Source: Limnanthes douglasii subsp. nivea
Taxonomy: Eukaryota; Streptophyta; Magnoliopsida; Brassicales; Limnanthaceae
Assembly (NCBI GenBank): GCA_036936605.1
Contig: JAUPFV010000001.1
Location: 250,106,925-250,170,924 of the forward strand
Direction: 5' to 3'
DNA length: 64,000 nucleotides
Positions 1 through 64,000 of this stretch are shown in pieces (positions within the stretch are counted from its first letter, which is position 1; every line of letters begins with the position of its first letter). Made by a program: the position numbers and the translations under genes. Under the pieces are notes generated by a model. The model was not told the origin of the DNA and searched no databases. It worked only from the letters and a program-made list of their open reading frames with translations.

Positions 1-114
1 TAAACCTATACAGTATTATGTCAATTCACTAAAGAAACATTTTGAACTATACAAATGAAATCCAACACAAAAACATAAACCTAAACAACATTCTCACAAT
101 TAAAATCAATTAAC

Positions 115-600
115 ACATGAAACATATTAACACATGCATAAACTGAAGTTATTATCACAGCAACATATACATAATATCTATCAACGCAGAGGTATACACA
201 TCAACCCAAATTCAACACACATGGACTATAAAACATATTAACACACATACATAAACTAAAGTAAAATCAAGTAAAACATAAACATATATATAATATCTAT
301 CAACACAGAGGCATAAACATCAACATAAATTCAACACATATGCACTATAAAACATATTAACACATGAAACATATTAACACATAGGCATAAACTAAGGTAA
401 TTATCACGCAAAACAACATCATACACATAATATTTATCAACACAGATGCATATACATCAACACAAGCAGACTTTAAAACCAAAACGACCGTTAGACACAT
501 AGAGGTATAAACAAATAACCTAAACATCATTTATAACAAAATAAATAATTGACAGACACATGGAGGCATAAACATTAACCTAAGCAGCATTTAGAACAAA
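115..600. repeat. Degenerate tandem repeats, probable CACTA subterminal region
   Basis: A block starting with aacatattaacacat and containing atctatcaacacagaggcat recurs about every 118-137 bp (near 120, 232 and 350), the last copy carrying a small internal duplication. A second, shorter repeat with cacatagaggtataaac / cacatggaggcataaac follows at 490-600. The position outside the transposase C-terminus suits subterminal transposase-binding repeats; that role is inferred. No gene is visible in 1-811. Confidence 0.6.
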
Positions 601-673
601 AAAACCATTAAGAAACGCATAACTTATAGACTTGAGGAGAAAAGGCATGAAGAGATATACTAATCGACTACCT

Positions 674-768
674 ACAGATTGTTACTCGAGCAACAGGCTA
701 AGCTTTGGTCATCAACAATCTACAAATTGTTACTCGAGCAACAGGCTGAGCTTTATTCATCGAGAATG
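674..768. repeat. Two-copy 47-bp direct repeat
   Basis: The sequence attgttactcgagcaacagg occurs at about 678 and 726, with similar flanks. It probably belongs to the subterminal repeat zone of the CACTA remnant. Confidence 0.6.
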
Positions 769-811
769 TATCCAGCGGGAAGAAGATAAGAGATAAAAAG
801 GATTAAAAATG

Positions 812-1381
812 TTAGTCTAAATCGATATCGTATTGATCACCACTTACATTATTTATGCCATCTTTATCACTAACAAACTCATCATGAAACTCTTCTATTT
901 CAATTATCTCAAAACGTCCGGGATCAACAAGATTGTTAGGATCGTTTAGGTTCATATGAGGCTGTAGCGGCACAGGCGGAGGCATTTCAGATTCTTGGAA
1001 GACTCTTTGTTGTATTGTTTCAGCAACTAATACTTCTTCTCCATCGTCGGTCGGAATAACATATGTCATGTCTATTCTATTGCGGGCCCTTGTCTTGGAT
1101 ACAACTACCCATTATTTATGAGATGCTTCTTTCGATACATAATCTAAATAATAGACTTGCCGAGCTTGAGAAGCCAATATGAATGGATCATGTTGTGACA
1201 TCAGACATCTTCGATGAATTTCTATCAAACCATTTGTAGGGTGAATTTGCATGTTTTTCCTATCATTATTAAACCAAACGCATTTGAAAACACAATCGAT
1301 TATATCATTCCACCATAGGACACCTCCCAAATTTTCGCAATTTGTCGATAGTAGTCTAAGATATGAGTACCATATGTCCAC
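812..1381 (-). pseudogene. CACTA TNP2 transposase, C-terminal DUF4216 part
   Basis: One minus-strand frame runs from 1381 to 812 with a single TAA at about 1112-1114. The first part contains the DUF4216 signature: VWFNNDRKNMQIHPTNG, then DPFILASQARQVYYLDY. After the stop the frame continues with WVVVSK and an acidic, Pro-rich tail (SEMPPPVP, EEFHDEF) typical of the end of TNP2-like proteins. The break lies between the two parts. The rest of the transposase is at 7020-8163, separated by the nested LTR element. The assignment rests on family motifs. The function would be DNA transposition, but this copy cannot make a full protein. Confidence 0.8.
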
Positions 1382-1664
1382 TAAAACATGACACCACTAT
1401 TTTTTGGCTTATGACCTCTTCCACATTTTGTGTCGAAGAGGGAAAAGTTGGTGTAATATCCCTCAAACTTGTTAATCTCGCAATATGGAATATTTTCCAA
1501 TGTTGTTATACAACAGTCTAATGTATCGATGTTTTTAGTAACCTATGAATAAGCATGGAAGAAGGTAATTTATAACACTCACACAAAACAAGCAACATAC
1601 ACTAATTTATAACTGATACTCACATGAAGTAATTTAAAAAACTTCTGTAAATTTTCATCATGTG

Positions 1665-2146
1665 TGGTGTGGATAAAAATAGCCTGAGGGTAGGCTAGTA
1701 ATTTTAAGTGGAGTTTAAAGGTGGTGTAAGGGTGTTTAACGGTGGTGTACGGGTGTTTCCAAGTGGTGTATGGGTGTTTCAAGGTGGTATATGGGTGTTT
1801 CAAGGTGGAGAGATAATTAAGCAGCTTGGTAGCAGTTAATTTTCATTACCAGAAGTTAATGCTGGTGGTTGAGTATTTATAGTGTGATGTTTGGGCCCTT
1901 ATGGGCTTTCGGGTCAAGTTTAATGGACCCGGGTCATGTTTAAAGACCCATGAGTTCTAAGCAGGAGGACGGGTAGCTTAGTCAGGAAGTGTTTTAGGTT
2001 TTTTTAGTACTTTTGTCATAGTTCGAACAGCCTTAGGCTCACATTGGTTCGAAGTGATCTGTCCGGTCCAAATGGTTTGTCCGGTATTCGGAGAGAATTT
2101 ACACTGACCTGCCCTTCCGGGGAGTATCCTGAATTCGGACTCATCA
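1665..2146 (-). repeat. Gypsy 3' LTR (482 bp)
   Basis: On the minus strand it begins TGATGAGTCCGAATTC and ends ATCCACACCA, giving TG..CA ends. The plus-strand left part has four to five copies of a GGTGGTGTAxGGGTGTTT motif (1711-1805). It differs from 6158-6639 at about ten sites, most of them transitions. Confidence 0.92.
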
Positions 2147-2160
2147 GGAGCCCCTTTTTT
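2147..2160 (-). other. Polypurine tract of the gypsy element
   Basis: The minus strand reads AAAAAAGGGGCTCC immediately before the LTR start TGATGAG. This placement fixes the element's direction as minus. Confidence 0.75.
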
Positions 2161-2474
2161 AGGTGTTTGAACGAGTGTCCTTGTCAAAGAACTGAAAATA
2201 GTCCGATTATAGGAAGTGATTCTCAATTCGGAGAGAGTTGTGGGTATACCCGGACAGATCGAACGTTATGAATCCCAAACGGTTTTCGCCAGAGTTAATG
2301 GGACACGTGTCACTCTCTGATAGGTCACTCCAGCCGTTTTTTCACCTTGAATTTCGCACCACCTTCTCGAACAAGTTACCTCTTTAATTGCCATTAATGA
2401 CATCAGCGCCGTCTTTTAATCATTGCCCAACTTTTCGGATTCTCCTAGGAATCAACTCCCTTTTTTACACTTAC

Positions 2475-2480
2475 TATAAA
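2475..2480 (+). promoter_or_regulatory. TATA box for the antisense ORF
   Basis: ACTATAAATTC lies in the internal region, outside the LTR, 103 bp before the ATG at 2583. It is followed by a pyrimidine-rich stretch of the kind seen at plant transcription starts. It would drive transcription opposite to the element's own direction. Confidence 0.5.
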
Positions 2481-2582
2481 TTCTCATTCACTTTTCACTG
2501 TCTCATTATCTCTTTCAAATTTCACTCTGCAATTTCACCCAGAGCTTTATCGCTCTAGAACTCAAAACTTCCTTGGCTGTTT

Positions 2583-5564
2583 ATGTTTACAGCAAGAACA
2601 ACACTGATCCAAGGCGGCTGGCTTAACCTCTCGGAGTTGGAGAAAGCACAAAGGGTCGAGAAGGAAAAAAGACTTGCAGCAGGGCTACCATCGTCGACTG
2701 TTGAGAAACCAGCCTCTTCTGTCGCAGAATCTGATAGAGGCTCATCTTCTTCCAAAGGTACTAAGCCTAAAAAGCTCTTTCAATCCACCCTTTCTCCCAT
2801 AGTTTCTGGCTCCTCAGTTCATGAGTCAATCCCTGCTGTTGAACCAGGAGTTACTGCTATCAGTGTTAGGAAAAAATCGTCTTTTATTGCCATGGGGTCT
2901 GACTGTGACCACTCCCCGGATAAGCTAGTCATCAAAAGGCCAAGCCGGTTAGTCAAAGGGCTATCCTCTAAAAATACTCCCTCGAAATCGGGGGCAAAAA
3001 ACAGAGAATCTGAGTCTGGGGCAACTACTAGAGCTCCCCGGGAGAGGCCGTCAGGACTAGAGGCCAGCAGCCCACTACCCCGCAAAGAATCTTCTGCCTC
3101 AGAAACTCAAATTGAGGTGAGAATTCGAATAAATACGGGCAGTCAACAGTCCGGAGGGTCAGCTATGCCAAGCTTCAATCCTCCCCGGACTACTTCTACA
3201 GAAGCTCCCCCAACAATTATGGAGGAGAGGATGGAGGACTCCACTGAGGAGGTCCGTTTTGAGTCCGAGTCCTCCGGACAGGCTGATACTGCTATTGTTG
3301 TTGCCAAGAAGGGAAAAGAGAACTTATATCTGAGGCGTCCGGACCTGGCGGAGAGCCTTGAAGGGAGAGTGGGGCCATGCTTTCATAAAGTTGAGTTCAA
3401 GTATCTTTTGGCCTTGCTCAAGACCAAGTATGCGTTCATCCATACTTCAGATCTGGGTATATTGCGCACAAAGTGGGGGATCCCTGAGAACGTAAAGATA
3501 AGGATTCCCATCGATCCGGAGACCCCGATGGATTGTAAAAAGAATGAAATAGTCTTCTTTACGGAGCTATTCAACTGGGGACTCAGGTTCCCACTGGACC
3601 CGGAGATAGTGCGCTACTTTCACTTGGTCAAACTCTACCCATCACAGTTAAGCCCTAATGGTTGGTTCACCTTGATGTCATGCATAATGGCATCCAGGCT
3701 ATCAGGGATCCCTCTTCCTATGGAAGAGTTCGCTGCAGTGGCCAACCTGTGCAAGCATCATCAGTTCCCCTTCTACCATTTCAACATGGGGAACGATCTC
3801 AAAGCTGTTGATGATCTCCTGGAGTCGGAGAGCAAATGGAGGAGCCAATTCTTGTTTGTCAGTGGCTCGTGGGAAAACGGCAAGAAAATCAATACCGGAG
3901 AGAATCCAAGCCTCCTCAGAAGTAGATGGAGGAGTGACCGTAAGTTTTTATTTTAAGTTTCCGTTCGAATCTCTCTTTTCTTCTTTGTACTAACCAATTT
4001 CTCTTTTGTTTTAATAGAGCTGCCAAAGGAGCTCGGGGACTACCTGAAGGCCGGACAGACTACCTGTGGCAAAATCAACGCATGGGCTACAGAGAACTGG
4101 GAGAACCGTTTCCACAAGGCCTTTACCACTGGAAACCTAGCAAGGTCTCATCTGTGGAACACAACAGGTCGGAGAGACCTAACCTGGGAAGAGCTTGCCG
4201 CCCAGCCTGATCAAGACATTGTGCTGAGAAGGTCCCATGAGCTGGATGGGACACTCTACCTGCCTGCTCGGGCTAAAGCCCCAAGCAAAATGAAAGGCAA
4301 GAAGAAGAAAGGCAAGAAGGCGGAAGGTGATACTGAGAAGGAGGCCCCAACAGACCCAGAGGGACTGGCCCAGGTTCAAATTGATGCAGCCCTTTTACAA
4401 GTGGTGGAGGAGGAGAGCGAAAAGAAGGAAGTGAATCTCCCAAAACCCTCAAGAGCTTCAAAGAGGACTCGCAAGCAAGCAAGTCAAGGTGCTGACAGGG
4501 AAGTCAAGAAGAAAAAGACTTCCCAAGGAGATGAGATTGCTCTCCGGGACCCGGAACCCTCTTTCCCTACTGACCCAACATTGGCCGAAGAGATCCCAAG
4601 GGACTTTCAAGAAGAGATTCCAAAGGAATTCCATACAGATGAAGTTGAGGGGGGAGAGCTTAACTTGGATGAAATGGACATCACCGGTCTGGGTGGACTT
4701 GGTGAATATTTTCTTGGCCTGCCCAGAGACGAGTTCGCAGGGCCATACATCCCTCTGAGCAGCTCCAACACGGTCAATTTTAACGGTAAGACTTTCATGG
4801 TTTCTAGCGAGAAGGATATTATAGCCCATTCTCTACTTAGCAATGTACAGCCAGTGCTTACTTTGGAAAGGCAAGTCCGAAGTCAGGCAGACACCATCAA
4901 AGACCTCAGGTCTGAGAAGGAGAAGCTGTCCGATGACCTCCAGACTGCTGCTACTAAGGTTGATTTGCTTAAGGAGGCAAATGATCAGCTAAAGAAGAAT
5001 CAAGATGAAAACAACACAAAAGTTGCTTCTTTGGAAGAGACCATAAAAGATCTCCGGCCTAAGCTGTCCGAACTGGAGAAGGACCTGACAATCTCAAGGG
5101 GAGAAACTGCAGCCAAGGAGAAGCTCATCACCAACCTGACCACTGACAAAATCGCTTTACAGAATGCAGTGACTCATGCTGCTGAAGAGAAGGCTGTTTT
5201 GGTGAGGGACCAAGAGGCCACAATCAAGGCCAAGATCAACGCCTATGCCAGGGAGATGATACAAAGCGAGGAGCTAATGATTCAAAGGGTGAAGTCTGAT
5301 ATGGTCCTCCTGTTTCATGAGAAATTCCCGAAGAGGAGATTGGGGGACTTATGGCGCTATGTGGATGATGATGACCTCCCATATTATACTATGATTGACG
5401 AGGGTTATTCCGGTGAGTCCTCGTCTGATAATGAAGAGGAAACCGGAGAGAGCCCAGGCGAAGAAGAGATTGATCCCAAGGGAAAAAAGATAGTCGAAAA
5501 GAAGAGCAATATCAAGGGCAAGAAGACAGACGAGGGCGAGCCATCTTCAAAGGCTCAACCTTAA
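2583..5564 (+). CDS. Antisense accessory ORF of the gypsy element (PF04195-like, coiled coil), two exons
   Basis: Exon 1 is 2583-3939. A GT..AG intron (3940-4017, donor CCGTAAGT, acceptor TTTTAATAG, 78 bp) is removed, and exon 2 runs 4018-5564 in frame, giving about 967 residues without a stop. The N-terminus is Ser/Lys-rich and low complexity. Residues about 245-420 match the 'putative gypsy type transposon' family (RFPLDPEIVRYFHLVKLYPSQ, PNGWFTLMSCIMASR). A Lys-rich nuclear-localisation-like stretch (KMKGKKKKGKK) lies near 545. A long coiled coil spans about 731-870. The tail is acidic (DNEEETGESPGEEE). Such ORFs are known as extra antisense genes of plant gypsy elements; their function is not known. 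Here it is the only intact gene of the element. Confidence 0.8.
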
Positions 5565-5605
5565 TTTAAAAATTTATTTTGTTTATCTTTCATTCGAACT
5601 AAAGT

Positions 5606-5709
5606 CCTTGGAAGGCCAAGGCACTCTTTTTGTGATGGTGTCCGTATTATTCAGACAGATATTTTGTACTGTGCCCAAACTTGTTCAAAAAGTCCTTGGA
5701 AGGCCAAGG
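5606..5709. repeat. Two perfect small hairpins, CCTTGG-AAGG-CCAAGG
   Basis: AGTCCTTGGAAGGCCAAGGCA occurs at 5604-5622 and again at 5692-5710. Each copy has a 6-bp stem (5606-5611 with 5616-5621; 5694-5699 with 5704-5709) and an AAGG-type loop. They lie 42 and 130 bp past the stop of the antisense ORF. They may act in the 3' end of its transcript; that is inferred. Confidence 0.5.
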
Positions 5710-6019
5710 CAATTTTAAGTTGTTGAATGAATGTTTTATTTTGCTCAACCATCCTCTTCTTTCATTATTTGTTTAAATAGCTGGAGTTTAAGTAGTTTTA
5801 TTGTATTGTGAGAGTATTAAGACTCTCCGGCTAGAATTTAAATAGCCCTTAGATCTTTTAGTCCGGGTAGTATGATAAGAGATAAAATTTTGAAAATACT
5901 TAGAGAATTTTGAAGAAGGCACCAAGTTTTATTGAAAGCTCTCCGTGCCACCGAAGAGGGGAAGGTATGCCCCCAAATATTTACATGGATGTTTAAACAA
6001 GTAAATATTTACACAAGTG

Positions 6020-6157
6020 TTATTCCAAGTACATTCGAAGGTGTTTAATATTCCAAGGGTGAGTTAAAACCCTGCCATCTTTATCTTCCAACCAATAAGT
6101 CCCAGGTTTGATTCTTTCAACCACAGTATACGGACCCTCCCACTGTGGTCGCCAATT
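6020..6157 (-). pseudogene. C-terminal tail of gypsy pol
   Basis: A 45-codon minus-strand frame contains PQWEGPYTVVERIKPGTY, then LEDKDGR and HPWNIKHLRMYLE, then a stop. This is the usual end of a Ty3/gypsy polyprotein (WEGPYxV...PGTYxLxDxDG...PWNxxHLRxYY). It begins at the primer site itself: the codons for WRPQWEG overlap the primer-site bases. The whole of gag, protease, RT, RNase H and integrase has been deleted between primer site and pol tail, probably at a shared GTGGGAGGG-like stretch. Confidence 0.85.
6137..6154 (-). other. Primer-binding site of the gypsy element
   Basis: The minus strand reads TGGCGACCACAGTGGGAG, starting 3 nt inside the LTR. It matches the general form of Tat-type gypsy primer sites. 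The donor tRNA was not identified. Confidence 0.65.
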
Positions 6158-6639
6158 TGGTGTGGATAAAAATAGCCTGAGGGTAGGCTAGTAATTTTAA
6201 GTGGAGTTTAAAGGTGGTGTAAGGGTGTTTAACGATGGTGTACGGGTGTTTCCAGGCGGTGTATGGGTGTTTCAAGGTGGTGTATGGGTGTTTCAAGGTG
6301 GAAAGATAATTAAGCAGCTTGGTAGCAGTTAATTTTCATTACCAGAAGTTAATGCTGGTGGTTGAGTATTTATAGTGTGATGTTTGGGCCCTTATGGGCT
6401 TTCGGGTCAAGTTTAATGGACCCGGGTCATGTTTAAAGACCCATGAGTTCTAAGCAGGAGGACAGGTAGCTTAGTCAGGAAGTGTTTTAGATTTTTTTAG
6501 TACTTTTGTCATAGTTCGAACAGCCTTAGGCTCACATTGGTTTGAAGTGATCTGTCCGGTCCAAATGGTATGTCCGGTATTCGGAGAGAATTTACACTGA
6601 CCTGCCCTTCCGGGGAATATCCTGAATTCGGACTCATCA
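6158..6639 (-). repeat. Gypsy 5' LTR (482 bp)
   Basis: Same length and ends as 1665-2146. It is followed at 6640-6644 by ATGTG, identical to 1660-1664. The minus-strand primer-binding site lies just inside it. Confidence 0.92.
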
Positions 6640-7019
6640 ATGTGTACTTTTTATTAATGTATATCACAATGACATATCCTTAAACAAATAGAATCGAACC
6701 TACTAATACTGCTGCAACGATAATGAAATATTTATTGGAAATGCAGGGAGCTAGCTGCTACAAATTACACAAAATCTCAGCCTTACGCGAAATGAAACTA
6801 CTTCAATCAAAATCGAAATTACTACCAACGATGCAAGCAAGAAAATGATGGATCAAAGAAAGAAAATGGTTATTAATTCACACAACATCATAACATTGCT
6901 ATACGTTTGAATTTGATATTGTATGTACTTAAAAACGATGCAAGCAAAAAAATGGTCATTAAACAAAAAGTAACATGTAGAGTGAATATTACATATTCTT
7001 CCAGCCAAGGACCAAAGCT

Positions 7020-8163
7020 CTCGACGAAGTATTGATCAAGCTCCGCTATAGTGGAATCAGGATTGGGTTGAAGAAGCTGTGCATTGTATGAGATATTAAA
7101 TAAACATTAGTACTGCACCGCTTATATTGTAACAAATCAATAAAAACTCACTCAATAATAGTGGCAGTTTCAGGGATATTCTTCAAGACACCTCTTTGAG
7201 AAGGTACGCTTGTGAGATGGATCCTTCAACATATGTTTTTTGAGTCATCATGAGTTTCAGCTTACCAAGATACCTAACCAGGTTTAAACAGAGGTTTGTG
7301 ACGATTAATTTATAACAAAAAACATAAACATTTACTAAAACTAAATAGAAAAAACTTACGATTCAAAAGGATACATTCACCGATATTGACAAGGTCCACC
7401 ATTAAGCGCTTTATATGGAAAATAAATTGGAAGATGCTCCATTACATCAAAGGATACCAGAGGAAATATCTTCTCCAACTCACACATTATGTGTGCTGTA
7501 TTTTTCTCCAGTACATGTAAAATGTTCTAAGCGACGGGTTGATGAACAGAAGTTTCGGAAAAATGACACAAAATAACCGTTGCCTCATATATTTGATTAG
7601 GTAACAAATGATTGAAGGAAATGGGTAAAAATTTCTCCTTAAGGACATGACAATCATGGCTTTTCAAGCCACCAAAACCCTCTACATATGTGCAGCGTGA
7701 GAGATTACTTGCAGAACCGTCTGACAGCTTCAAATTTCCTAGCCATGTTCTAACAACCTATTGTTGGTCTTTGTTAAGAACATAATTAGCCTTTGGCTTA
7801 ACCTTTCCTAACCTTGGGTCATCGATCGAATTCAAATAGCTTCTTGAGCATAAATACTCCACATCTTCCCTAGATTTTGCATTTTCCTTAGTCTTTGATT
7901 TAAAATCCATGATAGTAAACATTAGGTTCTCCAAACAGCTTTTCTCGGTATGCATCATGTCTATATTGTGTCCAATCAGATTGTATTTCCAGTAAACTAG
8001 CTCGAAAAAATGTTTTTCTTTGTCCCATGATGTTCGGTACCATATCTCGTTGACTTGCGCTTGTGATTGGATTCACCGAATTCATTTGGAGAAGTGTCCT
8101 GTAGAACGGAATCTAGTATTTCAGCCCCGGTAAGTCGCTCGTTTTCAACTACATGTGTAACCA
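7020..8163 (-). pseudogene. CACTA TNP2 transposase, N-terminal and DUF4218 part
   Basis: Minus-strand pieces read in TNP2 order. First is a stretch with ERLTGAEILDSVLQ (near 8140-8100). Next is the conserved MHTEKSCLENLMFTIMDFKS block (7958 on), then GLKSHDCHVLKEKFLPISF (about 7670), then DUF4218: CELEKIFPLVSFDVMEHLPIYF (about 7480-7410) and RYLGKLKLMMTQKTYVEGSI (about 7280). There are several frame changes and a stop where the family has Trp (YR*MYPFE, about 7375). Further down, the 7100-7020 stretch reads NPDSTIAELDQYFVESFGPW. The transposase is non-functional. The stretch 6645-7019 is AT-rich with no recognisable coding. Confidence 0.8.
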
Positions 8164-8454
8164 TTTTTCCTTTAAAAATGCAAGTTTATTATTCCTGTCT
8201 AGGTGGTCTGCTAAATCTAAGAAAAATACGCAAAATCTAATAATTTGGTAGACTTACTTGTACGAGTAGATCTATTGAGGGGTGGAGCTGGTGGTTCGAT
8301 AAAAGAAGGAGCTGACTCAGGCCTTCATAGAGAAGAAGTGGTATCAGCTGTAGTCGATAATATTAGTCCTTAATATTTATTATTTCTTCAAAAATTCTCA
8401 AACATCTTTCTGAATGATTTCCTCAATTTCTTTGGTTCAACCACAATTTGAAAG

Positions 8455-9415
8455 TTTTGGAGGCTAAGGTGGCGTGTTCCAATGTTACATTTCCTACAAA
8501 GGAGGGTTAGCTTGGGATTTTTTAACTAATTTTTATTAATCAGACGATAATCTTGTAATACTTGTTGTCCTGAATTAGTAAAAAACAACTCAATTTTGGT
8601 ACGATTGGATTAGTTCTGATAGAAAACAAATAACTTATGGACCTTAGATTTAATCTCCTCCCCTCATGGAATTGAAGGAAAAATTTACATTTTAGGCCTC
8701 TGGCTAGTCAGTTGTACATGGTAACTATAGATAATAGGGAGGAAACCTCCTTCTCGTTTGATCATTACCTCCTCTTAACCTTTCTCGTAACCCATTATGG
8801 GCAAGTTATCATCCGTAACTCAAAGCTTAACAGTAATCTCAAAGTTTCAGACATAATCTAGGGTGGACTATGGAACTACCTATCTCATATTAGATTTGCA
8901 AGTGTTGGATATTGCAGCAACCTCCAAGAGATAAACAACCTCATCACCCCCTCTCCTCTGAACATAATCTATAACGACGTCTATTATTTGATTTCCAATA
9001 GAGAAATCAAAATACTACAATTAAAAACACTTACAACATCACTCGTATGTCCACCCACTATGTTAAGTGGGCCGACTTAGGACAACATATGTATAATAGT
9101 ATCCGTCACTCATTTGCTATCCGTAACAAATTGTCCACACGAGACAAGCTTCTGAGTTGAGGATTAATTTCTTTCTAGATTGTGTCTTATGCAACTTCGG
9201 CTCAAAAACTATTAATAATATCATCTATAACAGTAGTTTCAATCAAAACATATTTCAATCAAAACATATGCGGCTATGCCACTTTTAAGCTTAGATTCTC
9301 TTTAAATAATTATAATAATTGGCTTTCTTGGATTTACGAGGCATCAAGTTGTTCATCCTCCTAACTATGTTAGTTTTGGTGTTCTTGTCTGGACACGGTT
9401 GTTTACCACGTTTCA
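8455..9415 (+). pseudogene. LINE reverse-transcriptase tail in unit 1
   Basis: Broken frames resemble the end of a plant LINE ORF2: NVTFPTKEG, then FWYDWISSD (about 8600). A zinc-binding stretch is near 9170-9260, where unit 2 reads CALCNFSFETINNIIYECS. Several stops and a short duplication (caatcaaaacatatttcaatcaaaacatat, about 9237) break it further. Confidence 0.6.
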
Positions 9416-10450
9416 CAATAACAAAATGCTATTATATTTGGTTCCTCAATCTAATACCTTTATTTCTGCTATATCACACCACATGCTCTCAATTTTCTAA
9501 TTTACCATTTTTATTATGATTTATGTAACCATTTTTTTTATTTGATTATTGTCATTGTTTGCTGGATTCGTCCACAATCATAAACTCAGTGTCTGTATTA
9601 GTTCAATTTTATAAACTATATATTGGGTTGTACCTACCCCCAATAAATGAAGAACCATAACTACTATTAATAGTGTGCTTTCTGATAGAGAATTTATTAA
9701 CTTTACAAACTAAGAGTTTTATTGACTAGCATAAAAATGAAAGAATTGTTTGACTTATAATTTTTTTAAATGAGTTATGTACTTTTTTTAATAAGCTAAA
9801 TAAATTATAAATCCAAAAATGAAATTGGTATGGGTAAAAAAATCGTTAAAAGTTATATATTCTAAACATATATCGGATAAATGTATACAAAAGTTTATAT
9901 TTTAATATTTTAAAATGTACTGAATTCAAATGACACAAAAAACAAATCTTGTAAGAATGCTATCACACAAATAATTTCATATTAAATAATTAGAACATTT
10001 TTTATGCACTATTAGAATAAAACGAATATACTTAGGACTAAATGATAAAATTTTATACGCTTGTATATAAAATTGAAAAACAAATACATTTAAACAGTTA
10101 CATTAACAATAACTTAATATTGAAACTTTTTATTAATTGAAAACATTGATCAATTAAGATGAAATATGAATAAAGTGAGTTATAAGATATATTTTTCAAA
10201 TCTTAAATATGTAAAAAATTTATTAATTGAAAAAGTTGATCAATTAAGATGAAATATGATAAAGTAAGTTATAAGTTATATGTTTTTCAAATTATACCTA
10301 TGTAAATTAAAACGTATATTGAAAAGAATGACTTTCTACTTAAATATTAATTATCCATTTCATAGGATTTTATTTATTTATTTATAAATATATATCTATT
10401 ATTTTGTATCATGCATATGAAGCAAAAATAACATAATTTTAACAAACAAT

Positions 10451-10869
10451 ATGAAATGTTTTGACTCACATTTTCTATTATTGATGATATTTTTGTGATC
10501 CTACATAAAAGTTTATGATGCAACTTCTGTCAATCCAACAGATTGGAGACCATAAAATTATGTTGAAATTGAAAATAGTTCAGGAGCTTGAGTATTGTTT
10601 ATCTTACATTATATCAAAGGATGACGATTTAGGTGTAAAATATATTCTATTTGGAGCTAAATGGAGATTCAGATTTATTAAAAATATTTGGGACCGACTT
10701 TGTTTTCCTGTGGTTTTATTTGGGCGAATAAACTTCATTGGTTTACCGTTTTCAATGGAGAATATGAACTCTGCTAGAGAAATTATATTGTTATTGGAAA
10801 ACAAAAGGAGATGAATGTTGCGGACAATTTAATGGTGGAGAAATATATTATCCATGGAAAGACCATTAA
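10451..10869 (+). pseudogene. S-protein homolog (self-incompatibility S1 family), copy 1
   Basis: Aligns along its length with the intact copy at 14426-14845. The original ATG at 10451 starts MKCFDSHFLLLMIFL and is then stopped by TGA after 15 codons. A second stop follows where the intact copy has WGPQN. After a frame change the core is still readable: SKDDDLGVKYILFGAKW, then NIWDRLCFPVVLFG. The downstream end (DECCGQFNGGEIYYPW-like) is in yet another frame. The first Cys pair is altered. Not functional. Confidence 0.8.
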
Positions 10870-11532
10870 AACTTTTGTGGTCTTTATAAGTATTGTATGT
10901 CTTCTTCACGTATATTTATTATTAAATATAATAAATTAATAATTTTATTATTATTACAAAAATTAAAAAATAGTTATTTAATAATAATTAAAAGGATAAA
11001 AATAATCTGATAAGCTTTTTTATAAATAGAATAAAGTTTGAAAATAAATCATTATAATTTATATTTATTTAAAATATTAAAATTACAACTATGGCATATA
11101 ACCTACTAGAGTAGGTTTGTTTTGTGTATTATGAATTTGTATAGTATAAAATCAAGACCATATTGAAAATTATTGTCACTGTTTTTGAATTCGGTAAATA
11201 AATATCAAATTATATTTGATTATATATTTTAATTAAAAATTTGAGTTTAAAAATTATTTTTACTTATAAAAATAGGTAATTATGTAGAAACAATTAAATA
11301 TATTTCATTTTTTAAACAGTCCACTCTTATCTACACATTCAACCTAATTTAAAATAGTGGGGGTGAGATATCAATTAAATTCGCTTTATAATCTTATAAT
11401 ACAATTTTGTAATACAAAAGAATATGCATTGTTTCATACGGATTTCATTGGTTATTATGTTTTGGTTACAAAAGCATGAACTAATAAACTATCGCTTGGT
11501 TTTTATTTTATAATTTTTTAATATTTGTTTAA

Positions 11533-11575
<43 letters not shown>

Positions 11576-11946
11576 TTAAATATTTATAAATAATAAACAA
11601 ATATATTATAACTATTAACATACCTAAAACAATTTAATAAAGACGAAGATAAATAGTTAAAAGTATTACATATCATTAAAGAGAAAACCTCTTCTTAAAT
11701 GAAAAGCCTCGTTTTTAATGACTTTTTGTAGTATGGTTATTTTTATTTGAAAAATCAATACACTATTAAATGCAATTAATATGTGGTAATGATGGAATAC
11801 ATGTTTTGCTATTAGGTGGAATAATATCAAAAATTTAGAATCTATGATTGTGTATTAATGTCTACTTTCGTTTGCTTAGCACTATCAAGTTTAGTAAAAT
11901 ATGTCACATTATTATTTTTTCCGTTTGTAATAACTTCTGGAATATC

Positions 11947-12345
11947 CTTTTGGTACAAGACGAGACATGTATTTTTCAACATATCCATTTTTTTTAATTT
12001 TAAAAACTCATCAAGATCCGATTATATGCTTACCGTATGAAGGTTTAAGTACATTCCATGTAAGAGTTCATAAAGAGGAGTAAGTTGTTCGACTATTTCA
12101 TTTTGCCAACAAGGATGAGAAACGGCTTCTTTAAATGACTGAGGCTCATAAAAGTTATGTATGTGTGCCATGAAAGAGAAGAAAGGAGCTGAGTAAGAAA
12201 AATACGCAAAATCTAATAGTTTGGTAGACATACTTGTATGAGTAGATCTTCTGAGGGGTGGAGCTGGTGGTTCACTAAAAGAAGAAGTTGACTCAGGCCT
12301 TCATAGAGCAAAAGTAGTATCAAATGCAGTCGACAACATTAGTCC
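11947..12345 (-). pseudogene. Copia pol fragment carried in the array (junction of units 1 and 2)
   Basis: About 400 bp matches 33975-34365 of the copia element at 32544-37818. On the minus strand it reads HNFYEPQSFKEAVSHPCWQN, the stretch just before the copia reverse transcriptase (EPxSFxEAxxDPxW). The partner copy at 16163-16560 joins units 2 and 3, and a part of it, 8218-8372, opens unit 1. All are too short and broken to be functional. Confidence 0.75.
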
Positions 12346-12424
12346 TTAATATTTATTCTCTCTTCAATAATTCTCAAACATCTTTTCCAATGATTTCCTT
12401 GATTTCTCTAGTCCAGCCACAGTT

Positions 12425-13400
12425 TGAAAGTTTTGGAGGCTAAGGTGGCGTGTTCCAATATTACATTGCCTACGAAGGATGGTTACCTTGGGATTTTTTA
12501 CCTAATTTTTCTAATGAGACGATAATCTTGTAATGCTTTTGGTCCTTAATTAGTAAAAACAACAAATCAATTTTGGTACGACTAGATTAGATTTGATAGA
12601 AAAAAATAACTTATGGACCTTAAATTTAATCTCCTTCCTCATGGAATTGAAGGAAAAATTTACATCTTAGGCCTCTGGCTAGTCACTTGTACAGGGTGAC
12701 GATGGATAATAAGAAGGAAACCACCTTCTCGTTTGATCATTACCTCATCCTAACCTTTCTCGTAACCCACTATGGAAAGTTATGATACGTAACTCAAGGC
12801 TTAACAATAATCTCAAATTTTCAGACATAATCTAGGGTGGACTATGGAACTAGCTATCTCATATTAGATTTGCAAGTGCTATATATTGCAGCAACCTCCA
12901 AGAGATCAACAACCTCATCACCCCCTCCCCCCAGCATAATCTACAACGATGTCCATTATTTTATTTCCAAGAGAGAAATCACAAACATTACAATAAAAAA
13001 CAATTAAAACGTCATGCGTACGCCATCCACTTTGTTAAGTAGGCCGACTTAGTACAACATACGTATAATACTATCAGCCACTCATTTATTATTTGGCTTG
13101 CTATCTATCACAAATTGTCCACATGAGACAAGCTTCTGAGCTGAGTGTAAATTTCTTTTCAAATTGTGCTTTATGCAACTTCAGCTTTGAAACTATTAAT
13201 AATATCATCTATGAATGTAGTCTCAATCAAAACGTATGGGACTATGCCAGTTGTAAGCTCGGATTCGATTTAAATAATAATAATCATAATAATTGGCTTT
13301 CTTTGATTTACAAGGTATCAAAATTGGTCATCCTCCTGATTATACCATTTTGGCGTTCTTGGTTCGGCGCGGTTGTTTACCACATCTAACAGTAACAAAA
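12425..13400 (+). pseudogene. LINE reverse-transcriptase tail (zf-RVT) in unit 2
   Basis: The clearest copy. The frame 13093-13389 contains CALCNFSFETINNIIYECSL and VWDYASCKLGFDL, the zf-RVT pattern C-x2-C...ET...H/Y-x3-C followed by W. Upstream frames (TFPTKEG-like at 12455, FWYD-like at 12570) are broken. It ends without a full LINE 3' end. Confidence 0.65.
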
Positions 13401-14265
13401 TTCTATTATATTTGATTCCTCGATCTAATGCATTTGCCTATGTAGTATCACACCACATGCTCTTTAATTTTTATTTCAGATCTTAGATACCAAATTTGAC
13501 TTATAAAATGGGTATGAATTTTCTAAGTTATTTAAAAAAAAAATTATCTAACCACTTTTCGTTTCCTGTCATTGTTCGTCGGATTCACCGAAAATCTTAG
13601 ACTCTGTTGTCTATATTAGTATAATTTTATAGACTATATGTTGGAATTGTACCTACCCCAATCAATGAGAACGAATAGCTACCATATACTTTGTGCTTTA
13701 TCATTGAGAATTTATCAACTTTATAAAGTAAGAGATTTATTGACAAGCATAAAAACGAAAGGATTATTTGACTCATAATTTTAAAAATAAATTATCTATC
13801 TTTTTTAATAAACTAAATTAATATTAGTAAAAAAATAAATTATAAATCCAAAAAAATAAAATGGTATGGAAAAAAATGGTTAAAAAATAGATATTAGAAA
13901 AATATACAATATAAATGAATACAAAATATTCTATTTTAATATTTTTAAATGTACCGGATTCAAATGACAAAAAAAAGGTCTTGTAAAATATTATCATACA
14001 ATTGATTTTATTTTAATAGTTAGAACACTTTTCATTAATAAAAATATATATTTCGGACTAGATGATAAAATTTAAATGCTTATATATGAAAATAAATAAA
14101 TTTAAACGGTTACATTAACAATACTTTAATATTGAAACTTTTTATTAATAGACAACATTGGTCAATTAAGATGAAATATGACAAAAGTGAATTAGAGGTT
14201 ATATGTTTTCAAATCTTACCTCTAAGTAATAAAGTATACTGAAAAGAAGGACTTTCTATCTAAAT

Positions 14266-14409
14266 ATTAATTATCTATTTAATAAGATTCTTTTTTTTCT
14301 TTTATAAATATATCTTTTATCTTGTATTATGTTTATTATTAATTATCTATTTAATAAGATTCTTTTTTTTCTTCTATAAAGATATCTTTTATCTTGTATT
14401 ATGCAATAT
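14266..14409 (+). promoter_or_regulatory. Duplicated 72-bp promoter block with two TATA boxes
   Basis: Two direct copies (14266-14337 and 14338-14409) of attaattatctatttaataa...ttgtattatg. Each carries a TATA box: TATAAATA at 14303 and TATAAAGA at 14375. The second is about 50 bp before the ATG at 14426. Copies 1, 3 and 4 of the gene have only one such block. Confidence 0.55.
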
Positions 14410-14425
14410 AATTTTTACAAATAAT

Positions 14426-14845
14426 ATGAAATATTTTGTTTCACATCTTTTATTGTTGGTGATATTTTTTTCATCGTACATAAAAGTTTATGATGCATCT
14501 TCTGTCAATGATATAGGTTGGGGACCACAAAATTACGTTGAAATCGAAAATGGTTTAGGAACAGGAGTGTTGCTCACATTACATTGTAAATCAAAAGATG
14601 ATGATTTAGGTGTAACATATATTCCGTTTGGATCTAAATGGGGTTTCAGATTTACTGAAAATATATGGGGAACGACTTTGTTTTTTTGCGGTTTTACTTG
14701 GGAGAATAAACTTCATTGGTTTACTGTTTTTCCATGGAGGATAGGCCATCTATGGAACCCAAATCCTTATTGGAAAGCAAAAAAAGATGAATGTTGCGGA
14801 GAATTTGATGGTGGAGAAATATGTTATCCATGGAGAGACCACTAA
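14426..14845 (+). CDS. S-protein homolog (plant self-incompatibility S1 family), intact
   Basis: A 139-residue secreted protein. Residues 1-24 form a hydrophobic signal peptide (HLLLLVIFFSSYIKVYDA). The mature part is one S1-family domain: VEIENGLGTGVLLTLHCKSK, then DDDLGVTYIPFGSKWGFRF, then NIWGTTLFFCGFTW, and a Cys-rich end (DECCGEF, EICYPW). Cysteines in HCKSK, FFCGF, DECCG and EICYP fit the family's disulfides. Length is normal for the family. Family members act in poppy pollen rejection or have unknown roles as small secreted ligands; the role here is unknown. It is the only intact copy of four and has a duplicated TATA region just upstream. Confidence 0.88.
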   Translation: MKYFVSHLLLLVIFFSSYIKVYDASSVNDIGWGPQNYVEIENGLGTGVLLTLHCKSKDDDLGVTYIPFGSKWGFRFTENIWGTTLFFCGFTWENKLHWFTVFPWRIGHLWNPNPYWKAKKDECCGEFDGGEICYPWRDH

Positions 14846-16162
14846 AACTTATGTGGTCCTTATAAGTATTGTATGTCTTCTTAGTATGAACTTATCGTTG
14901 AATATAATAAATGAGAAAAAATTATTGTTATTATAACAAATAAAGAATAAATATTTAATAATTATTAAGAGAATTAAAATAATCTAATAAGCCTTTTTAT
15001 AAATAGACAAAAGTTCAACAATAAATTATTTTAATCTATATTTATTTAAAATATTAAACTTTCAACTATTGAATATAACCTATTACTATAATGACGTTTT
15101 CTTGTGGGTATTATGAGTTTGTATAGTATAAAATTAAGACAATGAAAATTATTTTGTCATTGTTTTTACATTCAATAAATAAGTATCAAATTGATTATGT
15201 GTTTAAATTTAAAATTTGATTTTAAAAATCAGTTTTACTTATAAAAACAACAAATTATATACAAACAATTAAATATATTCTTTTTTTAAAACCATTTATA
15301 TACTATCTAGACATCTATGATAATTTAAAGTCACTTAAATTTAACCTAAATTCAACTAGCTTAAGTCTCTTATCAATTAAAATCTCTTCTCAATTATTGT
15401 CACTATTTTTAGATTCGATAAATAAATATCAAATTCTATTGGATTATGTGTTTTTATTAAAAATTTGATTTTAAAAATCAATTTTACTTATAAAAAACAA
15501 CTAATTATGTATAAACAATTGAATACATCTTATTTTTTACACCAACTCTCTCTTATCCAGACATCCATCCTAATATAAAATCACTAAAGTTTAACCTAGA
15601 TTAAATAATATTGGATACAATATCAATTAAATTAACTTTATAATTTTGTAATAGACAAGAATATGTACGGTTCCATTCGGATTCCGATTGGTTATGATGT
15701 CTTGTTTAAAAGAATTTGAACTAATAAACAATCGCTTGGTTTTTATTTTACATTTTTCTAAATTTGATAAACTAATATATATATATATATATATAATTAT
15801 TTAAATATTTATAATTAATAAAAGAAAATTATAATTATTAATATACCTAAATATTTTTATAAATGAAAAGGCTCATTTTTTATGATTTTTTTAGTATGGT
15901 TATTTCTATTTGAAAAATTGATATACTATTAAATGCATTTAATATCCGGTAATGATGGAATAAATGTTTTTGCTATTAGGTGGAATAATATCAAAAATTT
16001 AGAATCTATGATTGTGTACCAATTCTGGTATACTTTTTTCCTTAACTTTTATGTTTTTTTATTAACAGTTTGTGTGGTTTACTTTCGTTTCCTTAGTACT
16101 ACCGAGTTTAGTAGAAAACATCACATTATTATTTTTTTCGTTTGTAATAATTTATTGAATAT

Positions 16163-16560
16163 CTTTTTGGTATAAGACGAGACTTATATCTTTCAAAATA
16201 TCTATTGTTTTTTTAATTTTAAAAACTCATCGAGATCCGATTATATACTTACCAGATAAAGGTTTAATTACATCCCGTGTATGAGTCTCATAAAGAGCGG
16301 TAAACAGTTCGACTATTGCATTTTTCCAACAAGAATCAGAAACAACTTATTTAATGACTAAGATTCATATAAGTTATGTATGTGTGTCATGAAAGAGGCG
16401 AAAAGAGCTGAGTAAGAAGAATACACAAAATCTGATAGTTTGGTAGACTTAATTGTAGGAGTAGATCTTCTGAGGGATGGAGCTGGTGGTTCGCTAAAAG
16501 AAGGAGCTGACTCGGGCCTTCATAGAGCAGAAGTTGTATCAGTTGTAGTCGATATATTAG
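16163..16560 (-). pseudogene. Copia pol fragment at the junction of units 2 and 3
   Basis: Same fragment as 11947-12345: it starts near tttttggtataagacgagac and ends at about the tcattaatat stretch, with independent base changes. The copia match ends at the same points in each unit, so the fragment was present before the array expanded. Confidence 0.7.
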
Positions 16561-16639
16561 TCATTAATATATATTTTTTCTTCAAAAATTCTCAAACGTC
16601 TTTCTGAATGCTTTCCTCGATTTCTCTGGTCCAGCCACA

Positions 16640-17520
16640 ATTTGAAAGTTTTAGAGGTTAAGGTGGCGTGTTCCATTGTTACATTGCCTGCGAAGGAGGG
16701 TTACCTTGGGATTTTTTACCCTTTTGTTTTAATCAGGCAATAATATTGTAATACTTGTGGTCCTTAATTAGTAAAAAACAACTCAATTTCAGTACGACTG
16801 GATTAGTTCTGATCGAAAAAATAACTTATGGACCTTAGATTTAATCTCTTCTCCCTCATGGAATTAAAGGAAAAAATTACATCTTAGGCCTCTGGCTAGT
16901 CAGTTGTACAGGGTGATGATGGATAATAGGAGGAAACCTCCTTCTCGTTTGATCATTACCTCCTCCTAACCTTTCTCGTAACCTATTATGGGAAAGTTAT
17001 CATCTGTAACTCAAGGCTTAACAATAAACTCAAAGTTTCAGACATAATCTATGGTGAACTATAGAACTAGCTATCTCATATTAGATTTTCAAATGCTATA
17101 TATTGCAACAACCTTCAAGAGATCAACAACGTCAACACCCCTCCCCCTTAGCATAATCTACAACAATGTCCATTATTTGATTTCCAAGATAGAAATCACA
17201 AACATTGCAATAAAAACACTTACAACGTCATTCGTGCGTCCACCCACTATTTTAAGTGGACTGACTTAGTACAGCATACGTATAATACTATCAGCCACTC
17301 ATTTATTATTTGGCTTCCTATCTGTCACAAATTGTCGACATGAGACAAACTTCTCAATTGAGAGTTAATTTCTTTTCAAATTTTAATATGACTGTAGTTT
17401 CAATCAAAATATATGGGGCTATGCGAGTTGTAAGCTCAAATTCTCTTTAAATAATAATAATAATCATAAAAATTGGCTTTGTTTGATTTACAAGGTATCA
17501 AAATTGGTTACCACAGTAAC
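16640..17520 (+). pseudogene. LINE reverse-transcriptase tail in unit 3
   Basis: Colinear with 12425-13400 but shorter: part of the zf-RVT region and the stretch before the VVYHI-like end are missing (about 17380-17510). Many stops. Confidence 0.55.
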
Positions 17521-18482
17521 GAAATGCAATTATATTAGATTCTTCGATCTAATACATTTGCCTATGTAGTATCACACCACATACTCTCTAATTTTTTGTT
17601 TAAATCTTTCATACCAAATTAGACTGATATAATCGGTATCGATATTCTAAGTTATTTTTTTATTATAATTTATGTAATTAATTGTTTTTGTCATTGTTCG
17701 CTGAATTCACCGAAAATTTCAGATTCCACTGTCTATATTAGTACAATTGTATAAACTATATATTAGGGTTATACCTACCCCAATCAATGAAGAACAATAG
17801 CTATCTTATACTTTGTTTTTTTATAAAGAATTTATCAACTCTATAAAGTAAGAGATTTATTGACTAGCATAAAAACAAAAGGATTATTTGACTCATAATT
17901 TTAAAAATAAATTATCTACCTTTTTTAATAAACTAAATTAATATTAGTGAACATAAATTATAAATCGAAAAAGGAAAATGGTATGGGTAAAAAAACCGTT
18001 AAAAAGTTAGATATTCTAAAAATATAGCGTATAAATATATACAAAATATTATATTTTAATATTTTTAAATGTATTGAATTCAAATGACAAAAAAAAATCT
18101 TGTACAATTAATTTCATTTTAATAGTTAGAACACTCTTTATGCACTACTAGAATAAAATTATATACTTAGGACTAAATGATAAAATTTAAATGCTTGTAT
18201 ATCAAAATCGAAAAATAAATAAATTTAAACGGTTACATTAACAATACTTTAATATTGAATTTTTTTATTAATAGACAACATTGGTCAATTAAGATGAAAT
18301 ATGAAAAAAGGTGAGTTATAAGTTTTTCAAATCTTACCAGTAAATAATAAAGTATATTGAAAAGAGGACTTTCTATCTAAATATTAATTATCGATTTAAT
18401 AAGTTTTTTTTTCTTTTATAAATATATCTTATATCTTGTATTATTTATACGAAACAGAAACAACATAATTTTTACAAATAAT

Positions 18483-18845
18483 ATGAAATATTTTGTTTCA
18501 CATCTTCTATGGTTGGTGATATTTTATTCATCGTACATAAAGGTTTAAGATGCATCTTTTGTCAATGATATAGGTTAGGGACCACAAAATTACGTTGAAG
18601 TCGAAAATAGTTTAGGAAGAAGAGTGTTGCTCACATTACATTGTAAATATTTACAAAAGATGATGATTTAGGTGTAAAATATATTCCGTTTGGATCTAAA
18701 CGGGATGATGATTTAGGTGTAAAATATATTCCGTTTAGATCTAAACGGGGTTTTAGATTTACTGAAAATATATGTAGACTGATTTTGTTTTTCTGCGGTT
18801 TTACTTGCGAAAATAAAATTTATTGGTTTACTGTTTTTCTATAGG
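18483..18845 (+). pseudogene. S-protein homolog, copy 3 (truncated)
   Basis: Starts MKYFVSHLLWLVIFYSSYIKV and then meets TAA at codon 22. A second stop replaces the Trp of the GWGPQN motif. A 45-bp in-frame tandem duplication (starts 18661 and 18706) repeats the DDDLGVKYIPF stretch. Homology ends at about 18845, so the Cys-rich end is missing. Confidence 0.8.
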
Positions 18846-19230
18846 GTTTCAAGAGTTTTGTTTCCTAAAATTATGGTAAACATAAGAGTTCTTCCGAAGA
18901 AAAATATACTGTCCATTTCGGTAAGTTAAGTAATAACTGTTTTTTCATAGCCTGAGCCCCTTCAGTAAATTATTGTACAAAATAAATCTTCAAATTTAAA
19001 TAAAAGGAGATAAAAGGAATTAATGTGTATGCCACAAGAAATTACAAAATGAAACTATCTACCGAAAACATCCAATTAGAAGGGTTACAAAAATCTAAGC
19101 CCCTTCGGTGCTTTTTTCAGTTTATACGAACGTGTAAGGTTTGCGCTGGCTATATCATATTTCTATTCCTTTCTGTCTACTTAATGTACAAGTTAAGCCA
19201 ATTAGATCCCACTTTCTTTATACAACTACG
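18846..19230. other. Junction region between array unit 3 and the MULE locus
   Basis: Unit 3 homology ends at 18845. The following sequence has no recognisable gene. I looked for a long inverted repeat matching 28600-28747, as expected for Mutator ends, and did not find one. Confidence 0.4.
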
Positions 19231-19870
19231 ATCTTCGCCTACTTCTGGTGTACAGTTTTGAACCACTAAAGTTGAGCTTCCTAGCCCCACCTCTCCAATC
19301 TTCGACTACTTCTGGTGTACAGTTTTGAACCACTAAAGTTGAGCTTCCTAGCCCCACCTTTCCAATCTTCGGCATCGTCATCTTCATCATCATCCTCTCT
19401 ATCAACCATACGTTTAGGTTTTGGGCTTTTTTTTGGAGTTGGTCGCTTCCTTTTGATGTTAACAGAATACGTTGAGTAGTCAATGGTGTCTTCTCTCAAT
19501 GCATTTTGCAATTCCTGAGGCGTACAAATTTAAGAGAGTGGAATCTGGTAAGCAAATTTGCAGCAATATGACAATTCCAAAAACAAACCAAAACTGTCTT
19601 TATCTGCACAAGTACAATAAACACTGAAGGTCTGAATATTCAGGGTACCTGATATCTTTCTGACAAATCCCGATAAGAAGAAGGCATATCTGTGCGTGTT
19701 CCGCTAATGTCAAAGGGAATGGTCTGTCTAGAGAAAATGTCTCCTGGTTTCAGGGGTTCGCTTGGAAAGAAAGCCTGAGATCGAATTAGAAAAGCTGTGT
19801 CTAGAATTTCTATCGAATAATGATGGTTTAAATGAGATCGAATTAAAAAATGCAGATGCCCTTTCACCAT
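19231..19870 (-). pseudogene. Fragment of an unrecognised nuclear-type gene with a spliced frame
   Basis: Minus-strand exon-like frame 19870-19649 ends [11 protein letters not shown] at a GT donor (19648). An acceptor at 19515 (CCTCAG) joins in phase to [19 protein letters not shown], then a basic stretch ([15 protein letters not shown]) and an acidic one ([14 protein letters not shown]). The order of basic and acidic clusters suggests a chromatin or nuclear protein, but I cannot name the family. A 67-bp sequence is tandemly repeated at 19231, 19298 and 19365 (atcttcgacta...ccccacct), which shifts the frame. It lies just upstream of the MULE transposase, so it may be host DNA captured by that element; this is inferred. 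Confidence 0.45.
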
Positions 19871-19880
19871 AAAGGGAAAG

Positions 19881-21490
19881 AAGTTGAGTGATGATTTGTG
19901 GGGTTTAGATGTCGAATGCGGCGTTCACAATCACGACACTACATCGTACAAAGAAGGTCATTCTTACTTGGGACGATATAACAAAGGATGGATTTTGTAG
20001 TTACTTATATGAAAATGGGATCCCGTCCTCAGGACATTCTCGGTGGGGTTAAGAAGTTGAACCCCAAGAATTCTTCCTCAATGCGCACCGTCTACAACGC
20101 TCAACTAAAACATCGGAAGCTCAAGAAACTTGGTCGGTCGCAATTCCAATACTTGTTGGGCAAACTAAAGAGGCTAAACTACTACGAATTTCATAGAAAG
20201 TCCGGAGACGGAAGCGATGTCATAGGCGAGCTTTTCTTCGCGCACCCGGTTAGTTTGGATTTGTTACGCACATTTCCAAACGTGATTGAAATGGATAACA
20301 CGTACAAGGTGATCAAATATGGGATGCCATTATACGAGGTATTCAGAGCCACTTGTACGGGGAAGAATTTCTACATCAGATTCGCGTTCATGTCGGGGGA
20401 AACATTCGAGAGCTACAAATGGGTGTTAGAGTGCTTACATTCTTTGATGGTAACTCACTCCATCGAATTACCATCCATCGTTTTGACGGATAGAGACTTG
20501 GCGCTTGTGAAGGCGGTGGAGGATGTGTTCCCCAATGCAACACATATGTTGTGTCGATGGCACATCAACATGAACGTCCTAGGGAAAACAAAAAATATCT
20601 TAAAGGATAAGAAAGTGTCCAACGCATTCTTGAAAGTGTGGAATGAAATGATGTTGGCTGAAATGGAAATAACGTTCAACGACTACCGAGCCGAATTGCA
20701 CCGTGACTTCAAAGAGTATCCGCAAGCAATTGAATATACGGAAAGTTGGTTAGGGCCTTACGGTGACAACCTTTTGACGTGGAGAACCAACAAGTGGATG
20801 CATTTTGGTAACCAAACCACAAACCGCGTCGAGAGCGCTCATTCGACCCTCAAACGTTTCATCGGTACGAGCAAAGGTAACTTTGAATCTTTTTTGTTGA
20901 AGTTGCATACCTTGATAGAATTTCAGCATGGGGACATAAAGGGTTCATTTGAAAAGATCCGCTTGTTAGCCCTACACAAGTTCATAACCAAGGTGTACGA
21001 GAAACTAAAAATCAACGTCTCACACTATGTCTTGGATATTTTGTCCGGCGAAGTAGATTGTGCTCGCAACATGACAACCGCGGGTTGTATGCCTTGCGGT
21101 TGCTCAATACGAAGCACACATGGTATCTCTTGCGCGCACGATATCTACAAGTTTGTCACCAAAGGGTTAGAGGTACCGCTAGAGTTTTTTAACGAACATT
21201 GGAAGAGGTTGGAAATTTTAGTCCGTACAAACCTCACGACTATGGAACAACTAAAAGAGAAGCTTGACAAACTACTATGTGATGTCACGGAATCCAAAGA
21301 TCAAGCGCGAATAGAGTACGTCTACAAAAAATGTTTTTCCGTCGTCCATCCGGAGACAACTACCATTTTGGAGCCATTGGTGAAGCCAAAAGCACGCGGT
21401 TATCCACCTAACAAGTGCAAGCTTTCTATTGTCGTTGATGATACATCCACTAAACGCGAAAAAAGTGGGCACGAGTATGTGCTTGAATAG
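19881..21490 (+). pseudogene. Mutator-like (MULE/FAR1-type) transposase, N-terminus frameshifted
   Basis: The frame 19988-21490 (500 residues) is open. Upstream, 19881-19987 encodes the end of a FAR1-like DNA-binding domain ([23 protein letters not shown]) in another frame that ends in TAG, so the N-terminus is broken. Acidic catalytic residues are visible: Asp in IEMDNTYKVIKYGMPLYEV, Asp in VLTDRDLALVKAVEDVFP followed by CRWHINMN, and Glu in NRVESAHSTLKRF. A SWIM-type zinc motif follows (CMPCGCSIRSTHGISCAHDI). The gene is the DDE transposase of a MULE. It is followed after about 170 bp by an OTU protease gene, normally fused or adjacent in this element type. Stops at 21488 and 21550 separate them here. 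Confidence 0.85.
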
Positions 21491-21658
21491 GAAAATATTG
21501 GTTCTCCTTCATTTGCTGATGAATTCAAATCTCCTCCGGCAGCTTCAACTTAAGGGAAACAAATTCCAGGGAAAAAAATTCTGGGGAAAAAAATTAGTTT
21601 CAATAGTGCTGCCGCTCGTAAGAAAGGTGGTCCGATTCCAGCCTAAGCAAATGGAACG

Positions 21659-22423
21659 ATGCTTTCTAGTGGAACGGTTGGTTGTAGGTCAAGCTCAACG
21701 TTGCCGGAGAAGGCAAGTTTTGTAGACCCTAAAGGATACCTACGACAATTGCCCATCCATTTTAGACCATTTATGGAGTCAATTAATGACGTAAAAGCCG
21801 ATGGCCATTGCGGGTACCGCTCCATAGCGTATGCGTTAAGTGGGAAACAAGATGGGCGGAGGTTGATAAGGGATTCCCTTTACAACGAGCTGATGGATTA
21901 TGCATCCGTGTATGTTAAAATATTTACAAGCATGGAGGAACTGATTGATATTGCGAAGTGTGTGAAGTGCTCTGGTAACGTGGGTACTAAAGCCCATTGG
22001 ATGTCCATGCCGGAGATGGGGGTGGCAATTGCATCTGCGTTTAACTGTGTACTCCATTTTGTTGCAGTGTACCGAAATATGGACGTCGGCTTCACTTTTC
22101 TCCCCCTAAGAGGTGCACTGCCTCCAATGTCAAATCGGGTGGAAATCAGATTAGGTTTGGACAAATCCAACCATTTCATTAACGTAAGTATTTTTTTACC
22201 TTCACAATTAGTTCCAACGTTAAGACATTTATTTTATCGACATTTCATTTCGTAGCTTGGGATTAGGGTGGACGCCCCTTGCGCAAGGATACATCCATGT
22301 TGCCTGAAGTTGCGTTCACCTGAAGCAGAGGGTTGGACATTGCCGATTGTCTCTTGTTGCAGAAGATATCAAGAACTAAAAAATGGTTGCCCGGATGTAA
22401 CAGATTTATCCGCTTTTGCTTGA
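21659..22423 (+). CDS. OTU-domain cysteine protease gene of the MULE locus, two exons
   Basis: Exon 1 is 21659-22183. A 72-bp intron (22184-22255, donor AACGTAAGT, acceptor TTTCGTAG) is removed, and exon 2 (22256-22423) continues in phase to TGA, about 230 residues. The OTU catalytic Asp/Cys motif is VKADGHCGYRSIAYAL and the catalytic His motif is KSNHFINV. Both are intact, so activity is possible. Exon 2 encodes a Cys-rich tail (ARIHPCCLKL, IVSCCRRY). OTU proteases cleave ubiquitin chains. In plants OTU domains are found next to MULE transposases; the benefit to the element is not established. The true start may lie further upstream, because the linker to the transposase contains stops. Confidence 0.75.
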
Positions 22424-22664
22424 TTACTATGTTATTGTAATGCACATGCATGCTAAAATTTGGTGTTTTTTGAGTTGATGTTTGTCATAAAAACACATTA
22501 TTTTTATGTCCGAGTTGGTCGTTTCTTTTATGTTCGCATGTGTTCTTATTTATGCTTCTTACTAATGTATGCATGTTCCTCGAACGTTAACAACATACAA
22601 ATAAAATATACCCTATTGCGGCGGACGTGCCTTGGCATGAAAGTAACAACTTATGAAACTTTCA

Positions 22665-22995
22665 TGTTTATCCCCGCCGGTTCGAATTTTTCACACCACC
22701 GGTGTAAAAACTATACCGGCGTTGAGAATTTTCATACCGCCGATATACATTGGTACAAATTAAGAAGAAACGCAAACTAATTTCATGTTACTGAACCGTC
22801 GGTTGTATATTTTCTCACCGGCGGTTGGAATACTCCCCCGCCGGTGTGAAAACTTCACCGGCAGTTGTATATTTTCACACCGACGGTTGAATCTCACCCT
22901 TATGAGTAATTTAGTCTAGGTTTCCGCCGGTTGAGCATTTGTCAACCGGCGGTTCACATGGTCCCCGGCGGTATAAAATTTTCAAACCGGCGGGG
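22665..22995. repeat. Hairpin array A: GC-rich inverted CCGCCGG motifs
   Basis: At least six to seven inverted pairs of the form CCGCCGGTTGA-(AT-rich, 8-14 nt)-TCAACCGGCGG. Examples are at about 22674-22706, 22792-22828, 22924-22955 and 22963-22993. Arms are similar but not identical, and spacers usually contain ATTTTCA. They contrast sharply with the AT-rich background. The block lies between the OTU gene and the first SANT-like gene. The rest of 22424-23256 has no gene. Confidence 0.7.
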
Positions 22996-23256
22996 TGGGC
23001 TATAGATTAAAAACAATAACACTAAAATGAGGTTTGCCGGCATAATAACATTACACTTAATCCAAATGCATTGCATAATTAGAAATACATAAGCAAATAA
23101 GTTAAAACATATGATAGATAAGTTAACCCTGAGTAAACATGGAGACGGATAGTTCATTCCATACTCAAAACGTTTTTCGAACGAATATTCCTCTTCGTCA
23201 CTACTTCCTTCGGGACTTGTGTTAGTATCAACGGCGCTGCCTATTGATTCGGATAT

Positions 23257-23604
23257 TTATTGCTCAAATTGCCTCTTCGCATGTGACACCATCTCCTGCG
23301 TAATTGTACTTTGGAATCCCATGTTGAAAACTTTCCGCACTTTGCTTCGGACTTCAAAAGGAAGTGACTCAATCTATATAGTCACTATTCTAAGATAAGC
23401 TAACCTTGCGGCCACATCTTCACATCCGCGTGGTCGGGGAATTAAACATCCTGGACACGATGCCTCCCTACCTTGGTTGAAGAACATTCTGCACAAAACC
23501 GCATCGACAAAATAAGGAATCTCCTCTTGCATCGTACCTCTGACGAAGTCAAATGCGCTTAGGAGGTTTGCATCTTCGTGGACGTTCCAGCCAGAATCAC
23601 CCAT
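23257..23604 (-). pseudogene. Small SANT/Myb-like protein gene 1 (one nonsense codon)
   Basis: From ATG at 23604 the frame reads WNVHEDANLLSAFDF, VDAVLCRMFFNQGRE, and ARLAYLRIVTI, then TAG (codon 77). After the TAG the same frame continues with IESLPFEVRSKVRKVFNMGF and TITQEMVSHAKRQFEQ, ending TAA at 23257. Total length with the stop is 115 codons, close to its paralogs at 23897-24259 and 24563-24934. All three share an N-terminal W/F-x4-ED-x3-L helix, a VLCxM block, a middle RxxxL helix and a C-terminal ITxxxV helix, like a trihelix or SANT DNA-binding fold. TATAAATA (minus) at 23645-23652 is 41 bp upstream of the ATG. Confidence 0.6.
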
Positions 23605-23652
23605 TGTTATAACTTAAATGCTTAGTTTCATACTCATATTCTAGTATTTATA

Positions 23653-23836
23653 GAGTAGGAGTCGGTGGTCAATTCTAAAATAATAAACGGGAAAGGGTGT
23701 TATTATTCCCGCTTATTATATGTTTCGAAGCGGGAGTCTCATTTGGTTGGAGACTTCTTTGGCGGGAGTTTGAATTTGGCGGGACTTATTTTGGTGGGAG
23801 TTTATGTGGAAAAGTTTTTTGAAGGAGTTTAATGTG
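23653..23836. promoter_or_regulatory. Divergent promoter with E2F-like motifs
   Basis: Between the TATA boxes of SANT-like genes 1 and 2 lie TTCCCGC (23706-23712), AGCGGGAG (23729), TTTGGCGGGA (about 23758 and 23775) and TTTGGTGGGA (23790). These fit the plant E2F consensus (TTTSSCGS) closely. Cell-cycle control is inferred from the motif only. Confidence 0.5.
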
Positions 23837-23896
23837 TATAAAATAAATTTTATATCCACACATTAAAGGGTAAACAACAAGAAAAACCCTAAAATA

Positions 23897-24259
23897 ATGT
23901 CTCCTTGGAACGAGTTAGAAGATCAATATCTAATTAAAGCATCAATCGAAGTTGGTAACACACACATGGAAGAGGGGCGTAAAGCGTACTGGGAGGCATT
24001 GTTATGCCAGATGTAATTATTATACGGATGGGATGGTGTCCAACCGGCGAAAATTTCAAGGCGTGTTGATGAGGTGAAGGCTAGGTGGTCAGTCATACTC
24101 ACACTCCGTCTGCATCCGGTTTCTGGCCTCACCGAATTAGAACGTCGTGTTGCGTGTAACCTGTTCAACTTTCAAGACACGGATTCGATTACGGAGGATC
24201 AACTGGATAGGGTTCGTTCTGACATTATCGACATCCGCTTACAGGAAATGAGTGATTAA
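23897..24259 (+). pseudogene. Small SANT/Myb-like protein gene 2 (one nonsense codon)
   Basis: ATG at 23897; the frame reads SPWNELEDQYLIKASIEVG and YWEALLCQM, then TAA (codon 40, 24014-24016), where the paralog has MYY. It then continues in frame with RRVDEVKARWSVILTLRLH, ELERRVACNLFNF and SITEDQLDRVRSDI to the stop at 24259. About 120 codons. It is divergent from gene 1, with which it shares the 23653-23836 promoter region. TATAAAATAA lies at 23837-23846. The single stop suggests recent loss. Confidence 0.6.
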
Positions 24260-24562
24260 CTGGATAGTTCCTGCTTGTATCAGTTTGTCTTTTGGTTTAA
24301 TTTTCTTTAGATGAATGTATCTTCTATTGTATGAGGTTAAGGTTCAATGAATGTATCTCCTTAGATGAATGTATCTTCTTAGAATGCGGTGATATGTAAA
24401 ATACATAAATATTGAACAACAACTAGAAACCCAAACATAACAACTTAGCATTACATAAGAAACGAGGAGAATACGCAACATAAAAATAAAAACATAACAA
24501 CTTATAACAACATTACGCAACATAGATAATAAAAACACGTTCGAATACGACACATTGCACTA

Positions 24563-24934
24563 TTAGTAGTCGTATCGCAAGTTGTGTAAAACATCGTCGC
24601 TATCCTCCCTTGCCATAACCATATCCTCCACATAGGATACCATATCCCTAGTGATATAGTCGCAAACTGTCATGTCCCAGACCTTTACCGCCTCCTCTTT
24701 TATTCTCCGCGGCATGAACAACAACTTCATAATCGGTTGAACGAAAATGTACAGTCTCTTGATTTTGTCACGGTTGCGCACAACGACACTTCCAGTTTGT
24801 AAACAACTGTAGTTGTAATACATATGACATAAGACCCTTTCAAAAAATGCGTCACTCCTATCTTCACCCAACTCGGCGCGGGAATCCTTCACTGCTACAA
24901 GCATATAGTAGTCTTCATTAGGCGTAAACTCCAT
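24563..24934 (-). CDS. Small SANT/Myb-like protein gene 3, intact
   Basis: A 123-residue open frame: FTPNEDYYMLVAVKD, then FERVLCHMYYNYSCLQ, VVVRNRDKIKRLYIFVQPI, KEEAVKVWDMTVCDYITRDM, and an acidic tail. It is a paralog of the two broken genes at 23257-23604 and 23897-24259, with the same block order. A DNA-binding accessory role, like that of the small proteins of CACTA elements that bind subterminal repeats, is only inferred. TATAAATATA (minus) at 24981-24990 lies about 47 bp before the ATG, with five GGCGGGA motifs upstream of it. The spacer 24260-24562 shows no gene. Confidence 0.6.
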   Translation of the reverse strand: MEFTPNEDYYMLVAVKDSRAELGEDRSDAFFERVLCHMYYNYSCLQTGSVVVRNRDKIKRLYIFVQPIMKLLFMPRRIKEEAVKVWDMTVCDYITRDMVSYVEDMVMAREDSDDVLHNLRYDY

Positions 24935-25004
24935 TTGTTTTTTAGTGTTTGGTGGATGTCATGTTATTTGATAATACTTGTATATTTATAATGGTAATCT
25001 GAAG

Positions 25005-25078
25005 TTGGCGGGAGTCTAATTTGACGGGAGACTCATATGGCGGGACACTCATTTGGCGGGAATTAAATTTTGGCGGGA
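25005..25078 (-). promoter_or_regulatory. E2F-like motif cluster upstream of SANT-like gene 3
   Basis: Five copies in 74 bp: TTGGCGGGA (25005), TTTGACGGGA (25020), ATGGCGGGA (25037), TTTGGCGGGA (25052) and TTTGGCGGGA (25069). They sit 15-90 bp upstream of the minus-strand TATA box at 24981-24990. Confidence 0.5.
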
Positions 25079-25084
25079 GTATAA

Positions 25085-25605
25085 TTTTTTTAGCGATTGT
25101 CTAGGTCCCCGCCGGGTGACCAATTTTCACCCGCCGGTTGAAAGACTTCCCCGGTGGGTGAGCAATTTTCACCCGCCAGTGTGAATGCCTCCATTTTTTT
25201 CTAGTAGAATTGGCCACTGTAGGGCTTCCCCGTCAGGTCAGATATTTTCAACCGCCGGTTGAAATACTTCCCCGGCGGGGTGTAAACTATCCCCCGGGTT
25301 TCAATTTTCATCCCGTCGGGGAGAATACCACCACTTTTTTATGGTTGGTTAGTGGATCAATGACTAGGACCCCGCCGGCCCACAAATTATCAACCGACGG
25401 GTGACAATATCTCTGACGGTTTAGTAATTTTCAACCTGCAGGGATGGCTAGTGGAAAATTTAAAATATCCACTCTCATTCAACCGACAGGTGACGCTACA
25501 TCAACCACCGGTTGATTAATTACACTCGGCGGTTGACATATTTTCAACCGCCGGGGTTGTTTTCACCCAGCGGTTGATAATTGTTACACCGGCGGGGAAA
25601 GGCCA
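25085..25605. repeat. Hairpin array B: GC-rich inverted CCGCCGG motifs
   Basis: About ten inverted pairs like those at 22665-22995. Examples: CCCCGCCGGGTGA...TCACCCGCCGG (25106-25139), CAACCGCCGGTTGA (25247), CCCCGCCGGCC...CAACCGACGG (25368-25400) and CGGCGGTTGAC...TCAACCGCCGG (25527-25555). It lies between SANT-like gene 3 and the mobile-domain gene. The stretch 25606-25893 is AT-rich with nothing recognisable. Confidence 0.7.
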
Positions 25606-25893
25606 TTATGAAAAAAAAAACTTTTATACAGGAGCCCACTACATAATTTGGTTTATGTAGTTGGGGAACTTAATTTGGGGAAACTATTTTAGCTATTACA
25701 TTTTTTTGGGAACTTAATTTGGAACTTAATTTGAGGAAACGATCTTAACTATTACGTATTTTAAACAACAATGTGAGTGAAATATCGATTTCGAAAACGG
25801 ATAGCACAACAACAAACTTAAATTAAACGAACAACAAACTTAAGTTTTAGTATTGGTCTGTAATTAAATACGGAAAGTAGTGTAACAAAACAT

Positions 25894-27870
25894 CTAGAAT
25901 AACATACATATCAAGAAGCCAACTACGATAATCAAAATCCACGGACCGGTGATCTCCAGCACCTTCCTCGCAAACGACACCATCTCGTCAGTCGAATCGT
26001 CTAACGGCCGAACACGATTAATCGTGTTCACCACATCGATCGTGGACGCCTCAGTAAGAATCCGAGGCGCGATGTTAAACCAACCGTACCTCTTCACGTA
26101 TGCCTTGTACTGGGGGGATGACGTGTAAGTACTCCCTTCCAAGGGCCTCGAATACCTATCAATCACGTATATATGCTCCCTCCAGTTAGTCCAATGCCTA
26201 CCCTAAAGCGCATAGCGAAGATGATCTCCTCTAGGAAGACCGATTCTAGCAACAAGGGGGTCCATCGGCTTCTCTTGGACCCAACCAAACTGGCGCATCA
26301 CTCGGTCCGGGTGATATGCCTTGCTCATAAGCATAAGGCAATAGGGTTTCGGTACAACCCTATTGCCTGCTCCGGCCACACTTCACAACATCCTCGTAAG
26401 GTCGGAATATAACCTAAAAAAAACAATTACTCATACTAAAGTTTATATAGAATAGAGATATATAAATAAACATAAAGAAGGTAACTTACATCCATCTCTC
26501 TTTAATCCGCGAGGATGTCACGGTAGAACGGCTTCCCGCGAACTAATGATACCGGGACCATTTTGGGCAACCACGCCAGTATTTTCGGATCCGTTGGGCT
26601 ATAACCGTTATTCACCGACGCCCGGAAAATAGGGAAGTGGTCATAGACCCAACACTCCAACAGGGCCGAGAACCTAACCAAACTCTTCAAGGAGTGCTTC
26701 GAAATGCCTCCCAAACTCTTGTACAACCACACGAGTGCACAAGTACCCCATGCGTACTCACGAAGCTTCGCCAAGTCCTCAAGGTGGTGGAGAAAATCGC
26801 ACTGGATGTTCTTCTGGCTCGTGCTGGTGAAGATGGTACACCCGAGGAAGAACATGATGTATGCCCTAGCTTCCGCCTTCTTCAAATCCGTAGTCAGGGC
26901 GGCATTGGAATCTAAATACTCGTCCGTGGAGAATGTCGTCCTAAGCCATCGGAGGGCGAATCCACTCCCGTCATGCGCCTTCATTTCCTGCCGCACAGCA
27001 TCAGCCAAAACTACCAACAAGTCTGCATAGCGTGCGTATGTCGCCTCTATCGGATCCGGCCTAAAGACATCGATAATTCTCCCCTCAACCGGGAGGCCAG
27101 TAATTACGTACACATCATCGAGTGTCAAAGTCATCTCCCCGAAGAAAACCTGGAAGGTGTTCGTCTCTTGGTGCCACCTCTCAATGAACACCTCGGCCAA
27201 CTGCACATATTTGTTGAACTTTGGTAGATGCTGCATCAACGGCCAGAACGGTATCCCTTCCAGGTAAGCCCTAACCCCCATTTATTTGCTAAGGTCCCAC
27301 TAACCAAACAAACCGTACTTGGACTAGACCGTGATACCCGAGCGCGACTGTAAAAATATTCAAAAATATATATAATGTTAACAAAAACAATTTAACTAAT
27401 AAAACATATAATTAATTCGATAACTTACGTCATCTTTAAAGTCGTTGTACGCCTCATGTTGGGCATAGTCCAAGAAACGAAGGACGCTATTTTGGGATAG
27501 AAATAGATTTTTTCATCCTTCCGGATTGGTTGGACGCCCTTCCGCATGGACCTCTCTTCGAGGTGGTGGCATTGGGACCTTCGTTTCCTCCTTCGTGTCC
27601 TCCTCGTCCATTAGCGCACGCCGCCGTTAAATGGGGACCACCTCTCGTGGATGAGAAGATTGTTCTACGGCCTCCCTTGGGGCACCGCGATCCCTTGTGG
27701 CGTCATATTTTCTATGCCGCAAGGATCGTTCGATGTGGCCCTGGCGCACCTCATGCTCGGTACGATCCCCACGTTCGGGGCGATCAACCACTGGCTGTCG
27801 ACTAACTTTGCATTTCCTCGCCGCTTTAGCCGTCTTCTCCTTCGCGGGGCGAGGTGCTTCGTGTCTGTAG
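25894..27870 (-). pseudogene. Plant mobile domain (PMD, aminotransferase-like) gene, broken
   Basis: The main open block (27281-26502) has the PMD signature: FIERWHQETNTFQVFFGEMT, LTLDDVYVITGLPVEGR, and WGTCALVWLYKSLGGISKHS. Upstream minus-strand exons near 27870-27430 hold a charged N-terminus and NSVLRFLDYAQHEAYNDF before a GTAAGT donor (about 27430), with stops. Downstream, after DILAD and TAA, a GT donor (about 26487) joins an acceptor near 26411 to VIFRPYEDVV. A frame change is followed by YHPDRVMRQFGW, a TAG in AL*GRHW, and HIYVIDRYSRPLEG. The last frame ends in a hydrophobic segment (PWILIIVVGFLICMLF). PMD genes are related to MAIN/MAIL and occur inside MULEs. This copy has at least five breaks. 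Confidence 0.75.
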
Positions 27871-27913
27871 GAACAAATACAACAAAATAAGTTAGAAATT
27901 TTATAAAACGTAA

Positions 27914-28200
27914 CTAGGTCCCCGCCGAGTGGACAATTTTCACCCGGCGGGGAAATTTACATTTATTTAAAAAATAAATTTTCTACCCGTCGGTTGACCT
28001 TTTTTCACCCGACGGGTAGAAAATATATATTCAAAATACAAGTTTTTGCCCCGCTGGTCATCCGGCGGGGACCGGCGAGGCTCATAAACAAACGCCAAGA
28101 TGTTTGGCTTCCCCGCCGGGTCAATCGGCCCATAACCGGCGGGGATGATCAATTTTCTAGGAAAACAATGTTCCCCGCCGAGGTTATGTAAACCCACTCG
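27914..28200. repeat. Hairpin array C: GC-rich inverted CCGCCGG motifs
   Basis: Five inverted pairs, some with the longest stems of the three arrays: TTTTCTACCCGTCGG...CCGACGGGTAGAAAA (27978-28023), CCCCGCCGAGTG...CACCCGGCGGGG (27920-27952) and CCCCGCCGGGTCA...AACCGGCGGGG (28110-28144). It lies upstream of the broken PMD gene, at the far edge of the locus. Confidence 0.7.
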
Positions 28201-28460
28201 GCAAGGGGGGCTCGAACAAACCCAAAACCTCCATTAACAACAAAAGAAAACTCCAAAATCTTCCTAAAACAACTAAATCAGCCACATAAAATATCCCATA
28301 ACATCAATATACAACTATAAACAACTACATAACCTTGCTTCGCCTAATCTAACACATAATGTATATCGAAATCTCAAAAACTTAAGAAAAACTAAATGTA
28401 GAAAAAAAAACTATATTTAAGAGCTAAAACTTATTCTTTTCCATTTCCCATAGCTGTTCT

Positions 28461-28592
28461 TGACTGTGTATTGATCTAATAGAGTTCTTCAAATCTAACG
28501 TTGTAGTAGTAGAGAGATAAGAGGGATGACTGTGTATTGATCTAATAGAGTTCTTAAAATCTAACGTTGTAGTAGTAGAGAGATAAGAGGGA
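28461..28592. repeat. 66-bp tandem duplication
   Basis: Two nearly identical copies of tgactgtgtattgatctaat...gagataagaggga at 28461-28526 and 28527-28592. No gene is visible in 28201-28747; this is the right-hand junction of the MULE locus with array unit 4. Confidence 0.75.
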
Positions 28593-29217
28593 AAGTTGGG
28601 TTGGGGCTGGTTTAGATTTTTTTTGTTTTGGGAATGGTTAGTGATTAGGGTTATGACTTAGTAAAAAACGAAAGAGTGTTTTTGGTATAATATCGGAGCT
28701 ACTTAAAATATGTTTGGGTATGGTTAAAATTGGGGCTGGTTATCCAATTATATTTTAATATTTTTAAATGTACTGAATTCAAATGACATAAAAAAATCTT
28801 GTAAAAATATTACCATACAATTAATTTCATTTTAATAGTTAGAACACTCTTTATGCACTATTAGAATAAAATTACATACTTAGGACTAAATGATAAAATT
28901 TAAATGCTTGTATATCAAAATCGGAAAATAAATAAATTTAAACGGTTACATTGAAAGTACTTTAATATTAAAACCTTTTATTAATAGATAACATTGGTTA
29001 TTCACACAAAAAATAGATAACATTGGTCAATTAAGATGAAATACGATAAAATGAGTTATAAGTTATATGTTTTTCAAATCTTACCTATAAATAAAGTATA
29101 TTGAAAAGTAACTTTCTACCTAAATATTAATTATCGATTTCATAAGATTTTTTTTTATAAATATATCTTGTATCATGTATTATACAAAACAGAAACAACA
29201 TAATTTTTACAAATAAT

Positions 29218-29616
29218 ATAAAATATTTTGTTTCACATCTTTTATTATTGGTGATATTTTTTTCATTGTACCTAAAAAATGTATCTTCTGTCAATGATAT
29301 AAGTTGGGGACCACAAAATTGTTGAAGCCCAAAATAGTTTAGGAACATGAGTGTTTCTCACATTACATTGTAAATCGAGTGAGAGATGATAATTTAAGGA
29401 TAAAATATATTCTATTTGGATATAAATGAGGTTTCAGATTTACTAAAAATATATGGGTAACGATTTTGTTTGTCTGTGGTTTTATTTGAGAGAATAAATT
29501 TTATTGGTTTACTGTTCTCAATGAAGGATAGATGGTGTTGTTATTGAAAAGCGAAAAGAGATGAATGATACCACAATTTAATTGTGGAGAAATATGTCAT
29601 CGAGAGAGACCACTAA
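29218..29616 (+). pseudogene. S-protein homolog, copy 4
   Basis: Aligns with copy 2, but the start codon is ATA (ataaaatattttgtttcacatc) and the frame is broken by small deletions and stops. The closing GACCACTAA-like end is still recognisable at 29608-29616. Not functional. Confidence 0.75.
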
Positions 29617-30175
29617 AACTTAGTAACACATTATTATATTGAGGCTTTCGATTGTAACATATTATTATATTGAGGCTATAATTTAATCTATATTTATTTA
29701 AAATATCAAACTTGCAACTATTGTAACATATCGCTTTCTTGTGTGTTTTATGAATTTGTATAGTATAAAATTAAGACCATGAAAATTATTTTCACTTTTT
29801 TAGATTTAATAAATTAGTATCAAATTCTATTTAATTATGTGGTTTTATTTAAAATCCAATTTTAAAAATTAGTTTTACTTATAAAAAACAACTAATTATG
29901 TATAAACTATTAAATATATCGTTTTTTAAACCATTTATATATTATCTAGACATCTATCCTAATTTAAAGTCACTAAAGTTTAATCTAGATTAAACTAGCT
30001 TAAGTCTATTGTCAATTAAAATCTCTTATCAATTAAATTCGCTTTATAATTTTGTAAGGAATATGCATTGTTTCATACGGATTCCATATGGTTATTATGT
30101 CTGGGTTAAAAGAACCTGAACAAATGATATCATTATCGCTTGGTTTTTATTTTACAAGTTTTTCAAATTTGATAA

Positions 30176-31150
30176 ATTATTATTTTTCACTCAAATTGAT
30201 TGTTTTTATTAATAAAATTTAAAAAGTACAAATATTAAAATGGAAATTTTTTAAAACAAAGACTTAAAACAATACAATCAAATTTGAAATCAAAGACCGT
30301 CGTTGAATTGAAGCAAAAGAGCTAGGTTAGAATTTGGAACAATGAGGTTGGAGCTAGACTAGAGAAATTGGAACAAAATGAGAAGCATGAGGCTTATGAC
30401 GAGGAAGGAGAATATCTTACTAGTGTTAGTCAAAGGTGCTAGGCTTTAAATATTCGATCTCCATACTTTTGTGCAGAGTTGAAGTTCATCTCGATCTTTT
30501 CCTTTAAAGTTTATTTCGAGATCGGTCGCGTTGTTATGCTCACGATATATGTGAGAGATGATCATAGCAGGGTGGATGAGCTTTTTGCAACTGTTGATAA
30601 GTTGATCCAAGTATCACGTTGTTTTCTCATAGAGAAGGAGATTTACCAGAATTTCAGAATCGACTTAAATATCCAGGTTGACTATGTTCAATATATGACA
30701 GATTCGAAGGCCATCAAAGAGAGTTCTGCACTCTGCTATGATAGGAATGTTTTTCTCGTAAAGTGTACCAAAACCCTAGAGAGTGATTCCTTCGTGATTT
30801 TCAACAAGACCACCACCGCTGATTTCTCCAGAGTTGTCGTAAGCTCTATCTGTGTTCAATCTAAAACGGTTTGCTTTTGGATTCTTCCATTTAAAGAATA
30901 AAGAAATTCTGGTATTTTTGAGATGGTTTAAACAACCCAAGCTAAGAAAAGCTTTGAAATCCTTCCCCAGTGAGAATTTTTAAGCAGCTTCGCAATGTCT
31001 AGACCAGAGAGGATGAAAATGACATGGTTGATAATTGTGGAGGAACTATCATTCTAATTTGAGGTGTTTCTTATTATTGCGAGTAGCCCAAATTGCCCAA
31101 GTGAGGATAGGAGGAAGGATCATACGGATATCACACTCTTTGGAGGTATA
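30176..31150 (-). pseudogene. LINE 3' fragment with zf-RVT end and RNase H
   Basis: Inserted into array unit 4. On the minus strand the start reads FPPILTWAIWATRNNKKH (about 31130), the end of a LINE reverse transcriptase. It is followed by an RNase H domain (about 30895-30480): RFRLNTDRAYDNSGEISGGG, AECRTLFDGLRICHI, LDI then VDSEILV, and HIYREHNNATDLE. Acidic residues D, E, D and D are still in place, but there are in-frame stops. RNase H after RT is typical of plant L1-type LINEs. The remaining 30176-30480 is AT-rich tail. Confidence 0.7.
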
Positions 31151-31155
31151 AACTA

Positions 31156-31197
<42 letters not shown>

Positions 31198-32543
31198 GTT
31201 TAAATATTTATGAATAATTAAGTTAATAAAAAGTTATTTTAGATTTATTAATATACCTAAAATAATTTAATAGAATAATCTATAAGGGACAAATATAAAT
31301 AGTTAAAAGTATTACATATCACTAAATAGAAAAAAAAAATTATAAATGAAAAGCCTAATTTTTTTATGAATTTTTTTGTACAGATTTTTCATTCGTTATA
31401 CTTTTATATGCATTTAACACGTGGTAATGATGAAATAAACGTTTTTACTATTGGTGGAATAATATCAAAATTTTAGATTTCACGATAGTTCTAGTATACA
31501 TTTTTTTTTACTTAGCTTCTATGTTTTTTTATTAGTAGTTTGTGTGGTCCACTTTCGTTCGCTTAGTACTACCGAATTTAGTAAAAAACATAAAACTATT
31601 TTTTTCCTTTGTAATAACTTCAGGAACTACATTATGGTCTCTTAAACAATGTTTTGTATTATGCTCTCTGTCCGTGAATATTTGCATAAAATGTTTTAAA
31701 AAAAATCTTTTTGTTCGGTCAATCCTGCTTTATCGAGAGGCTTAGTTTTCTCGGGGTGTGGTGTTGAAAAACTGATTTTAAACCTTGTGCCGTCTAAGTT
31801 GGGATGTTGGTTTTGAATTCATACCAGTCTTTTTGTAGCATGTAACTTATTGGACAATGACTATGCTCAATTTAGGACGGATCAGGTTGCGCCAACAACC
31901 TATTCTTCAACACTACATGTGCTCTGACGGTTGCACAACGTCGTATGGAAGATGAACCAAATAACTACCAATCGAGTTTGTTAACAAACTCTCCGTTTGA
32001 CGTTACCCTTGGCCATCTGTTGATTGAACCTTCTTCTATAATTGTTCAAAGCCGACATTATGCTCCATCTTTATCTAATTTTATTTCGGGCTTATCTAAT
32101 GCTCACACCCACGAACTGGTTTACCACCTAGTCCACGTTGCCTAGCAATTAACATAACTTTATTTCTCAAGTACCTGCTCAAAATTGAACCATTAACTAC
32201 CCAACCAAACCGAGTTCTACCATTTTTATTCTAAAACGAAAAAGCAAAAATCCAAACACCAACCAACAACTCAACTAAAATCTAGTATACCCAATCTCAC
32301 TGGACCTAATTTTTCAAAAGACCCAAACATAAAACCTTTACACCCAAATTCTAAACTTGAGTAAGCCTTCTTCTTCCAACCCGCAATGTGGCCCATCGAT
32401 CTTGGATAATATGTGTATATATTTGCACAGGCCTAGTTTACACGGGAAATGAACTATGTGCTTAAAAGAGTGGGTCATGCTTATCATCTTCTCTCTATTA
32501 TCACTGGTCTCTTATATAATCATCTTCAAATCCCAGTTGGTCC
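31151..32543. other. Unit 4 remainder and unassigned DNA
   Basis: 31151-31630 is array unit 4 with a (TA)n run at 31160-31195. 31631-32543 has short frames (for example 31945-32145) with no family resemblance I recognise. Nothing else seen. Confidence 0.4.
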
Positions 32544-32685
32544 TGTTAAATAAAGAACAAAAGAGAAAAAAGATAACGGATAGAGTTTTTGTATTATTTA
32601 GAAAGTGTGTCAATTACATAGTAAATTATCTTATTTATAGATATAACAAAAATAGATAACAGGCTTGGGTCTTATGTATTTAACA
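32544..32685 (-). repeat. Copia 1 3' LTR (142 bp)
   Basis: TGTTAAATAAAGAAC to GTATTTAACA. It pairs with 37676-37818 and is the same family as the LTRs of the element at 54350-59016. Confidence 0.85.
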
Positions 32686-32759
32686 CTTTCCCATAAACTC
32701 ACAATGAAACCTTAATAAACATTGAGTGTTTATCACAAAGAAAACGAAACGGCGCTGCT

Positions 32760-35700
32760 GACTAAGCCTTCGTGAAAATATCAGCAAACTGTAAAGCTCA
32801 TGGAACATATGAAAGTGAGATGGTGCTTCTTGTTCTCATGAAAAACATAATTGTTTGCTATCTGCATGGTGCTTTTGTTATCACAATGTAGGGAAGTGGG
32901 TTTAGTAACATTAACCTTCATATCTGCAAGAAATCCATCATAACCAAACAATCTGACATGTGGTGACAACCATAGCATGGTACTCAGCTTCAATAGATGA
33001 TCTAGAGACAACATCTTGTTTCTTGCTTTCCCATGAAATTAATGAATCTCCAAGGAAAATACATAAACCAGTAGTAGATTTTTGGTCATGAGGATCCTTA
33101 TCCCAATCAGCATCGCTATAGGCACGCAGTTCAAGTGAAGAGGTTGAGCGAAATAAAATTATCTGGAACTGAGTGCCACGAAGATATCTCAATATCCGAA
33201 GAACAAACCCTCAATGGATGGATGTAGGAGTAGTAACAAACTGACTAACCCCATAAACAACATAAGCTATATCTAGTCGAGTAACTATAAGATAGACCAA
33301 GCTCCCTACAAGAGTTCGATGTAAAGTTGGGTCTGACAAAGGAACACCATCAGTCGAAGAATACCAAGCACTGGTTTCAAGAGGCATATCTACCGTCCTG
33401 TTATCAAAAATTCGCGCTCGCTTGAATAAATCAGATATATATTTAGTCTGAGAGAGAATATAACCTTTTGGAGAATAAGCCACCTTAATACCTAAAAAGT
33501 AACGTAATAGTCCCACTTCTTTCATCCCAAAAAGTTGAGCCAAATCACGTTTTAGTGCCTCAATGGTGTCAATATCATCACATAATGATCATATCATCTA
33601 CATATAAGGATAAAATAATTCGTTATACACTCGTACATCTGATAAACAAGGCTGTATCATGATTACTAGCAAGGAAACTAAGTGAAGTAATAAATTGTAT
33701 ATAATTTTTCAAACCAAGCACGAAAAGCTTGTTTGAGACCATATAAAGCTTTCCTAAATCGAAAAACTTGACCTGGTTGGTGAGCAACACTTAAAAGATG
33801 AGTCGTATAAACCTCCTCATGAAGATCATCATTGAAAAATGCATTTTTGACAACTAATTGGAAGATCTTCAACTCGCAAACGGATGCAACCTTAATAAGA
33901 GTATGAACTGTCATCATTTTTGCCACTAGATTATATGTCTCGTCCTAATCTATACCATGCTTCTGTAAATACCCTTTTGCTACATGACGAGACTTATATC
34001 TTTCAACAGACCCATCAGACTTTAGTTTAACTTTAAAAACCCATAGAGATCCGATTATATGCTTAACAGATGAAGGTTAAATTGTATCCCATGTATGAGT
34101 CTGATAAAGAGCAGTAACCTCTTCGACTATTAGATTTTACCAACTAGGATCAGAAATAGTTTTTTTAAATGACTGAGGTTCATATAAATTATGTATGTTT
34201 GCTATGAAAGAGGCGAAAGGAGCTGAGTAAGAAGACTGCGCAAAATCTGGCAGTTTGGTAGACTTACTTGTATGAGTAGATCTTCTGAGGGTTGGATCTG
34301 GTGGTTCACTAAAATAAGATGCTGACTCAAGCTTTCATAGAGCAGAAGTAGTATCAGCTATAGTTGATGTCTCATAAGCTCAAACATCAATATTAATGGG
34401 TATGTCACTTTTATTTTCAAAAGGATAAATAGTCTAAAGTTTAGTACTTGTTATATCATATGATGTCGCTAGAATCACATAAAACGAGATATGCTCTAGA
34501 AACATAATATATCGAGAGATGTAAAGTTTATGACTAGTAGGATCAAAACAACAATAACCTTTTTTTCTAACACCATAACCATAGAAAACCCATATTTCAG
34601 ATTTAGTCCCCAATTTGTTGCGTTTTACATGAGGACGAAGGATAAAACATGTACATCCAAACACTCGTAAGGAAGAATACTTTGGAAGTTGTCTGTATAA
34701 GTTCTGAAAGGGAGACATCCATGCATTATGAGAAATAAGAATTCGATTAATCACATATATAGCAGTATGAGTTTCTTTTCCCCAACAAATAGTAGGAACC
34801 TCAGGGATAAAAGAAAAGATCGAACAGTCTCAATAAGGTGACTATATTTTCTTTCTGCAACACCATTCTGTTTAGGGGTATCAGTGCAAGAAGACTGATG
34901 TATGGTACCATCAGATGCAAGTAACAGGTTTAAAATCATTGGATGTATATTTACCCCTAAGTCACATTTGAAGCATTTTATTACAGCAGAATGTTGAGTC
35001 TTAACAAGTGCGTGAATTTCTCTATAAATTCCAAGGAAATCTGATCTTCATTTCATAAGGTAAACCCAAGTATACTGGGTATAATCATCGATGAAAGAAA
35101 CATAGTATTACGAACCACCCTTTGTGGAGACAAAGGAAGGACCCCAGACATCAGAATGAATAATATCAAACGGAGCAATAGAACAAGTGACACTTTCATC
35201 AAATGGTAACGCCAAAAAATTTGCAAGTTTACAACCACTACAATCCGAGATATTACAAGTGTTTAGCTGACCTAAACCACCTGCAGAGAGTAAAAAATTC
35301 AAACGCGATGCATATACATGTCCGAAACCAGAATGTCAAAGATAAAACTCAAATGATGAAGGATTTAAACAAGAAGAAAACAAATTAACACCACAAGCAA
35401 CAATAGCAGTCAAGTATGTTTTTCCACTATCAACACCATAGACATTCACATCTGCTACTTCGAGTTTCTCTAAAACATAGAGTTCCCTTATTTTAGGACT
35501 TGTACCAATCATTTTATGAGTCTGTTGATTTTGTATAACACAAATATATTCAGAAAATATGACAAAATAACCAGATCTACACAATTGGCTAAGTGAAACA
35601 ATATTTAAAGCAAGGGTAGGAACGTACTAAACATCAGATATCGATATATGAGGGGTGAAAATAGAGACAAAACCCTATACTAACATTGGTGTAGCAATAG

Positions 35701-35990
35701 CAAACAAAATGGATATGAGAGAAACATGAGACAAGGAATCAAAGTTCAACATGTAAGGTGACATATGATGAGGCGCACCTGAATCCAAAATCGACAATGA
35801 TGAATCAAATTCTGAAGTGAAAGACGAGGACATACCTGAATGGTAAGCAGATATAGACATAAAAATGTTATTTTTATTCAGTTTGTTTCTAGTAGATTGT
35901 AGAAAATAATCTTTACATATTCGCAATAATATCCACTATATCTAGTCAAACAAAATCAAACAATCAAGAGATATCAAACTCAAATCGAAA
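32760..35990 (-). pseudogene. Copia 1 pol (protease, integrase, RT, RNase H), frames broken
   Basis: Protease active-site region LDSGAPHHMSPYM (about 35795; family LDSGATxHM). The pre-integrase region has ELYVLEKLEVADVNVYGVD (35500). Integrase pieces run through 35300-34434, ending VFGCTCFILRPHVKRNKLG and FYGYGVRKKGYCCFDP. The RT has LKIFQLVVKNAFFNDDLHEE (D to V at the first catalytic position), KALYGLKQAFRAWFEKL, and LYVDDMI at about 33595. RNase H has AYSDADWDKDPHDQKSTTG and SSIEAEYHAM. There are at least six frame breaks. It is non-functional but all domains are recognisable. Confidence 0.85.
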
Positions 35991-36911
35991 AAATAAATCA
36001 AAATCTTAATTAAATCTCAAATCCCAAATCCAAAGTCAAACCAAGTCCAAATTCAAAATATCAGTGTTCCACCAAAATCAAATCGAATACTCAATCAATT
36101 CGAAATCCAGGTCCAAATACCAAGATAAATCCAAATCACTTTTCATTTTTCAATATCTAATATCTAATTTCCAATTTTCATTTTTCAATTCAAATCCAAT
36201 TGAATTCACGGTTTTACCAACAAACTACGACACTGTTATAATACGATATCTCATGAACCGTAGCACCAAATCATAATCCAACCATTCAGGTTGAAGGATT
36301 GTATGCCCCGAACACACTCTCCAAAATTCAACAAAGACGTACACCATTTGCCTTTCGATCTTACCGTTTGATTGGGGTTGCACACAACAGATTCAGAAAC
36401 CGAATATTATCTCCTTTAATGATTTCATGATCCGATTATTATACAAACAATTATAAAATAATTAAATACAATTGTTATATTATTTATTTACAAAATAATC
36501 CTAAGCAATTAAATCAATTAGAGACAAATCATTGTAATATTTCAATGATAATTTCAATTAATTTTCTGCAATTGATTCTGAGCAATTTCACCAATAAATT
36601 CCCTCTTGTAATTTCACCAATTAATTATTTTTAATTTCACTCTAATACGTCAATGCTAATTGCAATTAATTCTCTGCAATTGATTCTCAGCAATTTCACC
36701 AATTGATTTCCAGCAATTAATTCCCTATTGTAATTTCACACGTTAATTCCTTGGAATTTCACCAATTAAATCTCTGTGATTTTCCCAATCAATTCTATGT
36801 GATTAATTCTATGATTTAATTTCATCGATTAATTCCTTGTCATTTCACCAATTAATTCACGATAAAAAGTAGTTTCAGCAATTAATCACTAGCAATTTCC
36901 CCAATTCGTTC

Positions 36912-37261
36912 TGGTTTGGTTATTTTGGGTTGAGGGTAGGTTTGTAAAATATTTTTGTAAGTTTTTGGTGTTTTATGTTTAGTGTATGGAGTAGTAAGAT
37001 AATTAAGCAGTCTGCTAGTATTAAATTCTGATCACCCTTATTAATGAGAGTGGTTGGGGTATTTATACCTTAAGTATTGATCCATGGGCTTTCTGAGTCG
37101 GGTTGTGAAACCGAGTTGAATTCAATGACCCATTTAGTGTTTAAGTAGATTAGCAAATAGCTTAGTCAAAATATTTTTACATTTTTCGTATTCGGATTTA
37201 TAGTGGTGTGATATGGTCTGAATTAATCTATTGGCTGTGACTGAAAGATCCGAACTCATCA
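36912..37261 (-). mobile_element. Solo LTR related to the gypsy element at 1665-6639
   Basis: 350 bp starting TGGTTTGG and ending CCGAACTCATCA, with the same ends and internal landmarks as the 482-bp LTRs (tgagggtaggt, gataattaagcag, agagtggttggggtatttat, atgggctttc, gtagctta/atagcttagtca). Flanked by CGTTC (36907-36911) and AGTTC (37262-37266), a near-perfect 5-bp duplication. It was inserted into the copia 1 leader and left by LTR-LTR recombination. The remaining leader (35991-36911, 37262-37675) is AT-rich, with repeated caattaattc-type words and no gag. Confidence 0.75.
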
Positions 37262-37675
37262 AGTTCTATTGCAAAATATGTTCGGCGTTTACGACTAAAA
37301 TCACTTGCAATTTTATTAATTAATGCAATCGCAAAATCTCAAATAACATAGTAAATTATTTCCTCCTAAATCAAAACAATAATATAACTTAAATAAATCA
37401 GTAGATTATACATTTATCAAATAATAACTCAAATAACTCAGTAGATTATCTTCTCCCAAATCAAATTAATAATACAACCTTTCTCGAACTTTAACATGCT
37501 TTGTTAATATCAATATTAATACACAATCCAAAATTTCTGAACATATCTAATATTTTTGAATAAATCAATTCGAAACCAAAATCTAATACTAATACGAAAT
37601 CGAATACCCGATAGATCCATGAAACTGGAATATTACTACGTTTCCCTGATCAGATGACTCCAAATTTTGATACCA

Positions 37676-37818
37676 TGTTAAATAAAGAACAAAAGAGAAA
37701 AAAAAAGAACACCTATGGTTTTTGTATTATTTAGAAAGTGTGCCAATTACATAATATAGATGATCTTATTTATAAATATTATAAATGGCCAGCGGGCTTG
37801 GGCCTTAAATCTTTAACA
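37676..37818 (-). repeat. Copia 1 5' LTR (143 bp)
   Basis: TGTTAAATAAAGAAC to AATCTTTAACA, with the primer site TGGTATCAAAAT (minus) directly inside. It has diverged visibly from 32544-32685. Confidence 0.85.
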
Positions 37819-38149
37819 ACTTCATCTATTAACACTACCAGCCTATCTTTCCACAACCCTAACCATCATACTCCCAATCATCCATTCAACTACCTAAACC
37901 CTCTAGGTTCCTCTTTCAACCTCCATAACTCAACGCCCAAACCTGAACCTAACACCCCAACTGCAATCTTGACCCCCTCTTATATCTTATATTCCTCATA
38001 AAAATCATGAACAGAGTTCTTGGACCATGAGCTTCTAGTGTTGCCTAAAAATAATACCCTTAGGACTTTGTGCAAGTGCCTACTAGATTACTTACTCTCA
38101 CACAACCCATTTGGGGCCCAAGTTAAAGAAACTACATATGATATATGGG

Positions 38150-40010
38150 GGTGTTTTTAGTTGGAAGAATACATGGCCAATTCTGGAAGTCTATTTCTTA
38201 TTTAAGTCTTACCAAGGAGAGCAGACTATAACTCTGGACTTTCAAGAGACTAATCTATATTTCCACTGCTTTTGAAGACCCCAAATATATAGACAAATAG
38301 ATTGAGAGCAGTAGTTGTCTTAGATTTGCGAGAGTTTTTATTGTGATCCGGGTTATGCCCAAACTTTATAGTGATTTACCCATTTTATGCATGTGTAAAG
38401 TGACTACTTTGAAATTAGAATACTATGATATTTTCTTATGCATAAATAATAGTGATATATTTGGATATTCCACAGTCGTGTGCACCATACTCACCCCTCA
38501 TATGCAATCCTCTATCATAGGAGATTTATTAACTAGGCTTGGATGGATAGCCAAACCATTATTCTTAACATCCTAAAAATGCTCTACTTTAGGAACATAA
38601 AATGATAAGTATCTTAAATGATCCATCGACGTGGACACAATATGCTCTTGTAGATTTACATATTCGGACAACCAACGAATGGATCAGATAGATCAAATGA
38701 GTTTGATATGAGTATGAAAATAGACCAATTGGCTATTAATGCTGAAGTTATCTCCCACAAAATGCTGAACTGAAAGATAAAAAAAGGTGAATGCTAGTGG
38801 TGGATGTACTTAAGAGGAAATAGTCCTTGACAAACCATGACATCAGGAAAATCCAGTGTAAGTTTTTAATAAATTATCATTGCCTCTAGGAATGTATGTG
38901 GGTTAAAGGATCAATTACGATAAAAAAATATGGCTGATTTTAGTTCAATACCAATATTTCCCTTATTTGTTTACTTGAAACTATGGTCCATGAGCCTAAA
39001 GTTGGATCCATAATCAACTTCATAATGACCTTATCAAATTGTTGACAAACCACATCGCGTACCCTCTTAGTAGGATCTAGATTTTCTGGAACCCTTGCGT
39101 TGTGCCTATCTTATTCAATTCTATATCGCTCTAATTTATGTTTTCTAAGGTTAGCGACTTTAACACCCGCGTAATTTTTAGTTTTATGGAAATCTAAGTG
39201 TTCAATGACGCCACATATAAAACCACGAGAACTGGCCATGATATTCCTTGGGTCGTCTTTGAGGATTTCAATGCCATCTATACACCTACGGACCCAACTA
39301 GCTTTGATATATGGATTGCATCTATTGTAGACTTCAACTAGTGCTACAAAAAAATAAACAATATCATATGTGGCTATGAGGAAAATGATTCTCTAAGTCC
39401 AACAGATAACTAGACGATCCTATTACATCCAAAGTAACTGTATTTTCATCAAAATTAACTCTGATAGCTTCTTCCCAATGTCGTCTGAACGTTATGAAAA
39501 TTCACATACCTCTAATCACACCATGCTCACGCTAAACTTAGGCAATCTCTGGCCATATATCAAAAATTCGTTTTGTTTCTTTGGGACGTGGTGATCCTAC
39601 CCTAATTTATATAATATAGTGTCAATTAGTTAGAATTTAATCATAAATAATTTAGTTATGAATGTGTTTGTTACTAAGCTCTTTAGACTGTAAAATGACT
39701 TTCAAGGTCTTAACAGTGAGAGGTTTAGTCATATTAGTGTTTGTGTTACTTCGGTACGAGATAACTTGTTCCTTTTTTAATCCAACCTTGTTGCTCACCC
39801 CATATGCTCTGGCATGGTGGTTGAATAAATTGCAAATTCATCTGCATTCATGTTTTCTACGTATGGCTAAAGAGACTTTATTTAAGCAAACATCCAGGGA
39901 ATTCCAACTTAAGTTGAGCTTAAAACCAAAATCTTTTGTAACAAAAGTTATTCCATCTCTGATAGTCAGAGAAACCTTATCGATCTACTAAAATGGCTAA
40001 AGTATTGTGG
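38150..40010 (+). pseudogene. LINE remnant (ORF1 end, endonuclease, start of RT)
   Basis: Plus-strand pieces in LINE order. 38320-38580 reads LRFARVFIVIRVMPKLYSDL and a former zinc knuckle (IFGYSTVVCTILTPH) from ORF1. 39250-39350 holds the endonuclease motif EDFNAIYTPTDPTSFDIWI (family GDFNAI). 39662-39991 holds the stretch between endonuclease and RT (LHSCFLRMAKETLFKQTSRE). Many frame changes; no full domain. 37819-38150, upstream, is Pro/Asn-rich in one frame but not assigned. Confidence 0.6.
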
Positions 40011-43000
40011 ATTATTTATCTGATCTCTTTGGTAAACATAGTAGCTTGGCTATCATGGGATGGCGCGTATAAACAAAATGATCATTATTAAGGTCAAGTC
40101 TTGCGATACGGCCTCTTTAGTCCGTCTTGTGACCAACACTAAGATTAAATTTCATTAGTAACATTAATAGTACTAGCACCATGTGCGGACGTGTATAAAT
40201 CTATCTTATATAAATTATCCTTATACATTATGGGTAATGAAGTTTACATAAGGGTCGGCTGTTTTATGGGTTCTAAATGACTTGACCAATCATGAAATAA
40301 GAAACATAGAAGAAGATAAAAAAAAGATAGAGGGAGAACGAGACGAATTGAAATGAAATGATAATTTCAAATTAAAGGTTTTAACTAAAAAATATCACAC
40401 AATGGGGGGAGAATTGACCATTTACCGAATTTTTTATTTGTTATTGTTAAATTAAAATTAAAAACGAATTTGCTAATGATTTAAAGTTCTCGATTTTTTT
40501 ATGTTTATGTGTAGACTAAATTTGTTAAGGGCGAGGATAGTTTTGGATTTTTTTTTTGTTAATAAAATACATATTTTTTACTTCTTAAACATATGAGCTA
40601 GTTTTAGGCGTTGAATGTTTGAAAATATTAAAAGTTACAATTCAAATAAAAAATCTATAATAACACTACATTTTAGTTTTCATACATTAAGAATTTGAAA
40701 CTTTATCAACTACTTATTGTAATCTGTACTTGATAATTTGTTAAATTTTCATCTATTTACTATAATATCATGTTGAAAACTTGGCAAGCTCTCAACTATT
40801 AGCTACGATGTTTAGTTAAAAAATTAGTCATTTATCAAATATCTGCTAAAATATATTGTTACAATATCAAATTAATTATTTTTCAAGGTCTCATTTATTT
40901 ATCATAATATGTAATTAAGTTTTTAAAGTTTTCAGTTGAACACTGTAATACCCGATCATAATATAAAACCTCCAAATATCATTCAAAAATATATATTTAC
41001 TTGTTATAGATATCTTCAAACATTAGTTGCAACACTCGACCGTTATTCACTTTGTGACGTCATTCATAAACCCCCAAAACCCCCAAACGTTATTTGCATG
41101 CTTGATATGTCATTCACAAATCTTTTGATTTTATTATCCTAACTTTAGATTTTATTGGCAAACCGTCTAAAGCTATTCGTAAGCTTTCAAACTTCATTCA
41201 CAAATATTCAAATATAAGTCACAAATGTTATTTATAAACCTTCAGACATCATTCAGTCAACTACACACATTGTATATTATTACATTATCATATTTATGAG
41301 ATTCATAAAGCCACGAAGATAAATTAGATGGTCCAAAATGGTATGATGTGTCAGTGTAAATGTAAAGTTTATTCATGTCGAGTCTGTATGGTATAATTAT
41401 TAGTTGTAGTTCGAGTTTTATGGGAGAAAGAAAATCCAAATTATGAAACTAATACTATTTTTTTCATTTGTACGTGCTCAATCCATCCAACGTGATTAAT
41501 GTTTATACATTTGATGAGTGCATTCAAGTTAAAATGGTCACATTAGTACGTCCCGGTAGAGTTGTACCTAACCCAATATATAACAATCAATAATTTATCA
41601 TCTAATGCAACATAATTCCTTGTGATAATTGATGAACCATCATCTCCAAATGGTCGGCAGTTGGTGTGATTACTATGAATGTTAATCATCGTGTTGTAGG
41701 GGAAGTTGGATTTTATTTGAACTATGTTGATAGGAATCATGAAAACGGAATAAAAATTATTACTTCCATTGATAACATCACTAATTTGGTTTTTATTTTC
41801 TTGATATAACTAATATAGTATTTTTAGAAGGAATAAATCAAGTGAGCTAAATTAAAGTCTCATGTTGTATTAATATATGTCGTTAAAAGTCTTTTAAAAA
41901 TCACGTAAGTTAGAAGGAATACATGATATTGTTTGGGCTATTTAATAAGTTAAATTTGATTGGATCATAAAAAACATTAATGTTTTAAGTATTAAAATCA
42001 TGAATGAATCATTAATATTTTTAGGTAGACTTTGAATATTTTTGTAATGTTTTATAGTCGTAATATTTGGTTCAAACTTAAGATCCTCGGCCAATACACC
42101 GAATGATCCAACTGTAGTTTCTATATACATTTTTATATAATTATAACAGATTTGAGAGACAAGCCGAATAATGGGTTGACTCGTTTTATAAATATGATAA
42201 AAAAATTAATATATTGTATCACTTTTAAATTAATAGTCATAATGTCATTTTCAAATATGATTAAAAATATCACAACTTACGTAAATTTGATTTGTTCAAT
42301 ATTTTATGTTCAAAATATTCCTAATTTTAAATGAAAGATATATAATTTTTTTAGTATAAAATTTGTCAAAATCCTATCTCTAATTTTAATTTACATTTAA
42401 ATGAATATTTTAGATTAATGGTTAATTATAATGACCCATATTTATGACTCATAATTTGTGTAAAATCTTTGACTATAATAAATGAATGTTTATTATGTAG
42501 TTTTCTAATGCAACTTTTGTGATGTCATTATCTATCATAAAAATATCATTATTATACGTGACAAAAGTTTTTACTCATAAAAAATATATATTAATACTGA
42601 ATAATATATTATCATAATTAGAATTTATCATCTACCTTATATATAAAATTTAAATAAGTTTTAGGGTAACTAGAACACCGAGGATCAGCTCCACCCTTCT
42701 CGTCTAAAGAAAATATTTTAACATTTGTCCTCAATGTGAATATCAAGGGTTTACCATGTGTTTCTAGATTTAATCGCACATTTCTAAATACTAATCCATA
42801 CCATCTTTTAAACATAAAGGATTTAACCTCATTTTTATAATGGTTTTTGTCTGCAATGACCGTCTTTCAATCATTAATCATATTTTAGAAAGTAGTATAT
42901 GAATATACAAAATATCTAACTTTATACAACCAATCTGACCCATTGTTCAAAACAACATGGTATATTTAGAACATAGACCATGGACACGACAACCAATAAT

Positions 43001-43849
43001 GCATATTTTTTTGTTGATATATTCAATTATTATTACATTTATAGTTATTAATTAAGTATTATAAAAGGCAACAAGATTATATGCATGTTTTTACTAAAAA
43101 AATAAAATTAATAAGTCGATGAAGAACACTTTTCCTTACTATCTACTTAATTACGCGAGGAAATTTATATATGTACAAACCTATGTGAATACAATTATTT
43201 TATTTTTTGTAAATGTACCTCGTATAATTGTTTTTGCAATGATGAAGATCTTTGTTGGCTAGATAGATCTCATGAGGATATACAAGAGCAAAACCCATCG
43301 ATGGTGATAGATTCAAGCAGCTTGAGAAATATTATCTTAAATATACCCATAACCAAATCATGGTAATCCCTCGTACGATAGTTAAACCAAGAAAGTTAGT
43401 CGATTTGGGTGGCCATAATATGCAAACTTCGGAAGAGATCGAGATTATAATATTTTTAGAATGGTAAATGAACGAATTATCAATATATTATATCATTCTT
43501 GATCGATAATGGGTATAAAAAAGGTGAGCCATCTCATAATTATATTTTTAGTTCTTAAAGTATATTTATGTTTTAGCTGTAGAGTAATTTTTAGTGAGCC
43601 AAAATAGTAAGACATGACATCAAATAAGTAGGTTTAACATCTTTCAAACTTCTAACCTTCATAAATATGGTCGAGAACAGACCTATGAGTCTAATAGTTT
43701 GGGTAACATAATCAGTACCTTAGTAAGGTCAAAATACTATATTTTCAAAAAGTTATTTTCTAATTATTTACAATAAAGTTAAACAAATCATCACATAACA
43801 TGTCTATTATGGGAAAATATAACAAACGAAATTCCAAGTAAAAAATTTA
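40011..43849. other. AT-rich DNA without recognisable genes
   Basis: Short frames at 40936, 41543, 42152 and 42618 match no family I know. 40600-41260 has loosely repeated phrases (attcacaaat, cattcataaac). I see no LTR, transposase or RNA gene here. Confidence 0.4.
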
Positions 43850-44095
43850 TTGATCAAGGAAGAAAATATGAATTTTATGAAGGTCGTCTATTTATTTATA
43901 CTATTTCGTAGCAGTTTCAAATCGCCACTGATAAGGGCATCAAACGTCAAAATTATTATGGGATTTAATTGATATTAGAAAAGCACATAATGGCCTATTT
44001 GTAAATATTAGGAAACATAGAAAACAAGTGTGTCTAAGAAGGCTAATATGTAATTAATTAAACATAGCATGTTTGAGTAGAGCCCACCACTGATC

Positions 44096-44257
44096 CTATA
44101 TAAGGAAATATGCCCTTTTTGGGAAAAGGGTACTTTCTAATGATTGGTACTTTGATTTGACTACTTTCTCTCTCTACAACTTTGCATTTATTCCTCTGAC
44201 ACGATTCCACGATAGAAATCATTCAATATTCAGCCCCAGATATTTCTGGAACTATCA
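44096..44257 (+). repeat. 3' part of a gypsy 5' LTR
   Basis: The block ends at CTATCA (44257), one base before a primer site, and contains a TATA box TATATAAGG at 44097-44105. Its left boundary was not found; it may begin anywhere in 43800-44090. A partner LTR is absent from the window. Confidence 0.5.
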
Positions 44258-44258
44258 T

Positions 44259-44276
44259 TGGCATCGTATGTGGGAA
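44259..44276 (+). other. Gypsy primer-binding site
   Basis: TGGCATCGTATGTGGGAA matches the plant gypsy type TGGCGCCGTCTGTGGGAA at 15 of 18 positions. It fixes the orientation of the remnant as plus. Confidence 0.6.
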
Positions 44277-45480
44277 TGAGTGATACCCGGAGATCAAGCT
44301 CTCCAAAATCTCGACCCAAGGAAAAACTTAAATTTGAGGAATGAATATGGAGGCTAGAAAATGAAAGGCAAAAGAGAGAGGCTCTAATAGGGAAACTTCT
44401 TACTCGGAAGATCGATTCTCTGACTAGCAGTATGATGGGCATGATCAGGGTAACCAAAGTCAAGAAAACGCTCAACCCTTATCATGACCAAAACACAGTT
44501 ACTATACGACATAGCCAAGCTTAATGTTGAGAAAAGGTAGTCTTGGCTGAAAAGAAGTATCGACTAGACAGCCAAGGACAACGATCATGCGAAGATGGCA
44601 AATAAGATAATTGTGTTGTTAATCATGACGAGACTAATTTTTATAAGAGCAGAACTCGAGTGCGGAAGTACGATGATATGTTGAGGAAAACGTCCGGACT
44701 GTGAGCCAAGCGAGATCAAGATGTCTGATGCTTTAGAATGGACAAAAGAATTATTCGGGAGCGAGAAATTCGAAGACGTAAATCGCGTCGAGCAAAAATA
44801 GCAAAACCTCAGGGGGGGGGGGGGGGGGGGTAACATCGATAAAATAACTCCCATTTCTATGGAAAAGGAAGGGGCGATAACAGTTAGTAGAGAGCAGCTC
44901 AACGTCCAACTGTTTCAGTTTCCATCAAGGAGCCAAACTTACGGAAGCCAGTTTGCTAACCCACTTGAAGAAGGGCTATACGCTGCGCACGCAGAAGGGT
45001 TAGGTAGTGGAGCTTTTAGGTTCGGACATAAACTGGAGATCATCTTCCCTCTCGGATGATATTTTGTCGGGAAATCTCCTGAAACGGTTTAATATTTCTA
45101 AGCTACAAAAATACGATGGGAAGAAAGACCTTGATAGCCATTTGGAAGCATTCAAGAACTTCATGTGAAGTTTTGACAATGATGATAAGTTAATCTGCTG
45201 AGATTTTTTTATGACGTGTAAGGATCGACCGTCAAAATAATATAATCGGTTGCCTCAAGGATGTATTAAGACTTTGGCATGTTCTGGTTGATGTTTAGAC
45301 AGTAGTTTGTAGGAAGCAAAAACTTATGAGCCAATGGTGACACAATCGTGAATTGTCGACAAAGGGTCGTGGAAATTTTGAGGGACTACAATCGACGCTT
45401 TGAAGATGCAAAAACTGATCTTGATTATTCCGATGAGAGTGTAGCTTAAACAGGATATAGGCTGGGTTTATTGCCCAGTC
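44276..45480 (+). pseudogene. Ty3/gypsy gag remnant (Tat-like)
   Basis: ATG at 44276, directly at the primer site. Early frame: SPKSRPKEKLKFEE, stop, RLENERQKREALIGKLL. From about 45080 it reads FNISKLQKYDGKKDLDSHLE, then FMTCKDRPS and YNRLPQGCIKTLA, the gag core of Tat-type elements (YDGTxDPxDHLxxF...WFxxLPxxSI). A later piece reads RQRVVEILRDYNRRFEDA. Frame shifts and stops throughout. A run of about 18-19 G lies at 44812-44830. Pol and the 3' LTR are absent: sequence switches to a LINE at about 45520 after a 33-bp tandem duplication (ctacaaagtgttgccaaacc). Confidence 0.65.
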
Positions 45481-46341
45481 TTATGAAGCAAGATGCAGCA
45501 AAAAACAAGCTTTTACTACAAAGTGTTGCCAAACCTCCCAAGTCACATTACAAAGTGTTGCCAAACCTCCCAAGTCACATTACAATTAACAAACACATGA
45601 GATATTGTTTCTGAATTGTCACAATGTTAACATTTAGAAGCTAAACTAAAGTTTTTACTACAAATAATGGAGTCAATAGGTATAAATCCATTGATAATCC
45701 TCCAAATAGTGAACGAACACTTCTTTAGAGTGACTCCATTCCAAAGCTTTTTGTAAATCAGAGAATCAGGGTTTTGTGTCTAATAATACTCCAAGTATTT
45801 TTACTCAAAATTTATAAAATTCCATAGGATTGTATCATCTCCGTTAGTGTTTATTTAAGTTTTTGGACTATGTCAATATCATATTTCAAGACATTTTCAT
45901 TTCGTTTGTTGTTATTCCAAGATTTATTAGTCCAAAATTCATAAAATTCAATTTTATTATACCAATAATTGTCTTCATTAGATGATAGGGTGATAAATGG
46001 GTGAGAGTTGTTCCATTTTCCAACCAAAATTCAATTTTATTACAATTTCCAATCTTCAAATGTATGTATCTTTTAGCAAGATCTTTTATGTTTAATAATC
46101 TTCTCCAAACTTTGGAATCAGTTTCTTTGGCTTTAATTTGAAGAATATAAAAGTTAGAACAGTATATTGAATGGATAAAGATGGACTATGAAGATTTGTG
46201 CTCTTTAAAGTTCATCCGGAGTTTGAAAGAAAAAATAATTTGAATATCTTTAAATCCATGTGCTCAATTTAAATCCAGTTTCATCAAAATGATTGGGAAA
46301 TTTTAGACCATTTAGTCTAAATAATGAATTTGTAAGATTCT

Positions 46342-46812
46342 TTACTCCCCAAATGAATTTTTTAATGAGAGTGTTGATTCTAAAAATGAAAAGTTTGGGT
46401 AACATGTTATTTTCATATGGTATATAAGAATAGAGATGAGGACATATTGAGATAGTATTAATCTCTTACAGAATAACAGGTTTTTACTGTCCATATCTAA
46501 AATTGTATTCCTAATTTTGAAAATTAAGTCATCATAATGGCAAGAGTGATTATTGTTATGAATTGAGATGCCAAAATATTTGAATGAGAGATTGTTATTC
46601 TTAAAACTAGTGAAATATTCAATAACATTAGATTTGGTTCTCATTATTTTGTTTGAGTGAATGAATATGGATTTTTGTTTATTAATCTGCTGACTAGAGA
46701 CTAATTGATAATGGTCGAACTAGTTATTGAATTTCTTAACATTATTGATAGCTCTATTTATAAACATAATGACATCATCTGGAAATGCAAGGCAATGGAT
46801 ATTGAGATAAAC
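46342..46812 (-). pseudogene. LINE reverse transcriptase, second part
   Basis: Starts right after the inserted block with IHCLAFPDDVIMFINRAINN (family FADDxxxF, the catalytic Asp pair kept). It continues with SSQQINKQKSIF, SFKYFGISIHNNNHSCHYDD, KRLILSQYVLISILIYHMKI and ESTLSLKNSFGE. A zf-RVT stretch with HCDNSETISHVFVNC follows near 45600. Confidence 0.7.
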
Positions 46813-47527
46813 TAAGCATGGGTATTTTAACCAGAACCAAATTGAACCGAAGATGATTTGGTTCCTTCGTAATACCCTAATGCTTTCAGTTTTAATTACC
46901 AATGGTTCTCGATTCGGAACCGAACTGAACTGAAGAATCGTGGGTACCCCCTTAGGAACCGCACCCATGTATTAACCTTAAATTTAATATTATTTGAAAA
47001 TATATTTTTCTTTCTAAAAGTTAGATTCCTATAAATCTGTCTTTTATCATTGATCTCTAATTATATTCTCTCTAATAAATGATAACATAGTTAACTCAAA
47101 ATAGCGACATATTTACAAATAATTATGCGTCTATATAAAATGATGAAATATAAACCTTTATATAATCTGATAAACTTGATATCATCTCTCATTTTTCTTT
47201 ATATTATTAACATTATTCATTAATATATTAATTTTGGATCTTTCTTATATTTAGTATTTATTTTTCTTAAAATCTAACACAACTTTATAATTCTGATTTG
47301 TAAAATGAGTTTTATATCTACTCATATTGTAAATTATTTAAAGTTCTAAAAATATCTAATTGGAACCGATTTAAATACTCATACCAAACTTAACCAAAGA
47401 GAACCGAACCCAACCCAACCGAATTATATTCGGCTGTTAAATGGATACTAGTTTTAAAGAACCAAAAGAACCTAGAACCGGAAGAACCAAACTGAACCAA
47501 ACTAAAGAGTCGAACGCCCATACCTAA
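46813..47527. mobile_element. Probable non-autonomous hAT-like element inside the LINE
   Basis: The 715-bp block interrupts the LINE RT between matching parts. Ends are imperfect inverted repeats: taagcatgggtattttaacc on the left, and taggtatgggcgttcgac as the complement of the right. Both ends are rich in aaccgaacc words, as in many plant hAT-type MITEs. I could not find a clean 8-bp target duplication, so the exact ends and class are uncertain. Confidence 0.45.
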
Positions 47528-47529
47528 CA

Positions 47530-47960
47530 TAACATTTGTTCTTGTATTGCAGATGAATGTTGTTGATGAAGAGATTTTGAATACCTCTTAAGAGGTATTC
47601 TTCAGCAATGATAAATAGGCTGGGTAAAAGAGGGTCACCCTATCTAATACCATTGATGGAAGGAAATAATACATAAGAAGATCCATTAATGATAATGAAG
47701 TAATTAATATGTTCAATGACTCTTTTGATAAGGTTGATGAATGAATTATTGAAACCAAACGCTTTAAGAATAGAATATAAGAATTTGAATGAAAGCTTGT
47801 CAAAAGCCTTGGCAATATAAAGGTTTAATATCACATTGTTACCTTTGGTTTTAAGATTAAGATAATGAGTTAAATGTTGAGTAATCAGGATGTTATCATG
47901 CACGATTTTGAAATCCACCAATCCACCTTGAACATGAGAGATGATCTGAGATAAAATTTT
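47530..47960 (-). pseudogene. LINE reverse transcriptase, first part
   Basis: Frame 47921-47640 reads IVHDNILITQHLTHYL, NVILNLYIAKAFDKLSFKFL (family KLDIAKAFDxVxWxFL; catalytic Asp changed to Tyr), FIIINGSSYVLFPSINGIR, then GDPLLPSLF-like in the next frame. The frame continues to the edge of the inserted block at 47527. Confidence 0.7.
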
Positions 47961-48732
47961 AGATAATCCGTTATCTATAACCTTGGACAGTAGTATTCTG
48001 TTGAATATTGTATGGAGGCTTATGGGTCAGTAATCAAACAAAGTTTTAGGATTATTATTATTTGCTATAAAGCATATTACAATGGAAAAAAATGCCATTA
48101 GGGGAATTAGTATCATTAAAATATGCATAAATAGTAGCACAAAGATAACTTTGAATGTTATACCAACAACTGTGCAAGAATCCAGAACTGAATCCATCAA
48201 CTCTAGAGACAATATTTAAGTTTAGGGTTTTTAATGACATAATGGATTTCATCATTGGATGAAGTAAAAGTAGAAAGTTGTTATCATATTCTGTGATGAG
48301 GTTTGTTGTTATGTCATTAATGTTATCAATATTAGAAAGAATATTCTTGTTGTTTAATATTGATTTGTAGAAATGAACAACGTAGTTATTAACAAGAGTG
48401 ATATCTTATGTCCAATATTCATTAATGTATATACCATGAATTATATTTATTTATTTGTCTTTTTTCACATAATTATGACACGATTTAGTAATTTTATCTC
48501 CATCATTGATCCAGAGAGTGACACTCTTTTGTTTCCAAAAAGATTTCTCTTCCTCTAACATATTTAAATGTTTAGTTCTTGACATATTAAGGTTTATTAT
48601 GTTAACTGAATTGTTTTATTGTTCAAGATAATATTCAACAAATTTGATGAATTTCTCTGCTTTGGAAATATTGTCAAAAATATTACCACAGACAGTCTTG
48701 TTCTAGGTTTTAAGTCTCAATTTAAGTGTTTT

Positions 48733-49527
48733 TTATATGAACCAGAGAATAGATATGGGGTCACCATTTGTGTTTTCTTTCGAATTTTGTTCAACAGTGT
48801 TAAGAAAATCAGTGCGGAGGCACCATATATTTTGAAATTTGAAAGGAGCTTTTGGATTGTTTGATAAAGAGGAAAACAATATGCAAATGGATGAGCGATT
48901 TGAGCCTGTTTTGGCTAGATGACTCATTTTGGTGATATAAAAAATATCTCTCATGATAGAATTGTATAATGCGCTGTCAAGACGCTTCCACTTGTGATCG
49001 TTGGACCAAGAGTATGAGGATCTTGTATAACTAGGATCCTCAAGGTTACAGTCAATGATCATGTTATTGAAATCATCCATTTCTCTTAAGTTAATAATGG
49101 AATAATAAAGATGTTCTAAAACATTGGTAATTTCATTGAAACCTCCTAATACCAACCATGGTTGAGTAGTATAAGAGATATCCCTTAAATGATCCCAAAG
49201 CGCAATTCTTTGGAATCTAATACAGTTGGCATAAATATTGTTAACTAGAACTTCAACATTTGTTGAAGTGTAGTTAACCATCATATGGAGGGCCTGATCA
49301 TGGTTAGAAATAATTCGAATTGTGAGATTGTCTTTGCTAAAAATCCAAATTTTATTATTGATGTTGTCAAAGACTGAAGTAAAAGCTAGTTTCTTTGCAA
49401 TTTTGTCCAAATTCGATATTAAAATCACAGGCTCTTGAAGAACAATTAAATCAATATGATTTGACTTGAATATAGATTTAATTCTTCTACAGGTTTCTTT
49501 GTTGTCAACCCCCCCCCCCCCCAACAT
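48733..49527 (-). pseudogene. LINE endonuclease domain (EEP family)
   Basis: An open frame of 264 residues. Motifs: DLIVLQEPVI (catalytic Glu), YANCIRFQRIALWDHLRD, WLVLGGFNEITNVLEH (family has GDFNE, so the Asp is lost), SYSWSNDHKWKRLDSALYN, and APFKFQNIW. The usual WNxRGL start is replaced by a glycine run encoded by a C/G homopolymer (49509-49522). This domain nicks DNA to prime LINE insertion; the missing Asp makes activity unlikely. Confidence 0.7.
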
Positions 49528-50149
49528 TCCAATTGGGGATGTTTAAAATCATTTTGATGATTAATTAGAGGATCTCTATAATCCTTTAATGTATTGGTTT
49601 TGTTGATGCAAGAACTTTTAGTACCTTTTGTTTTAGGTTTTGGGAGGGTTTTACCTAATTTTTTGGTGACTTCAAGTCTGGTAGATACCATTTTCAGAGT
49701 AGACGAAGTTGGTAAGCTACCAGTTTGGAGAGGATCAGATTTCATATTTATATTATCAAAATCTTTTAGGGAATTAAAATAAATTGCTAAGTTTTACTAT
49801 ATTAATGACTTCATTAATATCATTTTCAATTATTTCAATGGTTTTAGTTGTCTGATTTTTTTCTATTTAAAACCTTTTTTGTTTTTTTTTCTTCAAAAGT
49901 ATTGTTGTTATTGTTAGGATTAATAGTTTGTTGAACAGATTGTTGATGATTGATATTGTCATCACTATAGTTAGTATTGACAGCATCAATACTTAACTTT
50001 GTTATTACATTGATCCTTAGTTGTTTGGGAATTATAATTTTGTTGAGAAGTGTCGACAACAACAGATTTAGTCTTTTAGATCCATCTTCTTTAAGAAGGA
50101 AGATGGGGTTTGTAGGATGGATAGTTTAGGTTGATTACTGGATTTTTAG

Positions 50150-50980
50150 TATTTTTTAGAGTTTTTTTTGCAAAGGTTCTTTCTATAACCTAAATGTTTA
50201 CATTCATGTCAATAGGAAGAGATACCACCATGTGTGATACTTTGGCAAAAGCCATCATGTTCTCAAAACTTACCTAGATGTTTTAGGAGATGGGAGCAGA
50301 CACATCAAGAACAACCCAAGCTTTAACACGGTTAAAATTGGCTTGATTTTTTTTATAAAGGATCTATGTTTCTAAAGGTAAACCAATTGTGTTTGTAGTA
50401 GGGTTGATGAAATTAGGGTTATAGAGATAGTCAAGGATTCTTAGAAAAGTAATCCAAACTGGAGTCATAGGAGATTCCAGTTGTGGTTAAATACGAGGGA
50501 CCAGTTTAAAATTCTAAAGCTACATTGACCTACACTCCACAACGTTCCTTTTCTAGAATTTTTCAACATCATTATTGTTTTCAAATTCAACGAATATTTG
50601 TCTGTTATTGTATATAGATATATTATAGATACTATTGAAATTAAAGGAACCAAGAAAAGCTTTAAAATCATTAAAATTTGGTTTACCAAAACTAAACTTG
50701 GTAATGAGAGTTATTTTAGCAAAAGAATAAGGAAGTTCTTATCTGTTTTTTGGAATTTCACTGCTGTGAATGATTCATGCTCCTTGTATATGACGTATGA
50801 TTTGGTTTGGAATTTAGAGGGGTTTGAGGTTTTTACTACTACGAGGTCTTCATTTCTTGAAACTTCATGTTCGAATATTGGATTGCTCACCAGAAACGGG
50901 ATTTTCGATTCACCATTCTTGTTTCTAAGTCTCTTTGGTAAAGGAGAGAAATATTTGTTTTTTAAAACTTGAAAAGATCT
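50150..50980 (-). pseudogene. LINE ORF1 (DUF4283-like region and former zinc knuckle)
   Basis: Minus-strand pieces: FNDFKAFLGSFNFNSIYN and IFVEFENNNDVEKF (50660-50520), then ESPMTPVWITFLRILDYLYN (about 50470), KAWVVLDVSAPIS (about 50330), and SSYRHECKHLGYRKN (about 50200), the expected order of LINE ORF1. Stops interrupt it. ORF1 proteins bind the element RNA. Confidence 0.55.
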
Positions 50981-52151
50981 TGATTATATTTTTTTCAATA
51001 GTTGTTTGGATTTCTAAGAAAGATTTAAATCTTATGAGAGATTCGAGTCAATCTCGAGGTAAAATTGTATTCGAGAGGTCTCTATTCTTTGTCTTGACTG
51101 TGAGAGATCCTGTTATTTAAAAAAAATCTTAAATTTTCAATTTCTTGACTGAGATTCTCAAATTTATGATATCTTCTAATTTGTTTATACTCGCTTTAAA
51201 TAGAAATGAAATAAGCTTGTTATTTTCGAACCAAAGAACCATCTCGACGCGGGACATAAATACGAGTCGATTTAGGAAAAATACTATTACGATTTCCAGG
51301 GTATTTGAATTTCTAGAGAGAAAAGTCATCCCCTATTCAAATTTTATTTTAACAGATGACACGCACCTGTTATGATTGTGTATAATTTCTTAAATTATTA
51401 TTTATATATAATAACTAAATTGAACTCATGGGGTATTCTTTCTACATAGTTTAAAAATAATTTGGTTTAAAGTAAAATTAAGTAATTTAAAGCATGTTTG
51501 GTTTAAAGTAAATTAAGTAATTTAAAACATGAACAAACATGCTGTAATTATATATTAATTTATATAAAGTAATATTTAAATTTAATTTAATTTGTTAACC
51601 TGTCCAATTGGAACCAAATCTAAGACGTAGACATGGATAAAATAGCCCTAGCATATCGCTTCACATAGTATGTTTCTTTGTCTCTCTTGAGGTGTTAAAT
51701 AAGATTTGATTTAGCCATGAAATAGAGAACAGAACCAATAATAATATGTATTTTAAACCCATCTATAACAAAGATGAACTATTATTTATTTATTTTTCTA
51801 TAACATTCGTATATTTTTTATTGGGTTGTTTGATTATTTTAATTCGGTTTTAAAACTATGTCATACAGGTTTTATTGCTCGCCTAATCGTATTTCAAATT
51901 TACACATTTCATTATCCCATGAGTCACAAACGTAAAAACCGATATTTATATTATTTTTATAAATGTTAGTGATTTTTTTCAGAAATTTTAATTGGTTAAT
52001 AAATTTGGTATAAAATATATTAATTTTAAATTATTAATGGTTAATAATTCTCGATTTTGTATTATCATAATTCTAATTTAAAATATATCAAAATAATTAA
52101 TAATATTAAAATATATTTTTAATATTTAACTTCATGTTTAGAAAATTTATT
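50981..52151. other. AT-rich DNA, no gene recognised
   Basis: Short frames at 50981-51375 show no family motif. 51400-51600 repeats phrases such as tttggtttaaagtaaa(tt)aagtaatttaaa twice. Nothing else seen. Confidence 0.4.
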
Positions 52152-53683
52152 TAGAGATGACAACTCAACCAGAAATAATTGATATCCGAACAGAAGAGAT
52201 CTGTTATGGTGATTATGAAAAAACGCATGAGTTATGGTTTTTATGTTTATTACTTTGGATTCGCTTTGGGTTTTGGAGTTTGGATATTTTAACACCGGTA
52301 CCCACTCTAAAAAATAATAAAATAATTTTATTTTTTAAATGTAAAATATTTTCAATGAAAAATGATAGGATTATATAATATATATTTCGTTTGGAATATA
52401 GTAAAGGAGACTTTCATATAATATCTATCTTAGTTCAAAATCAACTTTTGATACCAAACAAGATCATTATTGAAATTTGGTACCAAGCTCCTTCTAAAAT
52501 ATTATAATACCACTTATTTGTAATATTATCTTATAACTTTTTTAAAAAATAAGCTTTCTTTTTTTTATTTCCTTTTTTGTAAAGGTTCTATATTTTAATT
52601 TATAGTTAAAAAATAAAACTGAAACCACCCTTGTATTTATATTAACGAGACGAATCAAACAAGTGGTCTATAGGATATGTTTAGGAAAAAAATTAAAATT
52701 GTTAAAAACATTACCTTAATAAAGCTGCTAATTAATAGTTTTAATTCTTTTAATAGGCAGTTTTAATTCTTTTAATACTGATAATTAGCAGTTTTAAATC
52801 TTTTAATACTTCTTTTAATACCTAAAATCAGCAGTATTAAAAAAATCTAATCTCATTAAAAGATCTTATTTTAAATATCTCATTAACAAAAAAGATACAT
52901 TTATATCTAATATTTTTCTTTAGTTTGAATTCCTAAAAAAATTCTATCACTTTCTTTTTAATTATGCAAGTTTAAAACTACACTGATCCTTTTCACATCC
53001 CTTTAAAGTTCAGACCAAAGTGAGCTCGCCATGAACAAGAACTTTACCAGAACGAGTACAATATTAGCTTCAAATTGACGACTTGCATCGAATCAAATGA
53101 ATACCCAAAATTTGAGATTAAACGGCGTAAAAAAATGGTTTCTCCATTTCCGAAAAATACTAAACGAGCGATAGAAAAAGAGTACCTTGGCAGCAGTGTT
53201 ATCAGATTTTTGTTTATATAATATTTTTGTTTATCATTATAATATATCTTTCAAAAAATTATTCTCATTTTTTATTATAATATATATCTCTGATTATATA
53301 ATATTTATATTGAGCGATTTTTTTAATTATTAAATAATAAAATATAGTTTTCTAAAAAAATTATAATTTAATTACAAATATATTATTATAATAATATTTT
53401 TTTTATATAATGAAAGTTTAATATTTAATTACATATCAATTATTCTAACCATATTTTAACTCGGGTTTGGTTTAGATTTTTGGGTTTTGGATTTGTTTCA
53501 AATATTAACAACGGTTATGATGGATAGCTCGTGGGTATCTGCGTGGATAACCTGAACCCGTAGGTTCGGATTTTCGTATGAAAAATAAATACTCGTTAGG
53601 TTTTCGTATGGAAAAATAAATACTCGTCAGATGGAGAGGCAGGAACGGATATCGGGTATAGATCTCTCCCGTTGCTATCCCTA
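52152..53683. mobile_element. Probable non-autonomous hAT-like element
   Basis: Left end TAGAGATGACAAC and complement of right end TAGGGATAGCAAC both resemble TAGGGATGGCAACGGG, a common hAT terminus. Subterminal DNA on both sides is rich in GGGTTTTGGA / CCGGTACCC words (52250-52310; 53455-53670). The inside is AT-rich and codes for nothing recognisable. Candidate 8-bp flanks (aatttatt and atactatt) agree at 5 positions only. Confidence 0.4.
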
Positions 53684-54349
53684 ATACTATTTGACATTAA
53701 TACAAGTTTTAATTTTTTTACAATATTTTAATTTTATATAAATATTTTAAAATAATAATTGGTAATTAATCTATTTTCATACATTAATTCAAAAACTTAT
53801 CCATTTATATAAACATTTAAGAGGCTTAGTCAAATATATAATTATTCGTAAATCCGAGTAATTATAAATATACAAGACATAATTCTATTCAAGACATAAT
53901 CACTTAATATCGCTTAGATATTTATTATTAAGAGACAAGACGAATAAACAAGGTTGAACAATATAAATAAAATATCGTATTTTTACTCTCAATTATTTAT
54001 TTACCTAAATTTCTTCACTTAACTATAAGTTTAATTTCTGCTTCGGCCAAGCCTGGCCACATGAAAATATCGACATTAATTGTCGTATTTTTATAGGAAT
54101 TGAAGTGCTTTTGCACTTCATAATCGATTTTATTTTAAAAACCAACTAGTTCATGTCCAATTCAAACGAAATGATCAATTAGTATGTGGACGAGCATATA
54201 AATGGACAACCAAAGGCTCCGACGAATAAAAAACCTTACATTACCTCATATTAAAATCGAGCATACGACTCAACATTAAAAGAAACAAACTAATATTTTT
54301 GTTCACAAATTGTAAGTATAACTCCCTAAAGTTAAATAGGCAAAAGAAA
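53684..54349. other. AT-rich spacer before copia 2
   Basis: No gene seen. 54282-54330 (agaaacaaactaata...attgtaagtataactcc) recurs in similar form at 59044-59093, just beyond the other end of the copia element. Confidence 0.45.
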
Positions 54350-57300
54350 CAATTAAAAATATAAGGCTCAATCTCATTAGCCGTTTATTATATCTATAAA
54401 TAAAATCTTATACATCGTGTAATGTAATTGATACTTTCTAAATAATAAAAAACCCTAACCATTATCTCTCTTTTATTAATATTTAACATGGTATTAAAGC
54501 GTGGAGTAATCTGATCGGGGAAGCGTAGCAATTCTATTTCGTAGATTTACCGGTACCGGTACGGAAATTGGTCGATCACAACCCCGATAGAGAAAATAAG
54601 TACTATCGTGAACGTATTAATTAGTAAAATTATCGTTAAAAAATACGACCACTTGCTGTTAATTAGTAAGATTACCCTTATATACGAGTATTATATGTTA
54701 TTCATGATCGATAAAATTGCTAACTTAAATTATTGGTAAAATTGCGATAGTGGTTGAAATTAAGGATTGAAAATATTTAGTAAAATAGCAATACTTGGTG
54801 AAAAGACGAGTAGTAAGCGTGTATTGCAGGTGAATTAATGGGGAATCAATTGGTAAAATTAAAATATTGAATTATTCGTAAAATTGTATTAATTAATTAG
54901 AGAAAATTAATTCGTGAAATTGCAAAATATTAATTGGTAAAATTCATTATAGATAATTAATTTGGATTTCGGTTTAGCATTTAAAAAAGTATGATTTTTT
55001 ATTTAGTTTGATTGTGATTTCAGTTTCATTTCACTTGAATTTTGGATTTCATTTTGCGTGGTTTCCAATTTGTTCTCTTGTTTTTCGATTGGATTTGTGT
55101 TGGAATTTTTTATCTGTTTTTTCGTGAGAATAGATATAATTTTCAGTTTTTGAATCTGTTGTTTGTAGTCTCAATCAGACAGTCCGATCGAAAGACAAAC
55201 GGTGTCCGCTTTTTCTGAATTTCAGAGAGCGTGTTCGACCCATACAATCCTTCAATCTAACCGACTCGATTATGATTCAGTGCTACAGTTCTGGACAAAT
55301 TACTACTGGAACAATGCAGCAGTTTTGTTGGTTCAACCGTGAATTTGATTATGGTTTTGGTTTTGGTTTTAGTTTTGATTTTGATTTTGATTTTCATTTT
55401 CATTTTGACTGGAAATTGGAAATTGGAAATTGGAGAATAGAAATTGGGTATTGGAAATAGGTTTAGTTTGGTATTTTGGTATTTGGATTTAGTTTGGTAT
55501 TTGGACATGGTTTTGGATTTGGACTTGGTTTGATTTTAGATTTGAGGTTTGATTTGATTTTTACGATTCAGATTTGGTATCTCTTGATTGTTTGATTTTG
55601 TTGGATTAGGAATTGTGGATCTTATTGTGAATATAATAAGAAAGATGATTTTCTACAGTCTACTAGTAACAAACTGAATAAGAAGAACTTTGTTATGTAT
55701 ACATCTGCATACCATTCAGGTATATCCTCGTCTTTCACTTCACGTATTGATTCACCATTGTGGATTTTGGATTCGGGTGCATCTTATCATATGTCACCTC
55801 ACATGTCGAACTTTATTTTGTTGTATCATATCTCACCCATATCTGTTTTGTCTACTAGTGCTATAACAATTTCAGTAGAAGGTATTGGATCTATTTATAC
55901 CCCTCATATATCGCTATCCAATGTTTATTACATTCCCACCCTTGCTTTGAATCTTGTTTCGGTTAGCCAATTGTGTAAATCTGGTTATTGTGTCTTGTTT
56001 TCTGATTCGGTTTATGCTATACAAATCAACAGACTCATAGAGTGATTGTGATATGTCGTAAAATAGGGGAACTCTATGTTTTAGAAAAACTCAAAGTAAT
56101 AGACATGGATGTCTATGGTGTTGATAGTGGAAAAACATACTTGATTGATATTGTGGCCTCCGGTGTTGATTTTTGTTCGTTTTGTTTAAATCCTTCATCC
56201 TCCGAGTTTTATCTTTGGCATTCTCGTATGGGACATATATTTGCATCGCACTAAAAACATTTAGTCTCTACAGGTGCTTTAGGACAGCTAAACAGTTATC
56301 ATATCTCGGATTGTAGTGGTTTTAAACTTGCTAAACAATTTCGGAAGCGTTTAATGAAAGCGTCATTTCTTCTATTGCTTCTTTTGATATTATTCATTCT
56401 GATGTCCGGGGTCCATTGTCTGTAACCAAAAAGGATGGTTCATCCTATTATGTTTCTTTTATCGACGATCATACTCGATGTACTTGGTTTTCCTTATGAA
56501 ATGGAGATTAAATTTTCTTTTAATTTATAGAGAATTTCGGGCACTTGTTAAGACTCAAAATTCTAATGTAATAAAATGATTCGATTGTGACTTATGGGGT
56601 GAATATACATCCAATGATTTTACTCAGTTAATTGCATCTGATGGTACCATGCATCAGTCTTCTTGCACTGACACCACTCAACAGAATGGTGTTGTAGAAA
56701 GAAAACACTGTCACCTTATTGAGACTGCTCGTTCTTTGCTTTTATCTACTGAGATTCCTACTATTTTTGGGAAAAGCAATTCATACTACTGTATATTTGA
56801 TCAATCAAATTCCCACTACTCATAATACAAGAATGTCTCATTTTCAGAAGTTATACAGAACACTTCCAGATTATCCTTTGTTTGGATGTACATTTTTTGT
56901 TTTTCGTCCTCATGTAGAACACAACAAATTGGACCCTAAATCCGTAATATGTGTTTTCTTTGGTTATGGTGTTAGACAGAAAGGTTATCGTTTTTTATCT
57001 CACTTGTCAGAAACTTTATGTCTCTCAACATGTTACATTTCTTGAGCATATCCCGTTTTATTCGATTCCAATACAATCACATTATATAACAAGTACCAAA
57101 CTTCAGATTATTGGTCATTTTGAAAATAATAACGACATACCCATTTATATACATGTGTCAGCTAATGAGAGATCGACTATAACTTATACTACTTCTGCTC
57201 TATCAAGGACTGATTCAGCTCATTCTTTTAGTGAACCAAAAGCCCCACCCTGTTGAAGATCTACTCGTACAAGTAAGTCTACCAAACTACCAAATTTTGG

Positions 57301-59016
57301 GTATTATTCTTACTCAGATTCTTTCGCATCTTTCTTAGCGAACATACGTAACTTATATGAACCTCAGTCTTTTAAAGAAGTTGTTTCTGATCCTTGTTGG
57401 CAAAACGCAATAGTCAAATAGCTTACCTTTTTTTCTTAGACTTATACATGGGATCTAGTTAAACCTCCATTCGATAAGCATATAACTGGATCTTGATGGG
57501 TTTCTAAAATTAAAACAAATTCTGATGGGTCTATCAAAAGCTATAAGCCTCGTTTTGTAGCAAAAGGGTATTCACATAAGTATGGTATGGATTATGATGA
57601 GACATTTTCCCCAGTGGCAAAAATGATGACAGTTTGTACTCTTATTGCGGTTGCATCCGTTCGCCAGTGGAAAATCTTCAAACTAGATGTCAAAAATACA
57701 TTTTTGAATGGTGATCTTCATGAGGAGGTTTACATGACTCATCTTCCAGTTGTGGCTCACCAACCAGGTAAAGTTTGTCGACTTAGAAAAGCTTTATATG
57801 GTCTCAGACAAGCTCCTTTTGTCTGGTTTGAAAAATTCTCTATAGTTATTACCTCACTTGGTTTCTTTGCTAGTAATCATAATTCAACCTTGTTTATCAG
57901 ATGTACAACTGCATGGAGAATTATTTTATCTCTATATGTAGATGATATGATCATAAAGGTGATGATATTGGTGGTATTCAGGCACTAAAACATGATTTGG
58001 CTTAGCATTTTACGATGAAATACTTGGGACTATTACGTTAATGTTTAAGTATTGAGGTGTCTCACTCTCCAGCATGTTACATTCTCTCTCAGATAAATAT
58101 ATAACTGATTTATTCGAGCGAGCACGGCTTTCTGATAACAGGATGGTATATAACCATCTTGAAACTAATGCTTGGTATTCGCCGATTGATGGTGTTCCTT
58201 TGTCAGACTTAACTCTATATTGAACTCTTGTAGGGAGCTTGGTCTATCTTACAATTACTCAACCAATATAGCTTATGATGTTCACATGTTTAATTAGTTT
58301 GTTACTTCTCCTATATCCGTCTATTAGGGAGCTGTTCTTCAAATATTGAGATATCTTCGTTGCATTCAGTTCCATAACATTTTATTTCCTTTGACCTGTT
58401 CAGTTGAAATGATTGCCTATAACGATGCTGATTGGGATAATGATCCTCATGACCGATAATCTACTAATTGTTTCTTTATTTTCTTTAGAGATTCATTAAT
58501 ATCATGGAAAAGTAAGAAACAAGATGTTGTCTCTAGATTGTCTACTGAAGCTGAGTCCCGTGCTATGGTCATCACCACATGTGAGATTGTTTGGTTACGA
58601 TGGCTTCTTACAGATATGAGGGTTAATATTCCCACTTCCTTACATTGTGATAACAAAAGCGCCATGCGGGTAGCAAAGAATTATGTTTTTCATGAGATGA
58701 CAAAGCACATTGAAATAAATTGTCACTTCACTCAGCATCATTTTCAGATTGACATCATCTCGCTTTCATATGTTCTATCAGCTTTACAGGTTGCTGATAT
58801 TTTCACGAAGGCTCAGTCAACAGCGCGGTTTTTCTTACAAACTCTCAATATTTATTTCTTGTTACATTATTAGTTTGAGGGAGGGAGTTAAAGATATAAG
58901 TTCCAAGCCCGTTAGCCCTTTAATATATCTATAAATAAAATCTTATGCACTATGTAATAGATACTTTCTAAATAATACAAAAACCCTAGTCGTTCTCTTT
59001 TCTCTCGTATTTAGTT
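54350..59016 (+). mobile_element. Ty1/copia element 2, same family as copia 1
   Basis: LTRs of about 139 bp (54350-54488) and 131 bp (58886-59016). The primer site TGGTATTAAAGCG starts at 54489, directly after TTTAACA. The tract GAGGGAGGGAG precedes the 3' LTR. LTRs and pol clearly match copia 1 at 32544-37818, which is in the opposite direction. The 1.1-kb leader (54489-55620) has no gag; it contains a run of GATTTT/CATTTT words at 55350-55420. No short target duplication is visible. Confidence 0.85.
55620..58870 (+). pseudogene. Copia 2 pol, frames broken
   Basis: Protease: WILDSGASYHMSPHMSNF (55765). Pre-integrase: GELYVLEKLKVIDMDVYGVD and SEFYLWHSRMGHIFAS (56060-56250). The integrase is heavily broken (56300-57050), ending FGYGVRQKGY. 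RT: MDYDETFSPVAKMMTVCTL, KIFKLDVKNTFLNGDLHEEV (57680), KALYGLRQAPFVWFEKF and LYVDDMI (57940). RNase H: AYNDADWDNDPHD and STEAESRAMVITTCEIVWLR, then HCDNKSAM and VADIFTKA. RT motifs are better preserved than in copia 1. Several stops and frame shifts. Confidence 0.85.
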
Positions 59017-61190
59017 TGGTATTTGGGTATTTGGATTTAAGGGAGAAACAAACTATTTTTTTTACACAAATAATTGTAAGTATTACTCCTTATATTCAAA
59101 TCTGTCATACAGACAGTATAAACAATGGAGATGACAACTGAGATAAGACTGCATTGGAAACTCTAATAGACAACATTGGAAAAAAACCTATGAAAAGAAG
59201 GACTGCTCTCGTAAGATAATCTATAAATATGTAAAAAGTGTTCGAATGGAAGATCCTTCATCAAAGACGAGAAGAGAATACAATGTTAAAAGAACAAAAG
59301 GATAATCCTAACTCTTACATCTAAGCATGACGTGAGAGTGATGATAAAAAATCCTCGAATAAAAAATGAAAATGACCAAATAATTATACCATCTCTGAAT
59401 ACTAGGGTACTACCATATATGAGGATGCATCATGGGTACCGCATGCCCCTACGTGACCATATACCGCTACCCCACTATCTAGCTTATTTCCAGAATGCTA
59501 TTGAGTACCCTCTGACAATATGTGTAGAACCCACAACAAGGAAAACATCATAAAAATGGGGATCTATTAGCTATATAAATCCAAATATAGATTTTCAGCC
59601 ACGTAAATCAAAGCAAAATATGAATATAGTTGGTTAGGGTTCCAGCATATGCATCCATTTATGAAATATTTTCATGATAATAACGAGAATAAATAACCTC
59701 ATCTAGATGAAAAACTCTTTCTAGCTATAAAATTTTAATATCACATAATAACGTCACGCCATGCCAAAACCTGTTAAATATATGGTGTGACGATATCGTA
59801 ACATTTTCCATTACTATTAGTGAGGTTATGATTTTTTTTGTTTTCACTTAAACAAAATGATATTACAAAAGGTGTAATTAAAAGGAGTGATTGTTTTTTA
59901 CATAAATATTTTAGAAATAAAAAATCAAAATTATTTTTTTAATAAAATATATTTAAATAAAAGGCAAATTCGAATAAAAACAATACAAAAGCTACAAAAT
60001 AATTCAAATCAAAATCTTAATAAAAAATATTCAAATACAAAACATAGTATCTAAATTTGAAATTTAATGGAAAAATAAAGTATTTTTTTAGCTGTGTTTA
60101 ATTTTTTTAATTATTGTTTTATTTTGAATTAATTAATATTATAATTTTTAAACATAAACATTTGTAAAACTAAATTTGTAAATTATCTAAGTTAAATCAA
60201 TATAAAACAAGTTAGATATTGACACACGACAATAGAAAAAAAGTTTAAATATAATTCGAATTATGAAAGAAAATATATGTTTCAAAAACAAAAAAAACAG
60301 ATAAAAACATTCCATATGAATTTTATTTCTTATTCAAATGTAAAGACTTATATAAACAAAATATTGTAAATAAAATTTATATTGTGGAGCAAAACATATC
60401 ATTTTGAGTATTTTAATTGGAATATTTATATTATATTTTTTTAATCTCGGATATAATTATTGTCATTTTTAACCTACTATTTTGATTGTATTATTTTGGT
60501 TAGATAAATATTCACTCATCGTGTATAATTAAAAATAAAAAAAATTATATCCTTGTATTTATATAAAATATAAAAATAATTTAAAATACAATTATATTTA
60601 ATAGAATAAAAATTTTAATCATTTTTAAATATATACATAATGAAACTTATATATATATAGTTGTATTAGTTGTGATTCAAATATATTTTGTTTTACGCTA
60701 TAATTCATTAGTTATTTAGCCCACTAACACTTCAGATTATTACTTTTAATATTCTGACTTAAGTCCTTTGTAAGATACACAAATCAAATTAATAAAACAA
60801 TAATTGTTTTTTGTTTTATTTTTCTGGTTTGAAGCATTAATCGATCCTTGGTTAATTTTATTAGAGAAAGGTGATGCCTGAATTTTTTTTGTTCTTGCTA
60901 TTTTGCTTTGATCTTGCACGATTTGGCATTCTAATTTGATCATGTCAGATTTGGGATTTTGTTTTGATCATGTTCGATTTTGTGTACTGCTTTGATCCCG
61001 TTTGATTTAGTATATACTTTTATATTGTTTTGTTTGGTATTTTGCTTCGATCTTGTTTGATTGTTTGATTATATATGTGAATGTTGGTGTGCAACTTGTT
61101 AAGTTTAATTTACATATGTTATTTGATTAGACATCATGGACTCCTATGGCTATAATAATATGAAATTAATGATATGAAATTAAGACTTTC
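59017..61190. other. AT-rich DNA with a degenerate minisatellite
   Basis: No gene recognised; the frame 59332-59553 matches nothing I know. 60903-61077 repeats a roughly 28-30-bp unit of the type TTTTGCTTTGATCTTGTTTGAT five to six times with many changes. 59820-60700 is very AT-rich with no feature. Confidence 0.5.
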
Positions 61191-61519
61191 TGATGACGTG
61201 GCGGAAACAGAAGAAGAAGCAACGAAATATGAAACCCTAATTCAAGGGTAAAATGATGCAACCCTAATCTAAGGGTAACAAAGAGTGAAATTTTCAGAGA
61301 TAAAAAAAATATTATTCCAAAAATTTAAAATAACTTAAGGTATGAGGCTTTATATAATAGTTTCTAAAAACCCTAAATTATAATACAAGAAAATAAAATA
61401 AATATTTTAAAATAAAATCAAATAAAATCAAATCTTAATATAATTAGATCTTATTTAAATACATAAGATATTTGAATAAAATAAACAAGGCTTTTGTTTG
61501 GACTTTCTGGGCTACATCA
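61191..61519 (-). repeat. LTR A of a minus-strand LTR retrotransposon (329 bp)
   Basis: Ends TGATGACGTGGCGGAAAC and GGGCTACATCA, with an inverted TGATG/CATCA pair. On its right, the minus strand has ACGAGAGGA, a polypurine tract. Related to LTR B (62046-62440) at both ends, but shorter and diverged inside. Confidence 0.75.
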
Positions 61520-62045
61520 TCCTCTCGTGGTTGACAAGAATTCGTCCTCGAATTCACAGCACCATCACCATCAAGACCCCAAATTATTTATTTTATTTTA
61601 TTCAATCGTACATTGGGAATTATAATTGTTGACCTTATCGGAATAAGATAAATTCTTCTCGAGTGTTCCTTATTCGAAGTCACATTGAAGCCATCTAGTT
61701 GAAGGAAAAAAATAGTTTCGAAAACCTTTTCATAGCCTGAAGACAACATCCCCATGTCTAGTTGATGAAAAAAAATGGTATTGAAAACCTCTTCATAGCC
61801 TGAGACAGCATCTCGATAAGAAATTTTTACCTTGATTCAACGATTGGTAGCCAATTTAAACTCCTTCAGTAACCGGTCAATACGATCGTCATTGAAACGG
61901 TTGGTATGCCCCCTCATACTCAAACGATCTTACTGATCTTCATGGCCATGTGTGTTGTTCTCTTCTTTAAACCTTTGAATCAGATGAAATCAGGATTCAG
62001 AAACATGCTTGACCCGTAGCAGGAACTGAGGCTCTGATACCAAAC
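61520..62045 (-). mobile_element. Short internal region between LTR A and LTR B
   Basis: Starts on the minus strand with a primer site TGGTATCAGAGCCTC (62042-62028). A short gag-like start follows (GHTNRFNDDRIDRLLKEF), then non-coding DNA with a 60-bp repeat (61690-61810). It ends with CEFEDEFL-like codons and the purine tract next to LTR A. Only 526 bp long, so this is a miniature non-autonomous element sharing LTR B with its neighbour. Confidence 0.6.
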
Positions 62046-62440
62046 TGATGACGCAGCGGAAATAGAAGAAACAGACAACGATAAAACCCTAACCCTAGGT
62101 TAGAGAAATAAGGAGACTCAGAATAATAACTCTCAAAATTCAATTAATCAAAGTCTGACGGCAAAATAGGGTATAGAATGCTTTATATAACATTAACCAA
62201 ACCCTAATTCCAAATAAAGAAAATTACATAAATGTCTAAAATAAAATAAATAAAAATAACGTCAAAATATTAAAACTGATTTTGGAAGACTTTAGAGATC
62301 GAATTTGGATATCAAACTTTGTGACAAGTCACAGCTTTGAAATCTGACAGTCTCGTCGAAATATTCAGTTTGGGTACCTGTTTCACCAAATTCCGATACC
62401 TGACCAAGAAACCAGTTTGTCCGCAATCTTCGCTACATCA
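62046..62440 (-). repeat. LTR B (395 bp), shared by two internal regions
   Basis: Ends TGATGACGCAGCGGAAAT and CTTCGCTACATCA. On its left is the primer site, and on its right, on the minus strand, the purine tract GGGGAAGGA. It therefore serves as 5' LTR of the short unit (61191-62045) and 3' LTR of the gene-carrying unit to its right (to beyond 64000). Confidence 0.75.
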
Positions 62441-64000
62441 TCCTTCCCCGGTTGGGAAGAATTCATCCTCGAATTCAAAACGTTGAAACATTGGACGAAT
62501 TGTACTACGACATTCGGAAGTGAATGACTCAACTCCCGCGCTATGGAAATCCCAAGTTATAGGATCCAAGTCAGCATCGAAAGGGATATCATGAAGCTTG
62601 ACATATAATGGAGCAAATGACTTCAAAATGAAGGACCACCCAGCGGTAACACTTGCATAACAAACATATCTAGAAACTGGATCGATAATTGATGCATATC
62701 CAGCAATAGTAGACGAATAAGCTATGTAGGTATTAATGAATTCGAGAGTATGCCTTAGCTTATGGTAAGCATCCTTTGGAGGCAGTTTAGGTTCGGTAAT
62801 CAACTTTCCAACTTTGTTGATTATGACCACAAGAGGATTGCGATCCTGGACTTCATGGCGTATAGTTCTCTCCATGTGCACCATTACACCTTCCGCGGCT
62901 GTTGAGACCCATAACATATCTGATTTATTGATGCTAATATGTCTCGTGAATAGAAAAAATAAGAAATAGAATCCCATTACTATTATGTGCCACGACCATT
63001 CATCTCTGTCGGTGGGAGCAGATTTCATAACATGAATGATTCCCATTAGTATAGTGAAACGAAAAATTAAAAGCAGACACTTTAGTTGTTGTAGTGATAC
63101 AGTCACTATAGAAACATTCGCAACAGTTTCCCAAAAACAATTTCCTCCAGTGATAGAAATAATTGCCTTAGTATCCGTAATGAAAAACAGCATGTTGAAC
63201 TCTATATTGGATCTTATAGTAGAAATCAACTGTAAGTGCACCTCATTTTTTGTAAGATCGACAGACAGTTCATGCCATCCAAACGCATTATCGCTGGTAC
63301 AAACAATGCACATGTCGGAATAATTTTGCAAGATAAGAAACCTGCCCCAACAGAATTCAAATTTTTCATCAATTTCCCAATAAACCTTGTTGAAGTGTTC
63401 AAATTTCCTACTGTCATTGTGATATAGGATCCTCCGTGGAGTGCCCCCAATGTGAATTTTCTGCACATTAAGCCTCTTGCAGTGTACTATTTCTATCAAG
63501 TTCAGACTGTTCTCTGCCACAAAAATGATTCTGTTAGGTACGTCAACTCCACCGAAGGCACGCCTCTGCACAATTTCCTGCACACTGTTGCGAAACATTT
63601 CTGGTTTGGTAACTGGCATTGTTATCACAGCATCACAAATATATCCAACCATAACCTCTGGACTCATCCCTGTTTTCTTTAGAATAAGACCAAGCTCTTC
63701 TGCAAAAACAGTTTCAAAGAGACTATTCCCGTTGGAGTTCAGGTCCAAAACAATACCCCTATTTCCAGCAAAAGTCATCTCTAAGGCAGACACCAATAGG
63801 CCACCGTCACTGATATCATGACCAGCAGATATCAATTCATCACCAAGAAGATCTTGAATTCCATCAAAGACTGTTTTCAAGTATAAAACGTCCTCGAGAT
63901 CTGGACAGTCATTACCAATTTGGTCAAAAGCTTGAGCCAGGGCAGATCCACTTAAGCGTCGCTTCCCCTTTGCCAAATCAACGTGAAGCAAAACATCAGT
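62438..64000 (-). CDS. Chimeric ORF of captured host gene fragments in an LTR element (partial at window edge)
   Basis: Open on the minus strand from the window edge to TGA at 62438 (at least 520 residues). Positions count from 63991, where the frame reads LLHVDLAKGKRRL. About 1-106 match FGAM synthase (PurL/PUR4): GSALAQAFDQIGNDCPDL, LISAGHDISDGGLLVSALEM. About 153-196 match a CPSF-A/DDB1-like protein: VAENSLNLIEIVHCKRLNVQ, HIGGTPRRILYH. About 365-474 match the U5 snRNP GTPase Snu114: EGVMVHMERTIRHEVQDR, LPPKDAYHKLRHT, ATAGWSF-like SVTAGWSF, LYVKLHDIPFDAD. The GTPase NKxD motif reads NKVG. The stretch 207-364 is unassigned. The last codons (RFEFEDEFFPTGEG) are retrotransposon pol-end sequence running into the purine tract and LTR B. 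Confidence 0.75.
   Translation of the reverse strand, partial: TDVLLHVDLAKGKRRLSGSALAQAFDQIGNDCPDLEDVLYLKTVFDGIQDLLGDELISAGHDISDGGLLVSALEMTFAGNRGIVLDLNSNGNSLFETVFAEELGLILKKTGMSPEVMVGYICDAVITMPVTKPEMFRNSVQEIVQRRAFGGVDVPNRIIFVAENSLNLIEIVHCKRLNVQKIHIGGTPRRILYHNDSRKFEHFNKVYWEIDEKFEFCWGRFLILQNYSDMCIVCTSDNAFGWHELSVDLTKNEVHLQLISTIRSNIEFNMLFFITDTKAIISITGGNCFWETVANVSIVTVSLQQLKCLLLIFRFTILMGIIHVMKSAPTDRDEWSWHIIVMGFYFLFFLFTRHISINKSDMLWVSTAAEGVMVHMERTIRHEVQDRNPLVVIINKVGKLITEPKLPPKDAYHKLRHTLEFINTYIAYSSTIAGYASIIDPVSRYVCYASVTAGWSFILKSFAPLYVKLHDIPFDADLDPITWDFHSAGVESFTSECRSTIRPMFQRFEFEDEFFPTGEG

Follow-up and report, generated by a model that had tools for sequence, protein, structure and literature searches.

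In retroviral oncogene transduction, a spliced cellular mRNA is captured by template switching and becomes an in-frame gag-onc fusion that needs a helper. Non-autonomous LTR elements of the LARD and TRIM types are without pol and are moved in trans, Pack-MULEs, Helitrons, and Pack-CACTA are DNA elements that take genomic DNA, and Bs1 of maize is a low-copy LTR element. According to the available portion of the source, Bs1 has transduced pieces of an ATPase, a xylan endohydrolase, and a beta-1,3-glucanase into a chimeric gene that is reported to be transcribed and translated, and several gene pieces per element are also described there for Pack-MULEs, Helitrons, and Pack-CACTA (PMC13317346). 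The accessible part of a survey of rice and sorghum gives 672 and 1343 LTR-captured genes, respectively (PMC3726574), and TRIM elements also figure in PMC4717578.

Here, we describe an LTR retrotransposon family of Limnanthes douglasii subsp. nivea that shares features with each of these systems. Like Bs1, as far as the accessible description goes, it bears pieces of several host genes within an LTR element, but unlike Bs1 it has many different mosaics and no fewer than 150 scored gag loci, to which loose candidates in the thousands are added, carries up to seven identified host genes per frame, and has a captured part under weak constraint. Like LARD and TRIM elements, it has no pol in the frames scanned and is probably mobilized in trans, but it keeps gag as a constrained gene together with in-frame host coding pieces. 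In retroviral gag-onc fusions the captured product drives selection, whereas here the captured sequence drifts, and unlike in Pack-MULEs, Helitrons, and Pack-CACTA the introns are spliced out. As in rice and sorghum, host genes lie within full-length LTR elements, although the available part of that survey describes captures one by one and not as gag-fused multi-gene frames of one family (PMC3726574). Among titles and abstract openings of the open-access literature, outside of which lie subscription papers and preprints, none described such a family of mosaics, in which gag is fused to several host genes and the captured part is under little constraint; judged by that literature, Bs1-like transduction is the known precedent, of which the present family would be a new form.

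The window is a 64,000-nucleotide stretch (C1:250106925-250170924) of the 1.78 Gb assembly that was searched. The original prediction placed in it an uninterrupted minus-strand frame of more than 500 codons within an LTR retrotransposon in the manner of Bs1, and such a frame is present: 520 codons without stops (62441-64000) that continue past the window edge to 637 codons in all, the corresponding frame of a sister copy (98.7% identical) having 779. The accompanying statement that almost all other frames are broken holds for the last 8 kb, where the next longest frame reaches 163 codons; over the window as a whole it fails, since six other frames of 202-535 codons are present. The window also holds a MULE transposase domain, outside the element. 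The features of the element are as follows.

62438..64000, minus strand: fused open frame of 637 codons, 520 of them inside the window, closed by a TGA stop from the LTR
63667..64000, minus strand: FGAM synthase piece (query 1-334 at 93% in the genome search), host gene at C334:73583495-73588552
63402..63538, minus strand: unnamed host-gene piece, two exons joined near 63494-63500
62936..63107, minus strand: sulfate-transporter piece, two exons joined at 62998/62999
62570..62899, minus strand: SNU114 piece made of three joined exons and lacking two introns, NKVD changed to NKVG
62441..62569, minus strand: family-wide tail codons, ..RPMFQRFEFEDEFFPTGEG, with the purine tract ACCGGGGAAGGA at their end
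62046..62440, minus strand: inner LTR, TGATGTAGC..GCGTCATCA
62031..62042, minus strand: primer-binding-like site, TGGTATCAGAGC
61520..61531, minus strand: second purine tract, between the inner and outer LTR
61191..61519, minus strand: outer 3' LTR, TGATGTAGCCCAGAAAG..CGTCATCA
61186..61190, no strand: target-site duplication GAAAG, with its partner at C1:250172644-250172648, outside the window

The fused frame consists of at least four host-gene pieces (FGAM synthase, an unnamed gene, a sulfate transporter, and SNU114) followed by the tail; only three host genes had been predicted, the sulfate transporter having been overlooked. That piece is identified by Pfam PF00916 (E 2e-6) and by a plant SULTR-like transporter in the PDB (E 1e-13), and the closest host exons found are C1:50632239-50632346 and C1:50632033-50632097 (85%). 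The predicted FGAM synthase and Snu114 identities both stand. The former is given by Pfam AIRS_C (E 8e-11) and PDB PFAS (E 2e-19), its host gene being a single 1736-codon frame. The latter is given by the PDB matches fission-yeast cwf10 (E 7e-20) and human SNU114 (E 1e-18), the best PDB match (E 2e-23) being a 989-residue chain labelled chloroplastic EF-Tu; the host gene, located via Pfam PF16004, lies within C334:47715800-47718400. Loss of the Asp of the NKxD motif was also foreseen correctly, the host having NKVD and the window element NKVG. The remaining piece had been called CPSF-A/DDB1-like. It matches two host-gene exons at 92-93% (C223:7111474-7111518 and C223:7111181-7111279) and is therefore a captured host piece, but Pfam, two PDB searches, and a protein/region search gave no support for the name, which is putative. 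At the end of the frame, the tail codons, purine tract, and LTR are all where they had been reported, and the stop codon is formed by the first three bases of the inner LTR.

The insertion measures 4529 bp and has GAAAG on both flanks. It begins with a truncated 5' LTR, followed by the mosaic, the tail, the purine tract, and the inner LTR, after which come a primer-like site, a short internal stretch, the second purine tract, and the outer LTR; the inner LTR thus adjoins a tRNA-primer-like site and then a second LTR, not plain flank. We take the primer-binding-like site, TGGTATCAGAGC, to be a match to initiator Met tRNA. The 5' LTR is almost wholly deleted, and what is left of it beside the partner GAAAG has its first 17 bases in common with the outer LTR. 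The insertion is thus a composite, as would be expected if reverse transcription had switched templates from one element RNA to another. Extension past position 64000, which had been proposed as a way to the 5' LTR and gag, recovered the truncated LTR but no gag match in the window copy, the sequence past the window edge included; outside the window, this copy starts with what is presumably a retroviral-type protease remnant, recognized by eye. The sister copy lies 1.3 Mb away, and because the two share their flanks over ~17 kb (in pieces, at 97-98%) it arose by segmental duplication, not by an insertion of its own.

The window element and its relatives are LTR retrotransposons, with TG..CA LTR ends, a primer-binding site, a purine tract, and target-site duplications. 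A 751-base gag DNA query gave 1746 first-look candidates, of which 40 were scored (95-100% identity), a tail-plus-LTR query gave 2963 in the genome, and two gag protein queries gave 5787 and 7106; these first-look counts are loose, will take in autonomous relatives as well as LTRs that are solo or broken, and do not stand for confirmed copies. Twelve sites were fetched through the fused frame, and a further 12 gag copies (eight, then four) were taken from the 40 scored, mostly from the top of the list with their frames unseen beforehand and one per group of look-alike neighbors. Related copies are 3.6-4.8 kb long with a Ty3-type gag (PF03732, E 5e-16; PF19259, E 7.5e-10), and by this predicted capsid/gag the family is classed as Ty3-type. 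In the related copies, the frames scanned contained no pol domain. Eight gag copies with two LTRs were measured. Their LTRs are ~368 bp long and differ little within each pair (K2P 0.003-0.026), and these copies are therefore young. In the two-LTR copies, TGGTATCAGAC follows the 5' LTR (with one base different in L032), ACCGGGGAAGGA precedes the 3' LTR, and the tail continues into the 3' LTR, whose opening bases are TGA; the ATG lies 31 bases after the LTR in seven of the eight and 62 bases after it in S07. The 5-bp target-site duplication is exact in six, agrees at four of five bases in the seventh, and in the eighth the 3' LTR is truncated. Among 107 gag matches, nine lie in a frame of exactly 1472 codons, and their alignment to the 400-residue query stops at residue 361-364, which is what one continuous gag-pol frame would give; these copies are candidate gag-pol elements.

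The window case is one member of a large and diverse family and not an isolated curiosity. Family and structure searches named host pieces in nine of 15 gag copies (S07, S08, S12, L029, L030, L032, L033, L035, and L036); L031, L037, and L039 have stretches in common with those nine (by eye for the last two), and L034, L038, and L040 lay outside the host-piece search. The largest number of host genes is found in L036, in which a short stretch in another frame separates gag from a 992-codon frame that joins seven of them and which overlaps little with the ten other copies compared:

L036 (C441:73.757 Mb), host pieces in one frame: ThrRS (threonyl-tRNA synthetase), MCM2, cytokinin receptor AHK4, Tra1, Roq1-like resistance protein, COG8, P5A-ATPase

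In L033 (C1:20.225 Mb), for which a 3' LTR was not found, a 1286-codon frame comprises gag, an RRM, isocitrate dehydrogenase, an RBBP4/7-type WD40 protein, and FGAM synthase. S08 (C223:316.684 Mb) has 1309 stop-free codons with gag, F-box/LRR, FGAM, and more, and in S12 (C1:174.82 Mb) a single frame joins gag to Argonaute and DNA gyrase A. L032 contains a kinesin motor that is largely complete; a squalene-hopene-cyclase-type domain split by a frame shift is present in L030, Clp_N and AAA domains in L029, and an NT-C2 domain in L035. Several unrelated host genes thus lie inside one LTR element; some pieces occur in several mosaics but not in the rest, and those that could be named have the same orientation as gag. 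In two out of three protein searches, the results were dominated by one captured gene.

Comparison with the host genes, a check suggested by the original prediction, shows that introns have been removed. Two host introns of roughly 380 and 120 bases fall inside the captured stretch of SNU114 and are both absent from the element; the closest sulfate-transporter gene found has a 141-base intron exactly at the exon junction of the element; and the ~190 bases that separate the host exons of the unnamed gene are likewise missing from the window element. In the COG8 piece of another copy, five exons are joined and four host introns are gone. FGAM synthase is uninformative on splicing because its host gene is a single open frame. 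Among the proteins retrieved from other plants, FGAM synthase has 86% identity to those of Castanea and others, and a COG8 exon has 95% to Pistacia and others. Since the introns are absent, spliced mRNAs were captured, and the four pieces compared derive from processed mRNA.

The explanation that we consider probable is a high-copy Ty3-type family in which gag and the tail are kept, a mosaic of host pieces from spliced mRNAs replaces pol, and a frame filter acts on the RNA. Gag would package element RNA and, occasionally, cellular mRNAs. Because no pol domain appears in the frames scanned, reverse transcriptase would be supplied in trans for the copies read, presumably by an autonomous relative for which the gag-bearing copies with a 1472-codon frame are the candidate. 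The missing introns, sense orientation, LTR ends, and target-site duplications together point to template switching onto spliced mRNAs: the enzyme would switch onto a host mRNA and then back, and repeated rounds, with recombination between copies, would let pieces accumulate and reshuffle. The element RNA would double as gag mRNA, and RNAs in which the gag frame reaches the 3' LTR, where TGA serves as the stop, would probably survive and be copied, while a stop just past gag would leave a 3' UTR of 2-3 kb, exposed to nonsense-mediated or translation-dependent decay, for example. Nonsense-mediated decay (NMD) removes transcripts with long 3' UTRs, as assayed in Nicotiana in the available part of PMC6277124, and for Arabidopsis the accessible part of PMC8892269 describes how a Copia gag RNA is silenced in a translation-dependent manner; NMD or such silencing could favor RNAs that are read through to the LTR. 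Under such a filter, the captured protein sequence would be fairly free to drift while the frame stays open. The window copy would be one that has lost gag.

The open frames of the family bear on the filter. Across 150 scored gag loci, which are the scored part of the 5787 first-look candidates with segmental copies counted apart and may hold autonomous gag-pol copies, an open frame of at least 600 codons occurs in 85, of at least 900 in 42, and of at least 1100 in 29. FGAM-bearing copies have frames of 1130, 1144, 1198, 1221, 1286, and 1309 codons, besides shorter ones of 191-812, and between the gag ATG and the LTR of the 1309-codon copy there are 0 stops, versus 77 and 106 in the other two forward frames. 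From gag to tail in the eight two-LTR copies, stops plus frame changes number 0, 1, 1, 2, 2, 3, 3, and 6 over 2.8-4.1 kb, and the other forward frames of these copies contain up to 112 stops. A null with random re-phasing every 300 bases, in which the number of joins is assumed, gave mean disruptions of 7.3-12.7, and the observed value was below the mean in all eight. At E <= 0.01, Pfam gave no match in ten out-of-path frames (nine antisense and one sense, picked from the 24 longest in six copies); in those ten, no captured domain is therefore seen out of frame.

A plain neutral transduction, with the same capture of spliced mRNAs but no frame filter, would also yield long frames, each coding piece being open in its own frame and the copies young, and we regard it as rather unlikely. 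In its favor are the drift of the captured parts under little constraint, the youth of the eight copies with low LTR-pair divergence, and the frame changes in several copies, at least one being needed in six of the eight path-scored copies. Frame-shifting indels in the linker after gag (near 890-1015) include some common to two or more copies, and an open frame across the linker is thus not strictly required; in our reading, some shared indels near module joins are alignment-edge effects. Taken singly, the tests for nonsense depletion do not reach significance either, with 0 nonsense changes seen versus 2.55 expected in COG8 (P 0.06), 0 versus 1.1 in SNU114 (P 0.3), and 0-2 versus about 2 in FGAM in the longer copies, and a strong frame claim on that basis was dropped. 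With S08 as reference and the linker included, variants shared among copies comprise 59 missense, 21 synonymous, and 0 nonsense changes, and private variants 196 missense, 52 synonymous, and 8 nonsense. Against pure neutrality, unrelated pieces should fall in frame only one-third of the time, yet one frame spans seven genes, the four pieces and tail of the window share one frame, gag, RRM, isocitrate dehydrogenase, the RBBP4/7-type histone-binding protein, and FGAM share another, and disruptions stay under the random-phase mean in eight of eight copies.

A second alternative is that the fusion encodes a useful new product and that selection keeps its sequence, as argued for Bs1. Long open frames are in line with it, but the substitution patterns make it highly improbable. 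The original prediction had proposed dN/dS across copies, which is 0.78 for the captured part (pooled over 22 pairs from 11 copies), about twice that of gag (0.40; 55 pairs, 11 copies); the linker after gag has 0.79 (45 pairs) and the tail 1.13 (17 pairs), pairs with fewer than 30 comparable codons in a region having been left out and pairs of copies not being independent. Counting the linker as captured gives 0.83. In the 16 captured pairs with at least 60 codons and both kinds of change, dN/dS is 0.48-2.7; single pairs spread widely on few changes, and several larger ones fall at 0.48-0.65. These larger pairs, together with a pooled value somewhat below 1, suggest that some constraint on the captured part is possible. 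Relative to the host genes, COG8 has 61 changes with a dN/dS of 1.06 and no stop, along with a 9-base in-frame deletion and a 4-base gap at the join, and the SNU114 pieces have 0.84-1.84; for S06 (SNU114), what looks like a stop on the host side of the alignment we take to be an alignment effect.

A pattern that at first resembled constraint on the captured protein is that of FGAM, with dN/dS of 0.18-0.27 versus the present host gene in copies with at least 100 codons compared. Differences fixed between ten copies and the host are 26 synonymous and 7 nonsynonymous, versus 33 synonymous, 82 nonsynonymous, and 2 stops (both private) among variants that differ between the copies (Fisher 4e-7). 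This split places most of the constrained divergence before the spread of the copies. The constrained divergence most simply took place in the source gene before capture, which requires a lost or unseen paralogue, and after their spread the FGAM copies appear to have drifted near neutrality. With captured dN/dS twice that of gag and near or above 1 versus two host genes, the NKxD Asp lost, and gene content that differs between copies, kept host function was set aside as the main reason for the open frames. The host protein sequence seems to matter little, and the open frame may matter.

It is barely credible that a DNA transposon such as a Pack-MULE or Helitron captured genomic DNA and that an LTR element overran it afterwards. 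Such elements do bear gene pieces in plants, as the available parts of two sources describe (PMC13317346, PMC7264820), and a MULE transposase domain is present elsewhere in the window, but introns are absent from the four pieces tested, and the pieces lie between LTRs with a primer-like site, a purine tract, and 5-bp target-site duplications, the named ones in the sense of gag; this route was ruled out for the pieces tested. An assembly artefact is just as improbable, for although the window copy and its closest relative form a segmental duplication 1.3 Mb apart, where misjoins are possible, several other contigs also contain parts of the mosaic, with identities of about 84-97%, two such copies (S07 and S12) have their own LTRs and target-site duplications, and the FGAM-to-next-piece join is found again at four other loci and later joins at others.

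Returning to the frame-filtered family, we put forward one further step tentatively, at a little short of an even chance: host mRNA pieces may be disposable in-frame filler, such that amplification selects gag and an open frame and largely ignores the content of the filler, resulting in continuous, genome-wide exon shuffling. If this is true, gag-fused chimeric frames of more than 1000 codons would be produced continuously. In our judgement, plant retrotransposon exon shuffling rests on few worked cases, Bs1 above all (available portion of PMC13317346). Here, gene shuffling by a retrotransposon is found on an unusual scale, and one family gives many separate mosaics, whose host source genes are present alongside them in the assembly and whose insertions can be dated. 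This allows questions to be asked about the mode of capture, RNA quality control on copied retroelement RNAs, and the rate at which new chimeric proteins are supplied. For genome annotation it carries a warning, as such fused frames could pass as multi-domain genes.

Beyond the LTR that ends the fused frame, the retrotransposon continues with a primer-like site and a short internal stretch, then another purine tract and an outer LTR that has diverged. The entire composite, inner LTR included, is flanked by GAAAG repeats. This 3' end and several other frames of the window are as follows.

Features of the window (position, strand, description)
62031-61191, minus: primer-like site, short internal stretch, second purine tract, and diverged outer LTR
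55596-58873, plus: broken frames resembling a Copia-type gag-pol, with integrase and reverse-transcriptase motifs recognized by eye
26502-27281, minus: plant mobile domain (PMD) in a 259-codon frame (E 4e-39)
19982-21490, plus: MULE transposase domain in a 502-codon frame, from the domain search
2559-5564, plus: two adjoining frames, 465 and 535 codons long, with a single stop between them, from the frame listing

For the 465- and 535-codon frames, the domain search returned TMF_DNA_bd as the sole match, weak and below the cut-off.

Elsewhere in the host assembly (G000), a second, diverged FGAM-synthase-like locus lies on contig C334 (43186595-43192864, plus strand), with several exon-like pieces and stops. 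The gag-bearing family copy L038 (C1:18494843-18499942) is a mosaic with a diverged tail and a piece that by eye is polygalacturonase-like, which seems to have been captured together with the 5' leader and start codon belonging to it. Between S01 and S06, two sites fetched by similarity to the fused frame, the SNU114 piece differs by 18 nonsynonymous changes and one synonymous change over 115 codons, a difference skewed beyond neutrality, on small numbers.

Six gag loci of G000 have an identical frame length of 519 codons (C1:297150013, 297291082, 297445004, and 297586074; C368:150247 and 291904), lie ~141-154 kb apart on C1 and ~142 kb apart on C368, and probably represent a segmental duplication. 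Among the 150 gag loci scored, a frame of 649 codons recurs in 15 and one of 660 codons in four; these four include the family copy L040, in which gag runs into the tail without a stop. The short mosaic behind the 649- and 660-codon frames seems to have multiplied.
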